A program made the translations under genes and the position numbers. From Streptacidiphilus sp. ASG 303 (GTDB lineage Bacteria; Actinomycetota; Actinomycetes; Streptomycetales; Streptomycetaceae), in NCBI RefSeq assembly GCF_020991365.1, contig NZ_JAJLRA010000027.1:1-64000 (forward strand): a DNA stretch of 64,000 nucleotides. The letters run 5' to 3'. The notes under the pieces are model-generated. The model had not been told where the DNA came from and did not search any database. It was given only the letters and a program-made list of their open reading frames with translations. Positions 1 to 64,000 of this stretch are shown here, in pieces (within the stretch, counting starts at the first letter, position 1; each line of letters starts with the position of its first letter).

Positions 1-101
1 TGCCGGTGATCCCGCCACGGACGACCCCGCCCGTCGGCACCCGGCAGCAGCGGCGCGATCCGCTCCCACGCCGCATCCGTCAACTCACCACGACCCACCA
101 C
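1..101 (-). CDS. IS5-family transposase, N-terminal fragment (cut by window edge)
   Basis: The reverse strand reads from a GTG-GTG start into GRGELTDAAWERIAPLLP, the conserved N-terminus of Streptomyces IS5-family DDE transposases, which recognise insertion ends. Only about 33 codons are inside the window, so completeness cannot be judged. The terminal sequence of the element (GTGTCTGATAATTG on the minus strand) lies just upstream and is followed by CTAG, a known target duplication of IS5-group elements. The family call rests on this N-terminal block alone. Confidence 0.7.
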   Translation of the reverse strand, partial: MVGRGELTDAAWERIAPLLPGADGRGRPWRDHR

Positions 102-127
102 AAGATCAATTATCAGACACGGCCTAG
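1..127 (-). mobile_element. IS5-family insertion sequence, one end, with CTAG target site
   Basis: The terminal region of an IS element enters the window from the left. The transposase start is at 101, the terminal bases run to about 123, and a CTAG tetranucleotide sits at 124-127, as expected for a target-site duplication of the IS427-type subgroup of IS5. The other end is outside the window, so the duplication cannot be confirmed. Confidence 0.55.
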
Positions 128-607
128 GCCCTGTTGGCACCCCTTGTCGTCGTAGCTGTCCGGCACCGGCAGCAGTGTGGCGTCGGCCGCGGTGTCCACA
201 GCGGGCGATCGGGCGCTCCTGGGAGTGATCCGCAGTCGTACAGCCTCATGGGCCGGGTCGGTGCCGTCAGGCAGGTCGAGGCCGACGGCCATGATCTCCT
301 GGGCCAGGATCTCTCCCCTTCGGCAGTGGCCGAAGGGGAGAGGCTCCAGGCCCGGGGGCGTCGCCGCAGGCCCGGCGCGGTGTCCGCCGCCTCCCCGATG
401 TCCCCCGATGTCACTCGACGTACCCCGCGGTACCCCGCTGTGCCGTCGCCGAGGACGCCATGGTGCCCGGAACAGGCCGGTCGGCCGCCCACCGGCACGG
501 GGGGCCCGTGAGCTCCCTCCCGGACCGTGACGGTCTGCATCGCGGTTCTCGGCGGCCTCCTGTTCGTCGCCGCCCGGCGGGGCCTGCCGAAGGCCGGGGG
601 CGGGCCG
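128..607. other. gene-poor stretch, possible remnant of a gene cut by the IS
   Basis: No intact gene was recognised. The minus strand has a short open stretch (about 130-345) with coding-like composition, reading through EILAQEIMAVGLDLPDGTD and LLPVPDSYDDKG, and it runs into the IS end. It may be the C-terminal part of an unknown gene destroyed by the insertion. The only other structure is the hairpin at 311-342. Confidence 0.3.
311..342. terminator. perfect 14-bp hairpin (possible terminator)
   Basis: CTCTCCCCTTCGGC and its exact reverse complement flank a 4-base AGTG loop. There is no T-tract, as is usual in Streptomyces. It lies 3' of the monooxygenase gene that ends at 608 (minus strand), so it could end that operon. 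Confidence 0.5.
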
Positions 608-1978
608 TCAGGGCGTCGGCCGCTCCCCGGGTTCGGCGGGGCGGTCGATGCCGAGGTGGTCGCGGAGGGTGGAGCCGGTGTAGTCGTGGCGGAAGACCCC
701 GCGCTCCTGGAGCAGGGGGACGACGGTGTCGGCGAACCCGTCCAGGCCGCCGGGGGTGAGGTGCGGGACGAGGATGAAGCCGTCGGCGGCGTCCGCCTGC
801 ACCAGCGCGTCGATCGACGCGGCCACCGTCGCCGGGGAGCCGACGAAGGTCTGGCGGTTGCCCGCCTCGATGACCAGGTCCCGGATGGACCAGTTCTTCT
901 GCGCGGCGAGCTCCCGCCACTCGCGGGCGGTGGCCAGCCGGTCGCGGTACATCCGCACCTGGGCGCGGCCCTGGGCGACGGTGTGCTCGCCCGGGTCGGG
1001 GTCGATGTCGGGGAGGGGGCCGTCGGGGTCGTAGGCGGACAGGTCGCGGTTCCAGACGAACTCCAGGTGGCGCAGGGCGGTGGCGCCGCTGACCTGCCGG
1101 CGGCGCACCTCCCGGGCGGCCTCCTGGGCCTCGGCGTCGGTGTCGCCGAGGACGAAGGTGGCGGCGGGCAGGATGAGCAGCTGGTCGGGGCGGCGTCCGT
1201 ACCGGGCGAGGCGGCCCTTGACGTCGGCGTAGAACGCCCGCCCCTCCTCGAGGGTGCCGTAGCGGCTGAAGATGGCGTCCGCGCCGGCCGCGGCGAACTC
1301 CCGGCCCTCGTCGGAGTCGCCGGCCTGGAAGACGACCGGGCGGCCCTGGGGGCTGCGGGGGGTGTCGAACCGCCCGTGGATGTCGAACTGCTCGCCCCGG
1401 TGGACGAACGCCCCGGCGCGGGCGTCGCGCAGGAAGGTCCCGGACACCGGGTCGGCGGCGAGGTCGTCGTCGCGCCAGGAGTCGAAGAGCTCGTTGGCGG
1501 TGGCCAGGAACTCCCTGGCGCGGGAGTAGCGCTGCTCCTGCGGGAGGAAGCCGCCGCGGCGGAAGTTCTCGCCGGTGAAGGCGTCCCAGGAGGTGACGAC
1601 GTTCCAGGCGGAGCGCCCGGCAGAGAGGTGGTCGAGGGCGGCGAACTGGCGGGCGACCTCGTAGGGCTCGTTGAAGGTGGAGTTGATGGTGCCGGTCAGA
1701 CCGAGGCGGTCGGTGACGGCGGCGAGGGCGGCCAGCACGGTGAAGGTGTCCGGGCGGCCCACCACGTCGAGGTCGTAGATCCTCCCGTTCTGCTCGCGCA
1801 GCCGCAGTCCCTCCGCGAGGAAGAGGAAGTCGAACTTGGCGCGCTCCGCGGTGCGGGCGAAGTGGACGAAGGAGTCGAACGCGATGTGGCTGCCGGCCCT
1901 GGGGTCGCTCCACACGGTGGTGTTGTTCACGCCGGGGAAGTGGGCGGCGAGGTGGATCTGCTTCACGGGCCTGCTCAT
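608..1978 (-). CDS. FMNH2-dependent monooxygenase, NtaA/SnaA/DszA family
   Basis: This 456-residue protein belongs to the bacterial luciferase-like (LLM) superfamily, nitrilotriacetate-monooxygenase branch. These enzymes use reduced FMN from a separate reductase and O2 to oxidise small organic substrates, often cleaving C-S or C-N bonds. Family signatures are the N-terminal HFPGVNNTTVW block, the SAWNVVTSWD block near residue 145 and the PQGRPVVFQAGDSDEGREFA segment near 225. The ATG at 1978 is preceded by GGGAGAG. The gene lies 14 bases after the other LLM gene and closes the importer operon that starts at 6261. The substrate is unknown; the sulfur-type control of the operon suggests an organosulfur compound. 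Confidence 0.85.
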   Translation of the reverse strand: MSRPVKQIHLAAHFPGVNNTTVWSDPRAGSHIAFDSFVHFARTAERAKFDFLFLAEGLRLREQNGRIYDLDVVGRPDTFTVLAALAAVTDRLGLTGTINSTFNEPYEVARQFAALDHLSAGRSAWNVVTSWDAFTGENFRRGGFLPQEQRYSRAREFLATANELFDSWRDDDLAADPVSGTFLRDARAGAFVHRGEQFDIHGRFDTPRSPQGRPVVFQAGDSDEGREFAAAGADAIFSRYGTLEEGRAFYADVKGRLARYGRRPDQLLILPAATFVLGDTDAEAQEAAREVRRRQVSGATALRHLEFVWNRDLSAYDPDGPLPDIDPDPGEHTVAQGRAQVRMYRDRLATAREWRELAAQKNWSIRDLVIEAGNRQTFVGSPATVAASIDALVQADAADGFILVPHLTPGGLDGFADTVVPLLQERGVFRHDYTGSTLRDHLGIDRPAEPGERPTP

Positions 1979-1992
1979 GGTCGGGCTCTCCC

Positions 1993-3192
1993 TCAGGATC
2001 GGGCGGCCGCGGCCGCGTAGCGGTTGGCGGGACGGGGCAGGCCGAGCAGTCCGCGCAGGGTGCCGACCCCGTACGCCGTGCGGAAGGCGCCGCGCGACTG
2101 GAGCTCGGGCACCAGGCCGCGGGTGACGGCGGGCAGGTCGTGCCCGAGCACCGCGGGGTGCAGCCGGAAGCCGGTCAGTCCGGCGGCGCGCAGGTCCAGC
2201 AGCAGGTCGGCGAGTCCGGCCGGGGTGCCGGCGAAGACGGGGATGCCGTCGGCGACGGGTGGCCCGTCCAGGTCGTCGAGGCGGGCGCGCCGGTCCGCGG
2301 CCGCGGCGGCGGTCTCGTCCAGGAGGACGGCGAGGTCGCCGAGGACGTGCAGGGGCCCGTCGGCGTCCCGCAGGCCGCGCAGGCGTGCGACGGCGTCGCG
2401 GACCCGGTCGGCGTCGTCGGCGGGGACGTGGACCAGGTCGGCGGAGCGGGCGGCCGTCCGGAGGGACGCGGGCCCGTCGAGCGGCACGGCGACAGGGGGC
2501 AGGCCCTGCGGCGGACGCGGGGTGATCGAGGGGCCGCGCACCCGGAAGAAGCGGCCCTCGAAGTCGATGTGGTGCAGCTTGTCGCGGTCGACGAAGCGGC
2601 CGGTGGCGGCGTCGCGGATCTCCGCGTCGTCCTCCCAGCTGTCCCAGAGGCGGCGCAGCACCTCGACGTAGTCGGCGGCCTCCTCCCACAGCTCCTCGGC
2701 CACGGCGGCGGGGCTGTCCGTGGGGGCGGAGGTGCCGGGGGCGGGGAAGGTGCGGCGTCCGAAGTGCGCGGCCTCGTCCGGCCTCGCGGTGACGCGGATG
2801 CGCACGCCGGCGCGGCCGTTGCTCACGTGGTCGAGGGTCGCGACCGCCTTGGAGAGGTGGAACGGCTCGGTGTGGGTCGCGGTGACGGTGGGCACCAGGC
2901 CGATGTGCCGGGTCAGCGGGGCGACGCGGGCGGCGGTCAGCACCGCGTCGAGGCGTCCGTGGACCCGGTCGGTGCGCCCGTCCGGTCCGTCGGGGCGGGA
3001 GGACTGCGGGGCCAGGGCGTCCTCGAAGGTCACGAAGTCGAGCAGTCCGTGCTCGGCCTCGGCCACGAGGTCGGCCCAGTAGCGTGCGGTGAACAGCTCC
3101 CGGGGCCGGGAGGCGGGCTCGCGCCAGGCGGCCGGGTGCCATCCGGCCCCGTCCAGCGCGGCGGCCAGGTGGAGGGGGGAGGGAGCGGACAC
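1993..3192 (-). CDS. LLM-class flavin-dependent monooxygenase
   Basis: A 399-residue LLM-superfamily protein, related to but distinct from its downstream neighbour. The conserved core includes LLDFVTFEDALAPQ, RIRVTARPDEAAHFGRR and ITPRPPQGLPPVAVPLDG. It probably uses FMNH2 and O2, or F420 in some relatives; the sequence alone does not decide. It follows the binding-protein gene after 177 bases containing a strong hairpin, and precedes the second monooxygenase by 14 bases. Two different monooxygenases next to one importer suggest either two-step oxidation of an imported compound or two related substrates. Confidence 0.8.
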   Translation of the reverse strand: MSAPSPLHLAAALDGAGWHPAAWREPASRPRELFTARYWADLVAEAEHGLLDFVTFEDALAPQSSRPDGPDGRTDRVHGRLDAVLTAARVAPLTRHIGLVPTVTATHTEPFHLSKAVATLDHVSNGRAGVRIRVTARPDEAAHFGRRTFPAPGTSAPTDSPAAVAEELWEEAADYVEVLRRLWDSWEDDAEIRDAATGRFVDRDKLHHIDFEGRFFRVRGPSITPRPPQGLPPVAVPLDGPASLRTAARSADLVHVPADDADRVRDAVARLRGLRDADGPLHVLGDLAVLLDETAAAAADRRARLDDLDGPPVADGIPVFAGTPAGLADLLLDLRAAGLTGFRLHPAVLGHDLPAVTRGLVPELQSRGAFRTAYGVGTLRGLLGLPRPANRYAAAAARS

Positions 3193-3299
3193 GGGAGGGG
3201 CCTTCCTGATCGGCGGGGGCCGCCGTCCCCGGGTCGGGGAACGGCAGCGGGGGCGGGCGGGGGCGGCGAGGACGGGGCGGGAGGGAGGGGTCCGGGGCG

Positions 3300-3338
3300 G
3301 GAGCGGCGGGCCCGGGGCGGGCCCGGGCCCGCCGCTCC
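3300..3338 (-). terminator. 17-bp perfect intra-operon hairpin after the binding-protein gene
   Basis: Bases 3300-3316 pair perfectly with 3322-3338 around a 5-base loop. The hairpin follows the stop of the solute-binding lipoprotein gene (3370) and precedes the first monooxygenase. By position it resembles the structures below many binding-protein genes that cut read-through and protect upstream mRNA, so that binding protein is made in excess. Confidence 0.6.
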
Positions 3339-3369
3339 GCCGACTTCCCTGAAAATACGTGACGAAATG

Positions 3370-4413
3370 TCAGGAGTTGTCGAGCGGTAGCCCGGGCGGG
3401 TTGACCAGGGACCGGTCGACGCCCTCGTTGGAGAGGTTCCAGGCGGACAGCCACTGCGCGTACTGGCCGTTCTTGATGAGGTGGTCGATCGCGTCCGCGA
3501 TCGGCCTGGCGAGCCCGCTGTCCTTCTTCGTGGTGGCGGCGATGAGGCCCTGGAGGGTCGCGCCGGCCCCGGAGAAGGTGCCGGCGTTCCGCGTGGGGTG
3601 GGCGGTGCCGGCGTCCTGGCGGATGTGGTAGGCGATGTCGGGGTTGGGACCGAAGTAGGCGTCGATCTTCCCGCCGTCCAGCGCGAGCCAGGTGCTGTTG
3701 TTGTCGGGGAAGTACTTGACGGTCAGCTGCCTGCCCTCGGCCCTGAGCTTCTCCTGCCAGGTGAGGAGGATCTTCTCCTGGTTGGTGCCGCGGCCGACGG
3801 CGACGGTCCGGCCGGCGAGGGCGCGGTAGTCGCCGCGGAAGTCCCAGGTGCTGCTGCGGAGGACCTCGAACCCCAGGTTGTCCTTGCGGTAGGAGGCGAA
3901 GTCGTACTTCAGCTTGCGCTGCTCGGTGTCGGTGACGTTGGCGAAGGCGACGTCGGTCCGGCCGCTGTCGAGGCCGACGAACATGTTCTCCCAGGTGGCG
4001 TTGGACAGCACCGGCTTGAGGCCGAGGACCGCGGCGACCAGTCGCCCGAGGTCGGGCTCGGAGCCGGTGAGGGTCCGCTGGTCGGTGCCGACGAACGCCA
4101 GCGGCGGGAAGCCCGCCGGGAGCGCGCCGACGCCGATGGCGAGGCGGCCGCTGTCGCGCACCTTCTTCGGCAGCTCCGCGCGGATCGACGGCACGGCGGC
4201 GACCGTGAGGACGGTCTCCTTGCCGGCGCCGTTGGAGAGGGCGCCGACCGTCACGGTGCCGTCGGACGCGGCGCCGTCGGACGCGGCGGTCACGGAGTCG
4301 CCGCCGCCGCAGGCGGCGAGGCCCGTCGCGAGGGAGGCCGCCGCGGTGGCGGTGGCGAGGCCGCGGAGGATCCGGGCGCGGAGCGGGCGGGTGCGGAGAC
4401 CGGGTCTGGGCAT
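3370..4413 (-). CDS. ABC transporter substrate-binding lipoprotein (family 3, polar amino acid type)
   Basis: A 347-residue extracytoplasmic binding protein. The N-terminus has a basic stretch, a hydrophobic segment and a lipobox (GLAAC) near residue 34, so it should be lipid-anchored outside the membrane. The body carries bacterial family-3 binding-protein features, such as GVGALPAGFPPLAFVGTDQ, EPDLGRLVAAVLG and the DVAFANVTDTEQR block. This fold binds amino acids and related small polar molecules, including cystine and organosulfur compounds. The permease and ATPase genes of the same system lie just upstream. The ligand cannot be read from the sequence. Confidence 0.85.
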   Translation of the reverse strand: MPRPGLRTRPLRARILRGLATATAAASLATGLAACGGGDSVTAASDGAASDGTVTVGALSNGAGKETVLTVAAVPSIRAELPKKVRDSGRLAIGVGALPAGFPPLAFVGTDQRTLTGSEPDLGRLVAAVLGLKPVLSNATWENMFVGLDSGRTDVAFANVTDTEQRKLKYDFASYRKDNLGFEVLRSSTWDFRGDYRALAGRTVAVGRGTNQEKILLTWQEKLRAEGRQLTVKYFPDNNSTWLALDGGKIDAYFGPNPDIAYHIRQDAGTAHPTRNAGTFSGAGATLQGLIAATTKKDSGLARPIADAIDHLIKNGQYAQWLSAWNLSNEGVDRSLVNPPGLPLDNS

Positions 4414-4492
4414 GGCTGTCCTTGTCCTCTGTGAAGGGGTCGGGCGGGAAAGGGGGCGTTCGGCGGGAGGCCGTCGGTGGAGCGGGTCCGGG

Positions 4493-5284
4493 TCAGAGGA
4501 CCTTGCTCAGGAACGCGCGGGTGCGCGGGTGCCTCGGGTGGTCGAGGACCTCGGCGGGCGGGCCCTCCTCGAGGATCCGGCCCTCGTCGAGGAAGACGAC
4601 GCGGTCGGCGACCTCGCGGGCGAAGCCGATCTCGTGGGTGACGATGACGAGGGTGGTGCCGTCCGCGGCCAGGTCCCTGATGACCGACAGCACCTCGCCG
4701 ACCAGTTCGGGGTCGAGCGCCGAGGTGGGCTCGTCGAAGAGGATGAGGCCGGGCCGGAGGGCGAGCGCCCGGGCGATGGCGACGCGCTGCTGCTGGCCGC
4801 CGGAGAGCCGGCGCGGGTACGCGTCGGCGTGGTCGGCGAGGCCGACCCGGGCGAGCAGGCCGCGGGCGAGCTCCCGCGCGCCGTCCCGGTCCAGCTGCCC
4901 GGTGGCGGCGGGGGCCGCGGCGACGTTCTCGAGCGCGGTCAGGTGGGGGAAGAGGTTGAAGTTCTGGAAGACGAAGCCGATGCGGCGGCGCTGCTCGAGG
5001 ATGGCCCGCTCGCTCAGCTCCTTGAAGTGCCCGCGGTGCGGGCGCACACCGATCGGCTCGCCGTTGAGGCTGACGTACCCGGACTCCGGCCGCTCCAGGT
5101 GGTTGACGACCCGGAGCAGGGTGGACTTTCCCGAGCCGGAGGGGCCGAGGACGACGGTCACCTCCCCGGGCCGCACCGTGAGGCTCACACCGTCCAGCAC
5201 CCGCCGGGAGCCGTAGGATTTGTGCACGTCGTGCACCTCTACCGCCGCCGGCCGCACGGGGGCTGCCGCTGCCGTGCCGGTCAT
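4493..5284 (-). CDS. polar amino acid-type ABC transporter ATP-binding protein
   Basis: A 263-residue ATPase. It has Walker A GPSGSGKST near residue 43, a Q-loop in FVFQNFNLFPH, the signature LSGGQQQR, Walker B LILFDEPTSALD and the switch histidine in VIVTHE. The FQxFNLFPHLT block marks the amino-acid-uptake (GlnQ/HisP) subfamily. The ATG at 5282-5284 overlaps the permease stop (ATGA), so translation is probably coupled. It energises uptake with the neighbouring permease and binding lipoprotein. Confidence 0.9.
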   Translation of the reverse strand: MTGTAAAAPVRPAAVEVHDVHKSYGSRRVLDGVSLTVRPGEVTVVLGPSGSGKSTLLRVVNHLERPESGYVSLNGEPIGVRPHRGHFKELSERAILEQRRRIGFVFQNFNLFPHLTALENVAAAPAATGQLDRDGARELARGLLARVGLADHADAYPRRLSGGQQQRVAIARALALRPGLILFDEPTSALDPELVGEVLSVIRDLAADGTTLVIVTHEIGFAREVADRVVFLDEGRILEEGPPAEVLDHPRHPRTRAFLSKVL

Positions 5285-6261
5285 GCCGCCGCCTCCTTCC
5301 GGAGCCGGGCACCCGCGGCGGCGAACCCGGCCCGCAGCCGCTGCAGCGGCGTCGGCGGCAGGGAGCGCACGGCGCCGCGCGCGTAGTGGCGCTCCACGTA
5401 GTACTGGACGACGGAGACGGCGCTGGTCAGGATCACGTACCAGGCGGTGGCGACCAGCAGCAGGGGCACGATGTCGCCGGAGTAGGTGCTGCCGAGGCTC
5501 TGCACCGTGCCGAAGACGTCGAGCAGCGAGACGTAGAAGACGAGCGAGGTGCTCTTCACGAGGCCGATCAGCTGGTTGACGTAGGACGGGACGACGGCGC
5601 GCAGGGCCTGCGGGAGGACGATGCGGGTGAAGCGGTAGGAGGCCGGCAGGCCGAGCGCGGCGGCGGCCTCGTGCTGGCCCTGGTCGACGGAGAGGACGCC
5701 CGCGCGGACCACCTCCGCCGCGTACGCGGCCTCGTTGAGGCTGAGGCCGACGACGGCGACCGCCATGTCGCCGGCCAGCCTCGACTCGTCGAAGGTGGCG
5801 AAGGCGGGGCCGAACGGCACGCCCACGCTCAGCACGGGGTACAGCGCGCTGAAGTTGTAGAGGAACAGCAGCACCACGATCAGCGGGACGGAGCGGAACA
5901 GCCAGATGTAGCTCCAGCTGACCGCCCGCAGCACCGGGCTCGCGGAGAGCCTGCCCAGGGCGAGCAGGACCCCGCCGAGCAGGCCCAGGACGGCGCTCCA
6001 GGCGGTGACCTCCAGGGTGACGCCCAGCCCCTGGAGGACGACCGGCCGGGCGAACCAGTACCCGAAGCGGTCCCACTGGTAGAAGGGGTTGGTGGCCAGG
6101 CCGTGTGCGGCCTGGGCGGCGACGACGAGGACGGCGGCGGTGGCCGCCCACCGCCGGGGGTGCCGCAGCGGGACGACGCGCCGCGCGGCGGGGGCGGGAG
6201 GGGGCGGCGGGGGCGGCGGCGCCGTGCCGGGGGGCACGACGGTGCCGAGGGATTCGCTCAT
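5281..6261 (-). CDS. polar amino acid-type ABC transporter permease
   Basis: A 326-residue membrane protein with a proline-rich cytoplasmic N-terminus and then hydrophobic segments typical of the HisM/GlnP family. The EAA loop (EAAAALGLPASYRFTRIVLPQ) contacts the ATPase. The ATG at 6261 was chosen because the family alignment starts just after it; an in-frame start at 6384 would add an unlikely 41-residue Pro/Arg tail. This is the first structural gene of the five-gene operon. Its 5' region carries a leader peptide (6484-6600) and a SAM-IV riboswitch (6630-6736). Confidence 0.85.
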   Translation of the reverse strand: MSESLGTVVPPGTAPPPPPPPPAPAARRVVPLRHPRRWAATAAVLVVAAQAAHGLATNPFYQWDRFGYWFARPVVLQGLGVTLEVTAWSAVLGLLGGVLLALGRLSASPVLRAVSWSYIWLFRSVPLIVVLLFLYNFSALYPVLSVGVPFGPAFATFDESRLAGDMAVAVVGLSLNEAAYAAEVVRAGVLSVDQGQHEAAAALGLPASYRFTRIVLPQALRAVVPSYVNQLIGLVKSTSLVFYVSLLDVFGTVQSLGSTYSGDIVPLLLVATAWYVILTSAVSVVQYYVERHYARGAVRSLPPTPLQRLRAGFAAAGARLRKEAAA

Positions 6262-6483
6262 GGGGGGACTCCGTGGGGACGGTCCGTCAGCATCGGGGGC
6301 CGCGCGCAGGGCGCGGGGCGGGGGCGCACCCGGGAGGGGGTGCACCGGTGGGGAGGAAGGGGGCGCCGCCGGGTGCGGGCGCACGGCGCGCCCGCCGGTA
6401 CGGCGGCCCGTACCGCAGGACGGGTGCCGGCCCTGGCCGGGCGCACCCGGCGGGCCGGGGGCCCGGCGGCGGCGCGGGAGGCG

Positions 6484-6600
6484 CTAGGAGACGGTGCTAC
6501 AGAGGGCGCTGCACACGCGCAGCAGGTCGACGCAGCGGTCCAGGTAGGCGTCGACGCGGCCGTGGCGCCGCCGGGCGGCCGTCCCCGGTCCTGCGTCCAT
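6484..6600 (-). CDS. cysteine/sulfur-type leader peptide (38 aa) of the importer-monooxygenase operon
   Basis: A 38-residue ORF ending in CVDLLRVCSALCSTVS. The core D-L-L-R-V-x-S-x-x-C is the signature of the short leader peptides that Streptomyces carries before sulfur and methionine genes. This copy is cysteine-rich, with four Cys in the last 16 residues. It lies between the SAM-IV riboswitch and the permease start, 222 bases upstream of the latter. By analogy with cysteine-responsive attenuators in actinobacteria, ribosome stalling at the Cys codons probably adjusts downstream expression. Confidence 0.75.
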   Translation of the reverse strand: MDAGPGTAARRRHGRVDAYLDRCVDLLRVCSALCSTVS

Positions 6601-6629
6601 CGCTGCCACCGTCACCGTTCTGCCGCAAG

Positions 6630-6736
6630 GGCGTCGCGCTTACCGAGCCGTCGGTCGGGTCATCACCTGGGGCACCCCGCCGCGGTGGAGGGTTGCCGGC
6701 CAGCGAGCCAGGGCTTGTCGCTGACGCTCATGACCG
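6630..6736 (-). ncRNA. SAM-IV riboswitch
   Basis: The minus strand reads GGTCATGAGCGTCAGC, then CTGGCCGGCAACCCTCC, CGCGGCGGGGTGCCCC and AGGTGATGACC. This matches, in order, the conserved actinobacterial SAM-IV aptamer: P1 GGTCAT pairs with ATGACC, the core is GGCAACC, and the GGTAAGCGCG tail corresponds to the 3' pseudoknot region. A promoter ends just upstream. The RNA should reduce expression of the leader and importer operon when S-adenosylmethionine is abundant. Confidence 0.9.
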
Positions 6737-6747
6737 TTGTGGGCCGT

Positions 6748-6777
6748 ACGTTAGGGAGCGGCTCTCCGGCGTGTCAA
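6748..6777 (-). promoter_or_regulatory. promoter of the SAM-IV riboswitch transcript
   Basis: TTGACA (6777-6772) and TAACGT (6753-6748) are 18 bases apart. The predicted start near 6741 is only a few bases before the riboswitch P1 helix. Confidence 0.7.
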
Positions 6778-6856
6778 CCCCGCGTCCCGCATGCCGGAAC
6801 GGACGGAAACCGCTGGTGGGAGAGCGTTCTGACGCCGTTTCCGGACACGGCTGAGG

Positions 6857-6884
6857 CCCCCGCGGCAGCGTGGGGCCGCGGGGG
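6857..6884. terminator. GC-rich hairpin with adjacent direct repeat
   Basis: CCCCCGCGGC (6857-6866) pairs perfectly with GCCGCGGGGG (6875-6884). A 19-base direct repeat beginning GCGTGGGGCCGCGG follows (6868-6886 and 6888-6906). It lies beyond the original metX 3' end and before the riboswitch promoter, so it probably terminated the metY-metX transcript before IS110 inserted. Confidence 0.5.
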
Positions 6885-7058
6885 GGCGCGTGGGGCCGCG
6901 GGGGGACGGAGGGCGCGGAGGGAGGGCGGCACCGCGTGGGGCGGGGCGTGCGGCCTCCCCGGCCCGGACGGAGCGGCCAGGGGGCGGCCGGAGCAGGCCG
7001 GGCCCGGCCGGCGGGCCCCGGCGCCGCGGCACGGCGGTCACCCCCCGTTATCTTCTTC

Positions 7059-7079
7059 GCGGTCCCGCAAGGGGACCGC
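7059..7079. other. 8-bp perfect hairpin near the IS110 left end
   Basis: GCGGTCCC and GGGACCGC flank a GCAAG loop. It could be a terminator-like structure of the metX 3' flank or part of the structured left end of the IS. The exact IS boundary is not known. Confidence 0.35.
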
Positions 7080-7101
7080 TGGCCTCCGGGCCCGGCATGA
7101 C

Positions 7102-7308
7102 TGTTCCCCCCTGTCGATCGGATGACCTGGGGGGTGGTGTCACCGGGCCCGAGAGGCGTCGTTGGAGACGCTGATGAGAGGTCTGACCACCGCCCGGCCA
7201 GGCGCAATGCCCGGCCGCACCCGGGCGGCAGGTCTGCATAACGTGGATGCGCGCATACGACGCCAACGCCCTGGCCAGCACCACACGAACCCGGTTCGGG
7301 AGGATGGG
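7102..7308 (+). ncRNA. candidate IS110 bridge-RNA region (left non-coding end)
   Basis: IS110-group elements carry, between the left end and the recombinase gene, a structured RNA that pairs with donor and target DNA. This element has a non-coding interval of the right size and place. The RNA itself was not folded, so the call is by position and family only. Limits are approximate. Confidence 0.4.
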
Positions 7309-8511
7309 TTGTACGACATCGACGACGTGGGCGTCTTCCTCGGCCTGGACGTCGGCAAGAGCGCCCACCACGGGCACGGGCTCACCCCGGCCGGCAAGAA
7401 GGTCTTCGACAAGCAGCTGCCCAACAGCGAGCCGAAGCTGCGGGCCGTCTTCGACAAGCTGGCCACGAAGTTCGGCACCGTGCTGGTGATCGTGGACCAG
7501 CCCGCCTCGATCGGCGCCCTCCCCCTGACGGTCGCCCGGGACGCCGGCTGCAAGGTCGCCTACCTGCCCGGCCTGTCCATGCGGCGGATCGCCGACCTCT
7601 ACCCGGGCGAGGCGAAGACCGACGCGAAGGACGCCGCGGTGATCGCGGACGCGGCTCGCACGATGCCGCACACCCTGCGCTCGCTGGAGGTGACCGACGA
7701 GATCACCGCCGAGCTGACCGTGCTGGTCGGCTTCGACCAGGACCTGGCGGCCGAGGCCACCCGCACCTCCAACCGGATCCGCGGCCTGCTCACCCAGTTC
7801 CACCCCAGCCTGGAGCGCGTCCTCGGGCCGCGCCTGGACCACCAGGCCGTGACCTGGCTGCTGGAGCGCTACGGCTCCCCCGCTGCACTGCGAAAGGCCG
7901 GTCGCCGCAGACTCATCGAAGCGATCAGGCCCAAGGCCCCGCGCATGGCCGCCCGGCTGATCGACGAGGTCTTCGACGCCCTCGACGAGCAGACCGTCGT
8001 GGTCCCGGGCACCGGCACCCTCGACGTCGTGATCCCGTCCCTGGCCCGTTCGCTCGCCGCCGTCCACGAACAGCGCCGGGCCCTGGAAGCACAGATCGGA
8101 CAGCTGCTCGAGGCCCACCCTCTTTCCGCGGTCCTGACCTCGATTCCGGGGGTCGCGGTCAGGACCGCCGCCACCTTGCTGGTCACCGTCGGCGACGGCA
8201 CCAGCTTCCCCACCGCCGCCCACCTCGCCTCCTACGCCGGCCTCGCCCCGACGACCAAGTCGTCGGGGACCTCGATCCACGGCGAACACGCACCCAGAGG
8301 CGGCAACCGGCAGCTCAAACGGGCCATGTTCCTGTCCGCGTTCGCCGCCTTGCACGACCCCGCCTCCCGCACCTACTACGACCGATGCCGGGCCCGCGGC
8401 AAGACCCACACCCAGGCCCTCCTCCGCCTGGCCCGCCACCGCATCAGCGTGCTGTTCGCGATGCTCCGCGACGGCACCTTCTACCAGCCCAGAACCCCAC
8501 GCCTCGCTTGA
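7309..8511 (+). CDS. IS110-family transposase/recombinase
   Basis: The N-terminal RuvC-like DEDD domain begins FLGLDVGKSAHH and contains the conserved YLPGLSMRRIADLYPGEAKT and DAKDAAVIADAARTMPHTLR blocks. The C-terminal transposase_20 domain has TSIPGVAVRTAATLL, ASYAGLAPTTKSSGTS and APRGGNRQLKRAMFLSAF, including the region of the catalytic serine. The TTG at 7309 preceded by GGGAGGA gives 400 residues, the usual family length; a longer in-frame start at 7162 would add an atypical tail. The gene looks intact. It runs antisense to metX. Confidence 0.9.
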   Translation: MYDIDDVGVFLGLDVGKSAHHGHGLTPAGKKVFDKQLPNSEPKLRAVFDKLATKFGTVLVIVDQPASIGALPLTVARDAGCKVAYLPGLSMRRIADLYPGEAKTDAKDAAVIADAARTMPHTLRSLEVTDEITAELTVLVGFDQDLAAEATRTSNRIRGLLTQFHPSLERVLGPRLDHQAVTWLLERYGSPAALRKAGRRRLIEAIRPKAPRMAARLIDEVFDALDEQTVVVPGTGTLDVVIPSLARSLAAVHEQRRALEAQIGQLLEAHPLSAVLTSIPGVAVRTAATLLVTVGDGTSFPTAAHLASYAGLAPTTKSSGTSIHGEHAPRGGNRQLKRAMFLSAFAALHDPASRTYYDRCRARGKTHTQALLRLARHRISVLFAMLRDGTFYQPRTPRLA

Positions 8512-8529
8512 CGAAAGACATAGAGGCAC

Positions 8530-9693
8530 CCCCCCGCCCAGGAGCTCGCGCACGAGCGCGCCGACCTGCCCGGTCTCGACCAGGAAGCCGTCGTGCCCGT
8601 GGGGGGAGTCGACGACGCGCACCGCGTCGGCCCCCGCGATGCCGGCCGCGAGCCGGGCCTGCTGCTCCAGCGGGTACAGGCGGTCGGTGGAGACCCCCGC
8701 CACGAGCGTGTCGGCGCGGATCCGGCGCAGCGCGGCCGCCGCGCCGCCGCGGCCGCGGCCGACGTCGTGGCCGTTCATCGCCTCGGTCAGCGCCACGTAG
8801 CTGCCGGCGTCGAAGCGCCGGACGAGCTTGTCGGCGTGGTGGTCGAGGTACGACTCCACCCGGTACCGGCCGCCGTCGCGGGGGTCCTCGCCGTCCTGGG
8901 GGTGCCGGCCGAACCGGGCCTCCAGTTCGGGTGCGCTGCGGTAGGTGAGCTGGGCGATCCGGCGTGCGAGGCCCAGTCCGGCGTGCGGGCCCTGCCCGGG
9001 CGGCGCGTCGTGGTAGTCGCCGCCGCGCCAGCCGGGGTCGGAGCGGACGGCCCGCAGCTGCACGCCGGCCCAGGCGACCTGCTCGGCGCCGGAGGCCGCC
9101 GTGGAGGCGAGGAGCAGCAGCCGCCGGACGCGCTCCGGCCGGGACACGGCCCACTCCAGGGCGCGCATCCCGCCCATGGAGCCGCCGGCGACCAGGGCCC
9201 AGCGGTCGACGCCGAGGGCGTCGGCGAGCCCGGCCTCGGCCGCCACCTGGTCGCGCTGCGTGAGCCGGGGGAAGGACCCGCCCCACCGCCGCCCGTCGGG
9301 GCGGCGGGAGGCGGGACCGGTGCTGCCCTGGCAGCCGCCGACCACGTTGGGCGCCACCACGAACCACCGGTCGGTGTCGAGGGGGAGGCCGGGCCCGACC
9401 AGCCCGTCCCACCAGCCGGGGGTGGGGTGGCCGGGGCCGGCCGCGCCGGCGGCGTGGCTGTCGCCGGTGAGGGCGTGCAGCAGGAGGACCGCGTTGGACC
9501 GGTCGGGGGCCGGCCGCCCCCAGGTCTCGTAGGCGAGCCGCACGCCGGGCAGCGCGTCGCCGCACTCCAGGGCGAGCGGCCGCTCCCGCACGTACCACCG
9601 CCGGCGGCCCGGCGGGTCCCCCTCCTGCCAGGCCCCGGAGGCCGGCGGGAGGGGGCGGAGCGCGCCGGGCGCGGCGGCGGGGGCGGCGTTCAG
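8530..9693 (-). CDS. metX: homoserine O-acetyltransferase (MetX), 3' end fused into IS110
   Basis: An alpha/beta-hydrolase-fold acyltransferase that acetylates homoserine with acetyl-CoA to give the substrate of MetY. Visible family blocks are NAVLLLHALTGDSH, VVAPNVVGGCQGSTGP, the nucleophile elbow GGSMGG, the catalytic Asp in VSTDRLYP and the catalytic His in DSPHGHDGF. The start is a CTG overlapping the metY stop (cTGA), so translation is likely coupled; no ATG or GTG fits better. After 388 codons the frame enters the IS with no stop and remains open to 7048, predicting an 881-residue fusion. All catalytic residues precede the junction, so activity may survive. Confidence 0.85.
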
Positions 9694-11084
9694 GACGCGC
9701 CCTTCGCCGCGCGGAAGCCGGCCTCCAGGTCGGCCCTGAGGTCGGCGAGGTTCTCGATGCCGACGGACAGGCGCACCAGTCCGGGCGCGGTGCCGGTCGC
9801 GGCCAGCTGCTCGGCGTCGAGCTGGCTGTGGGTGGTGGACGCCGGGTGGATGATGAGGCTGCGCACGTCGCCGATGTTGGCGAGGTGGCTGAAGAGCTCC
9901 ACGGCGTCCACGAACCGCCGGCCCGCCTCGACGCCGTCGCGCAGCTCGAAGGAGAGCACCGCGCCGGCGCCGCGCGGCAGGTAGCGGCGGGCCGCCCCGT
10001 ACCAGCGGCTGGAGGGCAGGCCCGGGTAGTGGACCGCGGCGACCTCGTCGCGCTGCTCCAGCCACTCGGCGAGCGCCTGGGCGTTGGCCGTGTGGCGCTC
10101 CAGGCGCAGGCTGAGCGTATCGACGCCCTGGAGCAGCAGGAAGGCGGAGTGGGGGGCGATGGCGGGGCCGAGGTCGCGCAGCAGCTGCACCCGCAGCTTG
10201 GCGGCGTAGGCGCCGGGGCCGAGGGCGGGCCAGTACCGCAGGCCGTGGTAGCTGGGGTCGGGCTCGCTGAAGTCGGGGAAGCGGTCGGGGTGGGCGCCGA
10301 AGTCGAAGGTGCCGGCGTCGACCACGACGCCGCCGATGGTGGTGCCGTGGCCGCCGAGGAACTTCGTCGCCGAGTGGACGACGACGTCGGCGCCGTGCTC
10401 GGCCGGCCGCAGCAGGTAGGGCGTGGGCACGGTGTTGTCGACGACGAGCGGGACGCCGGCGGCGTGGGCGACGTCGGCCACGCCCCGCACGTCCAGGACG
10501 TTGCCGCGGGGGTTGCCCAGCGTCTCGGCGAACAGGGCCTTGGTGCGGGGGCGGACGGCGGCCCGCCAGGCGTCGAGGTCGTCGGGGTCCTCGACGAAGG
10601 ACACCTCGATGCCGAACCTGGGGAGCGTGTGGCGCAGGAGGTTGTACGTGCCGCCGTACAGGGAGGCGCTGGAGACGACGTGGTCGCCCGCGCGGGCCAG
10701 GTTTAGGAGGGCGAGGGTCTCCGCGGCCTGGCCGGAGGCGAGTGCCACCGCGGCGACGCCGCCCTCCAGGGAGGCGATGCGCTGCTCGAGGACGTCCTGG
10801 GTGGGGTTGTGGATGCGGGTGTAGATGTTGCCGGGCTCGGCGAGGGAGAAGAGGTCGGCGGCGTGGCGGGTGTCGCGGAAGACGAACGACGTCGTCTGGT
10901 AGATCGGGACGGCCCGTGCGCCGGTCGCCGGGTCGGGGGCGGCGCCGGCGTGGACCTGCCGGGTCTCGAAGGACCAGCCGGGGGCGGCGTCGGCCGCGCG
11001 GGGGGTCTCGGCGGTGTCCGGGGCGGCGGTGTCCGGAGCGGCGGCAGCGGTGGTGTCGGCAGCGGTGTCGGGGGTCTGGCTCAT
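9690..11084 (-). CDS. metY: O-acetylhomoserine/O-acetylserine sulfhydrylase (MetY-type)
   Basis: A 464-residue PLP enzyme of the Cys/Met metabolism family. It makes homocysteine from O-acetylhomoserine and sulfide, feeding methionine synthesis. The N-terminal 40 residues are a low-complexity Ala/Asp/Thr extension; the enzyme begins near [11 protein letters not shown]. Family features are [27 protein letters not shown] and the PLP lysine in [14 protein letters not shown]. The ATG at 11084 is preceded by GGAGAG. A leader peptide lies 192 bases upstream and metX follows with overlapping codons, forming a direct-sulfhydrylation operon. Confidence 0.92.
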
Positions 11085-11275
11085 GGCTCTCTCCGGGACG
11101 GTGGGCGCGGCACGGCGCGGAGGGGCGGCCGCGTACGGGGGTACGGGGGCGTGCGCCGCGTACGCCACGGGCAGGCGGGCACGGCGGGGCGCGCGCCGGA
11201 CGGGCGCGGCGGAGACGGGGTGCGGGATGCGCGGCCCGGCCGCCGTGGCGGGCGGTCAGGGGCGGGGCGCCGAGG

Positions 11276-11350
11276 TCAGCGGGCGGCGGGACAGCCCGTG
11301 CTGGTGACGCGGCCGTAGTCCACGTGGCGGCGGGTCACGAGGGGCGTCAT
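11276..11350 (-). CDS. leader peptide (24 aa) upstream of metY-metX
   Basis: The product is MTPLVTRRHVDYGRVTSTGC plus PAAR. The R-R-H-V-D, R-V and S/T-x-x-C spacing matches the other leader peptides of this region. It precedes a methionine-synthesis operon, which supports a role in sulfur-responsive attenuation. No clear promoter could be assigned next to it. Confidence 0.75.
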   Translation of the reverse strand: MTPLVTRRHVDYGRVTSTGCPAAR

Positions 11351-11496
11351 GGTCCCAGGGAACCACAGCCGCGGTTCCGGTACCAGCGGTTCGGTGCATC
11401 CGCCGCCCCCGCGCCGCGGCCCGGCGGCGCAACCGGACGGCAGGCGCGGTGACGGGCCGTCGGGTACGCGGTCGCCGGAGGCCGCAGGGCGGCCGG

Positions 11497-12312
11497 TCAC
11501 CCGCGCACCGCCCCGGCGGTGAGCCCCGCGACGAAGTGCCGCTGGAGGAGGACGTACGCCGCCACGACGGGCAGGGAGGACACGGCCACGCCGGCGAAGA
11601 GCACCGGGTAGTCGGTGAGGAACTCCCCCTGGAAGTCCAGCAGCGCCAGCGGGAGCGTGCGCGCCCCCGGCGTGCGGACGAACAGCAGCGGATACAGCAG
11701 GTCGTTCCAGTCCATGACGCACAGGAAGACCGCCGTCGTGGCGAGCGCGGGACGCGACAGGGGCAGGGCCACGGAGACCAGCGACCGCACCGGTCCCGCC
11801 CCGTCCAGCGCGGCGGCCTCGTACAGCTCCCCGGGGACGCCGCGCAGGAAGCCGCCCAGGAGGAACACGGCCGTGGGCAGCGTCGCCACGGTGTCGGCCA
11901 GGACGAGGCCCGTGAGGCTGTCGGTGAGCCCCAGCCGGTCGAAGAGGACGTACTGGGGGACGACCGCCGCCTGCGCGGGCACGGCGAGGCCGGCCACGAG
12001 GACCGCGAAGACCGCCCAGGAGGCGCGGCCGGGGACCCGCGCGCAGAAGAACGCGGCGGGGACGGCGAGTGCGAGGGTGAGCAGCACCGCTCCCCCGGTG
12101 ACGGCCAGGCTGTGGGCGAAGGCGGGTCCGAGGCCGCCCTCCCCCACCGCCCGGCGGTAGTTGTCCAGCGTCGGGTGGAGCGGTGGGGCGAGCGGGTGCG
12201 CGAAGAGCTGCGGCAGGGTCTTGAGGGCGCCGAAGCCCACCACGAGCAGCGGCAGCACGACGGCGGCCGCGGCGGCGGCGAGGCAGGCGGCGCGCAGGGC
12301 CCGGGACGTCAC
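11497..12312 (-). CDS. carbohydrate-type ABC transporter permease (MalG-like)
   Basis: A 271-residue inner-membrane permease with about six hydrophobic segments and the EAA loop ELYEAAALDGAGPVRSLV, typical of CUT1 sugar importers. The C-terminal region (YVLLQRHFVAGLTAGAVRG) is the classical MalG end. The GTG at 12312 overlaps the stop of the other permease (GTGA), so the two are coupled. It is the last gene of the operon headed by the SsuD-type monooxygenase. No ATPase gene is nearby; Streptomyces CUT1 systems usually share the ATPase MsiK encoded elsewhere. Confidence 0.88.
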   Translation of the reverse strand: MTSRALRAACLAAAAAAVVLPLLVVGFGALKTLPQLFAHPLAPPLHPTLDNYRRAVGEGGLGPAFAHSLAVTGGAVLLTLALAVPAAFFCARVPGRASWAVFAVLVAGLAVPAQAAVVPQYVLFDRLGLTDSLTGLVLADTVATLPTAVFLLGGFLRGVPGELYEAAALDGAGPVRSLVSVALPLSRPALATTAVFLCVMDWNDLLYPLLFVRTPGARTLPLALLDFQGEFLTDYPVLFAGVAVSSLPVVAAYVLLQRHFVAGLTAGAVRG

Positions 12313-13202
12313 GGCTGTCCCCCTCCCAGCGCGCGGCGCTGAACCCACGTCAGCAGCAGGACGAAGGCCATGAAGACCAGGGACTCGGCGGCCGCGTACC
12401 CGAAGCGGTCGTCGGAGAAGGTGGTGTAGATGCGGGTGGAGAGCAGGTCGAGGCCGGGGCCCGGCGGGTTGCCGCCGAGGCCGAGCACCAGGTCGAAGGC
12501 CTTGAAGGACTGGACGGTGGTGTAGGCGGCGACGATCGCCGCCGCGGGCGCCAGCAGGGGCCAGGTGACGTGGCGGAAGCGGGCCAGGCGGCCGGCGCCG
12601 TCCAGGGCCGCCGCCTCGTGGTACTCGCGCGGGATCGCCTGGAGGCCGGCGACGAAGACGACCGTCATCTGGCCCGCGTGGAACCACACCTGGGTGAGGG
12701 CGAGCCAGTAGACCGCGTGCCCGGGGTCGCCGAGGTACAGCGGCTGCACGCCGCCCAGGCCGACTGCGCGCAGCGCCGTGTCCAGCAGGCCGCCGCCGGG
12801 CTCGTACACGAAGCGCCACACGAAGGCGACGGAGACCGAGGACAGCACGGCGGGCAGGAAGAACAGGGCCCTCAGCAGCACCGACATCGGGGTGGTGCGG
12901 ACCAGCAGCAGCGCCAGCAGCAGCGCCAGCGCGGTCTGGACGAGCACCACGGCCGCGGTCAGCCGGAAGGTGTTGGCGGCCGCGTGGTGGAAGAGGTCGT
13001 CGCCGGTGGCGAGACGGACGAGGTTCGCCGGGCCGATGTCGCGGTAGGAGGCGCTGTAGCCGTCCCAGTCGGTGAGCGCGTACCGGAAGGACTGGAGCAC
13101 CGGGTACAGGAAGAGGAACCCGGACAGGGCGAGGGCCGGCAGCGGGAAGAGCCAGACCAGCCCCGGCCGGCGCCGGTCACGCCCGCTTCTGGTCGATGAC
13201 AC
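12309..13202 (-). CDS. carbohydrate-type ABC transporter permease (MalF-like)
   Basis: A 297-residue permease with an N-terminal GLVWLFPLPALALSGFLFLY segment, further membrane spans and the EAA loop EYHEAAALDGAGRLARFRHV. The GTG at 13202 overlaps the end of the binding-protein gene by 26 bases; no other start fits the frame. It pairs with the MalG-like subunit downstream to form the channel of the importer. Confidence 0.88.
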   Translation of the reverse strand: MSSTRSGRDRRRPGLVWLFPLPALALSGFLFLYPVLQSFRYALTDWDGYSASYRDIGPANLVRLATGDDLFHHAAANTFRLTAAVVLVQTALALLLALLLVRTTPMSVLLRALFFLPAVLSSVSVAFVWRFVYEPGGGLLDTALRAVGLGGVQPLYLGDPGHAVYWLALTQVWFHAGQMTVVFVAGLQAIPREYHEAAALDGAGRLARFRHVTWPLLAPAAAIVAAYTTVQSFKAFDLVLGLGGNPPGPGLDLLSTRIYTTFSDDRFGYAAAESLVFMAFVLLLTWVQRRALGGGQP

Positions 13203-14475
13203 GCTGGGCCTCCTCCGCCGCCTGGTGGGGGTCGGTGCCGCGGACCACCGCCACCGTGGCGTTCTCCACGGCGCTGCGGATGTCCAGGTCGAGGAACTGG
13301 AAGCGGGGCGCCAGGAGGGTCCGGCGGGTGAGCCAGGGGGCGAGCGCCTTCAGGTCGGGGTTGGTGTACTCGACGCCGGCGACGGTGACGTGCTGGCCGG
13401 TGCCGTCCGCGTAGGCGGCGGCGTTGCGCGGCTCGCTGAGGAACTCCAGGAGGGCGTAGGCGGCGGGCTGCACGGAGGAGGCGTTGTTGACGCCCAGGAT
13501 GAAGGTGGCGTTGAACACGCCCTCGTACCGGGCCCGGCCGGCGGCGGTGGTGATCGGCGCGACCAGGTCGACCGGGAAGCGGGCGCCGAGGGCCCGCGCC
13601 GCTGCTGTCTGGAAGGAGCCGGTGGCCAGCAGCCCGGCCCGGCCCTGGGCGAACAGCCTCAGGGTGGCGTCGGCGTCGGAGGCGGCGGCCCGGGGCTGGA
13701 GGTAGGGGCGCAGCTGCGCGTACTGGCGCAGGGTGGTGAGGAACCAGTCGTCGGTGACGCGGTGACGGCCGGTCTCGATGCCGGCGAAGGCGTCCGGCTC
13801 GGGCAGGTTGTTCATCACCATGGTGTTGAGGAGCTGTCCGGCGTTCGCGGCGTCGCCGCCGGGCCAGGCCAGCGGGGTGTACCCCTTGGCCTTCAGGTCG
13901 TCGAGGAGCTGGAGGAACCCGTCCCAGTCGCGCGGCGCGGCGGTGTGCCCGGCCCGGTCGAGGGCGTCGGTGTTGGCGAGCGGGGTGTTGAAGACCAGCT
14001 GGTAGGGCAGCCCGTACTGCACCCCGCCCTGGGCGCCGGGCGCGGTCAGGGCGTCCTGGTAGCGGCGCAGGACGGGGGTGCCGGTCAGCGGGGCGTACAC
14101 GCCCGCCTTCACCAGCTGCTGGAACTGGGCGCCGCGGAAGGCGGTGAAGAGGTCGCCGGAGCGGGCGCCGCGGATGCGCCGCAGGGCGGTGGACTGGTAG
14201 TCGGCGGAGGGCGTGACGTCCTGGCGGACGTCCGTGCCGGGGTGGAGGCGGGAGAAGGCCGCGGTGAGGCGGGCGAGGACCGCCTTGTCCTCGGCGCGCC
14301 AGTGGGCGAAGGAGACGGTGCCCTTCACCGGGCCGGAGGTGGCGGGGCCGGAGGAGGGGTCGGCTGCGCGCGGGGCGTCCGGTCCGCCGCCGGGTCCGGC
14401 GCAGGCCGCGGCGGTGAGAGCGAGTCCGGTGCCGGCGAGCAGGCGCAGGGCGGACCTGCGGTCGAGGGCGTTCAT
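13177..14475 (-). CDS. sugar-type ABC transporter substrate-binding lipoprotein
   Basis: A 432-residue family-1 binding protein (MalE superfamily). The N-terminus has RRSALRLLAGTGLALTAAAC, a signal with a lipobox Cys near residue 25. Core features are the VSFAHWRAEDKAVLARLTAAF opening, GDLFTAFRG and the EVTNPDLKALAPWLT-like end region. An RBS (AAAGGACC) precedes the ATG at 14475. It lies between the sulfonate-type monooxygenase and two CUT1 permeases. The pairing of a sugar-type receptor with a desulfonating enzyme suggests a sulfonated sugar or glycoside, but the ligand was not demonstrated. Confidence 0.87.
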   Translation of the reverse strand: MNALDRRSALRLLAGTGLALTAAACAGPGGGPDAPRAADPSSGPATSGPVKGTVSFAHWRAEDKAVLARLTAAFSRLHPGTDVRQDVTPSADYQSTALRRIRGARSGDLFTAFRGAQFQQLVKAGVYAPLTGTPVLRRYQDALTAPGAQGGVQYGLPYQLVFNTPLANTDALDRAGHTAAPRDWDGFLQLLDDLKAKGYTPLAWPGGDAANAGQLLNTMVMNNLPEPDAFAGIETGRHRVTDDWFLTTLRQYAQLRPYLQPRAAASDADATLRLFAQGRAGLLATGSFQTAAARALGARFPVDLVAPITTAAGRARYEGVFNATFILGVNNASSVQPAAYALLEFLSEPRNAAAYADGTGQHVTVAGVEYTNPDLKALAPWLTRRTLLAPRFQFLDLDIRSAVENATVAVVRGTDPHQAAEEAQRVIDQKRA

Positions 14476-14633
14476 GGTGGTGTGGGTCCTTTCACGGAGG
14501 GGCGGGGATCGGGCGGGGTCGGAGGCTGGGGCAGGGCCGCGGATGCGGGCGTGCGGAACCGCGCCGGGTGCCCGGGGCGGTCCGGCGGGGCCGCGGCGGA
14601 GGAGCGGCGGAGGAGGGGCGGAGGGGCCGCGGG

Positions 14634-15749
14634 TCAGGCGGTGGCGTGGGCGGGGACGTCGGCGAGCAGGCCGCGGGCCGCCAGGACCGGGCGGACGCAC
14701 TCGCCGAAGCGGACGGCCTCCTCCAGGTGCGGCTGACCGGAGAGGATGACGTGCTCGATGCCCAGGGCCGCGTACTCCGCGATGCGGTCGGCGACCTGCT
14801 CGTGGCTGCCGACGAGCGCCGTCCCGGCCCCGGGCCGGACCAGGCCGAACCCGGCCCACAGGTTCGGGTGGACCTCCAGCCGGTCGGTGCTGCCGCCGCT
14901 CAGGGCGGCCATGGCGCGCTGGCCGGCGGACTCCGAGGAGCGGAAGCGGGCGTGGGCGGCGGCGATGTCGGCGGGGTCCAGCGCGGCGAGCAGCCGGTCG
15001 GCCTCGGCCCACGCCTCGTCGGCGGTGTCGCGGGTGATGACGTGCAGGCGGATCCCGAAGGACGGGGAGCGGCCCAGGCGGGCCGCCGCCTCCCGGACGG
15101 CCGAGATCTTCGCGGCCACGGCGGCGGGCGGCTCCCCCCAGGTGAGGTAGGTGTCGGCGTGGCGGGCCGCGACGGGCAGGGCGGCGGCGGAGGAGCCGCC
15201 GAAGAACACCGGCGGTGCCTCGGCCGGCGGCCGGCGCAGGCGGCCCGCCGCGACCCGGTAGTGCGCGCCGTCGAAGTCGTAGGGCTCGCCGGTCCAGGCC
15301 CGGCGCAGGAGGGTGAGGAACTCGTCGGTGCGGGCGTAGCGGGCGTCGTGGTCGAGCCAGTCGCCGTAGGCGCGCTGCTCGTCGGCGTCGCTGCCGGTGA
15401 CGACGTTCAGCAGCAGACGGCCCCCGGACAGCCGCTGGTGGGTCGCGGCCATCTGCGCGGCCAGCGGCGGCGCGACGGTCCCGGGCCGGAAGGCGATGAG
15501 GAACTTCAGCCGGGTCGTGCGGGAGGCGAGGGCGGCGGTGGTGAGCCAGGCGTCCTCGCAGTCGCTGCCGGTGGGGGTGAGCACGGCCTCGAACCCGGCG
15601 GACTCGGCGGCCAGGGCGACCTGGGTGAGGTAGTCGAGGCTCGGCGGACGGGAGGTGGTGCGCGACTGGAGGGAGTCGCGGGAGGTGACGCCGACGACGG
15701 AGCGGTCGTCGCCGGTGGTGGGCAGGAACCAGTGCAGGCGCACGGCCAT
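14634..15749 (-). CDS. FMNH2-dependent alkanesulfonate-type monooxygenase (SsuD-like)
   Basis: A 371-residue LLM monooxygenase that follows E. coli SsuD along its length: LHWFLPTTGDDR at the N-terminus, TPTGSDCEDAWLTTAALAS, RLKFLIAFRPGTVAPPLAAQ, LLNVVTGSDADEQ, VFFGGSSAAALPVAARHADT, YLTWGEPP and PNLWAGFGLVRPGAGTALVG. The equivalents of the SsuD active-site Cys and His (SCEDAW) and the phosphate-site residues are present. It should use FMNH2 and O2 to release sulfite from a sulfonate. It heads an operon with a sugar-type importer, after a leader peptide. The FMN reductase gene upstream (16255-16806) probably supplies FMNH2. Confidence 0.88.
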   Translation of the reverse strand: MAVRLHWFLPTTGDDRSVVGVTSRDSLQSRTTSRPPSLDYLTQVALAAESAGFEAVLTPTGSDCEDAWLTTAALASRTTRLKFLIAFRPGTVAPPLAAQMAATHQRLSGGRLLLNVVTGSDADEQRAYGDWLDHDARYARTDEFLTLLRRAWTGEPYDFDGAHYRVAAGRLRRPPAEAPPVFFGGSSAAALPVAARHADTYLTWGEPPAAVAAKISAVREAAARLGRSPSFGIRLHVITRDTADEAWAEADRLLAALDPADIAAAHARFRSSESAGQRAMAALSGGSTDRLEVHPNLWAGFGLVRPGAGTALVGSHEQVADRIAEYAALGIEHVILSGQPHLEEAVRFGECVRPVLAARGLLADVPAHATA

Positions 15750-15940
15750 GGGGGCTCGCAATCCTGGAGGGGGGCGCCGTGGCGGCGCGCGCGGCGGGCC
15801 GGGCACGGCGGTGGGCGTGCCGGGGCTGCGTGCGGCGGGGCGGCGGAGGGTGCGGGGGGCCGGTCCCTGGCGGGGCGCCGGCAGAAGGAGACGCGCGGGG
15901 AAGGAGACGCGCGGAGGGGACGCGGAGTCGTGCCGCGGGG

Positions 15941-16015
15941 TCAGCTACAGAGCGCCGCTGCGACCCGGAGCAGGTCGACGTGCGGGCGCCTGACAAGCGC
16001 GACGGGGTGTCCCAT
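15941..16015 (-). CDS. leader peptide (24 aa) of the sulfonate monooxygenase operon
   Basis: It encodes MGHPVALVRRPHVDLLRVAA plus ALCS. The R-R-x-H-V-D-L-L-R-V-x-x-x-L-C core is shared with the other leaders. A promoter (TTCACC-17-TATAGT) ends only 8 bases before the ATG, so the transcript probably starts at or next to the start codon (leaderless). It lies 192 bases upstream of the SsuD-type gene. Confidence 0.8.
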   Translation of the reverse strand: MGHPVALVRRPHVDLLRVAAALCS

Positions 16016-16023
16016 GGGCCGGG

Positions 16024-16052
16024 ACTATACACACGATCAGGTCGCGGGTGAA
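16024..16052 (-). promoter_or_regulatory. promoter of the sulfonate operon leader
   Basis: The -35 is TTCACC (16052-16047) and the -10 is TATAGT (16029-16024), with a 17-base spacer. The -10 ends 8 bases before the leader ATG, predicting a leaderless message. Confidence 0.75.
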
Positions 16053-16254
16053 CGCGTGATCGACATGTGGGACGGGTGGCCGACCGGACGTCACTCTGCC
16101 TTCCTGGAACGGGAGGACGGGACCCACGGCCCGCACCGGGGCCGGGCTGCGTCGGACAGGGCCGGACCGCGGCGGGGCGTGCGGGAGGAAACGGCAGCGC
16201 GGCCCCACCGGGACGTCGGGAGCGGCCGGGAACCCGGAGGAGAGCCGCGTCCGG

Positions 16255-16806
16255 TCATTCGGCCCAGGCGGCGAGCGGACTCACCGGGAGGGACTGGATG
16301 AACTCGTCCACGGCCTGGAAGAGACGCAGCTCCGCCCCGGGCTCGAGGAGCGCCGCGCCCTCCGCGCCGGCGGGCCCGACGGCGCCGTCGGGCAGGAAGC
16401 AGCCGGCGACGACGTGGCGGGCGCCCAGGGCGGCCAGGACGGGGCGGAGCGCGTAGTCCAGGGCGAGGGAGTCCTCCGGCCCGGCACCGGTCGCCAGCGG
16501 CAGGACCGTCTTGCCCGCGAGGGCGCCCAGGGGCAGGACGTCCAGGAACGCCTTGAGGAGCCCGGTGTAGGACGAGGCGTGCACGGCGCTGGCGATGATG
16601 AGTCCGCGGGCGGCGGCGACGCGGGCCGTCGCCTCCTCCAGCGCAGGCCCCTCCGCGCCGAGCAGCTGGTCGGGCGGCAGCCGGCGGAGGTCGAGGTGCT
16701 CGACGTCGAAGCCGGTGAGCGACAGGCGCACGGCGATGTGCTCGGCGACCAGCGCGGTCGGCACGGCGGCCGGTCGGCTGCCCGACAGAACGAGGAGCGA
16801 GGTCAC
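16255..16806 (-). CDS. NAD(P)H-dependent FMN reductase (SsuE-type)
   Basis: A 183-residue flavodoxin-fold reductase of the SsuE/MsuE type. Visible blocks are LLVLSGSRPAAVPTALVAEH (phosphate-binding loop), IIASAVHASSYTGLLKAFLD and LPLATGAGPEDSLALDYALR, each typical of the family. It should reduce FMN with NAD(P)H and hand FMNH2 to the LLM monooxygenases of the island. The GTG at 16806 is preceded by GGAGAC. It follows its own leader peptide (17058-17141) and lies just upstream of the sulfonate operon. Confidence 0.88.
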   Translation of the reverse strand: MTSLLVLSGSRPAAVPTALVAEHIAVRLSLTGFDVEHLDLRRLPPDQLLGAEGPALEEATARVAAARGLIIASAVHASSYTGLLKAFLDVLPLGALAGKTVLPLATGAGPEDSLALDYALRPVLAALGARHVVAGCFLPDGAVGPAGAEGAALLEPGAELRLFQAVDEFIQSLPVSPLAAWAE

Positions 16807-17057
16807 AGGGAGGTCTCCTGGGAAGTGGGGGGAGGCATCGCGGCACGGAACGGCCGACCGGACGCGGCGGACACGGCGGGCGGTGCAGGCGCGGTGGGCG
16901 GCGCGGGCGCGGCGGGCGGGACCGGCACCGGCACCGGCGCCGGGCAACGCTCGCACGGACGGGACGCGGAGCACGGGGCACGGAACGGCACCGGTGACCG
17001 GCCGTCAGCAACGGTGTCGGCCGCGGCTCCCGGCGGCCGCCGGGGCCGCCGTACCGG

Positions 17058-17141
17058 TCAGCGAGCGCAGGGACAGAGCGCGCCGGCCTGACGGCACAGG
17101 TCGACGTGCAGGCGCGCGGCGAGGTCCTCGGACTGGCTCAC
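17058..17141 (-). CDS. leader peptide (27 aa) upstream of the SsuE-type reductase
   Basis: A GTG-started ORF: MSQSEDLAARLHVDLCRQAG plus ALCPCAR. The R-L-H-V-D-L-C-R...A-L-C core matches the family, and three Cys codons lie in the last 13 positions. A promoter ends 6 bases before the GTG, so the message is probably leaderless. It lies 251 bases before the reductase gene. Confidence 0.78.
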   Translation of the reverse strand: MSQSEDLAARLHVDLCRQAGALCPCAR

Positions 17142-17147
17142 GGGAGA

Positions 17148-17176
17148 AGGGTGGCAGCCCCGCCGGGGGGCGTCAA
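17148..17176 (-). promoter_or_regulatory. promoter of the SsuE leader
   Basis: TTGACG (17176-17171) and CACCCT (17153-17148) are separated by 17 bases. The -10 ends 6 bases before the leader GTG. The -35 is strong and the -10 is weak. Confidence 0.6.
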
Positions 17177-17247
17177 CGCGCCCCCGCGCTCCCCCGCGAT
17201 CCGGCGGGCGCGGTCGTCCTCCAGGCGGCCGGGGCACGGCGCGGGCC

Positions 17248-17763
17248 TCACCCCTCCCGGTCCGGCAGGGCGGCGAAGGTGCCGAAACCGCCGTCGTGGT
17301 GGATGAGCGGGGCGGCGTCGGCCGGTCCGCCCGCGTCCAGGACCCGGCCGACCACGAGGAGGTGGTCGCCGACCTCCCGGATCAGCTCCGGCCGGGCGGT
17401 GAGCCAGGCCGGCACCCCGGCGAGCAGCGGGACGCCGCCCGCGGCGGGCGTCCAGTCCACCCCGGCGAACCGGTCCGCCCCGCTGCGGGCGAAGGCGCGG
17501 GCGAGGTCCTCCTGACCGGCTCCCAGCACGTGCACGGCGAAGACCTCGGCCGTGCGGACGGCCGGGGCGGTCGAGGCGGTCGAGGAGAGGCAGAAGGAGA
17601 CCAGGGCCGGCTCCAGGGAGACGGAGGTGAAGGAGGTGGCGGTGAAGCCCGCCGGTCCGGGGACGGTCACCACGGTCACACCGGAGGCGTGGCGGCGCAG
17701 GGTGCGGCGCAGCAGCTCGGACGGGGGCGCCCAGGCGGGTGCGAGGTCGGGAGCGGCGGTCAT
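17248..17763 (-). CDS. flavin reductase-like protein (FMN-binding split-barrel)
   Basis: A 171-residue member of the flavin_reduct family of two-component monooxygenase reductases (HpaC type). Characteristic stretches are LRRHASGVTVVTVPGPAGFT, ATSFTSVSLEPALVSFCLS, FAVHVLGAGQEDLARAFA and DHLLVVGRVLDAG. It reduces free flavin with NAD(P)H for partner oxygenases. It lies 57 bases downstream of the large FAD/NAD(P)-binding protein gene and is probably cotranscribed with it. With the SsuE-type protein it gives the island two independent reductase types. Confidence 0.85.
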   Translation of the reverse strand: MTAAPDLAPAWAPPSELLRRTLRRHASGVTVVTVPGPAGFTATSFTSVSLEPALVSFCLSSTASTAPAVRTAEVFAVHVLGAGQEDLARAFARSGADRFAGVDWTPAAGGVPLLAGVPAWLTARPELIREVGDHLLVVGRVLDAGGPADAAPLIHHDGGFGTFAALPDREG

Positions 17764-17820
17764 CGTGTCGGGGTCCTTCCGGTACGGGGTGTGCGGGGAT
17801 GGAGCGGGCCGGGGCCGTGG

Positions 17821-19860
17821 TCAGCGCAGCACTGCCGCCCCGGCGTGTACCCCGGATGCAGGCCGAGGGCCGGCGGGGTCCGCAGCGCCGTGGGGGACGA
17901 CGACGGGGGCGGTGGAGGCGGCCGTGGCGGTGTCGGGCAGGGGGGTGTCGGGCAGGGGGGTGTCGGGAACCGCGGCGAGCAGGCGCAGGAGGGCCCGGGC
18001 GGCGGTGTCGTTCTGCCGGAAGCCCGGGGAGTCGGTGCGGGGCCGGGCGAAGGCGGCGACCGACCGGGCGTCGGTCGGGGCGCCGAGCGCGAAGCGGCGC
18101 GGGTGGGGTCCGCCCGCCTCCGGGTCGAGCACCCGGCCGTCGGGGGCGGTGGCCAGCAGTCCCGGCCGGTGGGTCCCGGTGGCGTCGGCACGGACCTCCT
18201 CGGTGACGGCGCCGGCCCGGTGGAGGCTCCGCAGCAGCGGGTCGCCGGTCCGCCGCAGGGTGGGCCGGGGCAGGTAGGCCTCGACGAGGGCGGTGGCGGT
18301 GACCGTGTGGCCGGGCAGCGAGGGGCTGGAGGCGGTGAAGACGCCGGCGTCCTCGTCGGCGACGACCCGCACGTCGGCGCCGAGGAAGCGGACGACGCCG
18401 GCGCGGGAGAGCGCCAGCAGTTCCTGCAGGCGGAACGGGGGCGGTCCCGAGGCCAGGAAGTTGAAGAAGCCGGTCCACCACCCGTCGAGGTCCTCGGCGA
18501 GGGAGCGGGCGGTGAGCAGGCCGGAGGCGAGCGCGCGGGGCAGCCGCCCGTACAGCGAGAGCAGCGCGAGGAAGGCGCCGAGGTCGGCGCTGTGCGCGGG
18601 GTCGGTCCGGCGGGCGACGTCGGCGGCGACGTGGCGGCGCACGTGCTCCTGGAGTTCGCCGGAGGAGGCGAAGGAGAGGCCGGCGAGGGGGCGGTCCAGG
18701 GTGTCGGGGTCCAGGCGGTCGGCGGGGTCGGGCACGGCCTCGGCGACCAGTCGCTCACGTTCGGGCGTGTACCAGCCGACGCGGTCGTAGGCGGCGAGGA
18801 ACCGCTCCCAGGGCACGGCGGTGCGGCCGGGGTGGGCGTGGAAGAGCTCGTGGTAGTGGCCGAAGCCGATCTCCTTCGCCATCAGCGGCCACAGGTCGCG
18901 GCGGAAGTCCAGCGGCCGGCCCGGCGCGAGCAGGGCGTCCACGGCGGCGTCGTCGAAGTGGCGGGGCAGCGGGGCGGGCGGGCCCTGGAGCCGGTAACCG
19001 GTCTTGGAGTGGTACGGCACGCCGCGCCGGGAGCCGAGGTGCAGGACGGGCTCGCGGCCGGAGGGCAGGTAGGCGAGGGTGCCGTCCGCCTCGGTGCGGA
19101 AGCGGCCGCCGCGCCCGGAGGTGAGCAGGGCCACCAGGTCGACGCAGGCCAGGCCCATGCCGCGCAGCACCACGTGCTCGCCGGGCCGGACCGGGTCGAG
19201 GTCGGCGTCGGCGGAGAAGGCGGGCGGCAGGTGGAAGCGGCCGTGCCGGGCGGCGAAGCGGGACAGCTCCCGGTGCGGCCCGTCGGGCCGCGCGTCCAGG
19301 TGGCCGAGGGTGAGGACGACGGCGTCGGCGGTGAGGACGGCGCCGCCCGCGAGCCGCACCCGCTGCGGTCCGTCGGACGGGCCGGTGACGGCGGTGGCGG
19401 TGTCGCGGTGGACGGTGACGACGGTGCCCGACGGCAGGTCGGCGAGGGCGCGGCGGAAGCACCAGTCCAGGTAGGCGCTCTGGGCGCGGCGGGTGGGGAA
19501 GCCGGTGGGGCGCAGCGCCGCGAGCTCCGCGGCGACGGCCGGGTCGGCGGGCGGCGCGTACGGCGGATGGGCGGCCGGGTCGGCGGCCCACTCGGCGAGG
19601 GACGGGCCCGGGCGCACCGGCCCGTCCAGGGTGGAGCGCTCGTCGGTGAACAGGGTGACGTCCTCGGCCATGGAGTTCATCCGCAGCAGCGGGGACTGGT
19701 CGTGGCGCCACACCCGCCCGGCGCCGGGCGGGTGCGGGTCGACGAGGTGCACGTGGAGGGGACGTCCGGCGGGGAGGACGGGGGCGTTGGCGGCGAGGCG
19801 CTCCAGCAGCCCGGTGGCGCGGGGGCCGGCGCCGACGACGACGAGGACGGCGGGCCTCAC
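17821..19860 (-). CDS. FAD/NAD(P)-binding protein (NAD_binding_9 type)
   Basis: A 679-residue flavoprotein. The N-terminal dinucleotide fold is LVVVGAGPRATGLLERLAA, followed by the family blocks PHPPGAGRVWRHDQSPLLRM and NSMAEDVTLF. A second Rossmann-like segment is HVVLRGMGLACVDLVALLTS. The reaction is unknown; relatives are annotated only as FAD/NAD(P)-binding or FAD-dependent oxidoreductases. The GTG at 19860 overlaps the stop of a small upstream ORF (GTGA). A flavin reductase gene follows, so it may be a flavin-dependent oxygenase of sulfur metabolites (inference). Near the C-terminus a 15-base tandem repeat encodes repeated PDTPL. Confidence 0.75.
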   Translation of the reverse strand: MRPAVLVVVGAGPRATGLLERLAANAPVLPAGRPLHVHLVDPHPPGAGRVWRHDQSPLLRMNSMAEDVTLFTDERSTLDGPVRPGPSLAEWAADPAAHPPYAPPADPAVAAELAALRPTGFPTRRAQSAYLDWCFRRALADLPSGTVVTVHRDTATAVTGPSDGPQRVRLAGGAVLTADAVVLTLGHLDARPDGPHRELSRFAARHGRFHLPPAFSADADLDPVRPGEHVVLRGMGLACVDLVALLTSGRGGRFRTEADGTLAYLPSGREPVLHLGSRRGVPYHSKTGYRLQGPPAPLPRHFDDAAVDALLAPGRPLDFRRDLWPLMAKEIGFGHYHELFHAHPGRTAVPWERFLAAYDRVGWYTPERERLVAEAVPDPADRLDPDTLDRPLAGLSFASSGELQEHVRRHVAADVARRTDPAHSADLGAFLALLSLYGRLPRALASGLLTARSLAEDLDGWWTGFFNFLASGPPPFRLQELLALSRAGVVRFLGADVRVVADEDAGVFTASSPSLPGHTVTATALVEAYLPRPTLRRTGDPLLRSLHRAGAVTEEVRADATGTHRPGLLATAPDGRVLDPEAGGPHPRRFALGAPTDARSVAAFARPRTDSPGFRQNDTAARALLRLLAAVPDTPLPDTPLPDTATAASTAPVVVPHGAADPAGPRPASGVHAGAAVLR
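17930..17967. repeat. 15-base tandem repeat in the flavoprotein C-terminus
   Basis: GTGTCGGGCAGGGGG occurs at 17930-17944 and 17945-17959, with a partial third copy. It encodes a Pro-Asp-Thr-Pro-Leu repeat in a likely disordered tail. Confidence 0.8.
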
Positions 19861-20069
19861 CGGCCACCGCCGGACGCGGACGCGGTACGGGACGCGGACG
19901 CGGTACGGGACATGGGCGCGGTACGGGATGCGGACGCCGGGCCGTGCGCGGCGGTCCGGGGCCGGGACGGACCGGCGGGGCGGGAGGAGGCGGCGGCGCA
20001 CACGGCGAGGGGAAGGTCCGCGGGGACCGGCCGGGGACGGGAGGGAAGGAGGTGCGGCGTCGAGGCCAT
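19857..20069 (-). CDS. small ORF coupled to the FAD/NAD(P)-binding protein
   Basis: A 70-residue ORF with an ATG at 20069 preceded by GGAGAG; its TGA overlaps the GTG of the flavoprotein gene. The C-terminal half is low-complexity (repeated SRTASA), from a tandem GCGGAC-rich DNA repeat around 19870-19930. It has no recognisable domain. Its value may be translational coupling rather than its product, or it may be an N-terminal extension artefact. It lies downstream of a promoter at 20188-20218. Confidence 0.35.
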   Translation of the reverse strand: MASTPHLLPSRPRPVPADLPLAVCAAASSRPAGPSRPRTAAHGPASASRTAPMSRTASASRTASASGGGR

Positions 20070-20160
20070 CACGGGCTCTCCGGGAGGGGCGGTACGGGCA
20101 GGTGGACGGGCCCCGGTACGGGGCGTCGATGCCGTCACCGCCGTGTCCCTCAACACGGCC

Positions 20161-20180
20161 GGACCGGTCGCCACCGGTCC
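20161..20180. promoter_or_regulatory. perfect palindrome downstream of the flavoprotein promoter
   Basis: GGACCGGT-CGCC-ACCGGTCC is an 8-bp perfect inverted repeat, about 8-27 bases downstream of the -10 of the minus-strand promoter at 20188-20218. It is either an operator or a 5'-end hairpin. Confidence 0.45.
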
Positions 20181-20187
20181 GCGGACG

Positions 20188-20218
20188 ATCGTACGCACGC
20201 CCGGATCGCAGGTGTCAA
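20188..20218 (-). promoter_or_regulatory. promoter of the flavoprotein-flavin reductase genes
   Basis: TTGACA (20218-20213) and TACGAT (20193-20188) are 19 bases apart, slightly long. The promoter faces the small ORF and the flavoprotein, divergent from the plus-strand leader promoter at 20244. Confidence 0.5.
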
Positions 20219-20243
20219 GGGACGACCGGCTGGCGGACGGCAG

Positions 20244-20272
20244 TTGACGGGGCGGAGACCGCGCTGTTCAAC
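20244..20272 (+). promoter_or_regulatory. promoter of the plus-strand leader peptide
   Basis: TTGACG (20244-20249), a 17-base spacer and TTCAAC (20267-20272), which ends 7 bases before the leader GTG. The predicted transcription start falls at the GTG (leaderless). Confidence 0.55.
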
Positions 20273-20279
20273 TGGGCAC

Positions 20280-20357
20280 GTGAACGCCGAGCAGCCCCTG
20301 GTCATCCGCGGCCACATCGACTTCGGTCGGGTGTGGTCCGCGGCCTGTCGCGCCTGA
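20280..20357 (+). CDS. leader peptide (25 aa), orphan copy
   Basis: A GTG-started ORF, MNAEQPLVIRGHIDFGRVWS plus AACRA. The R-G-H-I-D-F-x-R-V-x-S-x-x-C pattern matches the other leaders of the island. Downstream there is no sulfur-enzyme gene, only a doubtful small ORF and a GNAT acetyltransferase. Either the GNAT is the regulated gene or the original target was lost. Confidence 0.7.
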   Translation: MNAEQPLVIRGHIDFGRVWSAACRA

Positions 20358-20727
20358 CTCGGCAGCGGGCCGCCTGACCGGCCCCTCACCTCCCTCGGAC
20401 ACCACCCCTCGCCGGGCCGGGTCCACCCGTGCCCCCGGCCGCCGCAGGCCGGGTCCGGGCGTCGAGGCGCACGCCGCTGCCCCCTTCCGCACGTCCGCCG
20501 CAACCGGCCTGACGTGCCGTCACCCACGCATCCTGCGCCCTCGCCGGCGCACCCCGCCCCGTCCCTGTCCCCGGCACCCCTTCCCCTGACGTTCCCCTCC
20601 GCCGACGCTCCCCTCCCCCGACGTTCCCCTCCCCCGACACCACCCTCCCGCCGCGCAGGCCTGCGCCACCGGGCCGCCACGGCGCGCCCGGGCGCAGTAC
20701 GGCGCGCCCTCCCGAGGAGCCGCCCTC
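20358..20727. other. non-coding stretch after the orphan leader
   Basis: No gene was recognised. It holds repeated CCTCCCCCGACGTTCCCC-like units around 20585-20640 that could form part of an attenuator region, but no definite terminator hairpin was found. Confidence 0.4.
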
Positions 20728-21000
20728 ATGCCCGTGGAGTCCCCGACCGCCGCCGACAGGTCGGACACGACCTCGCGCACCGGCCCGCCCGACACCCCCC
20801 GCCGTCCCGTGCCGTGCCGGGCCTGCACCGTCCGCACCCGGGGGCGCGTCCTGCCCGTCCACGGCCCGGGGATGCCGCATGCCCCGGCCGCCGACCGCTC
20901 GGCCCCCTCCCCCGCACACCGCACGACCCCGTCCCCCGCGCCCGCCGCCGGGGACGGGACGCGCACGCCCCGCGGCCGACGCACGGCGGTGGCCGCATGA
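20728..21000 (+). CDS. small Pro/Arg-rich ORF coupled to the GNAT gene
   Basis: A 90-residue ORF with a good RBS (GAGGAG) before the ATG at 20728. Its stop overlaps the GNAT start (ATGA). The product is rich in Pro, Arg, Thr and Ala with no domain recognised. The RBS and overlap favour translation; the composition argues against a folded enzyme. It may be the eroded remnant of the gene once controlled by the leader at 20280. Confidence 0.35.
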   Translation: MPVESPTAADRSDTTSRTGPPDTPRRPVPCRACTVRTRGRVLPVHGPGMPHAPAADRSAPSPAHRTTPSPAPAAGDGTRTPRGRRTAVAA

Positions 21001-21605
21001 CCGCCCCTGCGGCCGGGCCCGCGGCGCTCCGCGGGCTGAGGGTGGCGGCGGTGGACGCGGACGACCCCCGGGTGCGGCCGCTGGTGGACGAGCTGACCCG
21101 CGAGTACACCTCCCGGTACGGTCCCGGGGCCGAGCAGGAGATGTCCCGGTACCCGGCCGAGGAGTTCGCGCCGCCCCACGGCGCGCTCCTGCTGCTGCTC
21201 GCCTCCGGACGCCCCGTGGCCGGCGGGGCGTTCCGGCGGCACGAGGACCCCGGCACCGCCGAGTTCAAGCGCATCTGGACCCACTCCGCCCACCGGCGGC
21301 GCGGCCTGGCCCGACGGGTGGTGGCCGCCCTGGAGCGGGAGGCCTCCGACCGCGGCTACCGGCGCGTCCTCCTCACCACCGGACCCCGGCAGCCGGAGGC
21401 CCGCGGCCTGTACCTGGCGACCGGGTACACACCGCTGTTCGACCTCGCCGCCGACCCCGAGACCATCGGCCCCCTGCCCTTCGAGAAGCTGCTGCCCCGG
21501 GCCGCCGCACCGCCGGTCCCGGAGTCGGCCGCGACGGTGTCGCCCCCGGCGCGCCGGTCCTCGGAGCAGCCGCTCCTGCCGGTGGCTCCCCCCGGAGGCA
21601 CCTGA
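20997..21605 (+). CDS. GNAT-family N-acetyltransferase
   Basis: A 202-residue acetyltransferase. Family features are the substrate-side segment EFAPPHGALLLLLASGRPVA, beta-strand GTAEFKRIWTHSAHRRRGLA with the acetyl-CoA-binding R-R-x-G-L-A loop, ALEREASDRGYRRVLLTTG and PEARGLYLATGYTPL. Similar GNATs in Streptomyces are general small-amine acetyltransferases; the substrate is unknown. The last 35 residues are Pro/Ala-rich. The gene overlaps the small ORF upstream and lies 640 bases after the leader peptide. Confidence 0.82.
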   Translation: MTAPAAGPAALRGLRVAAVDADDPRVRPLVDELTREYTSRYGPGAEQEMSRYPAEEFAPPHGALLLLLASGRPVAGGAFRRHEDPGTAEFKRIWTHSAHRRRGLARRVVAALEREASDRGYRRVLLTTGPRQPEARGLYLATGYTPLFDLAADPETIGPLPFEKLLPRAAAPPVPESAATVSPPARRSSEQPLLPVAPPGGT

Positions 21606-21960
21606 GCGGCGCGCCTCCCGCGCAGCTGCTCCCGGACTCCCCGCCCGGCACCCCACGGACCGGCCCTGCCCCCTCGCCCCTCGGGCGTACGCCCGGGGGT
21701 GGGGGTGGGGGTGGGGGTCCGGCCGGCTCCTCCCGGTCCACGGCGGGGAGCGGGAGGAGCGGGCCGGGTCGTCAGGCGTCCCCACGCCCGCAGGAGGGCG
21801 GACAGGACGGCACGGCGTCCGGGTCCCCAGCGGTCGCACGTGCCCGGACGAGGCCGCCCTCACCTCGTCCGGCCGCCGTCGACGCGGGGAACACCGGTGG
21901 TGCGGGGGGCGCAGAGGGGCGCGGGCCGGTCGCGCAGCTCCCCCGTGCTGCGCTCACGCC
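21606..21960. other. intergenic stretch with a GGGGGT simple repeat
   Basis: No gene was recognised. A short GGGGGT-type tandem repeat lies at about 21690-21718. The rest is GC-rich with no clear coding frame. Confidence 0.5.
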
Positions 21961-21990
21961 TTGACGCTCCCTCAAGGATCCGCCGAGAAT
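21961..21990 (+). promoter_or_regulatory. candidate promoter of the second riboswitch transcript
   Basis: TTGACG (21961-21966), an 18-base spacer and GAGAAT (21985-21990). The predicted start near 21997 is about 50 bases before the riboswitch core. Confidence 0.5.
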
Positions 21991-22044
21991 GGCCGGGACG
22001 GTCAAGATTGTCGGCGCCCGCCGTCCCGGGACCTCCCGGACCAG

Positions 22045-22148
22045 CGGGTCGTCAGCCCCGGCTCGCCGACAGGCAACCCCTCCACCGCGACGGGGTGCTC
22101 CGGGTGAGGACCAGGCCCCGCGCAACCGCCGGGGCAAGTGCGGTACCG
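22045..22148 (+). ncRNA. SAM riboswitch, SAM-IV / SAM-I-IV-variant type
   Basis: The order of elements matches the SAM-I/SAM-IV core: GGTC at 22047, GTCG...CGAC helix P2 around CAGCCCCGGCTC, AGGCAACCCCTCC, the P3 arm ending GGGGTGCTCCGGGTGA, and GACC at 22109 closing P1. A CCCCG...CGGGG hairpin and CAAGTGCGG follow, as in the SAM-IV 3' pseudoknot. It differs from the first riboswitch in helix P2, hence the variant label. It precedes the leader and the GST-like gene. Confidence 0.82.
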
Positions 22149-22196
22149 GACCGCGGCCCTGCCGCCGGTCCGGTCACGGACGGGCGGGGGACGGCG

Positions 22197-22352
22197 ATGG
22201 CCGGCACGGAGGCGCACGGCCCCGGTGGACACCCCGCTCCCGCACGTGCCTCGTCCGGGGACCTGTGCACGCCCCCACGCCGCCCGGCGCTGACCGTACG
22301 CCGCCACATCGACCTGCTGCGCGTGTGCAGCGCGGGCTGTCGCACCCGCTGA
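22197..22352 (+). CDS. leader peptide (51 aa) between SAM riboswitch and GST-like gene
   Basis: It ends ALTVRRHIDLLRVCSAGC plus RTR, an almost ideal R-R-H-I-D-L-L-R-V-C-S-A-x-C leader motif. The ATG at 22197 has a GGGGGA RBS; the N-terminal 30 residues are not conserved in shorter leaders. It follows the riboswitch by about 50 bases and precedes the GST-like gene by 226 bases. Confidence 0.8.
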   Translation: MAGTEAHGPGGHPAPARASSGDLCTPPRRPALTVRRHIDLLRVCSAGCRTR

Positions 22353-22578
22353 GGTCTCTCCCCCGCCCGGAGGGAACCCGCCCGCCGCCGAGGCAGCTGC
22401 GGTACCGACCGCGCCCGGGGGCACACGACGCGAGCCGCCCTCATCCGGCGGTCCGGCACCGTCCGCCGTTCCGCCGTCGCGGCCGACGCCGCCGGCCGCA
22501 CGGCGTGCGTGCACACTCCCCCACCTCCCTGCCTCCCCGCTTCCGCACCGACGACCCGTCCGACCCCAGGGGGACACC

Positions 22579-23553
22579 ATGTCCGAGACCGCCCCGAGGA
22601 CCACCGCCGGCCACGCTCTCCGCCCGCGCCCGGACCGGCTGCCGCAGCTGTCCGGAGCGGAGGGGCCCGTCCAGCGCTTCCGCGGCCGCATCGGCAGCGA
22701 CGCACGCAGCGGCTACTACCCCGCGCTGCACCGCTACCACCTGTACCTGTCGCTCGCGTGTCCCCTGTCCCTGCGCACCGCCGTGACCCTCTCCCTCGCC
22801 GGGCTGGAGGGCCAGGTGTCCGTCACCGTGCTGGACCCGGTGGCCGAGGACCTCGACGCGCCCGCCGCACCGGGCGGCCGGGCGCGGGACGGCGCCGCGC
22901 AGGGACTGCGGGACCTGCGACGGGCCTACGAGGCCAGCCGCCACCGGTACGACGGGCCCGTGACCGTCCCCGCGCTGTGCGACCGGTGGAGCGGACGGCT
23001 GGTCAGCAACCACGCGCCCGACATCATGCGGGACCTCGCCACCCGCCTCCCCGGCGGACCGGCGGCGGACGCGACCGGCCTCTACCCCCCGCACGCCGAC
23101 GCGGACCTCGAGGAGCTCGCGCTCCTCCTCGACGAGGGGATCGGCGAGGCCGCCCAGCGCGCGGGCCGCGCCCCGGCCGGCAGGCGCGACGGCGAAGCCC
23201 TGCGGACGATCCTGTCCTCCCTCGCGGCGCTGGAGCACCGCCTGACGGACCGGCACTTCGTCGCCGGACCGCACCTGACCGCCGCCGACGTGCACCTGTG
23301 GGCGACGCTCGTCCAACTGGACCTGGTGCACCGGCTCCACCTCGACGAGGACGCCGTCCGGCGCATCGCCGACCACCCGCGCCTGTGGGCCCACGCGCGG
23401 CGGCTGCACCTGCTGCCCGCCTTCCACCGCACCCTGCGCCCGGACCACATCGCCCGCCGGCACCGGCGCAGCTGCCGCGGCCCGGAGTCCTCCGGCGCAC
23501 GCCTGCCCCTCGCCGACTGGACGATCCCACCGCAGGCCGACCCCGGCGCGTGA
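22579..23553 (+). CDS. Xi-class GST-like protein (glutathionyl-hydroquinone reductase family)
   Basis: A 324-residue thioredoxin-fold protein of the YqjG/ECM4 (Xi) GST class. It has the RFRGRIGSD...YHLYLSLACP block with the catalytic Cys near residue 60, and a helical C-terminal domain with RHFVAGPHLTAADVHLWATL. Canonical members de-glutathionylate hydroquinones. Actinomycetes mainly use mycothiol, so the thiol partner is uncertain. In canonical proteins the Cys is followed by P-W-A-H-R; here P-L-S-L-R, so the site is divergent. SAM-riboswitch and leader control place it in sulfur metabolism. Confidence 0.8.
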   Translation: MSETAPRTTAGHALRPRPDRLPQLSGAEGPVQRFRGRIGSDARSGYYPALHRYHLYLSLACPLSLRTAVTLSLAGLEGQVSVTVLDPVAEDLDAPAAPGGRARDGAAQGLRDLRRAYEASRHRYDGPVTVPALCDRWSGRLVSNHAPDIMRDLATRLPGGPAADATGLYPPHADADLEELALLLDEGIGEAAQRAGRAPAGRRDGEALRTILSSLAALEHRLTDRHFVAGPHLTAADVHLWATLVQLDLVHRLHLDEDAVRRIADHPRLWAHARRLHLLPAFHRTLRPDHIARRHRRSCRGPESSGARLPLADWTIPPQADPGA

Positions 23554-23633
23554 CCCCGGCGGCGCCGGAGCCCGTCCGGTCGCATCGGAACACCGCCGGA
23601 CCCGCCGGCCCGCCACCCCTGCCGCGTGCGCCT

Positions 23634-23652
23634 CGCCCCCCTGCGGGGGGCG
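23634..23652. terminator. hairpin between convergent genes
   Basis: CGCCCCCC-TGC-GGGGGGCG is a perfect 8-bp stem with a 3-base loop, between the ends of the GST-like gene (plus) and the PucR regulator (minus), fit to serve both. Confidence 0.6.
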
Positions 23653-23809
23653 GGCCGCCCGCACACACGGCCGAGTGTCGAGAAGCAGTGCGAGCAGGAT
23701 GGGCAGGGCTCCACCACAGCACTGCCCCGCTACCGCAGGGCGCACGATGCCGCGCGCCGACGTGGTGGCCGCCTCCGCTGCAGGTCGTGCCCGCCCTGCA
23801 GGACCGCGG

Positions 23810-25582
23810 TCAGCCCTGTCCGCCGAGCATGATCTTCCGCACGCGCGTTGCCACCTGGAGATTGAGCCGGGTGTCCACGTCCGCGAGGTCGCAGCCGCCG
23901 ATCTCGCGGATGCGCTGGAGGCGGTAGCGCAGGGTGCTGCGGTGAACGGCCAGAGCGGTGGCGGTCTCGTCGTAGTTGCCACCGCAGTCGAAGTACTCGG
24001 AGAGCGTCTGCACCATGTCCGTGCCGTGCCGCTTGTCGTAGTCGATGAGGGACCCGAGCCACTCGCGGACGAACGCCTCCAGCTCGTGGAGGTCGTTCCC
24101 GGGCCCCAGGATCCGGTAGAGCCCCAGGTCGTCGAAGAACGTCGATCCGTCCCGTTCACGGGAGCGCTGCCGCACCTCCAGGGCCCGCAGCGCCTCCTGG
24201 TAGCAGCGGGGGATGCTGCCGGGGCAGTCGCAGCGGGCGCTGACCCCGGCCGACCAGCTGTGCGTGCCGAACTCCCGGTCGAGCGCCTCGTCCAGCGTGG
24301 CCTCGTCGGGCCTCGTCCCGGTCAGCAGGACCATGCAGTCGCCGCGGCGCATGGTCAGCGGCCGCAGGCCCAGCGCCGCCGCCGCCCGCTCGACGGGGCG
24401 CGTCAGGCGTTCGTCCGTCATCCTGCCGATGCAGTGCACCACCACCACGTAGTGCGGCCGGTGCAGGTCGTGGCCGACGGCGTCGGATCTGGCATACGCG
24501 CTCTTCTCGTCCGTGCCCTCCAGCAGGTCCTCGACCAGCTCGCGGTGCAGTCGCAGCTCTGCCTCCGCCAGGTTGCGCAGATGCATCAGCTCCAGGGAGA
24601 GCGACCGCACGGCTTGGCCCAGTGCGAACACGGTGAGGGCGTCCGCCGTCCCGTCGGGGTCCATCAGGGCCAGCACGCCCAGCACCTCGCCGCGTGGCCG
24701 GGCCAGGGCGACCAGCCGGTCCTTGACCCGGACCGGTTCCGCTCGGAGGGCCACCTCGCGCAGCATCTCCTCCCGGCGGGCGGTGACCGGCACCGGGTAG
24801 GGGGTGGGGGGGCCCGGGCCCGCCCAGGAACGCAGGTTGCCGAAGCGGTCCTCGACGAGTGCCGGCAGACCGGTGAGTTCGTACAGCGCCCGGGTGAGGC
24901 CGTCCTCTCCGCTCCCCAGGGCCGCGACCCGGTCGAGCGTCTCGTGGACGGTCCGCTGCTGCCGGATTTCCGTCCGCAGGGCGTCCAGCTGCCCGAGGAC
25001 GCCGGCCTGCTGGCTGCGCAGCCTGCTCAGCTCCCGGGCGTCGTCGCTCTGCCGGCGTCGTGCGATCGCCAGGGACAGGGCGGCCGCGGTGAGCCGCACG
25101 AGCATCGAGAGGAGGAAGCGGTCCTGCTCTCGAGGGGGGAACCGTGACGACACCGCCAGGTGGCCGAGTACGCCCTCGGGGCCTCGCAGGCCGAACGCCC
25201 AGCACCAGGGCCGCCCGGGAAGCGTCAGGGGGCCGTCCGTCCGGGCCAGCCTCCGCAGTTGCGCCCGGGCCTCGACCGCATCCGCGGATCCGGCGGCGCC
25301 GACCGGCTCGTCGCCGTTCGACAGAAGGCCGAGCTCGGCGCGGAACGGCCCGAGGACAGCGACGTGCGTCAGGGCAAGACCGAGGATCTCGCGCGCGTCC
25401 GTGCTGTCGAACAGGGTGCGCGAGAGTGCCAGCAGCCCGTACGGGTCCGTTGCGCTCCGAGCCGGAGCGGCCCCTCGGCCGGGGAGGTGCCGCTGCTCGT
25501 CCGCGGTCACGGCGGAGTCCACGACGTCCGTCTCCCGAGCGTCCCGGCGCGGAGACAGTCCTTGCCTCGTACGGTCGGCCAT
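23810..25582 (-). CDS. PucR/CdaR-family transcriptional regulator
   Basis: A 590-residue regulator. The N-terminal half looks GAF-like (EARAQLRRLARTDGPLTLPG, FPPREQDRFLLSMLVRLTAA). A GGDEF-like CdaR domain covers about residues 360-480 (HYVVVVHCIGRM, MRRGDCMVLLTGTR). The C-terminal helix-turn-helix is LSEYFDCGGNYDETATALAV, then HRSTLRYRLQRI. The ATG at 25582 was preferred to 25609 because GGAG sits 7 bases before it. It is divergent from the chaperone operon (828 bases between the starts) and could control it; no operator was identified. Confidence 0.85.
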   Translation of the reverse strand: MADRTRQGLSPRRDARETDVVDSAVTADEQRHLPGRGAAPARSATDPYGLLALSRTLFDSTDAREILGLALTHVAVLGPFRAELGLLSNGDEPVGAAGSADAVEARAQLRRLARTDGPLTLPGRPWCWAFGLRGPEGVLGHLAVSSRFPPREQDRFLLSMLVRLTAAALSLAIARRRQSDDARELSRLRSQQAGVLGQLDALRTEIRQQRTVHETLDRVAALGSGEDGLTRALYELTGLPALVEDRFGNLRSWAGPGPPTPYPVPVTARREEMLREVALRAEPVRVKDRLVALARPRGEVLGVLALMDPDGTADALTVFALGQAVRSLSLELMHLRNLAEAELRLHRELVEDLLEGTDEKSAYARSDAVGHDLHRPHYVVVVHCIGRMTDERLTRPVERAAAALGLRPLTMRRGDCMVLLTGTRPDEATLDEALDREFGTHSWSAGVSARCDCPGSIPRCYQEALRALEVRQRSRERDGSTFFDDLGLYRILGPGNDLHELEAFVREWLGSLIDYDKRHGTDMVQTLSEYFDCGGNYDETATALAVHRSTLRYRLQRIREIGGCDLADVDTRLNLQVATRVRKIMLGGQG

Positions 25583-25797
25583 GGGATCACTCCGTTCTCC
25601 CCATCTCATGCTAGGCCGGATTCCGGGTCCCCCGCTGCGCGTCGCCGACCCGAATCGTCCGTCCCGCCTCCTGTCCTCGCAGACCGACCGCCGGTGCCAC
25701 TTTTCGACCCGCCGTGCGCAGGTCCGGCGAACGTGTGAACAGCCATGCTGGGACCTGCGGGGACCGCTCGGCGGTCACCGCGGGAAAGGACTGGCCA
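25583..25797. other. regulator-side intergenic region
   Basis: No gene was seen in these 215 bases between the PucR-type regulator and the broken general-stress ORF. No HspR-type inverted repeat (CTTGAGT-N7-ACTCAAG) is visible here or up to the dnaK start. Confidence 0.5.
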
Positions 25798-26105
25798 TGA
25801 ACGAGCAGGCCCGTGCGATCGCTGCCCCGCCCCCGGTGGGCCAGGCAGCCGAACGTACCGTCGATCGCCTCGCCGACCAGGGCTTTCCCGTGAAGGAAGC
25901 GGTGATCACCGGCAGGGATGAAGGCCCGGCAGAGCCGGTGATCGCTCGCACGGGGCACGACGAGGCCGCGCTGCACGGCGCGGCCACCGGAGCGCAGCCC
26001 GGCACGCCTGCCTGCTGGATCCTCGGGGCTGCCGGACCGGCTGAGCCCGGTCGTCCCCCTTCGGTTCCTCGTCCTGAACAGGCTGATCACCGGCGCGGCC
26101 GCCGA
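25798..26105 (+). pseudogene. frameshifted general stress protein 17M-like gene
   Basis: The first frame reads AERTVDRLADQGFPVKEAVI and ARTGHDEAALHGAATGA, the N-terminal half of the actinobacterial GSP17M-like family (a short soluble domain and then a hydrophobic hairpin). The membrane-type continuation GLPDRLSPVVPLRFLVLNRL appears in another frame from about 26015, so at least one frameshift has occurred. An RBS (GGAAAGGA) precedes the ATG. It is probably a decayed stress gene that once headed the operon. Confidence 0.55.
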
Positions 26106-26410
26106 CGTCCGGCCGGCGTGCTGCCGCACGGGGCCCGAGGCGCCCGCCGGCTTTCACCTCCGTGCACCCGATGCGGTCCGGCGGGTGCGGCCCCATGGCG
26201 GACGAGGACGTCGCCGAAGAGGCCGTGCGGCCGGTCGCCGGGCCGGGGAGGAGGGCCGGCCGGAGTCCGGGGAGCGCCTCCCCGAAGGGCTGCCGCCCCG
26301 GAGGGGCCCGCCGCCGACTGCGTGAGCGCCGAAGCGTCGAAGCCGGGCGAACAGGGCCCGGAGGGTGAACGGCCGCCGACGGACGTCGACCGCCGTGGAA
26401 GGAGTTCCTC
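26106..26410. other. dnaK upstream region
   Basis: About 300 bases with no convincing gene. A strong Shine-Dalgarno (GAAGGAGT) ends 6 bases before the dnaK ATG. No HAIR/HspR or CIRCE element was found. Confidence 0.5.
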
Positions 26411-28315
<1,905 letters not shown>

Positions 28316-28325
28316 GGTAAGCGCC

Positions 28326-28910
28326 ATGCCGATCCCTCCCGAGGACCGAGCACCCGACCGGCCGCCCGCCGGCGCGGTACCACCGCCGCAGGGCGATCTG
28401 CCCGAGCCCGCCCCGCCGGCCACGGAGGCCGAGCCGGGGCCCGATACGGCCACCGGTCCGGCCGGGGCCGAGGACGAGTACGCGGCCGCGCTGAAGGCGG
28501 TCGAGGACCGCTGGCGGCGTGCGCTCGCCGACCTCGACAACCTGCGCAAGCGGCACGTCAGGGAACTGGACCGGGAGCGCGCGGCCGAACGCGCCCGCAC
28601 GGCCGCGGCCCTTCTTCCCGTCATCGACAACCTCGAACTGGCACTGGACCACGCGGCCTCCGACCCCGGGGCGATCGTCGAGGGGGTCCGCGCCGTGCGC
28701 GACCAGGCCGTGTCCATCCTCGAGCGCCTCGGGTACGGGCGTCACGCGGAGACCGGCGTCCCGTTCGACCCCTCCCGGCACGAGGTCGTCGGCGTGGTCC
28801 AGGACCCCGACGCCGAACCGAACACCGTGGCGCAGGTGCTGCGCCCCGGCTACGGCGAGGCCGAGCGGCAGTTGAGGCCGGCCGCCGTGACGGTCGCCAA
28901 GCGGGAGTGA
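28326..28910 (+). CDS. grpE: nucleotide exchange factor GrpE
   Basis: A 194-residue GrpE. A proline-rich, acidic N-terminal tail (about 50 residues) precedes the coiled-coil segment RRALADLDNLRKRHVRELDR. The conserved head follows: LLPVIDNLELALDHA, the GVPFDPSRHEVVGVV block and VAQVLRPGY. It releases ADP from DnaK. The gene begins 11 bases after dnaK and ends 7 before the dnaJ-type gene. Confidence 0.93.
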   Translation: MPIPPEDRAPDRPPAGAVPPPQGDLPEPAPPATEAEPGPDTATGPAGAEDEYAAALKAVEDRWRRALADLDNLRKRHVRELDRERAAERARTAAALLPVIDNLELALDHAASDPGAIVEGVRAVRDQAVSILERLGYGRHAETGVPFDPSRHEVVGVVQDPDAEPNTVAQVLRPGYGEAERQLRPAAVTVAKRE

Positions 28911-28916
28911 CGGGCC

Positions 28917-29852
28917 ATGGCACGCGACTTCTATGAGCTTCTCGGGATCCCGCGCAACGCCGACAAGGACGAGATCCAGCGGGCGTACCGCACACTGGCC
29001 CGCAAGTACCACCCCGACGTCAACAAGGACCCCTCGGCGGAGGAGCGGTTCAAGGAGGTCAACGAGGCCTTCAGCGTCCTGTCCGACCCTGACCAGCGGA
29101 GCCGTTACGACCGCTTCGGCGAGGATTTCCGGAAGGTCCCCGAGGACTGGGAGGAGCGGGTCGGTGCCGGCGCGGGCCCCGGCAGCGGCTTCCGCCGGTC
29201 CACCGGGGGCGGCCCCCGCAGCAGATACGCCACCAGCGGCTTCGGCGCGGAGGGCGTCGACGTCGACGACCTGTTCGGCTCGTTCTTCGGGGGCGGCGGA
29301 CGCATCCGTGTCCCCGGAGCCGACCAGGAGGCCGAGCTGCCGCTCACCGTCGAGGAGGCCCACCGCGGAGGCCGCCGTACCGTCACCCTCGCCGGGCCCT
29401 CCGGGCAGCGGCGCTACGAGGTGGACCTACCGCCCGGCGTCGTCGACGGGCAGCGCATCCGGTTGGCGGGCGAGGGCGGCCGCGGCAGCGGCGACGGCTC
29501 CGCGGGGGACCTGTACCTGCGGGTGCGGATCCAGCCGCACCCCCGGTTCCGCGTCGACGGCCGGGATGTGTACGTGCAGCTTCCGGTCACCCCCTGGGAG
29601 GCCGCGCTGGGCGCGACGGTTCCTGTGCCCACGCCGAGCGGGGCGACGGCCAAGGTGGCCGTGCCCGCCGGGTCCTCCAGCGGTCGGCGGCTGCGGCTGC
29701 GCGGTGAGGGCCTGCCGGGACCGCGTGGTGCCGACGGCAACCTCTACGCCGAGCTCCGGGTCATGGTGCCGCCCGAGGTCGGCGACCGGGAGCGCGAACT
29801 GTTCGAGGAGCTCGCCGCTGTCTCCTCGTTCGACCCCAGGAGGACACGATGA
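28917..29852 (+). CDS. DnaJ-class co-chaperone of CbpA type
   Basis: A 311-residue J protein. The J domain (residues 4-70) has RKYHPDVNKD with the HPD motif that stimulates DnaK. A Gly-rich linker follows, then two C-terminal substrate-binding beta domains (TVEEAHRGGRRTVTL, DLPPGVVDGQRIRLAGEG, DLYLRVRIQPHPRFRVDGRD). There is no CxxCxGxG zinc finger, so it is class B (CbpA-like) rather than canonical DnaJ. Its last codon overlaps the start of the CbpM-like gene (ATGA). Confidence 0.92.
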   Translation: MARDFYELLGIPRNADKDEIQRAYRTLARKYHPDVNKDPSAEERFKEVNEAFSVLSDPDQRSRYDRFGEDFRKVPEDWEERVGAGAGPGSGFRRSTGGGPRSRYATSGFGAEGVDVDDLFGSFFGGGGRIRVPGADQEAELPLTVEEAHRGGRRTVTLAGPSGQRRYEVDLPPGVVDGQRIRLAGEGGRGSGDGSAGDLYLRVRIQPHPRFRVDGRDVYVQLPVTPWEAALGATVPVPTPSGATAKVAVPAGSSSGRRLRLRGEGLPGPRGADGNLYAELRVMVPPEVGDRERELFEELAAVSSFDPRRTR

Positions 29853-30213
29853 GCGACCGACCCGCCGAGGCGCGTCAGGCCTTTTCGCTGACCGCTGCCC
29901 CGCCGGCACGCGTCCAGTACGCGATCGTACCGGTGCCCAGGCTCTCCCTGCAGACGGTTGCCCGCCGCTCCGGCGTCCATCCCGACCTCATCCGCCGGTT
30001 CGTCGCTCTGGGGCTGGTCGAGGCCGAGCGTGACGCCTCCGGAGGGCTGGTGTTCGCACCCGCGGCACCGGCCGCCCTCGCCCGGGTCCAGCGGCTGCGC
30101 ACCGGGCTGTGCCTCAACTACGCATCCATCGGCCTGGTGCTCGACCTGCTGGACCGCATCAGCCTGCTCGAAGCCGCACTGCGCCGCGCCGGTACGAGGA
30201 GTGACATACCGCC

Positions 30214-30223
<10 letters not shown>
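29849..30223 (+). CDS. CbpM/MerR-like chaperone modulator
   Basis: A 124-residue protein with a winged-helix MerR-like core, [20 protein letters not shown] and [16 protein letters not shown], then a helical segment ([20 protein letters not shown]). CbpM proteins bind the J domain of CbpA and inhibit it; HspR-type relatives bind DNA. The position directly after cbpA favours the CbpM role, but DNA binding is not excluded. It starts within the dnaJ-type stop and overlaps clpB by 10 bases. Confidence 0.75.
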
Positions 30224-32849
<2,626 letters not shown>

Positions 32850-32853
<4 letters not shown>

Positions 32854-33296
32854 ACACGATCCAGGCGGTGACCGTCAGCTGTCCGAACTGCGGGCGCAGG
32901 AACCGGACACCCGTGGCTGCGAAGGGGCGCCCCACGTGCGGACACTGCAAGCAGCCCCTGCCGTGGACGGTGGATGCGGGTGACGACGACTTCACCGAGA
33001 TCGCCGAGCAGGCCGATGTCCCCGTCGTGGTCGACCTGTGGGCCACCTGGTGCGGTCCCTGCCGCACGGTCAGCCCGGCGCTGGAGCAGGTGGCCACCGA
33101 CCTCGCCGGCCGAATCAAACTCGTCAAGGTCGACGTCGACAGAAGCCCGCGGCTGTCGCAGCGTTTCGAGGTGCAGGCGGTGCCGACACTGCTCGTCCTC
33201 GACAAGGGGAGGGCCGTCGCCCGGCAGACAGGAGCGGCACCGGCCCCCGTTCTGCGCCAGTGGGTGGAGCAGTCGATCATGACCCGGGAAGGGTGA
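32850..33296 (+). CDS. thioredoxin with N-terminal zinc ribbon (Trx2/TrxC type)
   Basis: A 148-residue thioredoxin. Two CxxC pairs at the N-terminus ([18 protein letters not shown]) form the zinc ribbon of TrxC-type proteins. The thioredoxin fold has the active site [10 protein letters not shown] near residue 68 and the cis-proline in VQAVPTLLV. It reduces disulfides in stressed proteins. The ClpB stop overlaps its start. The nearby reductase-like flavoprotein lacks a CxxC pair, so the electron donor for this thioredoxin is probably the housekeeping TrxR. Confidence 0.92.
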
Positions 33297-33301
33297 TCCG
33301 G

Positions 33302-33565
33302 ATGACCCTGTACGCAGACCCCCACCTCGCGCTCGTCAAGCCGGTCCGGCCCCGGACCCCGCAAGGGTGCCAGGAGTGCCTGCTGCTCGGCTCCCCGTGG
33401 GTCCATCTGAGGCTCTGCCTGACCTGCGGGCACGTCGGCTGCTGCGACTCCTCGCCCAACAAGCACGCGCGCAGGCACGCCGCCGCCGACGCCCATCCGA
33501 TCGTGCGGTCGTTCGAGCCCGGCGAGGAATGGCGCTGGTGCTACGTCCACGAGGCGTTCGTCTGA
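33302..33565 (+). CDS. UBP-type zinc finger protein
   Basis: An 87-residue protein that is almost entirely a ZnF-UBP domain: CQECLLLGSPWVHLRLCLTC, GHVGCCDSSPNKHARRH and HPIVRSFEPGEEWRWCYVH, with the spaced Cys/His ligands. Eukaryotic relatives bind ubiquitin C-termini. Bacterial single-domain versions are common in actinobacteria, often beside thioredoxin-reductase-like genes, with unknown ligand. It starts 6 bases after the thioredoxin gene; its stop shares one base with the next ATG (TGATG). Confidence 0.88.
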   Translation: MTLYADPHLALVKPVRPRTPQGCQECLLLGSPWVHLRLCLTCGHVGCCDSSPNKHARRHAAADAHPIVRSFEPGEEWRWCYVHEAFV

Positions 33566-35379
33566 TGTCCGGCGACCAGTTGCTGCCGGGCGAAGAACCG
33601 GTGCCCGAGGGAACGGACGAGGCCGCATGCCGGGAGACCCCGGATGTCAACGGGGCTTATCCTCGCCTGACGGAGGACCAGATAGCGCGTCTGACGGAGC
33701 GCGGGCAGCACCGGAGCACGGCCCCGAACGACGTGCTGATCCAGGAGGGCGAGCGCTGCGAGACGTTCTTCGTCGTCCTCAGCGGTTCCGTCGCAGTCGT
33801 CGAGGACTACGGCACCCCCGAGGAGCACGTGCTGCGCGTGCACGGCCCCGGCCGCTTCATGGGCGAACTCGGCCTCCTCCACGGGCAGGTGGCCTTCTAC
33901 TCAGCTGTCGCCAGGGAGCCGGGCCAGGTTCTCGTCGTCTCCGTGGACGAGCTGCGCCGCCTGGTGGCCCGGGACGCGACGATCGGAGACGTCGTACTGC
34001 GCGCCTGTCTGGGCCGTCGCGCACTGCTCGTCGGACAGGGAGCCGGCTTCCGCATCATCGGCTCGCGCTACTCGCCCGACACCAGGCGGCTGCGCGAGTT
34101 CGCCATCCGCAACCGGCTCCCGCACCGGTGGATCGACCTGGAGACCGATGAGGAGGCCGAGGGACTGCTGCGCCGCTTCGGCGTCGGCCCGGAGGAGACA
34201 CCGCTGGTCATCTGGCGGGACACCACCCTGCTGCGCAACCCCGGCAACGCGGCACTGGCCCGGCTCATCGGCCTGCCGGCACTGCCTGCCGCAGGCTGTC
34301 ACGGCGATGTCCTCATCGTCGGCTCCGGACCCGCCGGTCTCGCTGCCGCGGTGTACGCCGCGTCCGAGGGCCTGAGCACCACCGTGGTGGAGGCGTTGGC
34401 CACCGGGGGCCAGGCCGGCACGTCGTCCCGCATCGAGAATCTGCTCGGCTTCCCCTCCGGGATCTCCGGCGCCGAGCTCACCGAGCGTGCCCTGCTCCAG
34501 GCCGACAAGTTCGGCGCCAGGATCAGCATCCCGGCGGAGGCGACCGGTCTCCGACCTGAGGACGACGACCACTACGTGGTGGCGTTCGCCGACGGCAGCC
34601 GGATCGCCGCCCGCGCCGTCGTGCTGGCTGTGGGCGCCCGCTACCGCCGGCTGCAGGTGCCCGGCATCGAACGTCTGGAGGGAACAAGCGTCCACTATTC
34701 GGCGAACGTCTACGAGGCCCAGCAGTGCCGCACCGACCCGGTGGCCGTGGTCGGCGGCGGCAATTCGGCGGGCCAGGCGGTGCTGTTCCTCGCCGGGTAC
34801 GCGCCGAAGGTGTACCTGCTGGTCCGAGGGCCCAGCCTTGAGGCCCACATGTCCCGCTACCTGATCGACCAGGTCGACGCCCATCCGCAGGTGGAGGTCA
34901 TGCTGCACACCGAGGTCACCAAGGTCGTGGGCCGGCAGGTCCTCGAGGAGCTCGACGTGGTCGACAACCGCACGGGCCGGCACCGCCCGCTCGCCGTACG
35001 GGGCCTGTTCGTCTTCACCGGCGCAGACCCCCACACCGAGTGGCTCGCCGGCACCATCGCCCTCGACTCCCGCGGTTTCGTCCTCACCGGGCCCGAGGCC
35101 CTGGAGGCATGTGCCCGCCCCGAGGTGTGGCACGGTCGCGGGCGCTCCTGCATGACCCTGGAGGCCAGCCTGCCCGGGGTCTTCGCGGTCGGGGACGTCC
35201 GCAGCGGCTCGGTGAAGCGGGTGGCATCGGCGGCAGGAGAGGGCGCGATGGCCATCCACTTCGTCCACCGGCACCTGGGGCATTCGGCCGTACCCGGCAG
35301 CATGGGCACGCCCGCCCCCGTGGGCGGCTCGGACGTCTCCCCGCGCATACGCCACAAGGAGTCCGCCTGGCTCGCATGA
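33565..35379 (+). CDS. cNMP-binding-domain thioredoxin reductase-like flavoprotein without CxxC
   Basis: A 604-residue fusion. Residues 30-155 form a cyclic-nucleotide-binding-type domain (IQEGERCETFFVVLSGSVAV, GPGRFMGELGLL). Residues 165-245 resemble a thioredoxin-fold segment without cysteines (EETPLVIWRDTTLLRNPGN). Residues 250-580 form a TrxR-type FAD/NAD(P)H domain (DVLIVGSGPAGLAAAVYAAS, GGQAGTSSRIENLLGFP, VAVVGGGNSAGQAVLFLAGY, GVFAVGDVRSGSVKRVASA). The CxxC pair that TrxR places before VVGGGNSA is replaced by YEAQQCRTDP, with a single Cys. It cannot act as classical TrxR; a ligand-gated NAD(P)H oxidase or transhydrogenase role is possible (inference). Confidence 0.88.
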   Translation: MSGDQLLPGEEPVPEGTDEAACRETPDVNGAYPRLTEDQIARLTERGQHRSTAPNDVLIQEGERCETFFVVLSGSVAVVEDYGTPEEHVLRVHGPGRFMGELGLLHGQVAFYSAVAREPGQVLVVSVDELRRLVARDATIGDVVLRACLGRRALLVGQGAGFRIIGSRYSPDTRRLREFAIRNRLPHRWIDLETDEEAEGLLRRFGVGPEETPLVIWRDTTLLRNPGNAALARLIGLPALPAAGCHGDVLIVGSGPAGLAAAVYAASEGLSTTVVEALATGGQAGTSSRIENLLGFPSGISGAELTERALLQADKFGARISIPAEATGLRPEDDDHYVVAFADGSRIAARAVVLAVGARYRRLQVPGIERLEGTSVHYSANVYEAQQCRTDPVAVVGGGNSAGQAVLFLAGYAPKVYLLVRGPSLEAHMSRYLIDQVDAHPQVEVMLHTEVTKVVGRQVLEELDVVDNRTGRHRPLAVRGLFVFTGADPHTEWLAGTIALDSRGFVLTGPEALEACARPEVWHGRGRSCMTLEASLPGVFAVGDVRSGSVKRVASAAGEGAMAIHFVHRHLGHSAVPGSMGTPAPVGGSDVSPRIRHKESAWLA

Positions 35380-35547
35380 CACAGGGCGGGCGACGAGCCC
35401 CGGGAAGGAGGGCGACGGCTCCACCCGTCCGGCGCCACCGGGCGGCGGAACAGACGACGAACACCGCAGGACCCGCCCACCCCCCGAGCACGGCTGAACC
35501 CGAAGTCGCGCCGACTGTCCACGGCGATGGATGGACGCACCGGAACG

Positions 35548-36639
35548 ATGAACGCACCAGAACAGGGTGACCCGGCCGGACGAGTGACGCTCGATCTCGT
35601 CCTGGTGTCCGACCCCGGGTGGCCGACCGACATCGCGCACCGCCTGAAGGCCGAGCTCACCGGCCTCCTCAGCGGAGTCCGGGTGGACGTGGACTGGCGT
35701 GTGTCGGTGAATTCCAGCGCCCTCGCGCTCGCCGCGCAGGGCGACTCGCCGAGCATGGTGCAGGCGCTCACCGAACGACTGCACGACAGAACGTGGGACC
35801 TGGCCTTGTTCGTCACGGACCTGCCCTACCGGGCCAACGCCCGGCCCGTCGTGCTGATGGTGAGCCGGCCTGAGCGTGTCGGCCTGGTGTCTCTGCCGTC
35901 ACTCGGATGGTTCCGCGTCACCCGCAGGGCGCGGGATGCGGCGCTCTACGCCGTCTCCGAACTCCTCGCAGCGGCGGCCGAACCCACGTCGGCACAGGAG
36001 GATGTGCAGCGGCCGGGCGGGACCGAGCGGTATCTGGTGCTGCCGGGCCGCAGCGGGAGACTGCGCCTGCTCACCGGAATGGTCCGGGCCAACCGCCCGT
36101 GGCTGCTGTTCACCGGCTTGTCCCGGGTCCTCGCTGTCGTCTTCGCGACTGCCTCCTTCGGCCTGCTGAGCAGCGACGTCTGGAACGTCAGCCGCCATTT
36201 CGGTCCAGGCCGGGCCTGCGGGCTCACCTTTCTCTCCGTCACCGCTGTGGTGGCCTGGCTCGTCATCGACCACGAACTGTGGGAGCGGCCCCGGGGCAGA
36301 CCGGCCCGGCATCAGGCTCGGCTGTACAACCTGGCCACAGTCGTCACCCTCTACCTGGGGATCGCTTTCCTGTACGCCGTGCTGTACGTGCTCATCGCTC
36401 TCACGGCACTGTTCCTGCTCGCACCCGGGACGCTGGGACCGGTGCTCGGGCACGAACCCGGCGCGGCCTACTACCTGTCCCTCGCATGGTTCATCACGTC
36501 CATGGGGACGGTGGGCGGCGCGCTGGGTGCGGGGCTGGAGGACGATCAGGTGGTGCGGCAGGCGGCCTACGGGGAGCGCCAACGGCTGGGGCAACGGCAG
36601 GACACGACCTGGCCCGACAACGGCGGACAAGGGCCTTGA
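35548..36639 (+). CDS. membrane protein of unknown function at the end of the stress operon
   Basis: A 363-residue protein. A cytoplasmic N-terminal domain of about 170 residues (LDLVLVSDPGWPTDIAHRLK, DLALFVTDLPYRANARPVVL) is followed by four to five hydrophobic segments (LLFTGLSRVLAVVFATASFG, LTFLSVTAVVAWLVI, LYLGIAFLYAVLYVLIALTA, YYLSLAWFITSMGTVGGALG). It is not a family I can name. The ATG at 35548 was chosen; ATG 35527 in the same frame would add seven residues. A 168-base gap separates it from the reductase-like gene, so it may have its own promoter. Confidence 0.7.
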   Translation: MNAPEQGDPAGRVTLDLVLVSDPGWPTDIAHRLKAELTGLLSGVRVDVDWRVSVNSSALALAAQGDSPSMVQALTERLHDRTWDLALFVTDLPYRANARPVVLMVSRPERVGLVSLPSLGWFRVTRRARDAALYAVSELLAAAAEPTSAQEDVQRPGGTERYLVLPGRSGRLRLLTGMVRANRPWLLFTGLSRVLAVVFATASFGLLSSDVWNVSRHFGPGRACGLTFLSVTAVVAWLVIDHELWERPRGRPARHQARLYNLATVVTLYLGIAFLYAVLYVLIALTALFLLAPGTLGPVLGHEPGAAYYLSLAWFITSMGTVGGALGAGLEDDQVVRQAAYGERQRLGQRQDTTWPDNGGQGP

Positions 36640-37801
36640 GCCGGGTCGCCGGCGCGGGTGCGGCGCCGGTGAGGACGGGGGGACCGTGGTGTTCGAAGCC
36701 ACCTGGCGTCCCGCGCGCGACAGTGCGGAGGACCAGGTCGGCACACCGGAGTCCGGCAGCCGGTGTCGTTCCGGATTCCCGGTGACCTGGGGCAGGGCCT
36801 GACACCGAAGGGGCTGCCCGGCTCCAGTGGTCACGCACAGCTCCCGGATAGCCAGGCTGCAGTCTCGCCCGGTCCCTCGAGATCGGACTGCACGGCGCTG
36901 CTCGTGCTCCACCTCCTCTTCCTGCGGCTCCTCGGTCTGCTCCTGCCGCTCTCCCGCTCGCAGGACGCCGAAGACGTCGAGCTGCTCGCGTTGCGCCGCG
37001 AGAACGCAGTGCTGCGCCCCCGGCTCGGCGTGCCGTCACGGCCGACCTGGCCGGAATGCGCCGGACTCGCCGCCCTCGTGCGGCACATGCCGCACAGGCC
37101 GAGTCGGCACCCGTACCGCTTCGGAAGGGCTGCGCGGATGCGGGGCCCCCACGGCTCCGGCGGCGGCTCCGACGGCCGCGGCGGGAGCCCGTGCCACCGC
37201 ACCCGCCGGTGCCGGGAGGACCGCACCGCGTGCTCCGGGCCGAGGACGTGCCGCACGCAGCGGCCGTCCGGCCGTGACCGGTCGACGGCGCACCGCGCAC
37301 CTCCCCGGCGGAGCCGCCCCGCGGACGCCCCGCCCCTTCATTCACGGCTCCGGCCACCCGGTCGGATCAACGGCGGCCACTGCGACGGGAAGCGGGGAGC
37401 CGTCCTCCGCCCATGCCGTGCTCCGCGGCCGGCGCCCGGGCCGGACGCCCGGAACTCTCGCCGGGAGTGCGCACACCGGCACCTTGCGTGATGATCGGCG
37501 GTGGTGCTGCTGCGCCGCCCTCCTGTCCGGGGAGAGCCGTGCCCGTTCGGATGTCGTCCGCCGGAGGACGCGCCGCAGTGCTGAGGAGTGCGGCCGCGTG
37601 CCGGGCCGGGGTGGGCGCCCTGGGGCGCTCTGCGGCTGCAGGGTCAGGCCGCCGGCGGAGCCGGTGCACGCCGAGGCCGGTCCGGTGGCAGGCAGGCCGG
37701 ACGACTGCCGCACGCCGGGCCGTGCGGACGCCGGCAGCGTGGTCCCACCGCCCTCACCCCCGCCTGACCGGCCGGCTCCCGGCGAACCCCAGGAGGTCCC
37801 G
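36640..37801. other. degraded region between the stress operon and the hydrolase
   Basis: About 1.16 kb without an intact gene. It contains a transposase remnant (36880-37130). The remainder has long open frames typical of GC-rich DNA but no recognisable protein. Confidence 0.55.
36880..37130 (+). pseudogene. remnant of an integrase-core (IS3/IS481-like) transposase
   Basis: A plus-strand frame reads LHLLFLRLLGLLLPLSRSQD, then DVELLALRRENAVLRPRLG and WPECAGLAALVRHMP. This matches the N-terminus of actinobacterial rve-type transposases (hydrophobic start, E-L-L-A-L-R-x-x-N-A-V-L-R, then a W-x-x-x-x-x-x-L-A-A-L box). The frame then loses similarity, and the catalytic DDE part is absent. Confidence 0.55.
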
Positions 37802-37894
37802 ATGACCGTGGTGACGACGACGTGCCGGGCGGATGCCGTGCCCGCACGGGACGGCGCGGCGCCCGTCCGCAACGAATCCGGACCGTCGCGATGA
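37802..37894 (+). CDS. 30-aa upstream ORF coupled to the hydrolase gene
   Basis: MTVVTTTCRADAVPARDGAA plus PVRNESGPSR. A near-perfect Shine-Dalgarno (AGGAGGT) lies 5 bases before its ATG, while the hydrolase has none of its own. Its TGA overlaps the hydrolase ATG (ATGA). The arrangement implies that ribosomes reach the hydrolase by coupled reinitiation. The peptide itself resembles no family. Confidence 0.55.
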   Translation: MTVVTTTCRADAVPARDGAAPVRNESGPSR

Positions 37895-39426
37895 GGGCCG
37901 CGAAGCCGGTCGTCCTGGCCTGCCTGCTGGCCGCCGCCCTGTCGGCCCTGTCGGCCCGGCCCGCCGTGCCGGGCGCAGCCGTCGCCGACGGGCCCATGGC
38001 GGGGGCGGGCCGGGTGCCGCGGTTCGTACCGGGCCCGTGCCCGCCCACGCTTCCGCACGGGGCGAGGGCCCGCTGCGGACACCTGGTGGTGCCCGAGAAC
38101 CGGGCCCTTCCCGGCGGGCGGCAGCTCCGGCTGGCCGTCGCGGTCGTCCCCTCCCGCTCCCCGGCGCCGCACGGCGACCCGGTCGTGTTCCTGCCCGGGG
38201 GGCCGGGGCAGGACGCCGTCAGCGACATTCCGGAGATCACCGGTGCCGGCCTGAACCGGGACCGCGACCTCGTCGTCATGTCGCAGCGCGGGACGCTCTC
38301 CTCGCCACCCGCCCTGACCTGCCCCGAAATCGACCGGTTCTACCGGCGGCGGATCGGGCTGCGCTACGACGCCCCCTCGACCGGCCGCCTGTACGTGCAG
38401 GCCGCGTCCGCGTGCCGCAGCCGGCTGGCCGCCGAGGGCGTCGACCTCGCGGCGTACAACTCCACCGAGAGCGCCGCCGACCTGGCGGACCTGCGGACGG
38501 CGCTCGGCATCCGGGAGTGGAACGTGTTCTCCCACTCCTACGGGACCGCGCTGGCGCTGACCTACATGCGCCGCCACCCGCAGGGGATCCGGTCGGTGGT
38601 GCTCGACGGGGTGGTGCCGCCGTCGGTGGCGACGCCCGGCTGGACCTGGAGCAGCGCCAAGGAGTCGTTCGACGCCATGACCGGTGCGTGCGCGGCGCAG
38701 CCCGCCTGCCGCAGCCGCCACCCGGAGCTCGCCTCCGTCCTCACCGGCCTGGTGGACCGGTTGGAGGCCCGTCCGGTCACCACGCGGGTGACGGTGCCGG
38801 GCGCGGGGCCGGTGAAGGTGGTCCTGGACGGCGGAGCACTGGTGAACTGGCTCGTCCGGGCCAGCCACACGCCCGCCGGCCTCCCCGCAGCCGTGGACGC
38901 GCTGGCCCGCGGCAACCCGGCCGCGGTCGCCGGGCAGTGGGCCTCCACCCGGCCGCCCGGCAGCGACGGCGTCTTCGCCCACGGTCTCTCCCTGAGCGTG
39001 TGGTGCAGCGAATGGGTCCCCTTCGAGACCGCGCGCGAGCAGCTGACCGCCGGCCTGCGGGCCTTCCCGGCCCTCCCCACCACGGTCCTGGCCCAGGCGC
39101 CGCAGCTGGCGTTCCTGCGCGAGGCGTGCCGGGTCTGGGGCGTCCCCGCCGCGGACCCGTCCATCCGCGAGGCCACCCGCAGCGCCGTCCCGACCCTGGC
39201 CGTCTCCGGGAGCTTCGACGCGCAGACCGGCGCGGTCTGGGGGCGCTACGCCGCACTGACGCTGCCGAGGTCGACCGTGGTGACGCTCGCCGGCGTTGCG
39301 CACGGCGCGTTCATCAACCCGTGCGGCTCACACGTGATCACCTCCTTCTACGACCGCCCCGAGGCACCCGACACCGGTTGCGCGGCCTCGGTGCAGCCGC
39401 CGCCGTTCACCGTCGGGCCGCGGTGA
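37891..39426 (+). CDS. secreted alpha/beta-hydrolase with TAP-like C-terminus
   Basis: A 511-residue exported hydrolase. The N-terminus has a hydrophobic signal (VVLACLLAAALSALSARPAV). The alpha/beta fold shows LRLAVAVVPSRS and the oxyanion segment VVFLPGGPGQDAV, the nucleophile elbow SHSYGTAL near residue 214, Asp in VSGSFDAQTG and His in GVAHGAF. The C-terminal part matches the TAP-like domain of Streptomyces tripeptidyl aminopeptidases and related esterases. Paired cysteines suggest disulfides. It starts inside the stop of the 30-aa upstream ORF. The substrate is unknown (peptide or ester). Confidence 0.85.
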   Translation: MRAAKPVVLACLLAAALSALSARPAVPGAAVADGPMAGAGRVPRFVPGPCPPTLPHGARARCGHLVVPENRALPGGRQLRLAVAVVPSRSPAPHGDPVVFLPGGPGQDAVSDIPEITGAGLNRDRDLVVMSQRGTLSSPPALTCPEIDRFYRRRIGLRYDAPSTGRLYVQAASACRSRLAAEGVDLAAYNSTESAADLADLRTALGIREWNVFSHSYGTALALTYMRRHPQGIRSVVLDGVVPPSVATPGWTWSSAKESFDAMTGACAAQPACRSRHPELASVLTGLVDRLEARPVTTRVTVPGAGPVKVVLDGGALVNWLVRASHTPAGLPAAVDALARGNPAAVAGQWASTRPPGSDGVFAHGLSLSVWCSEWVPFETAREQLTAGLRAFPALPTTVLAQAPQLAFLREACRVWGVPAADPSIREATRSAVPTLAVSGSFDAQTGAVWGRYAALTLPRSTVVTLAGVAHGAFINPCGSHVITSFYDRPEAPDTGCAASVQPPPFTVGPR

Positions 39427-39433
39427 GGCAGCC

Positions 39434-39600
39434 GTGGACCAGGCAGACCGCCCCGACGCCGCCCCGGCCGCCGTGCCCCGCACCGCCCGCCCGCTCCCGC
39501 GCCGCCACCTGCTCCGCATCGCCGCGGGCGGCGCCGCCCTGTCGTCCGCACCCGCACCGGCGGGACGGAGCGGTGCGGACCAGGGCGCGGCGCGCCGTCA
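39434..39600 (+). pseudogene. truncated export-signal ORF (gene fragment)
   Basis: A GTG-started frame gives PLPRRHLLRIAAGGAALSSA and PAPAGRSGADQ, an N-terminal region with an Arg-Arg pair and hydrophobic core like a Tat or Sec signal, then runs into the antisense of the XRE regulator gene. No mature domain follows. It is probably the start of a secreted protein lost by deletion, 7 bases after the hydrolase gene. Confidence 0.3.
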
Positions 39601-40854
39601 GGCCGAGGACGGGGCCGGGGTGAGGGGCGGGGCGAGCGTGTCGGCCACCGCGCGCCAGACCTCGGCCGCGAGATCGGGGTTGCCGGCCGCCTGCGCCTCC
39701 GCGGCGAGGTGCCGCAGGCGGGCCAGGGCCTCCGGTTCGCCCGAGGCGACGGCGATGCGGGCTTCGAGCACGTCGAGGCGCACCCGGTCGCGGTAGAAGA
39801 GGAGCTGACGCCCCTCCGCGGCCTGACGGCAGGCCGCCCGGGCCTGCTCCAGTTCGCCGCGGAGGAAGGCCGTCTGCCCCTTCAGCAGCAGGAACTCGGC
39901 GAGGTGCTGAGGTGACGCCACCAGCGGCAGTACGGCGTCGAGGGTGTCGAGGAAGGACCGCGCGCGTTCCGCTTCGGGCGGCATGGCCTGGAGGGCGAGC
40001 GAGGCGGCGGCCAGCCGCAGTCGCATCCAGAGGGTCAGGTCCGCGTGGCTGTCCAGGCCCTCGATCGCATGCCGGATCAGCTCGGCCGCGCCCGCGTGGT
40101 CGCCCTGCCGTGCGCGGACCGTCGCCAGCGTCCAGCGGGCCTCGGCGGCCAGCGGGCCCCGCTCGCACTCCACGGCCGCGTGGACCTCGGCGGCCAGCCT
40201 GGCGGCCTCGGCCAGGTCGCCGAGCTCCGCCTCGGTCGAGACCAGCAGCATCCGGGCGCGGGTCAGTTCGGCCGCAGGCACGTGCACGTGGTGGCGCGCG
40301 CCGAGGTCGAGGGCCTCGCGGACGGCGCGCCGGGCGGCACGCGGGTCGCCCAGCCCGCGTGCACAGCGGGCGAGCTGCAGACGGGCGTGGACCTGGAGGG
40401 CCGGCCGCGCCAGCTCGTCGCTGAGCGCGGTCAGCTCCAGCAGGGTGTCGCGTTCGGGACCGCGGTCGCCGAGGGCGCCGTGCAGCCGCGCGAGCTGGGC
40501 GAGCGCCTGCCAGCGGGTGGTCGGGTCGGCGTCCTCGGCGTTCGCCAGGGCGTGCGAGAGCATGTCCCTGACCTCCGGGTCGCCCTCCGGGACGGACCGG
40601 CCCATCGTGGCGGCCAGGGCGTCGGCCAGGTCGCAGTCGGCGGGAAGCTCGAAGGCCTCGACCGGCAGGTCGAGCCGGGCGGCGAGGTAGGCCACCGCCC
40701 GCTCCGTCGGCGGCCGGGCCCCCGACTCCAGGCGGGAGAGGTAGGCGGCGGACATGCCGGTGCCGGTGAGGTCCGCCTGGGATCTTCCTTGCTGCTGCCG
40801 CAGCTGCCGCAGGCGCCGACCGAATTCGGGCTGCTCCAGCACCAGTCGCACCAC
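39598..40854 (-). CDS. XRE-family regulator with TPR-like C-terminal domain
   Basis: A 418-residue protein. Residues 10-70 form a Cro/C1-type helix-turn-helix (FGRRLRQLRQQQGRSQADLT, GMSAAYLSRLESGARPPTER). Residues 90-405 are alpha-helical TPR-like repeats (RWQALAQLARLHGALGDRGP, LARCARGLGDPRAARRAVRE, LRLAAASLALQAMPPEAERA). Such HTH-TPR proteins often sense small peptides or partner proteins. The GTG at 40854 is used. A short secreted-peptide gene lies just upstream on the same strand, and GGCAAA motifs fill the intervening region. It probably controls the adjoining biosynthetic cluster. Confidence 0.85.
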   Translation of the reverse strand: MVRLVLEQPEFGRRLRQLRQQQGRSQADLTGTGMSAAYLSRLESGARPPTERAVAYLAARLDLPVEAFELPADCDLADALAATMGRSVPEGDPEVRDMLSHALANAEDADPTTRWQALAQLARLHGALGDRGPERDTLLELTALSDELARPALQVHARLQLARCARGLGDPRAARRAVREALDLGARHHVHVPAAELTRARMLLVSTEAELGDLAEAARLAAEVHAAVECERGPLAAEARWTLATVRARQGDHAGAAELIRHAIEGLDSHADLTLWMRLRLAAASLALQAMPPEAERARSFLDTLDAVLPLVASPQHLAEFLLLKGQTAFLRGELEQARAACRQAAEGRQLLFYRDRVRLDVLEARIAVASGEPEALARLRHLAAEAQAAGNPDLAAEVWRAVADTLAPPLTPAPSSA

Positions 40855-40918
40855 CTTGCGTCGTTGTGCCCGCTCCCGGCGGGGACGTCCGTCCGGGTTG
40901 AAGGGTCAAGAATGACAA

Positions 40919-40960
40919 CCTTTGCCTGCCCGAGGCAAACCCGGATGAGGTGGGGGCAAA
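40919..40960. promoter_or_regulatory. GGCAAA motif cluster upstream of the XRE regulator
   Basis: CCTTTGCC (40919-40926), AGGCAAA (40933-40939) and GGGCAAA (40954-40960). The first two make a perfect palindrome, TTTGCCT-GCCCG-AGGCAAA (40921-40939). The same motif recurs twice before the malic enzyme gene, suggesting one regulator acts on both promoters. Confidence 0.55.
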
Positions 40961-40979
40961 CAGATGTCCCGATCGCCCC

Positions 40980-41156
40980 TCAGGGCCAGTCGATCAGGGC
41001 AACGCCGGCCGTGGCGGCCGGCGCGTCGGCGGCGACGGCCGTCCAGGCGTGGGCGGCGTCGGCGCCCCGCTCCGGCGCCGGCGCCGATGCCGCGATCGAC
41101 AGGACGGCTGCTGCGGCGAGGGCGGTGGCCGACAGGACGGTGGCGAGGAACTTCAT
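40980..41156 (-). CDS. small secreted peptide (58 aa)
   Basis: The N-terminus MKFLATVLSATALAAAAVLS is a clear Sec signal, with cleavage likely after SIAASA or SAPA near residue 25. The mature part is about 33 residues and ends AGVALIDWP. No cysteines or known domain are present. The ATG at 41156 has no strong RBS. The gene lies between the XRE-TPR regulator and the biosynthetic genes; by position it could be a signalling peptide for that regulator (inference). Confidence 0.6.
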   Translation of the reverse strand: MKFLATVLSATALAAAAVLSIAASAPAPERGADAAHAWTAVAADAPAATAGVALIDWP

Positions 41157-41239
41157 GGGCTGTTTCGTCTCCCCTGTGCGATGCGGCCCGAGCCGGCCGG
41201 CCCGGGGCGATCTGGACGGTAGACCAGATCGGAAGGTTT

Positions 41240-41266
41240 GGCAAAGGTTGACAGGTCTTGGCAAAG
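41240..41266. promoter_or_regulatory. paired GGCAAAG repeats around the malic enzyme promoter
   Basis: TTTGGCAAAGG (GGCAAAG at 41240-41246) and CTTGGCAAAGA (41260-41266) are direct repeats exactly 20 bases apart, flanking the -35 and lying in the promoter spacer. The placement suits a repressor site read from one DNA face. Confidence 0.55.
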
Positions 41267-41276
41267 ATCCCTAGGT
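41248..41276 (+). promoter_or_regulatory. promoter of the biosynthetic operon
   Basis: TTGACA (41248-41253), a 17-base spacer and CTAGGT (41271-41276). Transcription would start near 41283 and the malic enzyme ATG follows at 41315 with GGAGGGA as RBS. Confidence 0.75.
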
Positions 41277-41314
41277 TCTCTCCGGCACGACAGCGCTGAC
41301 CAGGAGGGACGACC

Positions 41315-42514
41315 ATGACGACCCAGACGGAGCACGCATCCCGGCCCCCGGAGGGGGACCCGGAGGCGGACCCGGCGCTCGTGTACCACCGGGGCGGCAA
41401 ACTGGCGGTCGGCGCGACCGTGCCGCTCCGCGACGGCAGGGACCTCGCACTGGCCTACACGCCCGGCGTCGCCGACGTGTGCCGGGCCATCGCCGAGCGG
41501 CCCGGGGCGTCCCTCGACTACACCTGGCGCGCCTCCACCGTCGCCGTCGTGACGGACGGCACCGCCGTGCTGGGCCTCGGGGACATCGGCCCCGAGGCGT
41601 CCCTGCCCGTGATGGAGGGCAAGGCGATCCTGTTCAAGCGGTTCGGCGGCGTCGACGCGGTGCCGATCGCCCTGGCCACCAAGGACGTCGACGAGATCGT
41701 CGACACCGTCGTCCGCCTCGCGCCCTCCTTCGGCGGGGTGAACCTGGAGGACATCTCGGCACCGCGCTGCTTCGAGATCGAGCGCCGCCTCCAGGAGGCC
41801 CTGGACATCCCGGTCTTCCACGACGACCAGCACGGCACCGCCGTGGTCGTGCTGGCGGCCCTGTGGAACGCGGCCCGCCTCGGCGGACGCGAGCTGGGCG
41901 GGCTGCGCGCGGTGGTCGCCGGGGCGGGCGCCTCGGGTCTCGCCGTCGCCCGCATCCTGCTCGGCGCCGGCATCGGCGACCTGGTGGTCTGCGACAGCCG
42001 GGGGGCACTGCACCGGGGCCGCACGGACCTGAACCCGGAGAAGCGGGAGCTCGCCGCCGTCACCAACCGCTCCGGGACCACGGGCGGCCTGGAGGAGGCG
42101 ATGCGCGGCGCGGACGTGTTCGTCGGCCTCTCCGGCAGCCGGGTCCCCGAGGAGTACTTCGCCGGCATGGCCCCCGGCGCCGTCGTCCTCGCGCTGTCCA
42201 ACCCGGACCCGGAGATCCTGCCGGACGCGGCCCGCCGGTACGCCTCCGTCGTCGGCACCGGCCGGTCCGACTTCCCCAACCAGGTCAACAACGTGCTGGC
42301 CTTCCCCGGCATCTTCGCGGGCGCGCTCCGGGTGCGCGCCTCCCGCATCACCGAGGGCATGAAGCTGGCCGCCGCCCGCGCCCTCGCCGACGTGGTGGCC
42401 GGCGAGGTCACCGCCGACCGGATCCTGCCGGACTGCTTCGACGAGCGGGTCGCCCCCGCCGTCACCGCAGCCGTGGCCGCCGCCGCACGCCGCGACGGCG
42501 TCGCCCGCATCTGA
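41315..42514 (+). CDS. NAD(P)-dependent malic enzyme
   Basis: A 399-residue malic enzyme of the short bacterial type. Signatures: ALAYTPGVADVCRAI, VAVVTDGTAVLGLGDIGPEA, LPVMEGKAILFKRFGGVDAV, NLEDISAPRCFEIE, IPVFHDDQHGTA (metal site) and the Rossmann loop VVAGAGASGLAVARILLGAG. It converts malate to pyruvate, CO2 and NAD(P)H. It starts the putative biosynthetic operon behind the GGCAAAG-flanked promoter, so here it may supply pyruvate or NADPH, or act on a related 2-hydroxy acid. It looks complete. Confidence 0.93.
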   Translation: MTTQTEHASRPPEGDPEADPALVYHRGGKLAVGATVPLRDGRDLALAYTPGVADVCRAIAERPGASLDYTWRASTVAVVTDGTAVLGLGDIGPEASLPVMEGKAILFKRFGGVDAVPIALATKDVDEIVDTVVRLAPSFGGVNLEDISAPRCFEIERRLQEALDIPVFHDDQHGTAVVVLAALWNAARLGGRELGGLRAVVAGAGASGLAVARILLGAGIGDLVVCDSRGALHRGRTDLNPEKRELAAVTNRSGTTGGLEEAMRGADVFVGLSGSRVPEEYFAGMAPGAVVLALSNPDPEILPDAARRYASVVGTGRSDFPNQVNNVLAFPGIFAGALRVRASRITEGMKLAAARALADVVAGEVTADRILPDCFDERVAPAVTAAVAAAARRDGVARI

Positions 42515-42573
42515 GACCCACACGCCGGAACGCCCGTCCGGGGCCCCGGCAGGACGCTAGGACACGCACACCC

Positions 42574-43860
42574 ATGGCACTGCACGCGGTCGTCGGAATC
42601 AACTGGGGCGACGAGGGGAAGGGCCGGATGATCGACTACCTGGCCCGCGAGGCCGACCTGGTCGTCCGCTACCAGGGCGGCAACAACGCCGGTCACACCG
42701 TCGTCAACCCCCTGGGCACCTTCAAGCTGCGGCTGGTCCCGTCGGGCATCTTCAACCCCGGCACCGTCAACGTGGTGGGCCCGGGCACCGTCCTCGACCT
42801 GGAGTCGCTCGACGCGGAGCTGGAGGAGCTGCGGGAACGCGGGGTGGACGTCTCGGGCCTGCTCGTCTCCGAGCGCGCCACGGTCTGCTTCCCCTTCCAC
42901 CGCGACCAGGACGCCTGGGAGGAGGACCGGCTGGCGGACCAGCCGTTCGGCAGCACCCGGCGCGGCATCGCGCCCGTCTACGGGGACCGCTACCTCAAGA
43001 AGGCGCTGCAGCTCGGCGAGCTGCTGGACCGCGGCCACCTGCGCCGCCGCCTGGAACCCGTCGTGGCGTGGAAGAACCTGGCGAACAGCGCCCTGTACCC
43101 CGGCAAGCCGCCGATCTCCCTGGACGCCATGGTCGAGTGGGGCCACCGCTTCGCACTGCGGCTGCGTCCGCACATCCGCGACGTCGGGACGACCCTGCAC
43201 GAGGCGGACCGGGCCGGACGGCACATCATCTTCGAGGCGCAGCTCGGGGCGCTCCGCGACATCCTGCTGGGGATCTACCCGTTCACCTCCTCCTCCAGCT
43301 CCCTGGCCGGCTACGCGCCGGTCGGCGGCGGGCTGCCCGGCGGTTCGCTCACCCGGGTCACCGGGGTGATGAAGGCGTTCTCCACCTGCGTCGGCGAGGG
43401 CCCCTTCGTCACCGAGGAGTTCGGCGCGTGGGCCGACGGGCTGCGGCAGAGCTCGGGCGAGTTCGGCGTCAACACCGGGCGTCCGCGCCGGATCGGCCCG
43501 TTCGACGCGGTCGCCTCCCGCTACGGCGCCCGGATCCAGGGGGCGACGGAGATCGCGCTGACCAAGCTGGACTCGCTGAGCGGGGCGGGCGGGCTGCGGA
43601 TCTGCACCGCCTACGAGATCGAGGGCGAGCGGACCGCCGACTTCCCGCTGACCCACCGGCTGGAGCGGGCGCGGCCCGTCTACGAGGAGCTGCCCGGCTG
43701 GAGCGAGGACCTCACCGGGGTCCGCGACTTCGCCGGCCTCCCGCGGGCGGCGGCGGACTACGTCCTGCGGATCGAGGAGCTCGTGGGCGTCCCGGTCCGG
43801 TACGTCTCCGTCGGACCGGAGCGGGACCAGCTGATCGACCGCGGCCCGCAGGGCCGCTGA
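42574..43860 (+). CDS. divergent adenylosuccinate synthase (PurA) homologue
   Basis: A 428-residue PurA-fold GTP-dependent ligase. Present: the GDEGKGRMID P-loop-like motif near residue 13, the GGNNAGHTV loop near 37 and the C-terminal GEFGVNTGRPRRIGPFD and IALTKLDSLSG segments. Divergent: the usual GAQG box is replaced by FEAQLGALRDI, and the Thr/Ser-rich loop reads YPFTSSSSSLAGYAPVGGG. Housekeeping PurA joins IMP and aspartate. Here the gene lies inside an NRPS-type operon, so it is either a resistant target copy or a ligase adding aspartate to a pathway intermediate. Confidence 0.85.
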   Translation: MALHAVVGINWGDEGKGRMIDYLAREADLVVRYQGGNNAGHTVVNPLGTFKLRLVPSGIFNPGTVNVVGPGTVLDLESLDAELEELRERGVDVSGLLVSERATVCFPFHRDQDAWEEDRLADQPFGSTRRGIAPVYGDRYLKKALQLGELLDRGHLRRRLEPVVAWKNLANSALYPGKPPISLDAMVEWGHRFALRLRPHIRDVGTTLHEADRAGRHIIFEAQLGALRDILLGIYPFTSSSSSLAGYAPVGGGLPGGSLTRVTGVMKAFSTCVGEGPFVTEEFGAWADGLRQSSGEFGVNTGRPRRIGPFDAVASRYGARIQGATEIALTKLDSLSGAGGLRICTAYEIEGERTADFPLTHRLERARPVYEELPGWSEDLTGVRDFAGLPRAAADYVLRIEELVGVPVRYVSVGPERDQLIDRGPQGR

Positions 43861-43966
43861 CCGTACCCGGGGAGCGGTTCCGCCACCGCGCCCCACGGAC
43901 CAGGCGTGGTGCCGGCATGGCGTCGGCCCACGGTCACCGAGGACGAAGAGGAAGGGCCACGGCACC

Positions 43967-45517
43967 ATGCCAGCCGCCAGTGACGCCGCCACACCCCCGG
44001 CAGCAGCCGCCCGCCGCCGCCCGCCCACCGTGGCGGTGGTGGGCATGGGTGCGACCGGAGTCGGGGTGTTCGTCGCGCTCGTGCGCTCCCTCGTGGACGG
44101 CGGCCACGCCGACGGCGCGGAGGTCCACCTCTTCGAGACCGGGAAGCGCCTCGGCGCCGGGGTCGCCTACAGCACGCCGCACGACTGCCACCTGCTGAAC
44201 ATGCGGGCCGGGACGATGAGCGTCCACGCCGACGACCCGGACCACTTCGTCCGCTGGCTGGCGGACCGCGACGACGTGCCCGAGGAGGCGCTGAGAGGCG
44301 AGTACGTGCCGCGCCGGCTCTTCGCCTCCTACCTCCAGGAGTACTTCGCCGAGGCGCTGGGCGAGGCCCGGCGCTCGGGCGTCCGGGTCCGCACGCACCA
44401 GGCCGTGGTCAGCGACTGCCGCGAGGACGGGGACGGACTGCACCTGATCGCGGGCGTGGACCACTTCCTCGTCGACTACGCGTTCCTGTGCCTGGGGGAC
44501 CTGCCGTCCACCGAGTACCTGGAGTTCACCAAGGTCCCGTCCTACGTGCACTCCATGTGGCAGGGCACCGGCCTGGAGGCGGTCGACCCCGACGCGTCGG
44601 TCGGCATCATCGGCACCAGCCTGACGGCGGTCGACGCACTGCTGCTGCTGCGCAGCAGCGGCCACCGGGGGGCGATCTCCTGCTTCTCCCGGCGCCGTTC
44701 GCTGCCCAAGGTCCAGGGCCCCCGGCGCGGCCACACCCTGCGCCACGTGACCGTCGCCGGACTGCGGCGGCTGACGGAGGACTTCACCCGGCCCCTGGAA
44801 CTGGACGAGGTGGCCGAGCTGTTCCGGCGTGAGCTGGAGGAGGGCCTCGGCGTGGCGGTCGACTGGCCCCGGATGCTCGCCGAGCCCGACGCCGCCTTCG
44901 CCGGCGTGCTGGCCAGGGACGTCCGGCTGGCGGAGAACGGACAGACCCTGTGGTACTCCATCCTGGACGCGACCTCCGAGGTGGTCCCGCAGGTCTGGCG
45001 GGCCATGTCGCCCTCGGCCCGGGAGACCTTCGTCCGCGACCACCTGTCGGTCTGGTCGATGTTCCGGCACTGCATGCCCCTGGACAACGCGCGGAGGCTG
45101 CTGTCGATGGCCGAGGACGGCGCCTTCGAGGTGCTCACCGGGCTCGGCTCCGTCGCGTGGGACGAGGAGCGGGAGGTCTTCCGCCTCGACGGCGGGCAGC
45201 GCGGCGAGGCCTACGCGCGTGAGGTGGACTGGCTGGTCAACGCGACCGGGACCGGTTTCTCACTGGACCGCAGCGACTCCTCGCTGATCCAGAACATGCT
45301 GATGCGCGGCGCCATCCGCCCGCATCCGCTGGGCGGCATCGACGTGGACTTCGAGACCATGCGGGTGCTCCGGAGCGACGGCTCCTGCTCCGACCGCGCG
45401 CTGTCCATCGGGCCGCTCACCCGCGGCGTGCACTTCTACACCAACTCCTTCGAGACCAACCTCGCCAACGCGCACAGCGCCGTCGCGGCGGTGTCGGCAC
45501 GGCTCGGCGACCGCTGA
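43967..45517 (+). CDS. FAD/NAD(P)-binding oxidoreductase in the peptide cluster
   Basis: A 516-residue flavoprotein of the NAD_binding_9 type. The N-terminal nucleotide fold is TVAVVGMGATGVGVFVALVR; family blocks are GKRLGAGVAYSTPHDCHLLN and MRAGTMSVHADDPDHFVRWL. A second Rossmann loop is VGIIGTSLTAVDALLLL. It resembles the protein at 17821-19860 in architecture but is shorter. Proteins of this type include amino-acid-modifying monooxygenases, yet no activity can be assigned. With the formyltransferase next to it, N-hydroxylation before formylation is a testable idea. Confidence 0.78.
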   Translation: MPAASDAATPPAAAARRRPPTVAVVGMGATGVGVFVALVRSLVDGGHADGAEVHLFETGKRLGAGVAYSTPHDCHLLNMRAGTMSVHADDPDHFVRWLADRDDVPEEALRGEYVPRRLFASYLQEYFAEALGEARRSGVRVRTHQAVVSDCREDGDGLHLIAGVDHFLVDYAFLCLGDLPSTEYLEFTKVPSYVHSMWQGTGLEAVDPDASVGIIGTSLTAVDALLLLRSSGHRGAISCFSRRRSLPKVQGPRRGHTLRHVTVAGLRRLTEDFTRPLELDEVAELFRRELEEGLGVAVDWPRMLAEPDAAFAGVLARDVRLAENGQTLWYSILDATSEVVPQVWRAMSPSARETFVRDHLSVWSMFRHCMPLDNARRLLSMAEDGAFEVLTGLGSVAWDEEREVFRLDGGQRGEAYAREVDWLVNATGTGFSLDRSDSSLIQNMLMRGAIRPHPLGGIDVDFETMRVLRSDGSCSDRALSIGPLTRGVHFYTNSFETNLANAHSAVAAVSARLGDR

Positions 45518-45557
45518 GACGGAGCATCCGCCCGCCAGCACCTACCTGGAGATACCT

Positions 45558-46475
45558 GTGAGGGTAGCGTTCTTCGTCGGCAACGACGTCACCTCCCACC
45601 TGATCGTCAACCAGGCCTTCCCCCGCATCCTGGAGGCCGGCCACACCCCCTACCTCTGCTACACCCGGCAGCGCCCCGCCCCGCGGGCCGAACCGGAGCT
45701 GCGCGAGCTGTTCCACTACGAGCGCGGCCTGCTCGACGGATGCGTCTACCCCTACCTGGACAGCCTGCCGGCCCCGCTCCACGGGACGTTCCTGTCGCCG
45801 GCCGGGATTGCCAGGCTCCACCGCGGCGCGGTCGTGGTCCGCTCGGTCGAGGACGTCAACAGTCCCGAGTTCGTCGCCTCGCTGGCGGCCGACGGCGTGG
45901 GCGTGGGCTTCTCGGTGCGCTGCTACCAGAAGTTCCGGCTGCCCCTGATAGCGCACTTCAGCCCCGAGGCGGGCGCCGAGCCCCTCTTCGCCAACCTGCA
46001 CCCCGGCATCCTGCCGCAGTACCGCGGCGTGCTGACCTTCGCCCGCTCGATGCTGCACGGCGAGGCCGAGGCCGGCTTCACCCTGCACCGCGTCGACGAG
46101 GACTGGGACGCGGGCGAGATCCTGGCGACCTGCACCCGGCCGCTCGACTACGGCCTGTCGGTGCTGGAGAACATGTGGGCCCAGGTCGACCCCGCCGTGG
46201 ACCTGCTGCTGGCCGCCGTCGACGAGGCGGCGGCGCTCGGCCGGTGGACCGGCCGGCCGCAGCAGGCCGAGCTGGCCGGCTACTACTCCCACCTGGACCG
46301 CTCCGACCTGGAGCGGATGTCCCGCGCGGGCATCGACCTGATGCGCCCGCAGAGCGTCCTGGCCAAGCTGGTCGACTCCTTCACCCCGCCGGACTCGCCC
46401 GAGGGCCTCCGGCTGGGCGGGATCCTCACCGGACTCACCAGCCGCCGCCCCGGCATGGCGCCGGCCCTCGGCTGA
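45558..46475 (+). CDS. formyltransferase-family protein
   Basis: A 305-residue protein with the methionyl-tRNA/GART formyltransferase fold. The catalytic segment FANLHPGILPQYRGVLTFAR carries the conserved N-x-H and L-P-x-Y-R-G, near residues 146-157. The catalytic Asp lies in VDEDWDAGEIL near residue 184. It should transfer a formyl group from 10-formyl-tetrahydrofolate to an amine or hydroxylamine. The GTG at 45558 has GGAGATA upstream. Its position between the flavoprotein and the carrier-thioesterase suggests action on a pathway amino acid or the carrier-bound peptide. Confidence 0.85.
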   Translation: MRVAFFVGNDVTSHLIVNQAFPRILEAGHTPYLCYTRQRPAPRAEPELRELFHYERGLLDGCVYPYLDSLPAPLHGTFLSPAGIARLHRGAVVVRSVEDVNSPEFVASLAADGVGVGFSVRCYQKFRLPLIAHFSPEAGAEPLFANLHPGILPQYRGVLTFARSMLHGEAEAGFTLHRVDEDWDAGEILATCTRPLDYGLSVLENMWAQVDPAVDLLLAAVDEAAALGRWTGRPQQAELAGYYSHLDRSDLERMSRAGIDLMRPQSVLAKLVDSFTPPDSPEGLRLGGILTGLTSRRPGMAPALG

Positions 46476-46533
46476 GCCCGGCCGCCACCCCACGACAAGC
46501 CACCCGAACCCCGCACACAGAGAGGACGCCCCC

Positions 46534-47613
46534 ATGGCGCCCAACCGCAACGAGATCGTGGAGATCCTCTGCGACATCTGGTCCGACCTGCTCGCCTGCG
46601 ACGTCGAGCCGGACGACGACTTCTTCGACCTGGGCGGCTACTCCCTGCTCGTGGTCAACGTGGTCGCCGAGGCGCGCAAGCGCGGGCTCGAGCTGCCGGC
46701 GACGATCCTCCAGGTCAACGGCACCCCGGCGGCGATCGCCGACGCGCTGGTCGCCGCGGCGGACGGCGGGCCCGCCCCGCAGGGCGCGGACCCGGACTTC
46801 ACCTCCGTCTGGGAGACCGGCCTGAGCCCGCTGGAGACCGAGCCCGCACGCACCCTGGTCCCGTTCGTGACGGAGGGCACCGGCACGCCGGTCTTCTGCT
46901 TCCACTGGGGCACCGGCAACGTCCGCTTCATGGGCGACCTGGTCGACTCCTTCCGGGGCGGCCGTCCCGCCTACGGGCTCGAGATGGTCGGCATGTGGAG
47001 CCGCGAGCGCCCGTCCCTGTCCATCGTCGAGATGGCCGCGCGCTACCTGCGCGAGATCCGCGAGGTCCAGCCGCACGGCCCGTACCTCTTCGTCGGCCCC
47101 TGCGCCGGCGGCCGCATCGCGTTCGAGATCGCCCGGCAGCTGGAGCAGGACGGCGAGACCGTGGCCGTCCTCGCGGTGGTCAACAGCATGCCGCCCGGCA
47201 GCACGGAGATGGACCCGGCCTGGGGCCTGCGCGAGCTCTACGACTTCCGGCTCGCCGCGCTGCGCAGCCGGTTCGAGGTCGCCGACCTGGTCGGCGACCA
47301 GCAGCGGGTGATGGACGGGATGGCCGACATCGCCTGGCTGGACCGCGGCGTGGACGGCGCCGACCTGCACTGGCGGCAGGCCGTCTGGGCGGCGGGGATC
47401 TTCGCCCAGGAGCACTACGAGCCGCGCCCCTACGGCGGTGAGCTGACGGTGTTCCAGCTGGCGGAGAACGCCGGGCTGGAGTCGGCCGACTGGGGCCGCG
47501 TCGCCGGTGCCACGGAGACGCACACCTTCGAGGCCGCCGGCACGCTGCCGCTGCTGCGCGACCCCGCCTTCGCCGAGGTGCTGGCCAAGAAGCTGGCCGC
47601 GTTCCCCGGCTGA
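46534..47613 (+). CDS. peptidyl carrier-thioesterase didomain with Cys nucleophile
   Basis: A 359-residue T-TE protein. Residues 5-75 form the carrier domain, with the phosphopantetheine serine in DDFFDLGGYSLLV near residue 36. Residues 110-355 form a type-I thioesterase (VFCFHWGTGNVRFM, LFVGPCAGGRIAFEIARQLE). The nucleophile elbow is G-P-C-A-G-G, Cys instead of the usual Ser. Cys thioesterases are known where strained or hard-to-form rings are released. It should receive the final aminoacyl or peptidyl chain and release it. Confidence 0.88.
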   Translation: MAPNRNEIVEILCDIWSDLLACDVEPDDDFFDLGGYSLLVVNVVAEARKRGLELPATILQVNGTPAAIADALVAAADGGPAPQGADPDFTSVWETGLSPLETEPARTLVPFVTEGTGTPVFCFHWGTGNVRFMGDLVDSFRGGRPAYGLEMVGMWSRERPSLSIVEMAARYLREIREVQPHGPYLFVGPCAGGRIAFEIARQLEQDGETVAVLAVVNSMPPGSTEMDPAWGLRELYDFRLAALRSRFEVADLVGDQQRVMDGMADIAWLDRGVDGADLHWRQAVWAAGIFAQEHYEPRPYGGELTVFQLAENAGLESADWGRVAGATETHTFEAAGTLPLLRDPAFAEVLAKKLAAFPG

Positions 47614-47624
47614 GACGCCCGGCC

Positions 47625-47672
47625 GGGACGCCGGGCCCGCTCCCCCGGCGGGCGGGCCGGGCCCGGCGTCCC
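47625..47672 (+). terminator. 15-bp perfect hairpin between T-TE and exporter genes
   Basis: GGGACGCCGGGCCCG (47625-47639) pairs exactly with CGGGCCCGGCGTCCC (47658-47672) around an 18-base loop. It follows the T-TE stop and precedes the MFS gene in the same direction, so it may cut or tune read-through inside the cluster. Confidence 0.55.
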
Positions 47673-47739
47673 GCTCCCCCGGTCCGACCCGCGGACCCGA
47701 CCCACACCCCACGCGGACACTCCACGAGGTGCACAGACT

Positions 47740-49059
47740 GTGACCAGCAACAAGGCCGTCGCGGCCGTCAAGACCTGGGCGAGCCGGCTGATACCGGACC
47801 CCGGCCCGGCCCGCCGGCTGTGCGTGCTGACGGTGGTGCAGTCCGTCGGGTTCGGCATCTTCCTCAGCTCGAGCGCCGTCTTCTTCCGGCGCGAGGTCGG
47901 GCTGAGCGCGGCCCAGGTGGGCCTGGGCCTCTCCGTGGCGGGCCTGGCCGGCCTGGTGATGACGGTGCCCGTCGGCCGCCTGGCGGACCGGTTCGGCCCC
48001 CGGCTCCCGCTGCTGGGCTGCTACGGCGGCCTGGCCGTCCTCTTCGCCGGCTGGTGCCTCGTCCGCGGGTTCCCCGGCTTCGTGCTGCTGGCCTCCCTGA
48101 TCTCGGTCTGCGAGACCTCCTCGCACCCGCTGCGGATGGCCCTCACCCACGAGGTGTTCACCCCCGAGCAGCGGGTCCGTGTCAGCGCACAGGCGCGCAG
48201 CCTCTTCAACCTCGGCTTCATGCTGGGCGCCGCGCTGGCCGGCGCCGCGCTCGCGGTGGGCACCCGCCTCGCCTTCTCCACGGCCATGCTGGCGACCGCG
48301 GCGGCCCACGCCGCCTGCGCGCTGCTGACCGCGGGGCTGCCGCGGCGCGAGCGCACGGCCGCTCCGGCGGCCGACGGACGCGCGCCCCGGTCCGGACTGC
48401 GCGACGTCCGGTTCGTGGGTCTCGCGCTGCTCTGCGGGGTCCTCGAGCTCTACCAGCCGATCCTGACCGTGGCGCTGCCCCTGTGGATCATCGGGCGGAC
48501 CGCCGCGCCGAGCGCCCTCACCTCCGTCCTGCTGATGCTCGACACGGTGCTGGTGATCGCCTTCCAGGTCGCGGCGAGCAGGGGCGCGGAGACCGCGCCG
48601 GGGGCGGCCCGGATGCTGCGCCGGGCAGGGCTGCTGCTCGCCGCCTGCTGCCTGCTCTTCGGGCTGACGCAGGGAGTACCGGTCACGGTGGCCGTCCTGC
48701 TCCTCCTCCTCGGCACGGCGGTCCTCGTCCTCGGCGAGCTCAGCCAGGCGGCCGGCTCCTGGGGGCTCTCGCTGCACCTGCCGCCGCCCGGGAGGCAGGG
48801 CGAGTACCAGGGCGTCTTCGCGCTCGGCCGCGGCCTGCAGCAGACCGCCGGCCCCTACCTGGTGACGGCCCTCGCCGTCGGCCAGGGGCGCCTGGGCTGG
48901 GCCGTGCTGGCCCTGGTCGTGCTGCTGGCCGGGCTCGCCTGCCCCCCGCTGGCCCGCGCCGCCGAGCAGGCCCGCGCGGTGTCCGCGCCGGAGGCCTGCA
49001 CGGACACCGCGGACCGGTCCGGGGAGCAGCCCGAGGCCCGGCCCGAGCCCGTGCACTGA
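47740..49059 (+). CDS. MFS transporter (probable product exporter)
   Basis: A 439-residue protein with twelve hydrophobic segments, for example LCVLTVVQSVGFGIFLSSSA and LVTALAVGQGRLGWAVLALV. The MFS loop-2 signature is VPVGRLADRFGPRLPLLGCY. The GTG at 47740 is used; the stretch ACAGACTGTGA around it is repeated at the start of the second A-domain gene. It lies between the T-TE and the NRPS, so it is the likely export or self-protection pump of the cluster. Confidence 0.88.
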   Translation: MTSNKAVAAVKTWASRLIPDPGPARRLCVLTVVQSVGFGIFLSSSAVFFRREVGLSAAQVGLGLSVAGLAGLVMTVPVGRLADRFGPRLPLLGCYGGLAVLFAGWCLVRGFPGFVLLASLISVCETSSHPLRMALTHEVFTPEQRVRVSAQARSLFNLGFMLGAALAGAALAVGTRLAFSTAMLATAAAHAACALLTAGLPRRERTAAPAADGRAPRSGLRDVRFVGLALLCGVLELYQPILTVALPLWIIGRTAAPSALTSVLLMLDTVLVIAFQVAASRGAETAPGAARMLRRAGLLLAACCLLFGLTQGVPVTVAVLLLLLGTAVLVLGELSQAAGSWGLSLHLPPPGRQGEYQGVFALGRGLQQTAGPYLVTALAVGQGRLGWAVLALVVLLAGLACPPLARAAEQARAVSAPEACTDTADRSGEQPEARPEPVH

Positions 49060-49127
49060 GCGACCGACCACCCGAACACCCCGGTCGACGGCCAACCGCC
49101 CGGTCGGCCCCGAGGACAGGAGCTGGA

Positions 49128-52100
49128 ATGCAGCCCCATCCGAGCTGGAACGCCACATCCGCCCCCTACCCCGACGGCGAGACCCTCCACGGGATCTTCG
49201 GTGCGCTCGCCGCCGCCCGTCCGGCCGCGCCCTGTCTCGTCCACCGCGGCGAGCCCCTCGGCTACGGCCTGGTCGACCGGGCCTCCGACGCCTACGCCGT
49301 GCAGCTGGCCGCGCTCGGGATCGGCCGGGGCGACCTGGTGCCGATCCGGCTGCCGCGCGGCCCGGAACTGGTCACGGCGGTCCTCGCCGTACTCAAACTG
49401 GGCGCCGCCTACGCGCTCGTGGACGGCGGCTGGCCGCGCAGCCGGGTCGAGGAGGTCGTCGCGCAGCTCGAGGCGAAGGTGCTGGTCGGCGGGGGCGACG
49501 AGGCCGCGTCCGGCCTCTCGGTGCCGGTCTGGTCCCCGCCCCCCGGGGGGCCGGCCGCCGTGGCGGAGGCCGGGACGGCGGGCTTCACCCCGGTCGCGGT
49601 GTCGGGCGACGATCCCGCGTGCGTGTTCTTCACCTCGGGCACCACCGGGCGGCCCAAGGGCGTGCTGACGCCGCACCGGGCCACCGTCCGGCTCTTCCGC
49701 CCGGGCTCCTTCGCCCGGTTCGCCGCAGACACGGTGCTGCCGCAGGCCGCGCCCGTGCCGTGGGACGGCTACTCGCTGGAGCTGTGGTCCGTGCTGCTCA
49801 ACGGCGGCACCTCACTGGTGGTCGAGGAGCCCTACCTCTCCGCCGAGGTGCTGCGGTCCGGCGTCGAACGGCACGGCGTCGACACGGTGTGGCTCACCAG
49901 CAGCCTGTTCGCCATGCTCGTGGACGAGGACCCGGGCTGCCTGCGCGGCCTGCGCCAGGTGATGATCGGCGGGGAGCGCGTGTCGGTGCCCCACGTCCGC
50001 GCCTTCCTGGCCGCGTACCCGGACACCCTGCTGCTCAACTGCTACGGCCCGGTGGAGAGCACCGTCTTCACCACCACCCACCGCATCACCGCGGCCGACT
50101 GCGAGCGCCCCACCGGCATCCCCATCGGCCGTCCGGTCCCGGACACCCAGGTGCACGTCCTCGACGGCGACCGGCCGTGCGGGGTGGGTGAGACCGGCGA
50201 GCTCTGCATCGGCGGGCACGGCCTGGCCCTGCGCTACCTGGGCCGGCCGGAGCTGACGGCGGAGAAGTTCACGGAGGTGTCCGTGGACGGGGTGCCGACG
50301 CGCCTCTACCGCACCGGCGACCTCGCCTTCTGGGACGAGGAGGGCCTGCTGCACTACCGGGGCCGGGCCGACCGCCAGGTCAAGGTCCGCGGCCACCGCA
50401 TCGAGCCCGCCGAGGTCGAGCGGCAGATCGAGGAGCTGCTGCCGGGGGTGGGCCGGTGCGCCGTCGTCGCCGTCCGCGACGCGTCCGGGACCTGCCGGTC
50501 GCTGGCGGCCTTCTGCCGGACGGTCCGTCCCGGCGACGGCCTCGACGGGGGACTGGCCGAGCTGAGGTCCCGCCTGGTCCACTACCACCTGCCGTCACAC
50601 CTGGTGCCGGTCGCGGAGTTCCCCCTGACGGCGAACGGAAAGCTCGACGAGGCCGCGCTGCTGGCCCTCCTGCCCGGCCCGGCGGACGCACCCGGCGACG
50701 GCACCGCCGGGGACGGGGCCGGGGACACCGGGAGCACCGGGAGCACCGCGGACACCGCCGGCGCCGCCGGTCCGGATGCGCTCGAGGCGCTGGTCGCCGG
50801 GACCTGGGCGGCCGTGCTCGGCCGGCCGGGGGTCCCCCTGGACGCCGGCTTCGCGGAACTCGGCGGCGGCTCGCTGGACGCGGGGCGCGTCTGCGCCCGG
50901 CTGGCCGCCGGGCTCGAACGGCCGGTGCCCGTCTCGGCCCTGCTGCAGAGGCCGACCGTCCGCGGCCTCGCGGCCTGGCTCCGGCACACCGCGGAGGGGG
51001 CGCCCGCAACCGCACCGGCAGCCGCGGGAGGGGACGGGCCCCTCCGGACGCCCGACCCGACGCCGCTGACACCGGCGCAGACCGGGTTCCTCACCGCGCA
51101 CCTGCTCGACCCCGAGGACCGGTCCGGGCACTGCCTGGCGGCCTGGCTGGTCGAGGGGCCGCTCGACCGGGCGGCGCTGGACTCCGCCCTGGAGGACGTG
51201 CACCACCGCCACGCCGCGCTGTCGGCCGCCTACCGCCTCGGCCGGGGAGGCCCGCACAGCGTCCCCGGCGCGGGGGCGGCGCCGCGCGTCACCGTGCTGC
51301 CCTCCGCCGCGACGGCCGAGGACGCCCTGGCCGCGGTCCGGACCGGACTGGCCGCCCCGCTGGACCTGGCCGAGGGCGAGGTGTGGCGCGCCGTACTCGG
51401 CCCGGTGGCGGACGGCACCCACGTGTTCGGGCACGTCGTCCACCACATCGCCTTCGACGGCTGGTCCGAGGCGGTGCTCGCCGCCGACATCGCCACCGCC
51501 TACACCGCGCGCCTGGCCGGCGGGGAACCGGAGTGGGACCCGCTTCCCTCCCCGGGCGAGGTGCACGCCCTGCGCGAGGCGCACCGCGGCCTCGCCGACC
51601 GGCCCGCGCAGCTCGCGCGGCTCTCCGCCCTCCTGCGGGGCGTGCCGGACCTGGCCCTGCCGCCCGTGCCGAGGGCAGCGGCCGGCGCAGCCCCCGTGCT
51701 CCGCACCGAGGTCGAGCTCGACGGCGGCGTCGGCGCCCGGATCGACCGCCTGGCCGCGTCCGCAGGGGCGACCCGGTTCGCCGTGGTGCTCGCCTCCTAC
51801 GCGCGGGCGCTCGCCGAGACCACGGGCCGGGCCGACTTCGGCGTCGGTGTGCCGGTCGCCCAGCGGATCGACTCCCGGCTGGAGGGGCTCGTCGGCTGCC
51901 ACATCGGCACGCTCTGCCTGCGGACGACCCCGGAGCTGGTCGGCGCCGACCCGGCGGCCGCCGCCGCGGAGGCGGCGCGGCTGGCCCGTCAGGCGTTCGC
52001 CCACCAGGAGGTCGGCGTCGACGAGCTGGCCCGGGCGGTCAACCCGCCGCGCTCCGGCCGGGCGCCCTTCTTCCAGACGCTGCTCGCGTACCAGGACAAC

Positions 52101-52307
52101 AGGCCGGCCGACCTCGACCTGCCCGGCTGCCGCAGTGTCCACCACCGCCTGCCCTACCTCGGGATCCCCGCGGAGATCCTGGCCGAGGTCTGGCCGGTGC
52201 CGGACGGCGGCCTGCGCCTCGTCCTCAACTCCAGGACCCGGGCGGTCGCCCCGGAGACCGCCCGGGCGCTCGCCAAGACCTTCGCCGACCTGCTGTCCAC
52301 CTGCTGA
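49128..52307 (+). CDS. nonribosomal peptide synthetase, A-T-C module
   Basis: A 1059-residue NRPS. Adenylation domain at about 20-540: FFTSGTTGRPKGV near 168, the A4-type WDGYSLELW near 207, NCYGPVEST near 305, YRTGDLAFWDEEG and ANGKL. Carrier domain at about 560-625 with FAELGGGSLDAGR. C-terminal condensation domain at about 645-1055 with intact HHIAFDGWS near 771. My reading of the ten specificity residues is D-G-L-W-M-G-C-V-F-K, closest to valine-type codes, but this was aligned by eye. The order A-T-C implies it supplies the donor amino acid and condenses it onto the next carrier. Confidence 0.88.
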   Translation: MQPHPSWNATSAPYPDGETLHGIFGALAAARPAAPCLVHRGEPLGYGLVDRASDAYAVQLAALGIGRGDLVPIRLPRGPELVTAVLAVLKLGAAYALVDGGWPRSRVEEVVAQLEAKVLVGGGDEAASGLSVPVWSPPPGGPAAVAEAGTAGFTPVAVSGDDPACVFFTSGTTGRPKGVLTPHRATVRLFRPGSFARFAADTVLPQAAPVPWDGYSLELWSVLLNGGTSLVVEEPYLSAEVLRSGVERHGVDTVWLTSSLFAMLVDEDPGCLRGLRQVMIGGERVSVPHVRAFLAAYPDTLLLNCYGPVESTVFTTTHRITAADCERPTGIPIGRPVPDTQVHVLDGDRPCGVGETGELCIGGHGLALRYLGRPELTAEKFTEVSVDGVPTRLYRTGDLAFWDEEGLLHYRGRADRQVKVRGHRIEPAEVERQIEELLPGVGRCAVVAVRDASGTCRSLAAFCRTVRPGDGLDGGLAELRSRLVHYHLPSHLVPVAEFPLTANGKLDEAALLALLPGPADAPGDGTAGDGAGDTGSTGSTADTAGAAGPDALEALVAGTWAAVLGRPGVPLDAGFAELGGGSLDAGRVCARLAAGLERPVPVSALLQRPTVRGLAAWLRHTAEGAPATAPAAAGGDGPLRTPDPTPLTPAQTGFLTAHLLDPEDRSGHCLAAWLVEGPLDRAALDSALEDVHHRHAALSAAYRLGRGGPHSVPGAGAAPRVTVLPSAATAEDALAAVRTGLAAPLDLAEGEVWRAVLGPVADGTHVFGHVVHHIAFDGWSEAVLAADIATAYTARLAGGEPEWDPLPSPGEVHALREAHRGLADRPAQLARLSALLRGVPDLALPPVPRAAAGAAPVLRTEVELDGGVGARIDRLAASAGATRFAVVLASYARALAETTGRADFGVGVPVAQRIDSRLEGLVGCHIGTLCLRTTPELVGADPAAAAAEAARLARQAFAHQEVGVDELARAVNPPRSGRAPFFQTLLAYQDNRPADLDLPGCRSVHHRLPYLGIPAEILAEVWPVPDGGLRLVLNSRTRAVAPETARALAKTFADLLSTC

Positions 52308-52346
52308 CCGGTCGCCGCCGCGACGCCTCCGCCCCCCCGACAGACT

Positions 52347-53990
<1,644 letters not shown>

Positions 53991-53992
53991 CC

Positions 53993-54027
53993 CGGAGGGG
54001 GCCGGGCAGGCGGCCCGGCCCCCTCCG
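53993..54027 (+). terminator. terminator hairpin of the peptide cluster
   Basis: A 14-bp perfect stem (CGGAGGGGGCCGGG with its complement) and 7-base loop begin 3 bases after the A-domain stop. No T-tract, as usual in this genus. Confidence 0.8.
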
Positions 54028-54944
54028 CTGTCCGCACCGCGGCGGGGGACCGTGCGGACCGCGGGCCCCGGCGTCCGCGGGGTCGCGCCGCGACGGTGGC
54101 GGTGGCGGGTTCCCGACGCCCTGGCGCGCGGCCGCCCGGCCGAGGGCACCGGCTCGCCCGGCGGAGGCGGCAGACTGCCTCTCCCGCGGGGCCGCCCCCT
54201 CGATGCGGCCGCGAGTGACGGTCCGGAGCAGGCCCGTGCCATGGAGCACCCCCGCGTCGGCGGGGAGGACGCCCGAGCAAGATGTCGCAGAGGACCGTCC
54301 TGCGGAACACCCTCACGTGGTTCCGTACGGTCTTCGGCCCCGTCTCGTCATCGGTGGCAACGAACGGTGACGGGCGTCGTCGCGGCGGGCGGGAGCGTGG
54401 ACCGGACCAGGGCGGCCGTCCTGAGGTCGGTGCCGGGCGGCCCGGAGGCGCAGAACCTGCCCCCGGCCCCGGGCACGGAGCCGAGCCCGAGCGGCGTCGA
54501 CGCCGCGGGCGGGCGGATCACCGTGGTCGGGCGGCACCTGCCCGGGTCCGGACGACCTGTCGGCCCCGACGGTCCTCACCGCCGGCCGGTGGCGGGATCC
54601 GTCGCCCGATGACTCCACAGCCCACTCGGCTGCAGATACGACCGCTCCCGGTGGACAGCCCGCCGGCCGGAGGCGTCGCCGCTTCGCCACCCCGGCCCCC
54701 CTGCTCCCGAGGAGTTCCGGGAAGGCCCGTGCTGAGGCGGGGCGAGGCCGAAGGCCGCCCTCGCCACGGAGCACGGCGCCTCGGCACGAGGGTGGAGGAC
54801 CTCGGCCCTTGCCGGTCTCGACATGCGCCGGGGCACGGCGTATGACAGCCTCCTGTTGAGCAGAAATCGCCGAAATGCCACCTGTCCGGCAGCGGACCGC
54901 CCGGTCAGCAGCAGTCGGGATTTCTTCTAGGAAGAGGGTGGACG
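54028..54944. other. intergenic region with regulator debris
   Basis: About 900 bases without an intact gene. Apart from a short LuxR-like fragment (54285-54365, minus), it holds only frames open by GC bias. It marks the boundary between the peptide cluster and the CoA-transferase operon. Confidence 0.55.
54285..54365 (-). pseudogene. fragment of a LuxR-type helix-turn-helix
   Basis: The minus strand encodes VATDDETGPKTVRNHVRVFR, resembling the recognition part of NarL/LuxR-type domains (G-x-S-x-K-T-V-R-N-H-V). The upstream and downstream parts are not recognisable. Probably a relic, possibly chance similarity. Confidence 0.3.
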
Positions 54945-56444
54945 GTGGACCTCACTGCACGGCTCCTTCATTCCGTGGGCAATCCGATCTCCTCGGACGA
55001 CTTCGATTTCGGAGCACACCTCGGGGACGTGCTCGGCGGGGTGGGACTGTCCCCGGACGACTGCGGAGGGTCGGTGGCGATCACCTCCGGTGTCGACCCC
55101 CTGGTCCCGGCCCGGCTGCGGTACGGGTGCGCAGCGGCGCTGGCGCTTGCCGGGAAGGGGGTCGCGGCGTCGGCGGTCTGGCAGGACCGGGGAGGGGATC
55201 CGCAGGACGTCACCGTCGACGTCCGGAAGGCGTTCCGCCGCTTCGCCGGCTTCGCCGACAACACGTGGGAACTCGTCAACGGGCGTCCTCCGGCCCAGAA
55301 GTGGAACAAGCGCAACCCGTTCATCGACATGCCCTTCTTCCGCAGGACGAAGGACGGGCGGAGCGTCGTCCCGTTGAACATCTACCCCGGCCTGCGGAGC
55401 AGGGCGCTGGCCCTGCTGGGCTGCCCCGACAGCTCCGAGGCGGTGAACGCGGCGATCGCCGGGTGGAATGCGCGCGAACTGGAGGACGCCGCAGGTGAAG
55501 CGGGAATCGTCCTCGGCATGGTGCGGTCCCTGGAGGAGTTCCTCACCGAGCCCCAGTACACCGAGGTGCTCGCCGACCTCCCGCTGATCGACGTCGAGAA
55601 GATCGCGGAGAGTGCGCCGAAACCCTTCAGCGCCGGGGCGCGGCAACCGCTCGACGGAATCCGCGCCCTGGGCATGGCACATGTCATCGCAGGTGCCGGG
55701 ATCGGGCGTGACCTCGCCTCCTTCGGCGCGGACGTCCTGAACATCTGGCGCCCCGACAACGTCGAGATCGAGTCCTTCTACTGGGACACGCAGGTCGGTG
55801 TGCGTTCTGCGTACCTGGACGAGTCCGGCCCGGACCGGCTGCGCCTCGACCGGCTCCTCGCGGACGCGGACGTGTTCTTCTCCAACCGGCACCCCGGCTA
55901 TCTGGACCGGCAGGGTCTGTCGGCGGAGGAACTGGGCGAGCGCCATCCCGGGCTGGTCCAGACCGAGGTGCTGATGCACGGCCCGTCGGGCCCATGGAGG
56001 TTGAGGCCCGGATTCGACGAGATCGGTGCCTGCGTGTCGGGGATCTTCGCGATCGAGGGAACCCTCGATCACCCCCGCCAGCCGCCGATGCTCCCCATCG
56101 TCGACAACGTCGTCGGCTGGCTGGGAACGATCGGCACCCTGGCCGCGCTCCGGCGGCGCGCAGCCGAAGGCGGCTCCTACCGGGTCAGGGTCTCGCTGAC
56201 GAGGACCTGCCTGTGGTTGACGTCCCTGGGGGTCTTCGACCGGGAGTTCGCCGAGGCCACGGCCGGCTCCGGGCCCGAGCACACCCTGGTCGACCCGGAC
56301 CTGTTCACCGCGCGGACCCCGCTCGGCGTCTACCAGGGGATGACGGACCAGGTGGAGTTCTCGTCCCTGGTCCAGGGGCGGTTCGCCACGGTCCTCAGCC
56401 CCATGGGCGCGGACGAACCCGCATGGCGTTCCGCGGAGCGCTGA
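54945..56444 (+). CDS. CaiB/BaiF-family (class III) CoA-transferase
   Basis: A 499-residue protein. The C-terminal part shows the family III pattern: PLDGIRALGMAHVIAGAGIG, then RDLASFGADVLNIWRPDNVE, VGVRSAYLDESGPDRLRLDR with the position of the catalytic Asp (YLD), and ADVFFSNRHPGYLDRQGLS. The N-terminal 220 residues match the long actinobacterial version with two related halves. These enzymes move CoA between carboxylic acids. The GTG at 54945 was chosen. It opens a three-gene operon with a 3-hydroxyacyl-CoA dehydrogenase, suggesting degradation of an unidentified organic acid. Confidence 0.85.
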   Translation: MDLTARLLHSVGNPISSDDFDFGAHLGDVLGGVGLSPDDCGGSVAITSGVDPLVPARLRYGCAAALALAGKGVAASAVWQDRGGDPQDVTVDVRKAFRRFAGFADNTWELVNGRPPAQKWNKRNPFIDMPFFRRTKDGRSVVPLNIYPGLRSRALALLGCPDSSEAVNAAIAGWNARELEDAAGEAGIVLGMVRSLEEFLTEPQYTEVLADLPLIDVEKIAESAPKPFSAGARQPLDGIRALGMAHVIAGAGIGRDLASFGADVLNIWRPDNVEIESFYWDTQVGVRSAYLDESGPDRLRLDRLLADADVFFSNRHPGYLDRQGLSAEELGERHPGLVQTEVLMHGPSGPWRLRPGFDEIGACVSGIFAIEGTLDHPRQPPMLPIVDNVVGWLGTIGTLAALRRRAAEGGSYRVRVSLTRTCLWLTSLGVFDREFAEATAGSGPEHTLVDPDLFTARTPLGVYQGMTDQVEFSSLVQGRFATVLSPMGADEPAWRSAER

Positions 56445-56502
56445 CCCTTCCACGGGCCGGCGGTACCCGTACTGTCCTCGACTTCGGCAGGAGTGGCGTG
56501 TC

Positions 56503-57393
56503 ATGGCAGTGGTGGCAATCATCGGCGCAGGGGTGATCGGAGTCTCCTGGGCCCGCCTGTTCGGTGCGGCGGGATGGGAGGTGAGGATCAGCGACCCCAG
56601 GCCGGACCTGAAGGCGGTGGCGGACCGGGACCTGGGCGGCATGCCGGTCGTGCTGGGCGACGACCTGGCGGCCGCCGTCGACGGAGCGGACTTCGTGCAG
56701 GAGGCCGGACCGGAGCGGATCGAGGTGAAGAAGCAGATGTTCGCGGTCCTCTCCGCACACACCCGTGACGACGTGGTGCTGGCCTCGTCCTCCTCCTCCC
56801 TGCTCCCGTCCGCCATCGCGGAGGGGAGCCCGGCGGCGGACCGGATCGTGATCGGCCATCCGTTCAACCCGCCGGAGCTGATGCCGCTCGTGGAGGTGGT
56901 GCCCGGGCCCGGCACATCCCCGCGTACCGTCGAGCGGGCGGTCGAGGTCTACCGTTCGCTGGGCAAACTCCCGGTCCGGCTGAAGAAGGAGATCCCGGGG
57001 TTCGTCGGGAACCGTCTGCAGAAGGTCTTCGACGACCAGTGCACCTACCTGGTCCAGCAGGGGGTGATCGACGTGGCGGACCTCGACCACCTGGTACGCG
57101 CCTCGCTGGGACTCCGGTGGGCGACGATCGGACCCTTCCAGAGCGGAACCCTGGGCGGCGGTCCCGGGGGCATGCGCCACCTGGTGACGCACGTCGGGTC
57201 CCAGATGACGTTCGAGATCGGCGAGCCGGATCCGGCTCGGACGGAGGAGGTCCTGGACGCCGTCGAGTCGGCCTACGGCACCGGCGAGGACGCCTACGAG
57301 CGGCTGGCCGACCTGCGGGACGGTCGTACCCGTGCCGTCCTCGAACCGCTGGGCTGGCCTCAGCCGCCGACCGCCGGCCCCTCGGGGCGGTGA
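56503..57393 (+). CDS. 3-hydroxyacyl-CoA dehydrogenase family protein
   Basis: A 296-residue NAD-dependent dehydrogenase. The Rossmann loop is AIIGAGVIGVSWARLFGAAG, followed by ADFVQEAGPERIEVKKQMF, the ASSSSSLLPS segment and the catalytic region VIGHPFNPPELMPLVEVVPG, which holds the active-site His and Asn-Pro. Its length and single C-terminal helical domain resemble L-carnitine dehydrogenase and lambda-crystallin-type members as well as fatty-acid enzymes. With the CoA-transferase upstream it fits a carnitine- or hydroxyacid-type catabolic route; the substrate is not known. Confidence 0.88.
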   Translation: MAVVAIIGAGVIGVSWARLFGAAGWEVRISDPRPDLKAVADRDLGGMPVVLGDDLAAAVDGADFVQEAGPERIEVKKQMFAVLSAHTRDDVVLASSSSSLLPSAIAEGSPAADRIVIGHPFNPPELMPLVEVVPGPGTSPRTVERAVEVYRSLGKLPVRLKKEIPGFVGNRLQKVFDDQCTYLVQQGVIDVADLDHLVRASLGLRWATIGPFQSGTLGGGPGGMRHLVTHVGSQMTFEIGEPDPARTEEVLDAVESAYGTGEDAYERLADLRDGRTRAVLEPLGWPQPPTAGPSGR

Positions 57394-57439
57394 ACGGACC
57401 GGGCGAACGGGGCACTCCACGACCGAGGAGGACCACACC

Positions 57440-58345
57440 GTGTGGAAGGAACTGCTGGCGCTCCAGGTGGAACCCGGTGAGGTGCTCCGGGTCGACCTGT
57501 CGGACGGCGCGGCGCGCACCCTGGTCGAGAGGGCCGGCCCGGCCCCCGACGGGATCGTCGTGGACGGGGGCACCGTCTACTGGACCACCATGGGCGTCCC
57601 CGTCTCCGACCCCGACGTCCCCGGCGAGGCCGGCCAGGACTTCTCCCGGCGCAACGGCGGCATCCACGCCCTGGACCTCGCCGGCGGCGAGCGGTGGGAC
57701 GTCCTGCCGCCAGGTGCGATCACCACGGGCAAGCAGCTCACCTCGGACGGGGCGGGCACACTGTACTGGGCCGACCGTGAGGGCCACCGGATCAGCCGCG
57801 TCCGGTCCGACGGCGAGGGCCTGACCGACCTGGTGGTGACCCCGCCGGGGACGGGCGTCCTGGGCGAATGCGTTGGTGTCGCCGTCGACCCTGCCCGGGG
57901 CCACCTGTACTGGACCCAGAAGGGCCCGCCGAAGGGCGGTCAGGGCCGGATCCTCCGGTCCGGCCTCGACGTGCCCGCCGGCGAGAGCCCCGAGAGCCGC
58001 AGCGACGTCGAAGTGCTCTGGAGCGGGCTGCCCGAACCCATCGACCTGCACCTGGACGGTGCCTGGCTGTACTGGACGGACCGCGGCGCACCCCCGGCCG
58101 GCAACACGCTCAACCGGGCGCCCGTGCCGGCGGCGGGGGCGCGGGGCGACGCCCCCCAGGTCCTCGCGGACGGGTTCCGGGAAGCGATCGGCCTCGCCGT
58201 CGACAGCGACGCGGGCATCGCCTACGTGTCCGACCTCTCGGGCAGCCTGCGTGCCGTTCCCCTGCCCGGCGGGCCCTCGTCCGGCCGGCCGCCGCACGAG
58301 GTGGCGCGCCTCGGGCCGTTGACCGGCCTGGCCGGCCTCGGCTGA
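57440..58345 (+). CDS. YWTD-repeat beta-propeller protein
   Basis: A 301-residue protein made of about six LDL-receptor-type YWTD repeats: DGIVVDGGTVYWTTMG, GAGTLYWADREGHRISRVRS, GVAVDPARGHLYWTQKG, IDLHLDGAWLYWTDRG and GLAVDSDAGIAYVSDLSG. This forms a beta-propeller. Similar proteins in bacteria are lactonase-like (SMP-30) or unassigned enzymes. No signal peptide is visible, so it should be cytoplasmic. The GTG at 57440 has GGAGGA upstream. As the third gene of the CoA-transferase operon it may hydrolyse or bind the same metabolite. Confidence 0.8.
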   Translation: MWKELLALQVEPGEVLRVDLSDGAARTLVERAGPAPDGIVVDGGTVYWTTMGVPVSDPDVPGEAGQDFSRRNGGIHALDLAGGERWDVLPPGAITTGKQLTSDGAGTLYWADREGHRISRVRSDGEGLTDLVVTPPGTGVLGECVGVAVDPARGHLYWTQKGPPKGGQGRILRSGLDVPAGESPESRSDVEVLWSGLPEPIDLHLDGAWLYWTDRGAPPAGNTLNRAPVPAAGARGDAPQVLADGFREAIGLAVDSDAGIAYVSDLSGSLRAVPLPGGPSSGRPPHEVARLGPLTGLAGLG

Positions 58346-58430
58346 AAGGGGCACCCGCGGCGGCGGGCCCGATCCCGTGCGCCGGGTATCCGGTGGGGGG
58401 GAAGGGTCCGCCCGCTCCCCCGTGTCCGTC

Positions 58431-59642
58431 TCAGTGCGCGGGTCCGGCGGGCCCGGGAGCGGGTGCGGGTGGGGGTGCGGGCAGGAAGAGCCGCCCGCTC
58501 GCGCCATGGCGGAGCGTCCCGCACGCGACGACCGCCCACGCCGCGGCGAGGAGCGCGTACAGGGCCACCGCGGCCCCGGCGAGGGCGGTGGACCCGGTCC
58601 GCAGGGCCAGCGCCGAGGTGCCGGTCACACAGGTCCCGACCGGGAAGGTGAAGCCCCACCAGGTCAGGGAGAAGGGCAGCCCGCGGCGCGCCGCGCGCAG
58701 GGTCAGGGCCGCGGCCAGGGCCAGCCACATCATCGCGAAGCCCCAGACGGGGAGCCCGTAGAGGACGGCGAGGACCTGCGCGCCCGTGGCGTAGGGGGCG
58801 GGGAGGGCGGTGGCGGCCTCCCTGCCCAGGAGGTTCGCCGCGGTCACCGACTGCCCGAGCGGTCCCAGGACGATCCACAGGGTGGGCGCCATCGGGTCCG
58901 GTCCCGCACCGTGGTGCACCAGCCTGCCCCACAGCAGGGTGATGACGGCCAGGCCCGCCAGCAGGCTGACGCCGAACATGGCACAGCAGGCCAGCAGGAG
59001 GGTCAGGCGGGCCTGGCCCGCGGGCAGGTGGGGGACGAGCAGGGCGCCGCTCGCCGCGGAGACCATCGGGGGCACGACGGGCATCAGCCATCCCCCGAAG
59101 GCGGCGTCCGGCGCCGCGGGTCCGCCGGTGATCGTGCGGTACGGGATCCAGACGCAGACGGCCAGCCCGAACAGGGTGCCGCCCGTCCACAGCACCGCGT
59201 CCGCGGCGAGGGCGGCCGTGCGGCCGATCCAGTCCCCGCCGAGCAGCAGCGCCCCTGTGCCCACCGTCATGAGCGCCATGGGGGGAGCGCCCCAGAAGTG
59301 GGCCGCCACCGGGTGGTGGGCGTGGGCCCGGGCGTTCTCCCGGTGGCGGGTCCAGTGCACCGCCCAGGCCGCGGTGAGCAGCACCAGGAGCACGGCGGCG
59401 AGGGCCCAGACCCCGGTCGCGGCGGTCCGGAGCCCCGGGACGCGGACCGGCAGGGTGGCGGCCGCGTCGGCGGTGATCCCGGTGCCCATGACGGCCGCGT
59501 ACCAGTTCGGCCCCAGGTGGCGGAAGAGGTCGCCGGGGCGGTCGAGGTGGCGGAGGAGGGCCCGCCGTCCGGGAGGCCGTCCGGCGTGGCGCGAGGGCGG
59601 GTACGGCAGGACCGGGAGGGGGTCGGCGGTGCGGGGGGTCAT
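58431..59642 (-). CDS. TDT-family (SLAC1/TehA-type) transporter
   Basis: A 403-residue membrane protein with about ten hydrophobic segments. The first carries the family signature FRHLGPNWYAAVMGTGIT; others include WGFTFPVGTCVTGTSALA and LWIVLGPLGQSVTAANLL. The family contains tellurite-resistance TehA, fungal sulfite exporter Ssu1 and the malate transporter Mae1. The sulfur-rich neighbourhood makes sulfite export possible but unproven. It is divergent from a LysR regulator across 70 bases, the usual arrangement for control by that regulator. Confidence 0.88.
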   Translation of the reverse strand: MTPRTADPLPVLPYPPSRHAGRPPGRRALLRHLDRPGDLFRHLGPNWYAAVMGTGITADAAATLPVRVPGLRTAATGVWALAAVLLVLLTAAWAVHWTRHRENARAHAHHPVAAHFWGAPPMALMTVGTGALLLGGDWIGRTAALAADAVLWTGGTLFGLAVCVWIPYRTITGGPAAPDAAFGGWLMPVVPPMVSAASGALLVPHLPAGQARLTLLLACCAMFGVSLLAGLAVITLLWGRLVHHGAGPDPMAPTLWIVLGPLGQSVTAANLLGREAATALPAPYATGAQVLAVLYGLPVWGFAMMWLALAAALTLRAARRGLPFSLTWWGFTFPVGTCVTGTSALALRTGSTALAGAAVALYALLAAAWAVVACGTLRHGASGRLFLPAPPPAPAPGPAGPAH

Positions 59643-59712
59643 GCCTCCATCGTCGGAGCGGCCTGCGCGGGGCGGTAGACGCCTGTTCCCGATGCATCCA
59701 TAGGATGGGCCT
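59643..59712. promoter_or_regulatory. divergent promoter region, TDT transporter / LysR
   Basis: A 70-base region with an ATCC-ATA-GGAT interrupted palindrome at 59696-59706, just before the LysR start. This could be the LysR operator or include a -10 for one of the genes. Confidence 0.45.
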
Positions 59713-60648
59713 ATGCCTCTTTCCGGCCGTGTCAGCGACCTCGGGCCCTTCGACCTGCTGCTCTCCGTCGCGCGCCTGGGCAGCGTGGGGGCGGCGGCCC
59801 GGGCCCACGGGATCAGCCAGCCGTCCGCCAGCGCCCGGCTGAGCGGTCTGGAGCGCCGCCTGGGCATCGCGCTCCTGCAGCGCTCCTCCCGGGGCTCCCG
59901 GCTCACCCCCGAGGGCGCCCTGGTGGCCGACTGGGCGCGTGCGGCCGTGGAGGCCGCCGCCGCACTGGACACGGGCCTCGTCTCCCTGCGGCGCAGCGGC
60001 GGGGACCGGCTGCCGGTCGCCGCGAGCCTCACCGTGGCCGAGTACCTGGTCCCCCGCTGGCTGGCCCTCCTGCGCTCCGCCGCCCCGGACACGTCGGTGC
60101 TGCTGACGGCGGGCAACTCCGACGACGTCGCCGCCGCCGTCCTGGCCGGGGACGCGCAGCTCGGCTTCGTCGAGGGGCCCGACCTGCCCGGGGGGCTGCA
60201 GGCGCGCACCGTCGCCCGGGACGTCCTGACCGTCGTCGTCGCGCCGGGCCACCCCTGGGCGCGCCGCAGGTCTGGGATCACCGCGCACGAGCTGGCCGCC
60301 ACCCCCCTGGTCGCCAGGGAGCCGGGGTCGGGCACCCGCCGCCACCTGGAGCAGGCCCTCGCCCGGCAGGCGGGGGCCTGCCCCCTGCCGCCGCTCCTCG
60401 AACTCTCCTCCACCACGGCCATCAAGGCCGCCGTCCGGGAGGGCGTCGCCCCCGCCGTCCTCAGCTCCCTGGCGGTCGGCGACGAGACGTCCTCGGGAGC
60501 CCTGGTCCGCGTCCCCGTCACGGACCTCGACCTGAGCCGCTCGCTGCGGCTCGTGCACCTGGCGGGCCGCCCCCTGACGGGGCCCGCCCGCGCACTGGCG
60601 TCGATCGCGGGACGCCGCGGCCCGGGTCCCCTGCCCCGCGGCGGGTGA
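59713..60648 (+). CDS. LysR-family transcriptional regulator
   Basis: A 311-residue regulator. N-terminal winged helix-turn-helix: LLLSVARLGSVGAAARAHGI, SQPSASARLSGLERRLGIAL, LLQRSSRGSRLTPEG. The C-terminal effector domain has PVAASLTVAEYLVPRWLALL, VAAAVLAGDAQLGFVEG and LVAREPGSGTRRHLEQALA. The order of the effector-domain blocks matches CysB/CbbR-like members. It is divergently paired with the TDT transporter and probably controls it in response to the transported anion. Confidence 0.92.
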   Translation: MPLSGRVSDLGPFDLLLSVARLGSVGAAARAHGISQPSASARLSGLERRLGIALLQRSSRGSRLTPEGALVADWARAAVEAAAALDTGLVSLRRSGGDRLPVAASLTVAEYLVPRWLALLRSAAPDTSVLLTAGNSDDVAAAVLAGDAQLGFVEGPDLPGGLQARTVARDVLTVVVAPGHPWARRRSGITAHELAATPLVAREPGSGTRRHLEQALARQAGACPLPPLLELSSTTAIKAAVREGVAPAVLSSLAVGDETSSGALVRVPVTDLDLSRSLRLVHLAGRPLTGPARALASIAGRRGPGPLPRGG

Positions 60649-60662
60649 CGCGGAGGGCGCGC

Positions 60663-60694
60663 CCCGCGGCCGGGCGCGGGAGACCGGCCGCGGG
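60663..60694. terminator. hairpin between convergent LysR and P450 genes
   Basis: CCCGCGGCCGG pairs with CCGGCCGCGGG (11 bp) around a 10-base loop, midway between the two stop codons; it can serve both directions. Confidence 0.6.
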
Positions 60695-60747
60695 TCGGCT
60701 CCCGGCGATGCGGGAGGCGCGCCCCGTCGGGCGGCGGGCCGGGGCTC

Positions 60748-61986
60748 TCAGCGCAGGCCGTCGAAGGCGACCTCCAGGTGCCGCGGACCGCGCAGCACCG
60801 CGTTGGGGCGGTACGGCGGCGGGTCCTCCACCAGGCGCGGGTTCTCCATGCGGCGGGCCAGCTCGGTCAGGGCGATCTGCGTCTCCAGACGGGCCATGGG
60901 GGCGCCGAAGCAGCTGTGGATGCCGCTGCCGAAGCCGAGGTGCTGGATGTCCTCGCGGTCGGGGTCGAACCGCTCCGGGTCCTTGAACCGCTCCGGGTCC
61001 CGGTTGCCGGCCGCGACCATCAGCCAGATGCGCGATCCCTTGGGGATGGTGACGCCGCGCACCTCGACGTCGGCGATGCAGGTGCGCTGCGACACGATCT
61101 GCACCGGCGGCTCGTACCGCAGCAGCTCCTCCACCAGGTTGACGGACAGCTCCGGTTCGCGCCGCAGCCGCTCCAGGACGTCCGGGTGGCGCAGCAGGGT
61201 GAGCATGCCGTTGGTGATGAGGTTGACCGTCGTCTCGTGGCCCGCGATCAGGAGCAGCACCGCGGTGCTGAGGACCTCCATCATCGCCATGGAGCCGTCC
61301 GGGCCGTCCCTGCGCACGAGGTCGGAGAGCAGGTCGTCCTGCGGCTGCGCGGTGCGCTGCTCCGCCAGGCCGGCCAGGTACGCGCCGAGGGCCGTCCGCG
61401 ACTGGTGCAGGGACTTCAGGAAGGCGTCGTCCGCGCTCTGCCGGGTCCCGGGGTCGAGGCTCGCGACCAGCGGGTCGACCCAGGTGCGGAACTCCGGCTC
61501 GTCCTCGCGGGGGACCCCGAGCAGGCGGCAGATCACCGTCACCGGGAAGGGGTGGGCGAACCGGTCGACCAGGTCGATCCGGCGGGCGTCGCCGAAGCCG
61601 TCGATGAGGCCGGTGACGGTCTCCGCCATGACGCCGCGCAGGCCGTCGATCCGGCGGGGCCGGTGCGGTGGGCCGAAGCCGCTGTTGGCGATGCGGCGGA
61701 GCCGGTCGTGCTGGGGCGGGTCCGTGCGGAGGAAGGACAGGGGCAGCCCGCCGGTCTCCTCCTGCTCGTCGAGCGGGTCGCGCCCGGCGGCGGCCAAGGT
61801 GATGGTGTCGGAGCTGATCCTCGGGTCGTGGAACAGGGCCTTGATGTCGTAGTACGAACTGATGACGTAGGGGCCGTCCCCGCCCTCGTGCAGCACCGGG
61901 GTCCTGCGGAGCTCCTCGTAGAGCGGGTAGGGGTCGGCTCGGCTCGCGAAGTCGGTGATCCGGCTCACCAGCGAGGCTTCTGTCAT
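60748..61986 (-). CDS. cytochrome P450
   Basis: A 412-residue class-I P450. The oxygen-binding I-helix is LLLIAGHETTVNL near residue 250, the ExxR motif is NLVEELLRYEPPVQ and the heme loop is LGFGSGIHSCFGAPMARLE, with the Cys ligand near residue 356. The DPPQHDRLRRIANSGFGPP block also fits. It hydroxylates or otherwise oxidises an unknown small molecule. Its electrons probably come from the reductase and ferredoxin genes directly upstream in the same orientation (gap of 42 bases), a complete three-component set. Confidence 0.93.
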   Translation of the reverse strand: MTEASLVSRITDFASRADPYPLYEELRRTPVLHEGGDGPYVISSYYDIKALFHDPRISSDTITLAAAGRDPLDEQEETGGLPLSFLRTDPPQHDRLRRIANSGFGPPHRPRRIDGLRGVMAETVTGLIDGFGDARRIDLVDRFAHPFPVTVICRLLGVPREDEPEFRTWVDPLVASLDPGTRQSADDAFLKSLHQSRTALGAYLAGLAEQRTAQPQDDLLSDLVRRDGPDGSMAMMEVLSTAVLLLIAGHETTVNLITNGMLTLLRHPDVLERLRREPELSVNLVEELLRYEPPVQIVSQRTCIADVEVRGVTIPKGSRIWLMVAAGNRDPERFKDPERFDPDREDIQHLGFGSGIHSCFGAPMARLETQIALTELARRMENPRLVEDPPPYRPNAVLRGPRHLEVAFDGLR

Positions 61987-62028
61987 GTCGGGTCCTTACG
62001 GGCCCTCGGACGTCGGTCCGGGGGCCGT

Positions 62029-63420
62029 CTAGGGGCGGGCGGGGTGGAAGACCAGCTGCCGGTCGGCCGGCGAGTAGCCGGTGAGGGTCACGGTGGCGCC
62101 GTGGGTGGGCAGCGACGGGTCGGGGAAGGCGGCGGGCACCGGCCGCCTGCCCTCGGGGCGCCGGTCCATCGTCGGGAACTCCACCGGGAACGGCGCGCCG
62201 CGCTCGATCTGCCGGGCGTAGAACTCCAGCCAGCGGGTGTTGTCGAAGCTCACGGCGGCGACGATGCGGCCCTGGTGCCCGTAGACGGCGACGAACCGGC
62301 GTTCGGCCAGCGAACCCTGGGTGACCATGACCTGGTCGCCCATCGGCGGCACGCCGACGGACTTGATGCTCACGCCGAACATCGACGACCAGAAGGCCGG
62401 CATCCACAGGTGGGGCCGCCGGTCGGCGCTCGCGCAGACCATGTTGTGGGCGGCCGTCTCCGCCTGGGCGACGGCGTTGCCCCAGTGCTCGAGCGAGAGG
62501 AACTGGTAGCCGAACAGCGGGTGCGGGGACCGGGCGACGTCACCCGCGACGAAGACGTCGTCCGTGACGATGCCCCGGACGTCGAAGGCGCGGCAGCCCG
62601 CGTCGCAGGCGATGCCGCGCGGGCCCGCGCCCAGCCCCGAACCGGTCAGCCACTCCGTGTTCCGCAGCGACCCCAGCGAGACCACGACCACGTCCGCCTC
62701 GACGGTGCTCTCGTCGGACAGGTGGACCGCCCGCACCCTGCCCGCGGCGTCGCCCTCCAGGCCGGTCACCGTGACGTGCGTGCGCAGGTCCACGCCGTTC
62801 TCGAGCTGCAGGTCCGCGGCGACCGCCGCGACCACCCCGCCGAGCGCGCCCACCAGCGGCGCACCCGCCCGTTCCGCGACCGTGACGGGGAGGCCCATCC
62901 CCCGGCAGGCCGAGGCGATCTCCGAACCGGCGAACCCGCCGCCGATGACGAACACCCGGCCCGGACCCGCCTTCAGCCGGCGGTACAGGTCGGCCGCGTC
63001 GTCCCGGGTCCGCAGCACGCAGACGCCGTCCAGCCGCGCCTCCTCCTCGTTCGGCCACGGCCGGGCGCGGACACCGGTCGCGATGAGCAGCCGGTCGTAC
63101 TCCACCTCGTCGCCGTCGGCCAGCCGGACGCGCCCGGCCGCCAGGTCGAGTCCGGCCGCCGGGACGCCGAGCCGCCACCTGGCGGCGATCTCCCGGCGGT
63201 GCGGCAGCTCGGTGTGGATCGGTGACGCCATGCCCAGCAGCACGGACTTCGACAGGGGCGGGCGGTCGTAGGGCTCGTAGGGCTCGTCGCCGATCAGGGT
63301 GAGCTCGCCGGCGAAACCCTCGGCCCGCAGGGTCTCCGCGGCGCGCAGCCCCGCCAGGGAGGCCCCGACGATCACGATCCGGCCCTCGCGCAGGATCCGC
63401 GCCCCGGGGTCAGCGGCCAT
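62029..63420 (-). CDS. ferredoxin reductase (FAD/NAD(P)H, P450 electron transfer)
   Basis: A 463-residue flavoprotein of the putidaredoxin-reductase type. FAD fold IVIVGASLAGLRAAETLRAE, the DEPYEPYDRPPLSKSVLLG block, NAD(P)H fold VFVIGGGFAGSEIASACRGM and the FAD-closing VTDDVFVAGDVARSPHPLFG. A C-terminal reductase domain follows (AFWSSMFGVSIKSVGVPPMG). The ATG at 63420 overlaps the ferredoxin stop by 11 bases. It passes electrons from NAD(P)H to the small ferredoxin and on to the P450. Confidence 0.92.
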   Translation of the reverse strand: MAADPGARILREGRIVIVGASLAGLRAAETLRAEGFAGELTLIGDEPYEPYDRPPLSKSVLLGMASPIHTELPHRREIAARWRLGVPAAGLDLAAGRVRLADGDEVEYDRLLIATGVRARPWPNEEEARLDGVCVLRTRDDAADLYRRLKAGPGRVFVIGGGFAGSEIASACRGMGLPVTVAERAGAPLVGALGGVVAAVAADLQLENGVDLRTHVTVTGLEGDAAGRVRAVHLSDESTVEADVVVVSLGSLRNTEWLTGSGLGAGPRGIACDAGCRAFDVRGIVTDDVFVAGDVARSPHPLFGYQFLSLEHWGNAVAQAETAAHNMVCASADRRPHLWMPAFWSSMFGVSIKSVGVPPMGDQVMVTQGSLAERRFVAVYGHQGRIVAAVSFDNTRWLEFYARQIERGAPFPVEFPTMDRRPEGRRPVPAAFPDPSLPTHGATVTLTGYSPADRQLVFHPARP

Positions 63421-63655
63421 CGGGGACCCCCAGCGCGGACCGGGGCGCCGACCCCGGCGCACCGCGCAGGCCGTCCGCGGTGATCGCCTGCACCGGGCAC
63501 GCGGCGACCGCCCGCGCGACGCGCTCACGCTGCTGCTCCTCCGGATGCGGGTCGTACACCAGCGACTCCTCGCCGTGCATCGCGAACACGTCGGGCGCGA
63601 GGAACGCGCACTGCGCATACCCCTGGCACTTGTTGAGATCGACGACGAGACGCAT
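63410..63655 (-). CDS. [3Fe-4S] ferredoxin
   Basis: An 81-residue ferredoxin. Cys residues are at 10 and 16 (NKCQGYAQCAFLAPDVF) and 53 (AVAACPVQAI). The position between the first two, normally Cys in 4Fe-4S proteins, is Tyr-13, which indicates a 3Fe-4S cluster, common in Streptomyces P450 partners. The C-terminal 25 residues are a flexible tail. It shuttles electrons from the reductase to the P450. A strong hairpin lies 26 bases before its start. Confidence 0.92.
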   Translation of the reverse strand: MRLVVDLNKCQGYAQCAFLAPDVFAMHGEESLVYDPHPEEQQRERVARAVAACPVQAITADGLRGAPGSAPRSALGVPDGR

Positions 63656-63680
63656 CGATGCTCCATCCTTCCGGTCCCCG

Positions 63681-63717
63681 GGCCCGGTGCGCTCCGCCTC
63701 GTGGAGCGCACCGGGCC
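63681..63717 (-). terminator. 15-bp perfect hairpin just upstream of the ferredoxin gene
   Basis: GGCCCGGTGCGCTCC (63681-63695) pairs exactly with GGAGCGCACCGGGCC (63703-63717) around a 7-base loop. It may terminate the upstream minus-strand transporter gene. It sits too near the ferredoxin start to leave room for a promoter, so it may lie in the 5' leader of the P450 operon. Confidence 0.6.
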
Positions 63718-63836
63718 GGGGACGGCGATCACGTTCCACCCACGAGCATGAGGGCCGGACGCGGGGGGCACCTGCCGGAGGAGGCGTCCGGATGAACGGC
63801 GCCGCAGCCGCGCCGGGAGGCGGGGGGCGCGCGCGG

Positions 63837-64000
63837 TCAGCGGGTGTCCGAGGCAGGTGGCCCGGGCCTCAGCAGGGGGACGCAGGCGGCGGCGACCGCG
63901 GCCAGCGTCAGCAGGAACGGCGGGAGGGCGGCCCAGGCGCGGGCGCGCTCCAGCAGCCCGGCGGAGAGGGCCGCGCCCGCGATGAGGCCGGCGAGGCGCA
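63837..64000 (-). CDS. C-terminal end of a probable MFS transporter (cut by window edge)
   Basis: The minus strand encodes 53 residues ending in PPASDTR: RLAGLIAGAALSAGLLERAR, then ALPPFLLTLAAVAAACVPLL. This is two hydrophobic helices with a short polar tail, the usual final part of an MFS permease. The rest is outside the window, so family and role are open. Confidence 0.5.
   Translation of the reverse strand, partial: RLAGLIAGAALSAGLLERARAWAALPPFLLTLAAVAAACVPLLRPGPPASDTR

Follow-up and report, generated by a model that had tools for sequence, protein, structure and literature searches.

The DNA analysed here, referred to as the window, is a stretch of 64 kb. On its minus strand, a promoter is followed by a SAM-IV riboswitch aptamer, a short leader ORF, a C-rich spacer and five genes. 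The features of this operon are as follows.

6748-6777, minus strand: sigma-70-like promoter read in the sequence (TTGACA at 6777-6772, 18 nt, TAACGT at 6753-6748)
6631-6735, minus strand: SAM-IV riboswitch aptamer (Rfam RF00634 by cmscan, 98.3 bits, E 9e-17, model positions 1-116)
6606-6616, minus strand: GGTGACGGTGG, presumed ribosome-binding region of the leader, read in the sequence
6484-6600, minus strand: leader ORF, MDAGPGTAARRRHGRVDAYLDRCVDLLRVCSALCSTVS and stop (38 aa, ending in RCVDLLRVCSALCSTVS and stop), whose ATG and C-terminal motif are conserved in orthologs
6499-6501, minus strand: TGT, the conserved Cys codon of DLLRVxSALC
6262-6483, minus strand: C-rich spacer between leader and permease (about 220 bases), a candidate Rho-entry region by base composition
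6273-6269, minus strand: permease Shine-Dalgarno sequence (SD) CGGAG, inside the spacer
5281-6261, minus strand: ABC permease of the polar amino acid/cystine type (PF00528; NCBIfam GltK/cystine permease models below cut-off)
4493-5230, minus strand: ABC ATPase nearest TcyN, start approximate (PF00005; best NCBIfam model TcyN, 311 of 406 bits)
3370-4413, minus strand: solute-binding lipoprotein of family 3, nearest a cystine binder (PF00497)
1993-3192, minus strand: NtaA/DmoA-like FMN monooxygenase (PF00296; TIGR03860, 233 of 279.7 bits)
608-1963, minus strand: NtaA/DmoA family FMN monooxygenase, start approximate (PF00296; TIGR03860, 411 bits, above cut-off)

A sequence-only reading of this locus had proposed a promoter, a SAM-IV aptamer, a leader and five genes on one transcript, and its coordinates and gene number were borne out by the RF00634 score of 98.3 bits, the ORF and the Pfam assignments. 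Transcription is expected to start near 6741. The -35 element is nearly invariant across 52 aligned sequences; a generic promoter scan missed this promoter because its -10 element matches only three of the six positions of the E. coli consensus. Alignment of the loci with both elements shows strong conservation of the promoter, the aptamer and the leader core, and no further promoter-like block that is kept in the interval from aptamer to leader. The separate promoter at that place, which had been named as the finding that would uncouple the two, was not found in silico. Next to the promoter, on its upstream side, a transposase-like ORF (7174-8511, plus strand; by eye of IS110 type) runs in the opposite direction. 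Both monooxygenases are luciferase-like, and the gene set suggests, from its family assignments, that cystine-like or other organosulfur compounds are taken up and cleaved oxidatively.

The window holds the combination of SAM-IV and leader twice, the second time at 22038-22352 on the plus strand.

22038-22146, plus strand: second SAM-IV riboswitch (RF00634, 59.7 bits)
22197-22352, plus strand: second leader ORF, ending in RRHIDLLRVCSAGCRTR and stop (51 aa), with the conserved Cys codon TGT at 22338-22340
22579-23553, plus strand: gene for a glutathione-transferase-like protein (PF13410)

Over the full model, both aptamers score above the RF00634 gathering score of 38 bits (98.3 and 59.7 bits). 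The form of 105-106 nt is kept in the orthologs of the first aptamer, and the RNA at 6735-6631 would be expected to bind SAM. The minus strand also carries three DLxRV-type Cys leaders that have no SAM-IV, at 11350-11276, 16015-15941 and 17141-17058 (MTPLVTRRHVDYGRVTSTGCPAAR, MGHPVALVRRPHVDLLRVAAALCS and MSQSEDLAARLHVDLCRQAGALCPCAR), and all have TGT at the conserved Cys. The latter two look leaderless: in one, TATAGT ends 8 nt before the ATG, and in the other the start codon GTG follows its TTGACG at a distance of about 30 nt. Downstream of the leader at 11350 is a gene for a PLP enzyme of Cys/Met metabolism.

The leader start kept in orthologs is the ATG at 6600, and the core motif of these leaders is (V/I)DLxRVxSxxC. 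The residues D, L, R, V, S, A, L and C are nearly constant among 72 orthologous leaders, while the codons for D (GAT 45 and GAC 27), R (four CGN codons and AGG), V (GTC 40 and GTG 32) and A differ, so selection acts on the leader peptide. The conserved Cys is the exception at the codon level: it is encoded by TGT throughout, both in the orthologous leaders (72/72) and in those of the set of 131 SAM-IV sites described below (58/58); the other Cys codons in that set are TGC 25 times and TGT 19 times (Fisher p 3e-12 against the conserved site). Eight leaders read in the window's own genome also have TGT there. UGC is the common Cys codon, yet the conserved leader Cys is UGU. Plain background was rejected as the source of UGU, with a loose upper bound of 22% TGT that is probably an overestimate, the ORFs having been picked by composition. 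Selection is thus seen on both the leader peptide and the UGU codon, and one wobble-read codon fixed at one position would fit a pausing site. The question of how such leaders pause ribosomes has been open since the first description of terminator-less cysteine leaders in Actinobacteria (PMC1262725), and the near-absolute choice of UGU is a clean clue to it.

The leader had been called Cys-rich. It does contain Cys, at positions 23, 30 and 34 of 38; a poly-Cys tract is absent, and one Cys is conserved inside the motif. Half of the leaders in the 131-site set have a single Cys after the motif and most have one or two, and three homologous leaders of one lineage, before GST-like genes, have no Cys and keep HIDLLRVSSA. 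These three (loci L237, L243 and L244) end in AY and stop and lie behind SAM-IV aptamers with an enlarged P2 arm. Canestrari reportedly described, in 2020, cysteine-responsive polycysteine attenuators in mycobacteria (work cited in PMC13236596); those have a leaderless start and a run of consecutive Cys near the stop, whereas here a 5' UTR of about 140 nt carries the aptamer and an SD-like region, and the Cys residues are scattered.

The window leader (6600-6484) matched none of the NCBIfam leader models at E≤1, and several SAM-IV-linked leaders of other sites pass NF042934 (30.5-33.5 bits, cut-off 27 bits). For this reason, the window leader is, as judged from its sequence, a divergent relative and, by this model, not a member of NF042934. 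The second leader (22197) falls just below the cut-offs (NF042936, 3e-9; NF042934, 25.5 bits). With the known Cys-rich leaders of Actinobacteria (NF042934, NF042936, NF042933; PMC1262725) it is a short ORF before sulfur genes, a (V/I)DLxRV..C core, a Cys near the C-terminus and the lack of an intrinsic terminator that are shared; the leader described here differs in being SD-led behind a riboswitch instead of leaderless, and in having no Cys run.

To place the operon among its relatives, GTDB genomes were scanned with the permease. The 80 loci found belong to Streptomyces, Streptacidiphilus, Actinacidiphila and Streptantibioticus, and they were classified by motif search and Rfam. Both elements are present in 55 of them, the leader only in 18, neither in 7 and SAM-IV only in none. 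The leader thus occurs in 73 of the 80 orthologs, and SAM-IV never occurs without it (Fisher p 1.5e-4, counted over the 80 loci without correction for relatedness). The proposed tandem of SAM-IV and Cys leader behind one promoter is therefore real and conserved in 55 of 80 orthologs. On the permease tree, 13 changes of riboswitch state are needed, of which at least four are forced by well-supported branches. In orthologous loci that lack the aptamer, a promoter of the same kind stands immediately in front of the leader, and one of these loci (L074) keeps an apparent 3' tail of the aptamer, which makes riboswitch losses likely. Dual sensing of SAM and cysteine is plausible from these sequences, and it would be common but dispensable, given that 18 orthologs have the leader alone. 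Natural riboswitch losses with the leader kept would be ready-made controls. Both states occur within one species, Streptomyces griseorubiginosus, of which strain DSM 40469 (L064) carries the leader only and strain MPMI3 (L089) SAM-IV together with the leader.

The generality of the arrangement was assessed at 131 SAM-IV sites. The window's genome and its genus contributed 3 sites each, and all others came from 34 family members selected for having at least three copies. A leader was counted when an ORF with a DLxRV-type motif lay within about 420 nt and ended within 50 codons. Such a leader was found behind 81 of the 131 sites (79 by motif search, and those of L006 and L153 in a separate inspection). 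As controls, the reverse strand gave 1/131 and sequence further downstream 0/131. Since the sampling favoured multi-copy genomes, 81/131 should not be read as the frequency over all SAM-IV sites. The riboswitch is always 5' of the leader at paired sites. Behind the pairs lie luciferase-like monooxygenases, ABC permeases and binding proteins of several families, a DAO-type oxidoreductase, GST-like proteins and, in one group, AAA_16 proteins. In this last group (L222, L225, L226, L230 and L232), SAM-IV and RLDIDLxRRASxLCR leaders precede AAA_16 ATP-binding proteins that are perhaps LuxR-type regulators; a regulator under the control of SAM-IV and a leader would be unexpected.

SAM-IV is present in 245 of 249 family genomes. 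The best-scoring copy, probably the housekeeping copy, has a six-codon ORF (VSKRMR and stop, or close variants) behind its aptamer at 31 of 33 top-scoring family and genus loci, and the version MSKRMR and stop is found behind 22 of the 131 sites. An SD and a hairpin precede this ORF and its variants, as seen at L002 (1501-1618, minus strand) and L007-L036. To our knowledge, this six-codon ORF at the housekeeping SAM-IV of Streptomycetaceae has not been described. Elsewhere in the class, very short Cys-containing ORFs were read by eye at 8 of 25 SAM-IV loci from other families (MARSPMRCCCQ, MTCRMRR and MCIRRMCCR, each followed by a stop, are examples), mostly before O-acetylhomoserine-sulfhydrylase-like genes. 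They lie about 100-250 nt behind the aptamer (L256, L258, L260, L262, L263, L267, L268 and L274), and their Cys codons are again mostly TGT. Since such ORFs occur both at the family's housekeeping copies and in other families, a short ORF behind SAM-IV is a class-wide habit. At some sites, notably in genus g14, a gene lies directly behind SAM-IV. Divergent pairs of SAM-IV aptamers, a few hundred bases apart and each facing its own operon, were also seen (L041, 3224-3370 on the minus strand and 3500-3608 on the plus strand; also G020:C2, G030:C1, G123:C1 and G194:C4).

The spacing of the two elements bears on how they may be coupled. At 65 sites, the distance from the AAGCGC tail of the aptamer to the SD-led leader start is 17-55 nt (median about 40). 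The SD is often GGAGGTGA, which many SAM-IV-linked leaders other than the window's have at this place, and the gene is roughly 150-500 nt further on. At SAM-IV sites without a leader, the gene's own SD takes the position of the leader SD. This arrangement suggests that the riboswitch controls the tiny frame and the tiny frame controls the genes. Given that the leader starts about 40 nt behind the aptamer and the gene is far away, the riboswitch most likely gates translation of the leader and not of the distant gene; the lack of an intrinsic terminator, together with the spacing, indicates translational control of the leader. By position and conservation, the ORF lies between aptamer and gene with its SD within reach of the aptamer, as in a riboswitch-controlled upstream ORF (uORF). 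The two sensors had been described as stacked; the tandem holds, and mere stacking gives way to an order that is probably serial, with the leader starting 17-55 nt behind the aptamer. Consensus folding of the stretch from aptamer to leader did not find a covarying anti-SD helix. On visual inspection, a small hairpin recurs in the interval that separates the aptamer from the SD. In some orthologs GCGTCA, in the 5' strand of the aptamer, was also seen by eye to match TGACGC at the leader SD, but this pairing is broken in others and was dropped.

We therefore propose that the 5' UTR of this organosulfur/cystine uptake operon holds a serial sensor with two stages. In the first stage, the SAM-bound SAM-IV aptamer would block ribosome entry at the leader ORF. 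In the second, low SAM would allow the leader to be translated and, when charged tRNA-Cys is short, the ribosome would pause at the UGU of DLxRVxSxxC. The paused ribosome would keep the C-rich RNA open, so that Rho is excluded and/or the permease SD is uncovered, and full expression of the operon would require low SAM together with low cysteine. We infer that SAM binds, that the switch has OFF polarity, that the ribosome stalls when cysteine is short and that the output step works in this way, and hold the whole chain, from SAM-IV gating of the leader through the tRNA-Cys pause at UGU to operon output, with about even confidence.

As to the output step, no terminator-like site was found behind the leader, and the consensus fold from leader to gene, computed on 52 sequences, is almost empty, with no conserved structure. 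The antiterminator and intrinsic terminator of a classical transcription attenuator are thus not present behind the leader, and classical attenuator hairpins were rejected on the consensus folding. The C/G ratio in orthologs is 1.68 from leader to gene and 0.87 from aptamer start to leader start. Rho, which has been suggested for other cysteine leaders in Actinobacteria (PMC1262725), is the leading candidate for the output step. In many orthologs, CTGCTCCG in the leader is complementary to CGGAGC, and it could conceivably mask this gene SD until a stalled ribosome covers CTGCTCCG; this anti-SD-like sequence is absent from the window leader and several orthologs, with no compensating change.

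The serial arrangement is supported by the sulfur-scavenging gene types behind the pairs and by the leader being kept while the riboswitch is repeatedly present or absent. Counted against it are the missing covarying anti-SD helix, the missing post-leader structure and the absence of CTGCTCCG in the window, the small number of Cys codons, unlike classical amino-acid attenuators, and the failure of the window leader to match any leader model.

Since half of the leaders have one Cys and three have none, the main rival to counting of tRNA-Cys is a nascent-chain arrest peptide, in which DLxRVxSxxC in the exit tunnel would sense cysteine or another sulfur metabolite instead of charged tRNA-Cys, with the riboswitch still acting as the gate. 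That D, L, R, V and S are conserved like Cys over very different operons, with free synonymous change, that the Cys-less leaders keep HIDLLRVSSA and that single-Cys leaders are so frequent all fit this reading. The fixed UGU, however, points to decoding at that codon; the same leader type is reportedly known in mycobacteria as a cysteine-responsive poly-Cys attenuator; and the very short SAM-IV-linked leaders of other families share only Cys codons. We regard arrest as unlikely, though it is a serious contender. In its fullest version, an AND gate in dozens of operons, the SAM riboswitch would gate an arrest-type leader (DLxRVxSxxC with an obligatory UGU) that reads sulfur status via the nascent chain, and to this we give marginally less credence still.

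Returning to the serial gate, its order of action would be lost if the two elements worked in parallel, SAM-IV setting the transcript level (e.g. by Rho) and the leader answering cysteine by itself. The modules are indeed separable, as the 18 orthologs with the leader alone and the riboswitch-free leaders of the window indicate, and no switch helix onto the leader SD was found. Against this, SAM-IV is never without the leader in the 80 orthologs, the leader start sits where SAM-IV controls genes directly elsewhere, and closing the leader SD must also affect a translation-dependent leader; parallel action therefore seems to us rather improbable. It is quite improbable, to a much greater degree, that the short ORF encodes a small protein with its own function that is merely expressed under SAM-IV control. 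Selection does act on the motif amino acids, and the M. tuberculosis Mbox controls a conserved small ORF (PMC12810186), but beyond the 10-residue motif the lengths and sequences of the leaders differ widely between sites, a fixed UGU codon would have no reason in a protein, and NCBIfam models the relatives as cis-regulatory leaders. Chance juxtaposition or a spurious leader ORF, conceivable in high-GC DNA full of open frames, was rejected and has next to no probability, given the 80 orthologs, the 131 sites with controls of 0-1/131 and a motif that is invariant in 72 orthologs with synonymous change.

Compared with known SAM-IV elements (RF00634), the window aptamer is alike in being full-length and above the gathering score, in an actinobacterial host and before sulfur genes; known examples are described before a gene, whereas here a leader ORF lies between aptamer and gene. 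The closest systems in working are two from M. tuberculosis. In the B12 riboswitch with uORFs (metE, ppe2), the expression platform acts on a short translated ORF, through which control is passed to the gene (PMC11260477); there the ligand is another, the uORF overlaps the gene, termination-reinitiation is used and no amino-acid sensing is proposed. The Mbox combines a translational riboswitch on a conserved uORF with Rho-dependent termination (PMC12810186), with another ligand and a uORF product that is not thought to be a sensor. The Sinorhizobium metA SAM-II riboswitch acts at a distance, with the SD separated from the start codon used (PMC9373788), and differs in riboswitch class and phylum, in its intrinsic terminator and in having no cysteine leader. 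A survey of S. lividans lists one SAM-IV and eight leader peptides separately (PMC8079986). Our search, which mostly did not extend to subscription literature, found no published account of SAM-IV and a Cys leader as one unit, the two occurring in the same papers only separately; such absence from the literature does not prove novelty.

Control by a riboswitch and control by a leader-peptide attenuator are usually seen as alternatives. Here the two are apparently placed in series, and the combination recurs before organosulfur uptake genes in a large antibiotic-producing family. If the serial gate is true, SAM-IV would in many places be a gate on a second sensor and not a gene switch.
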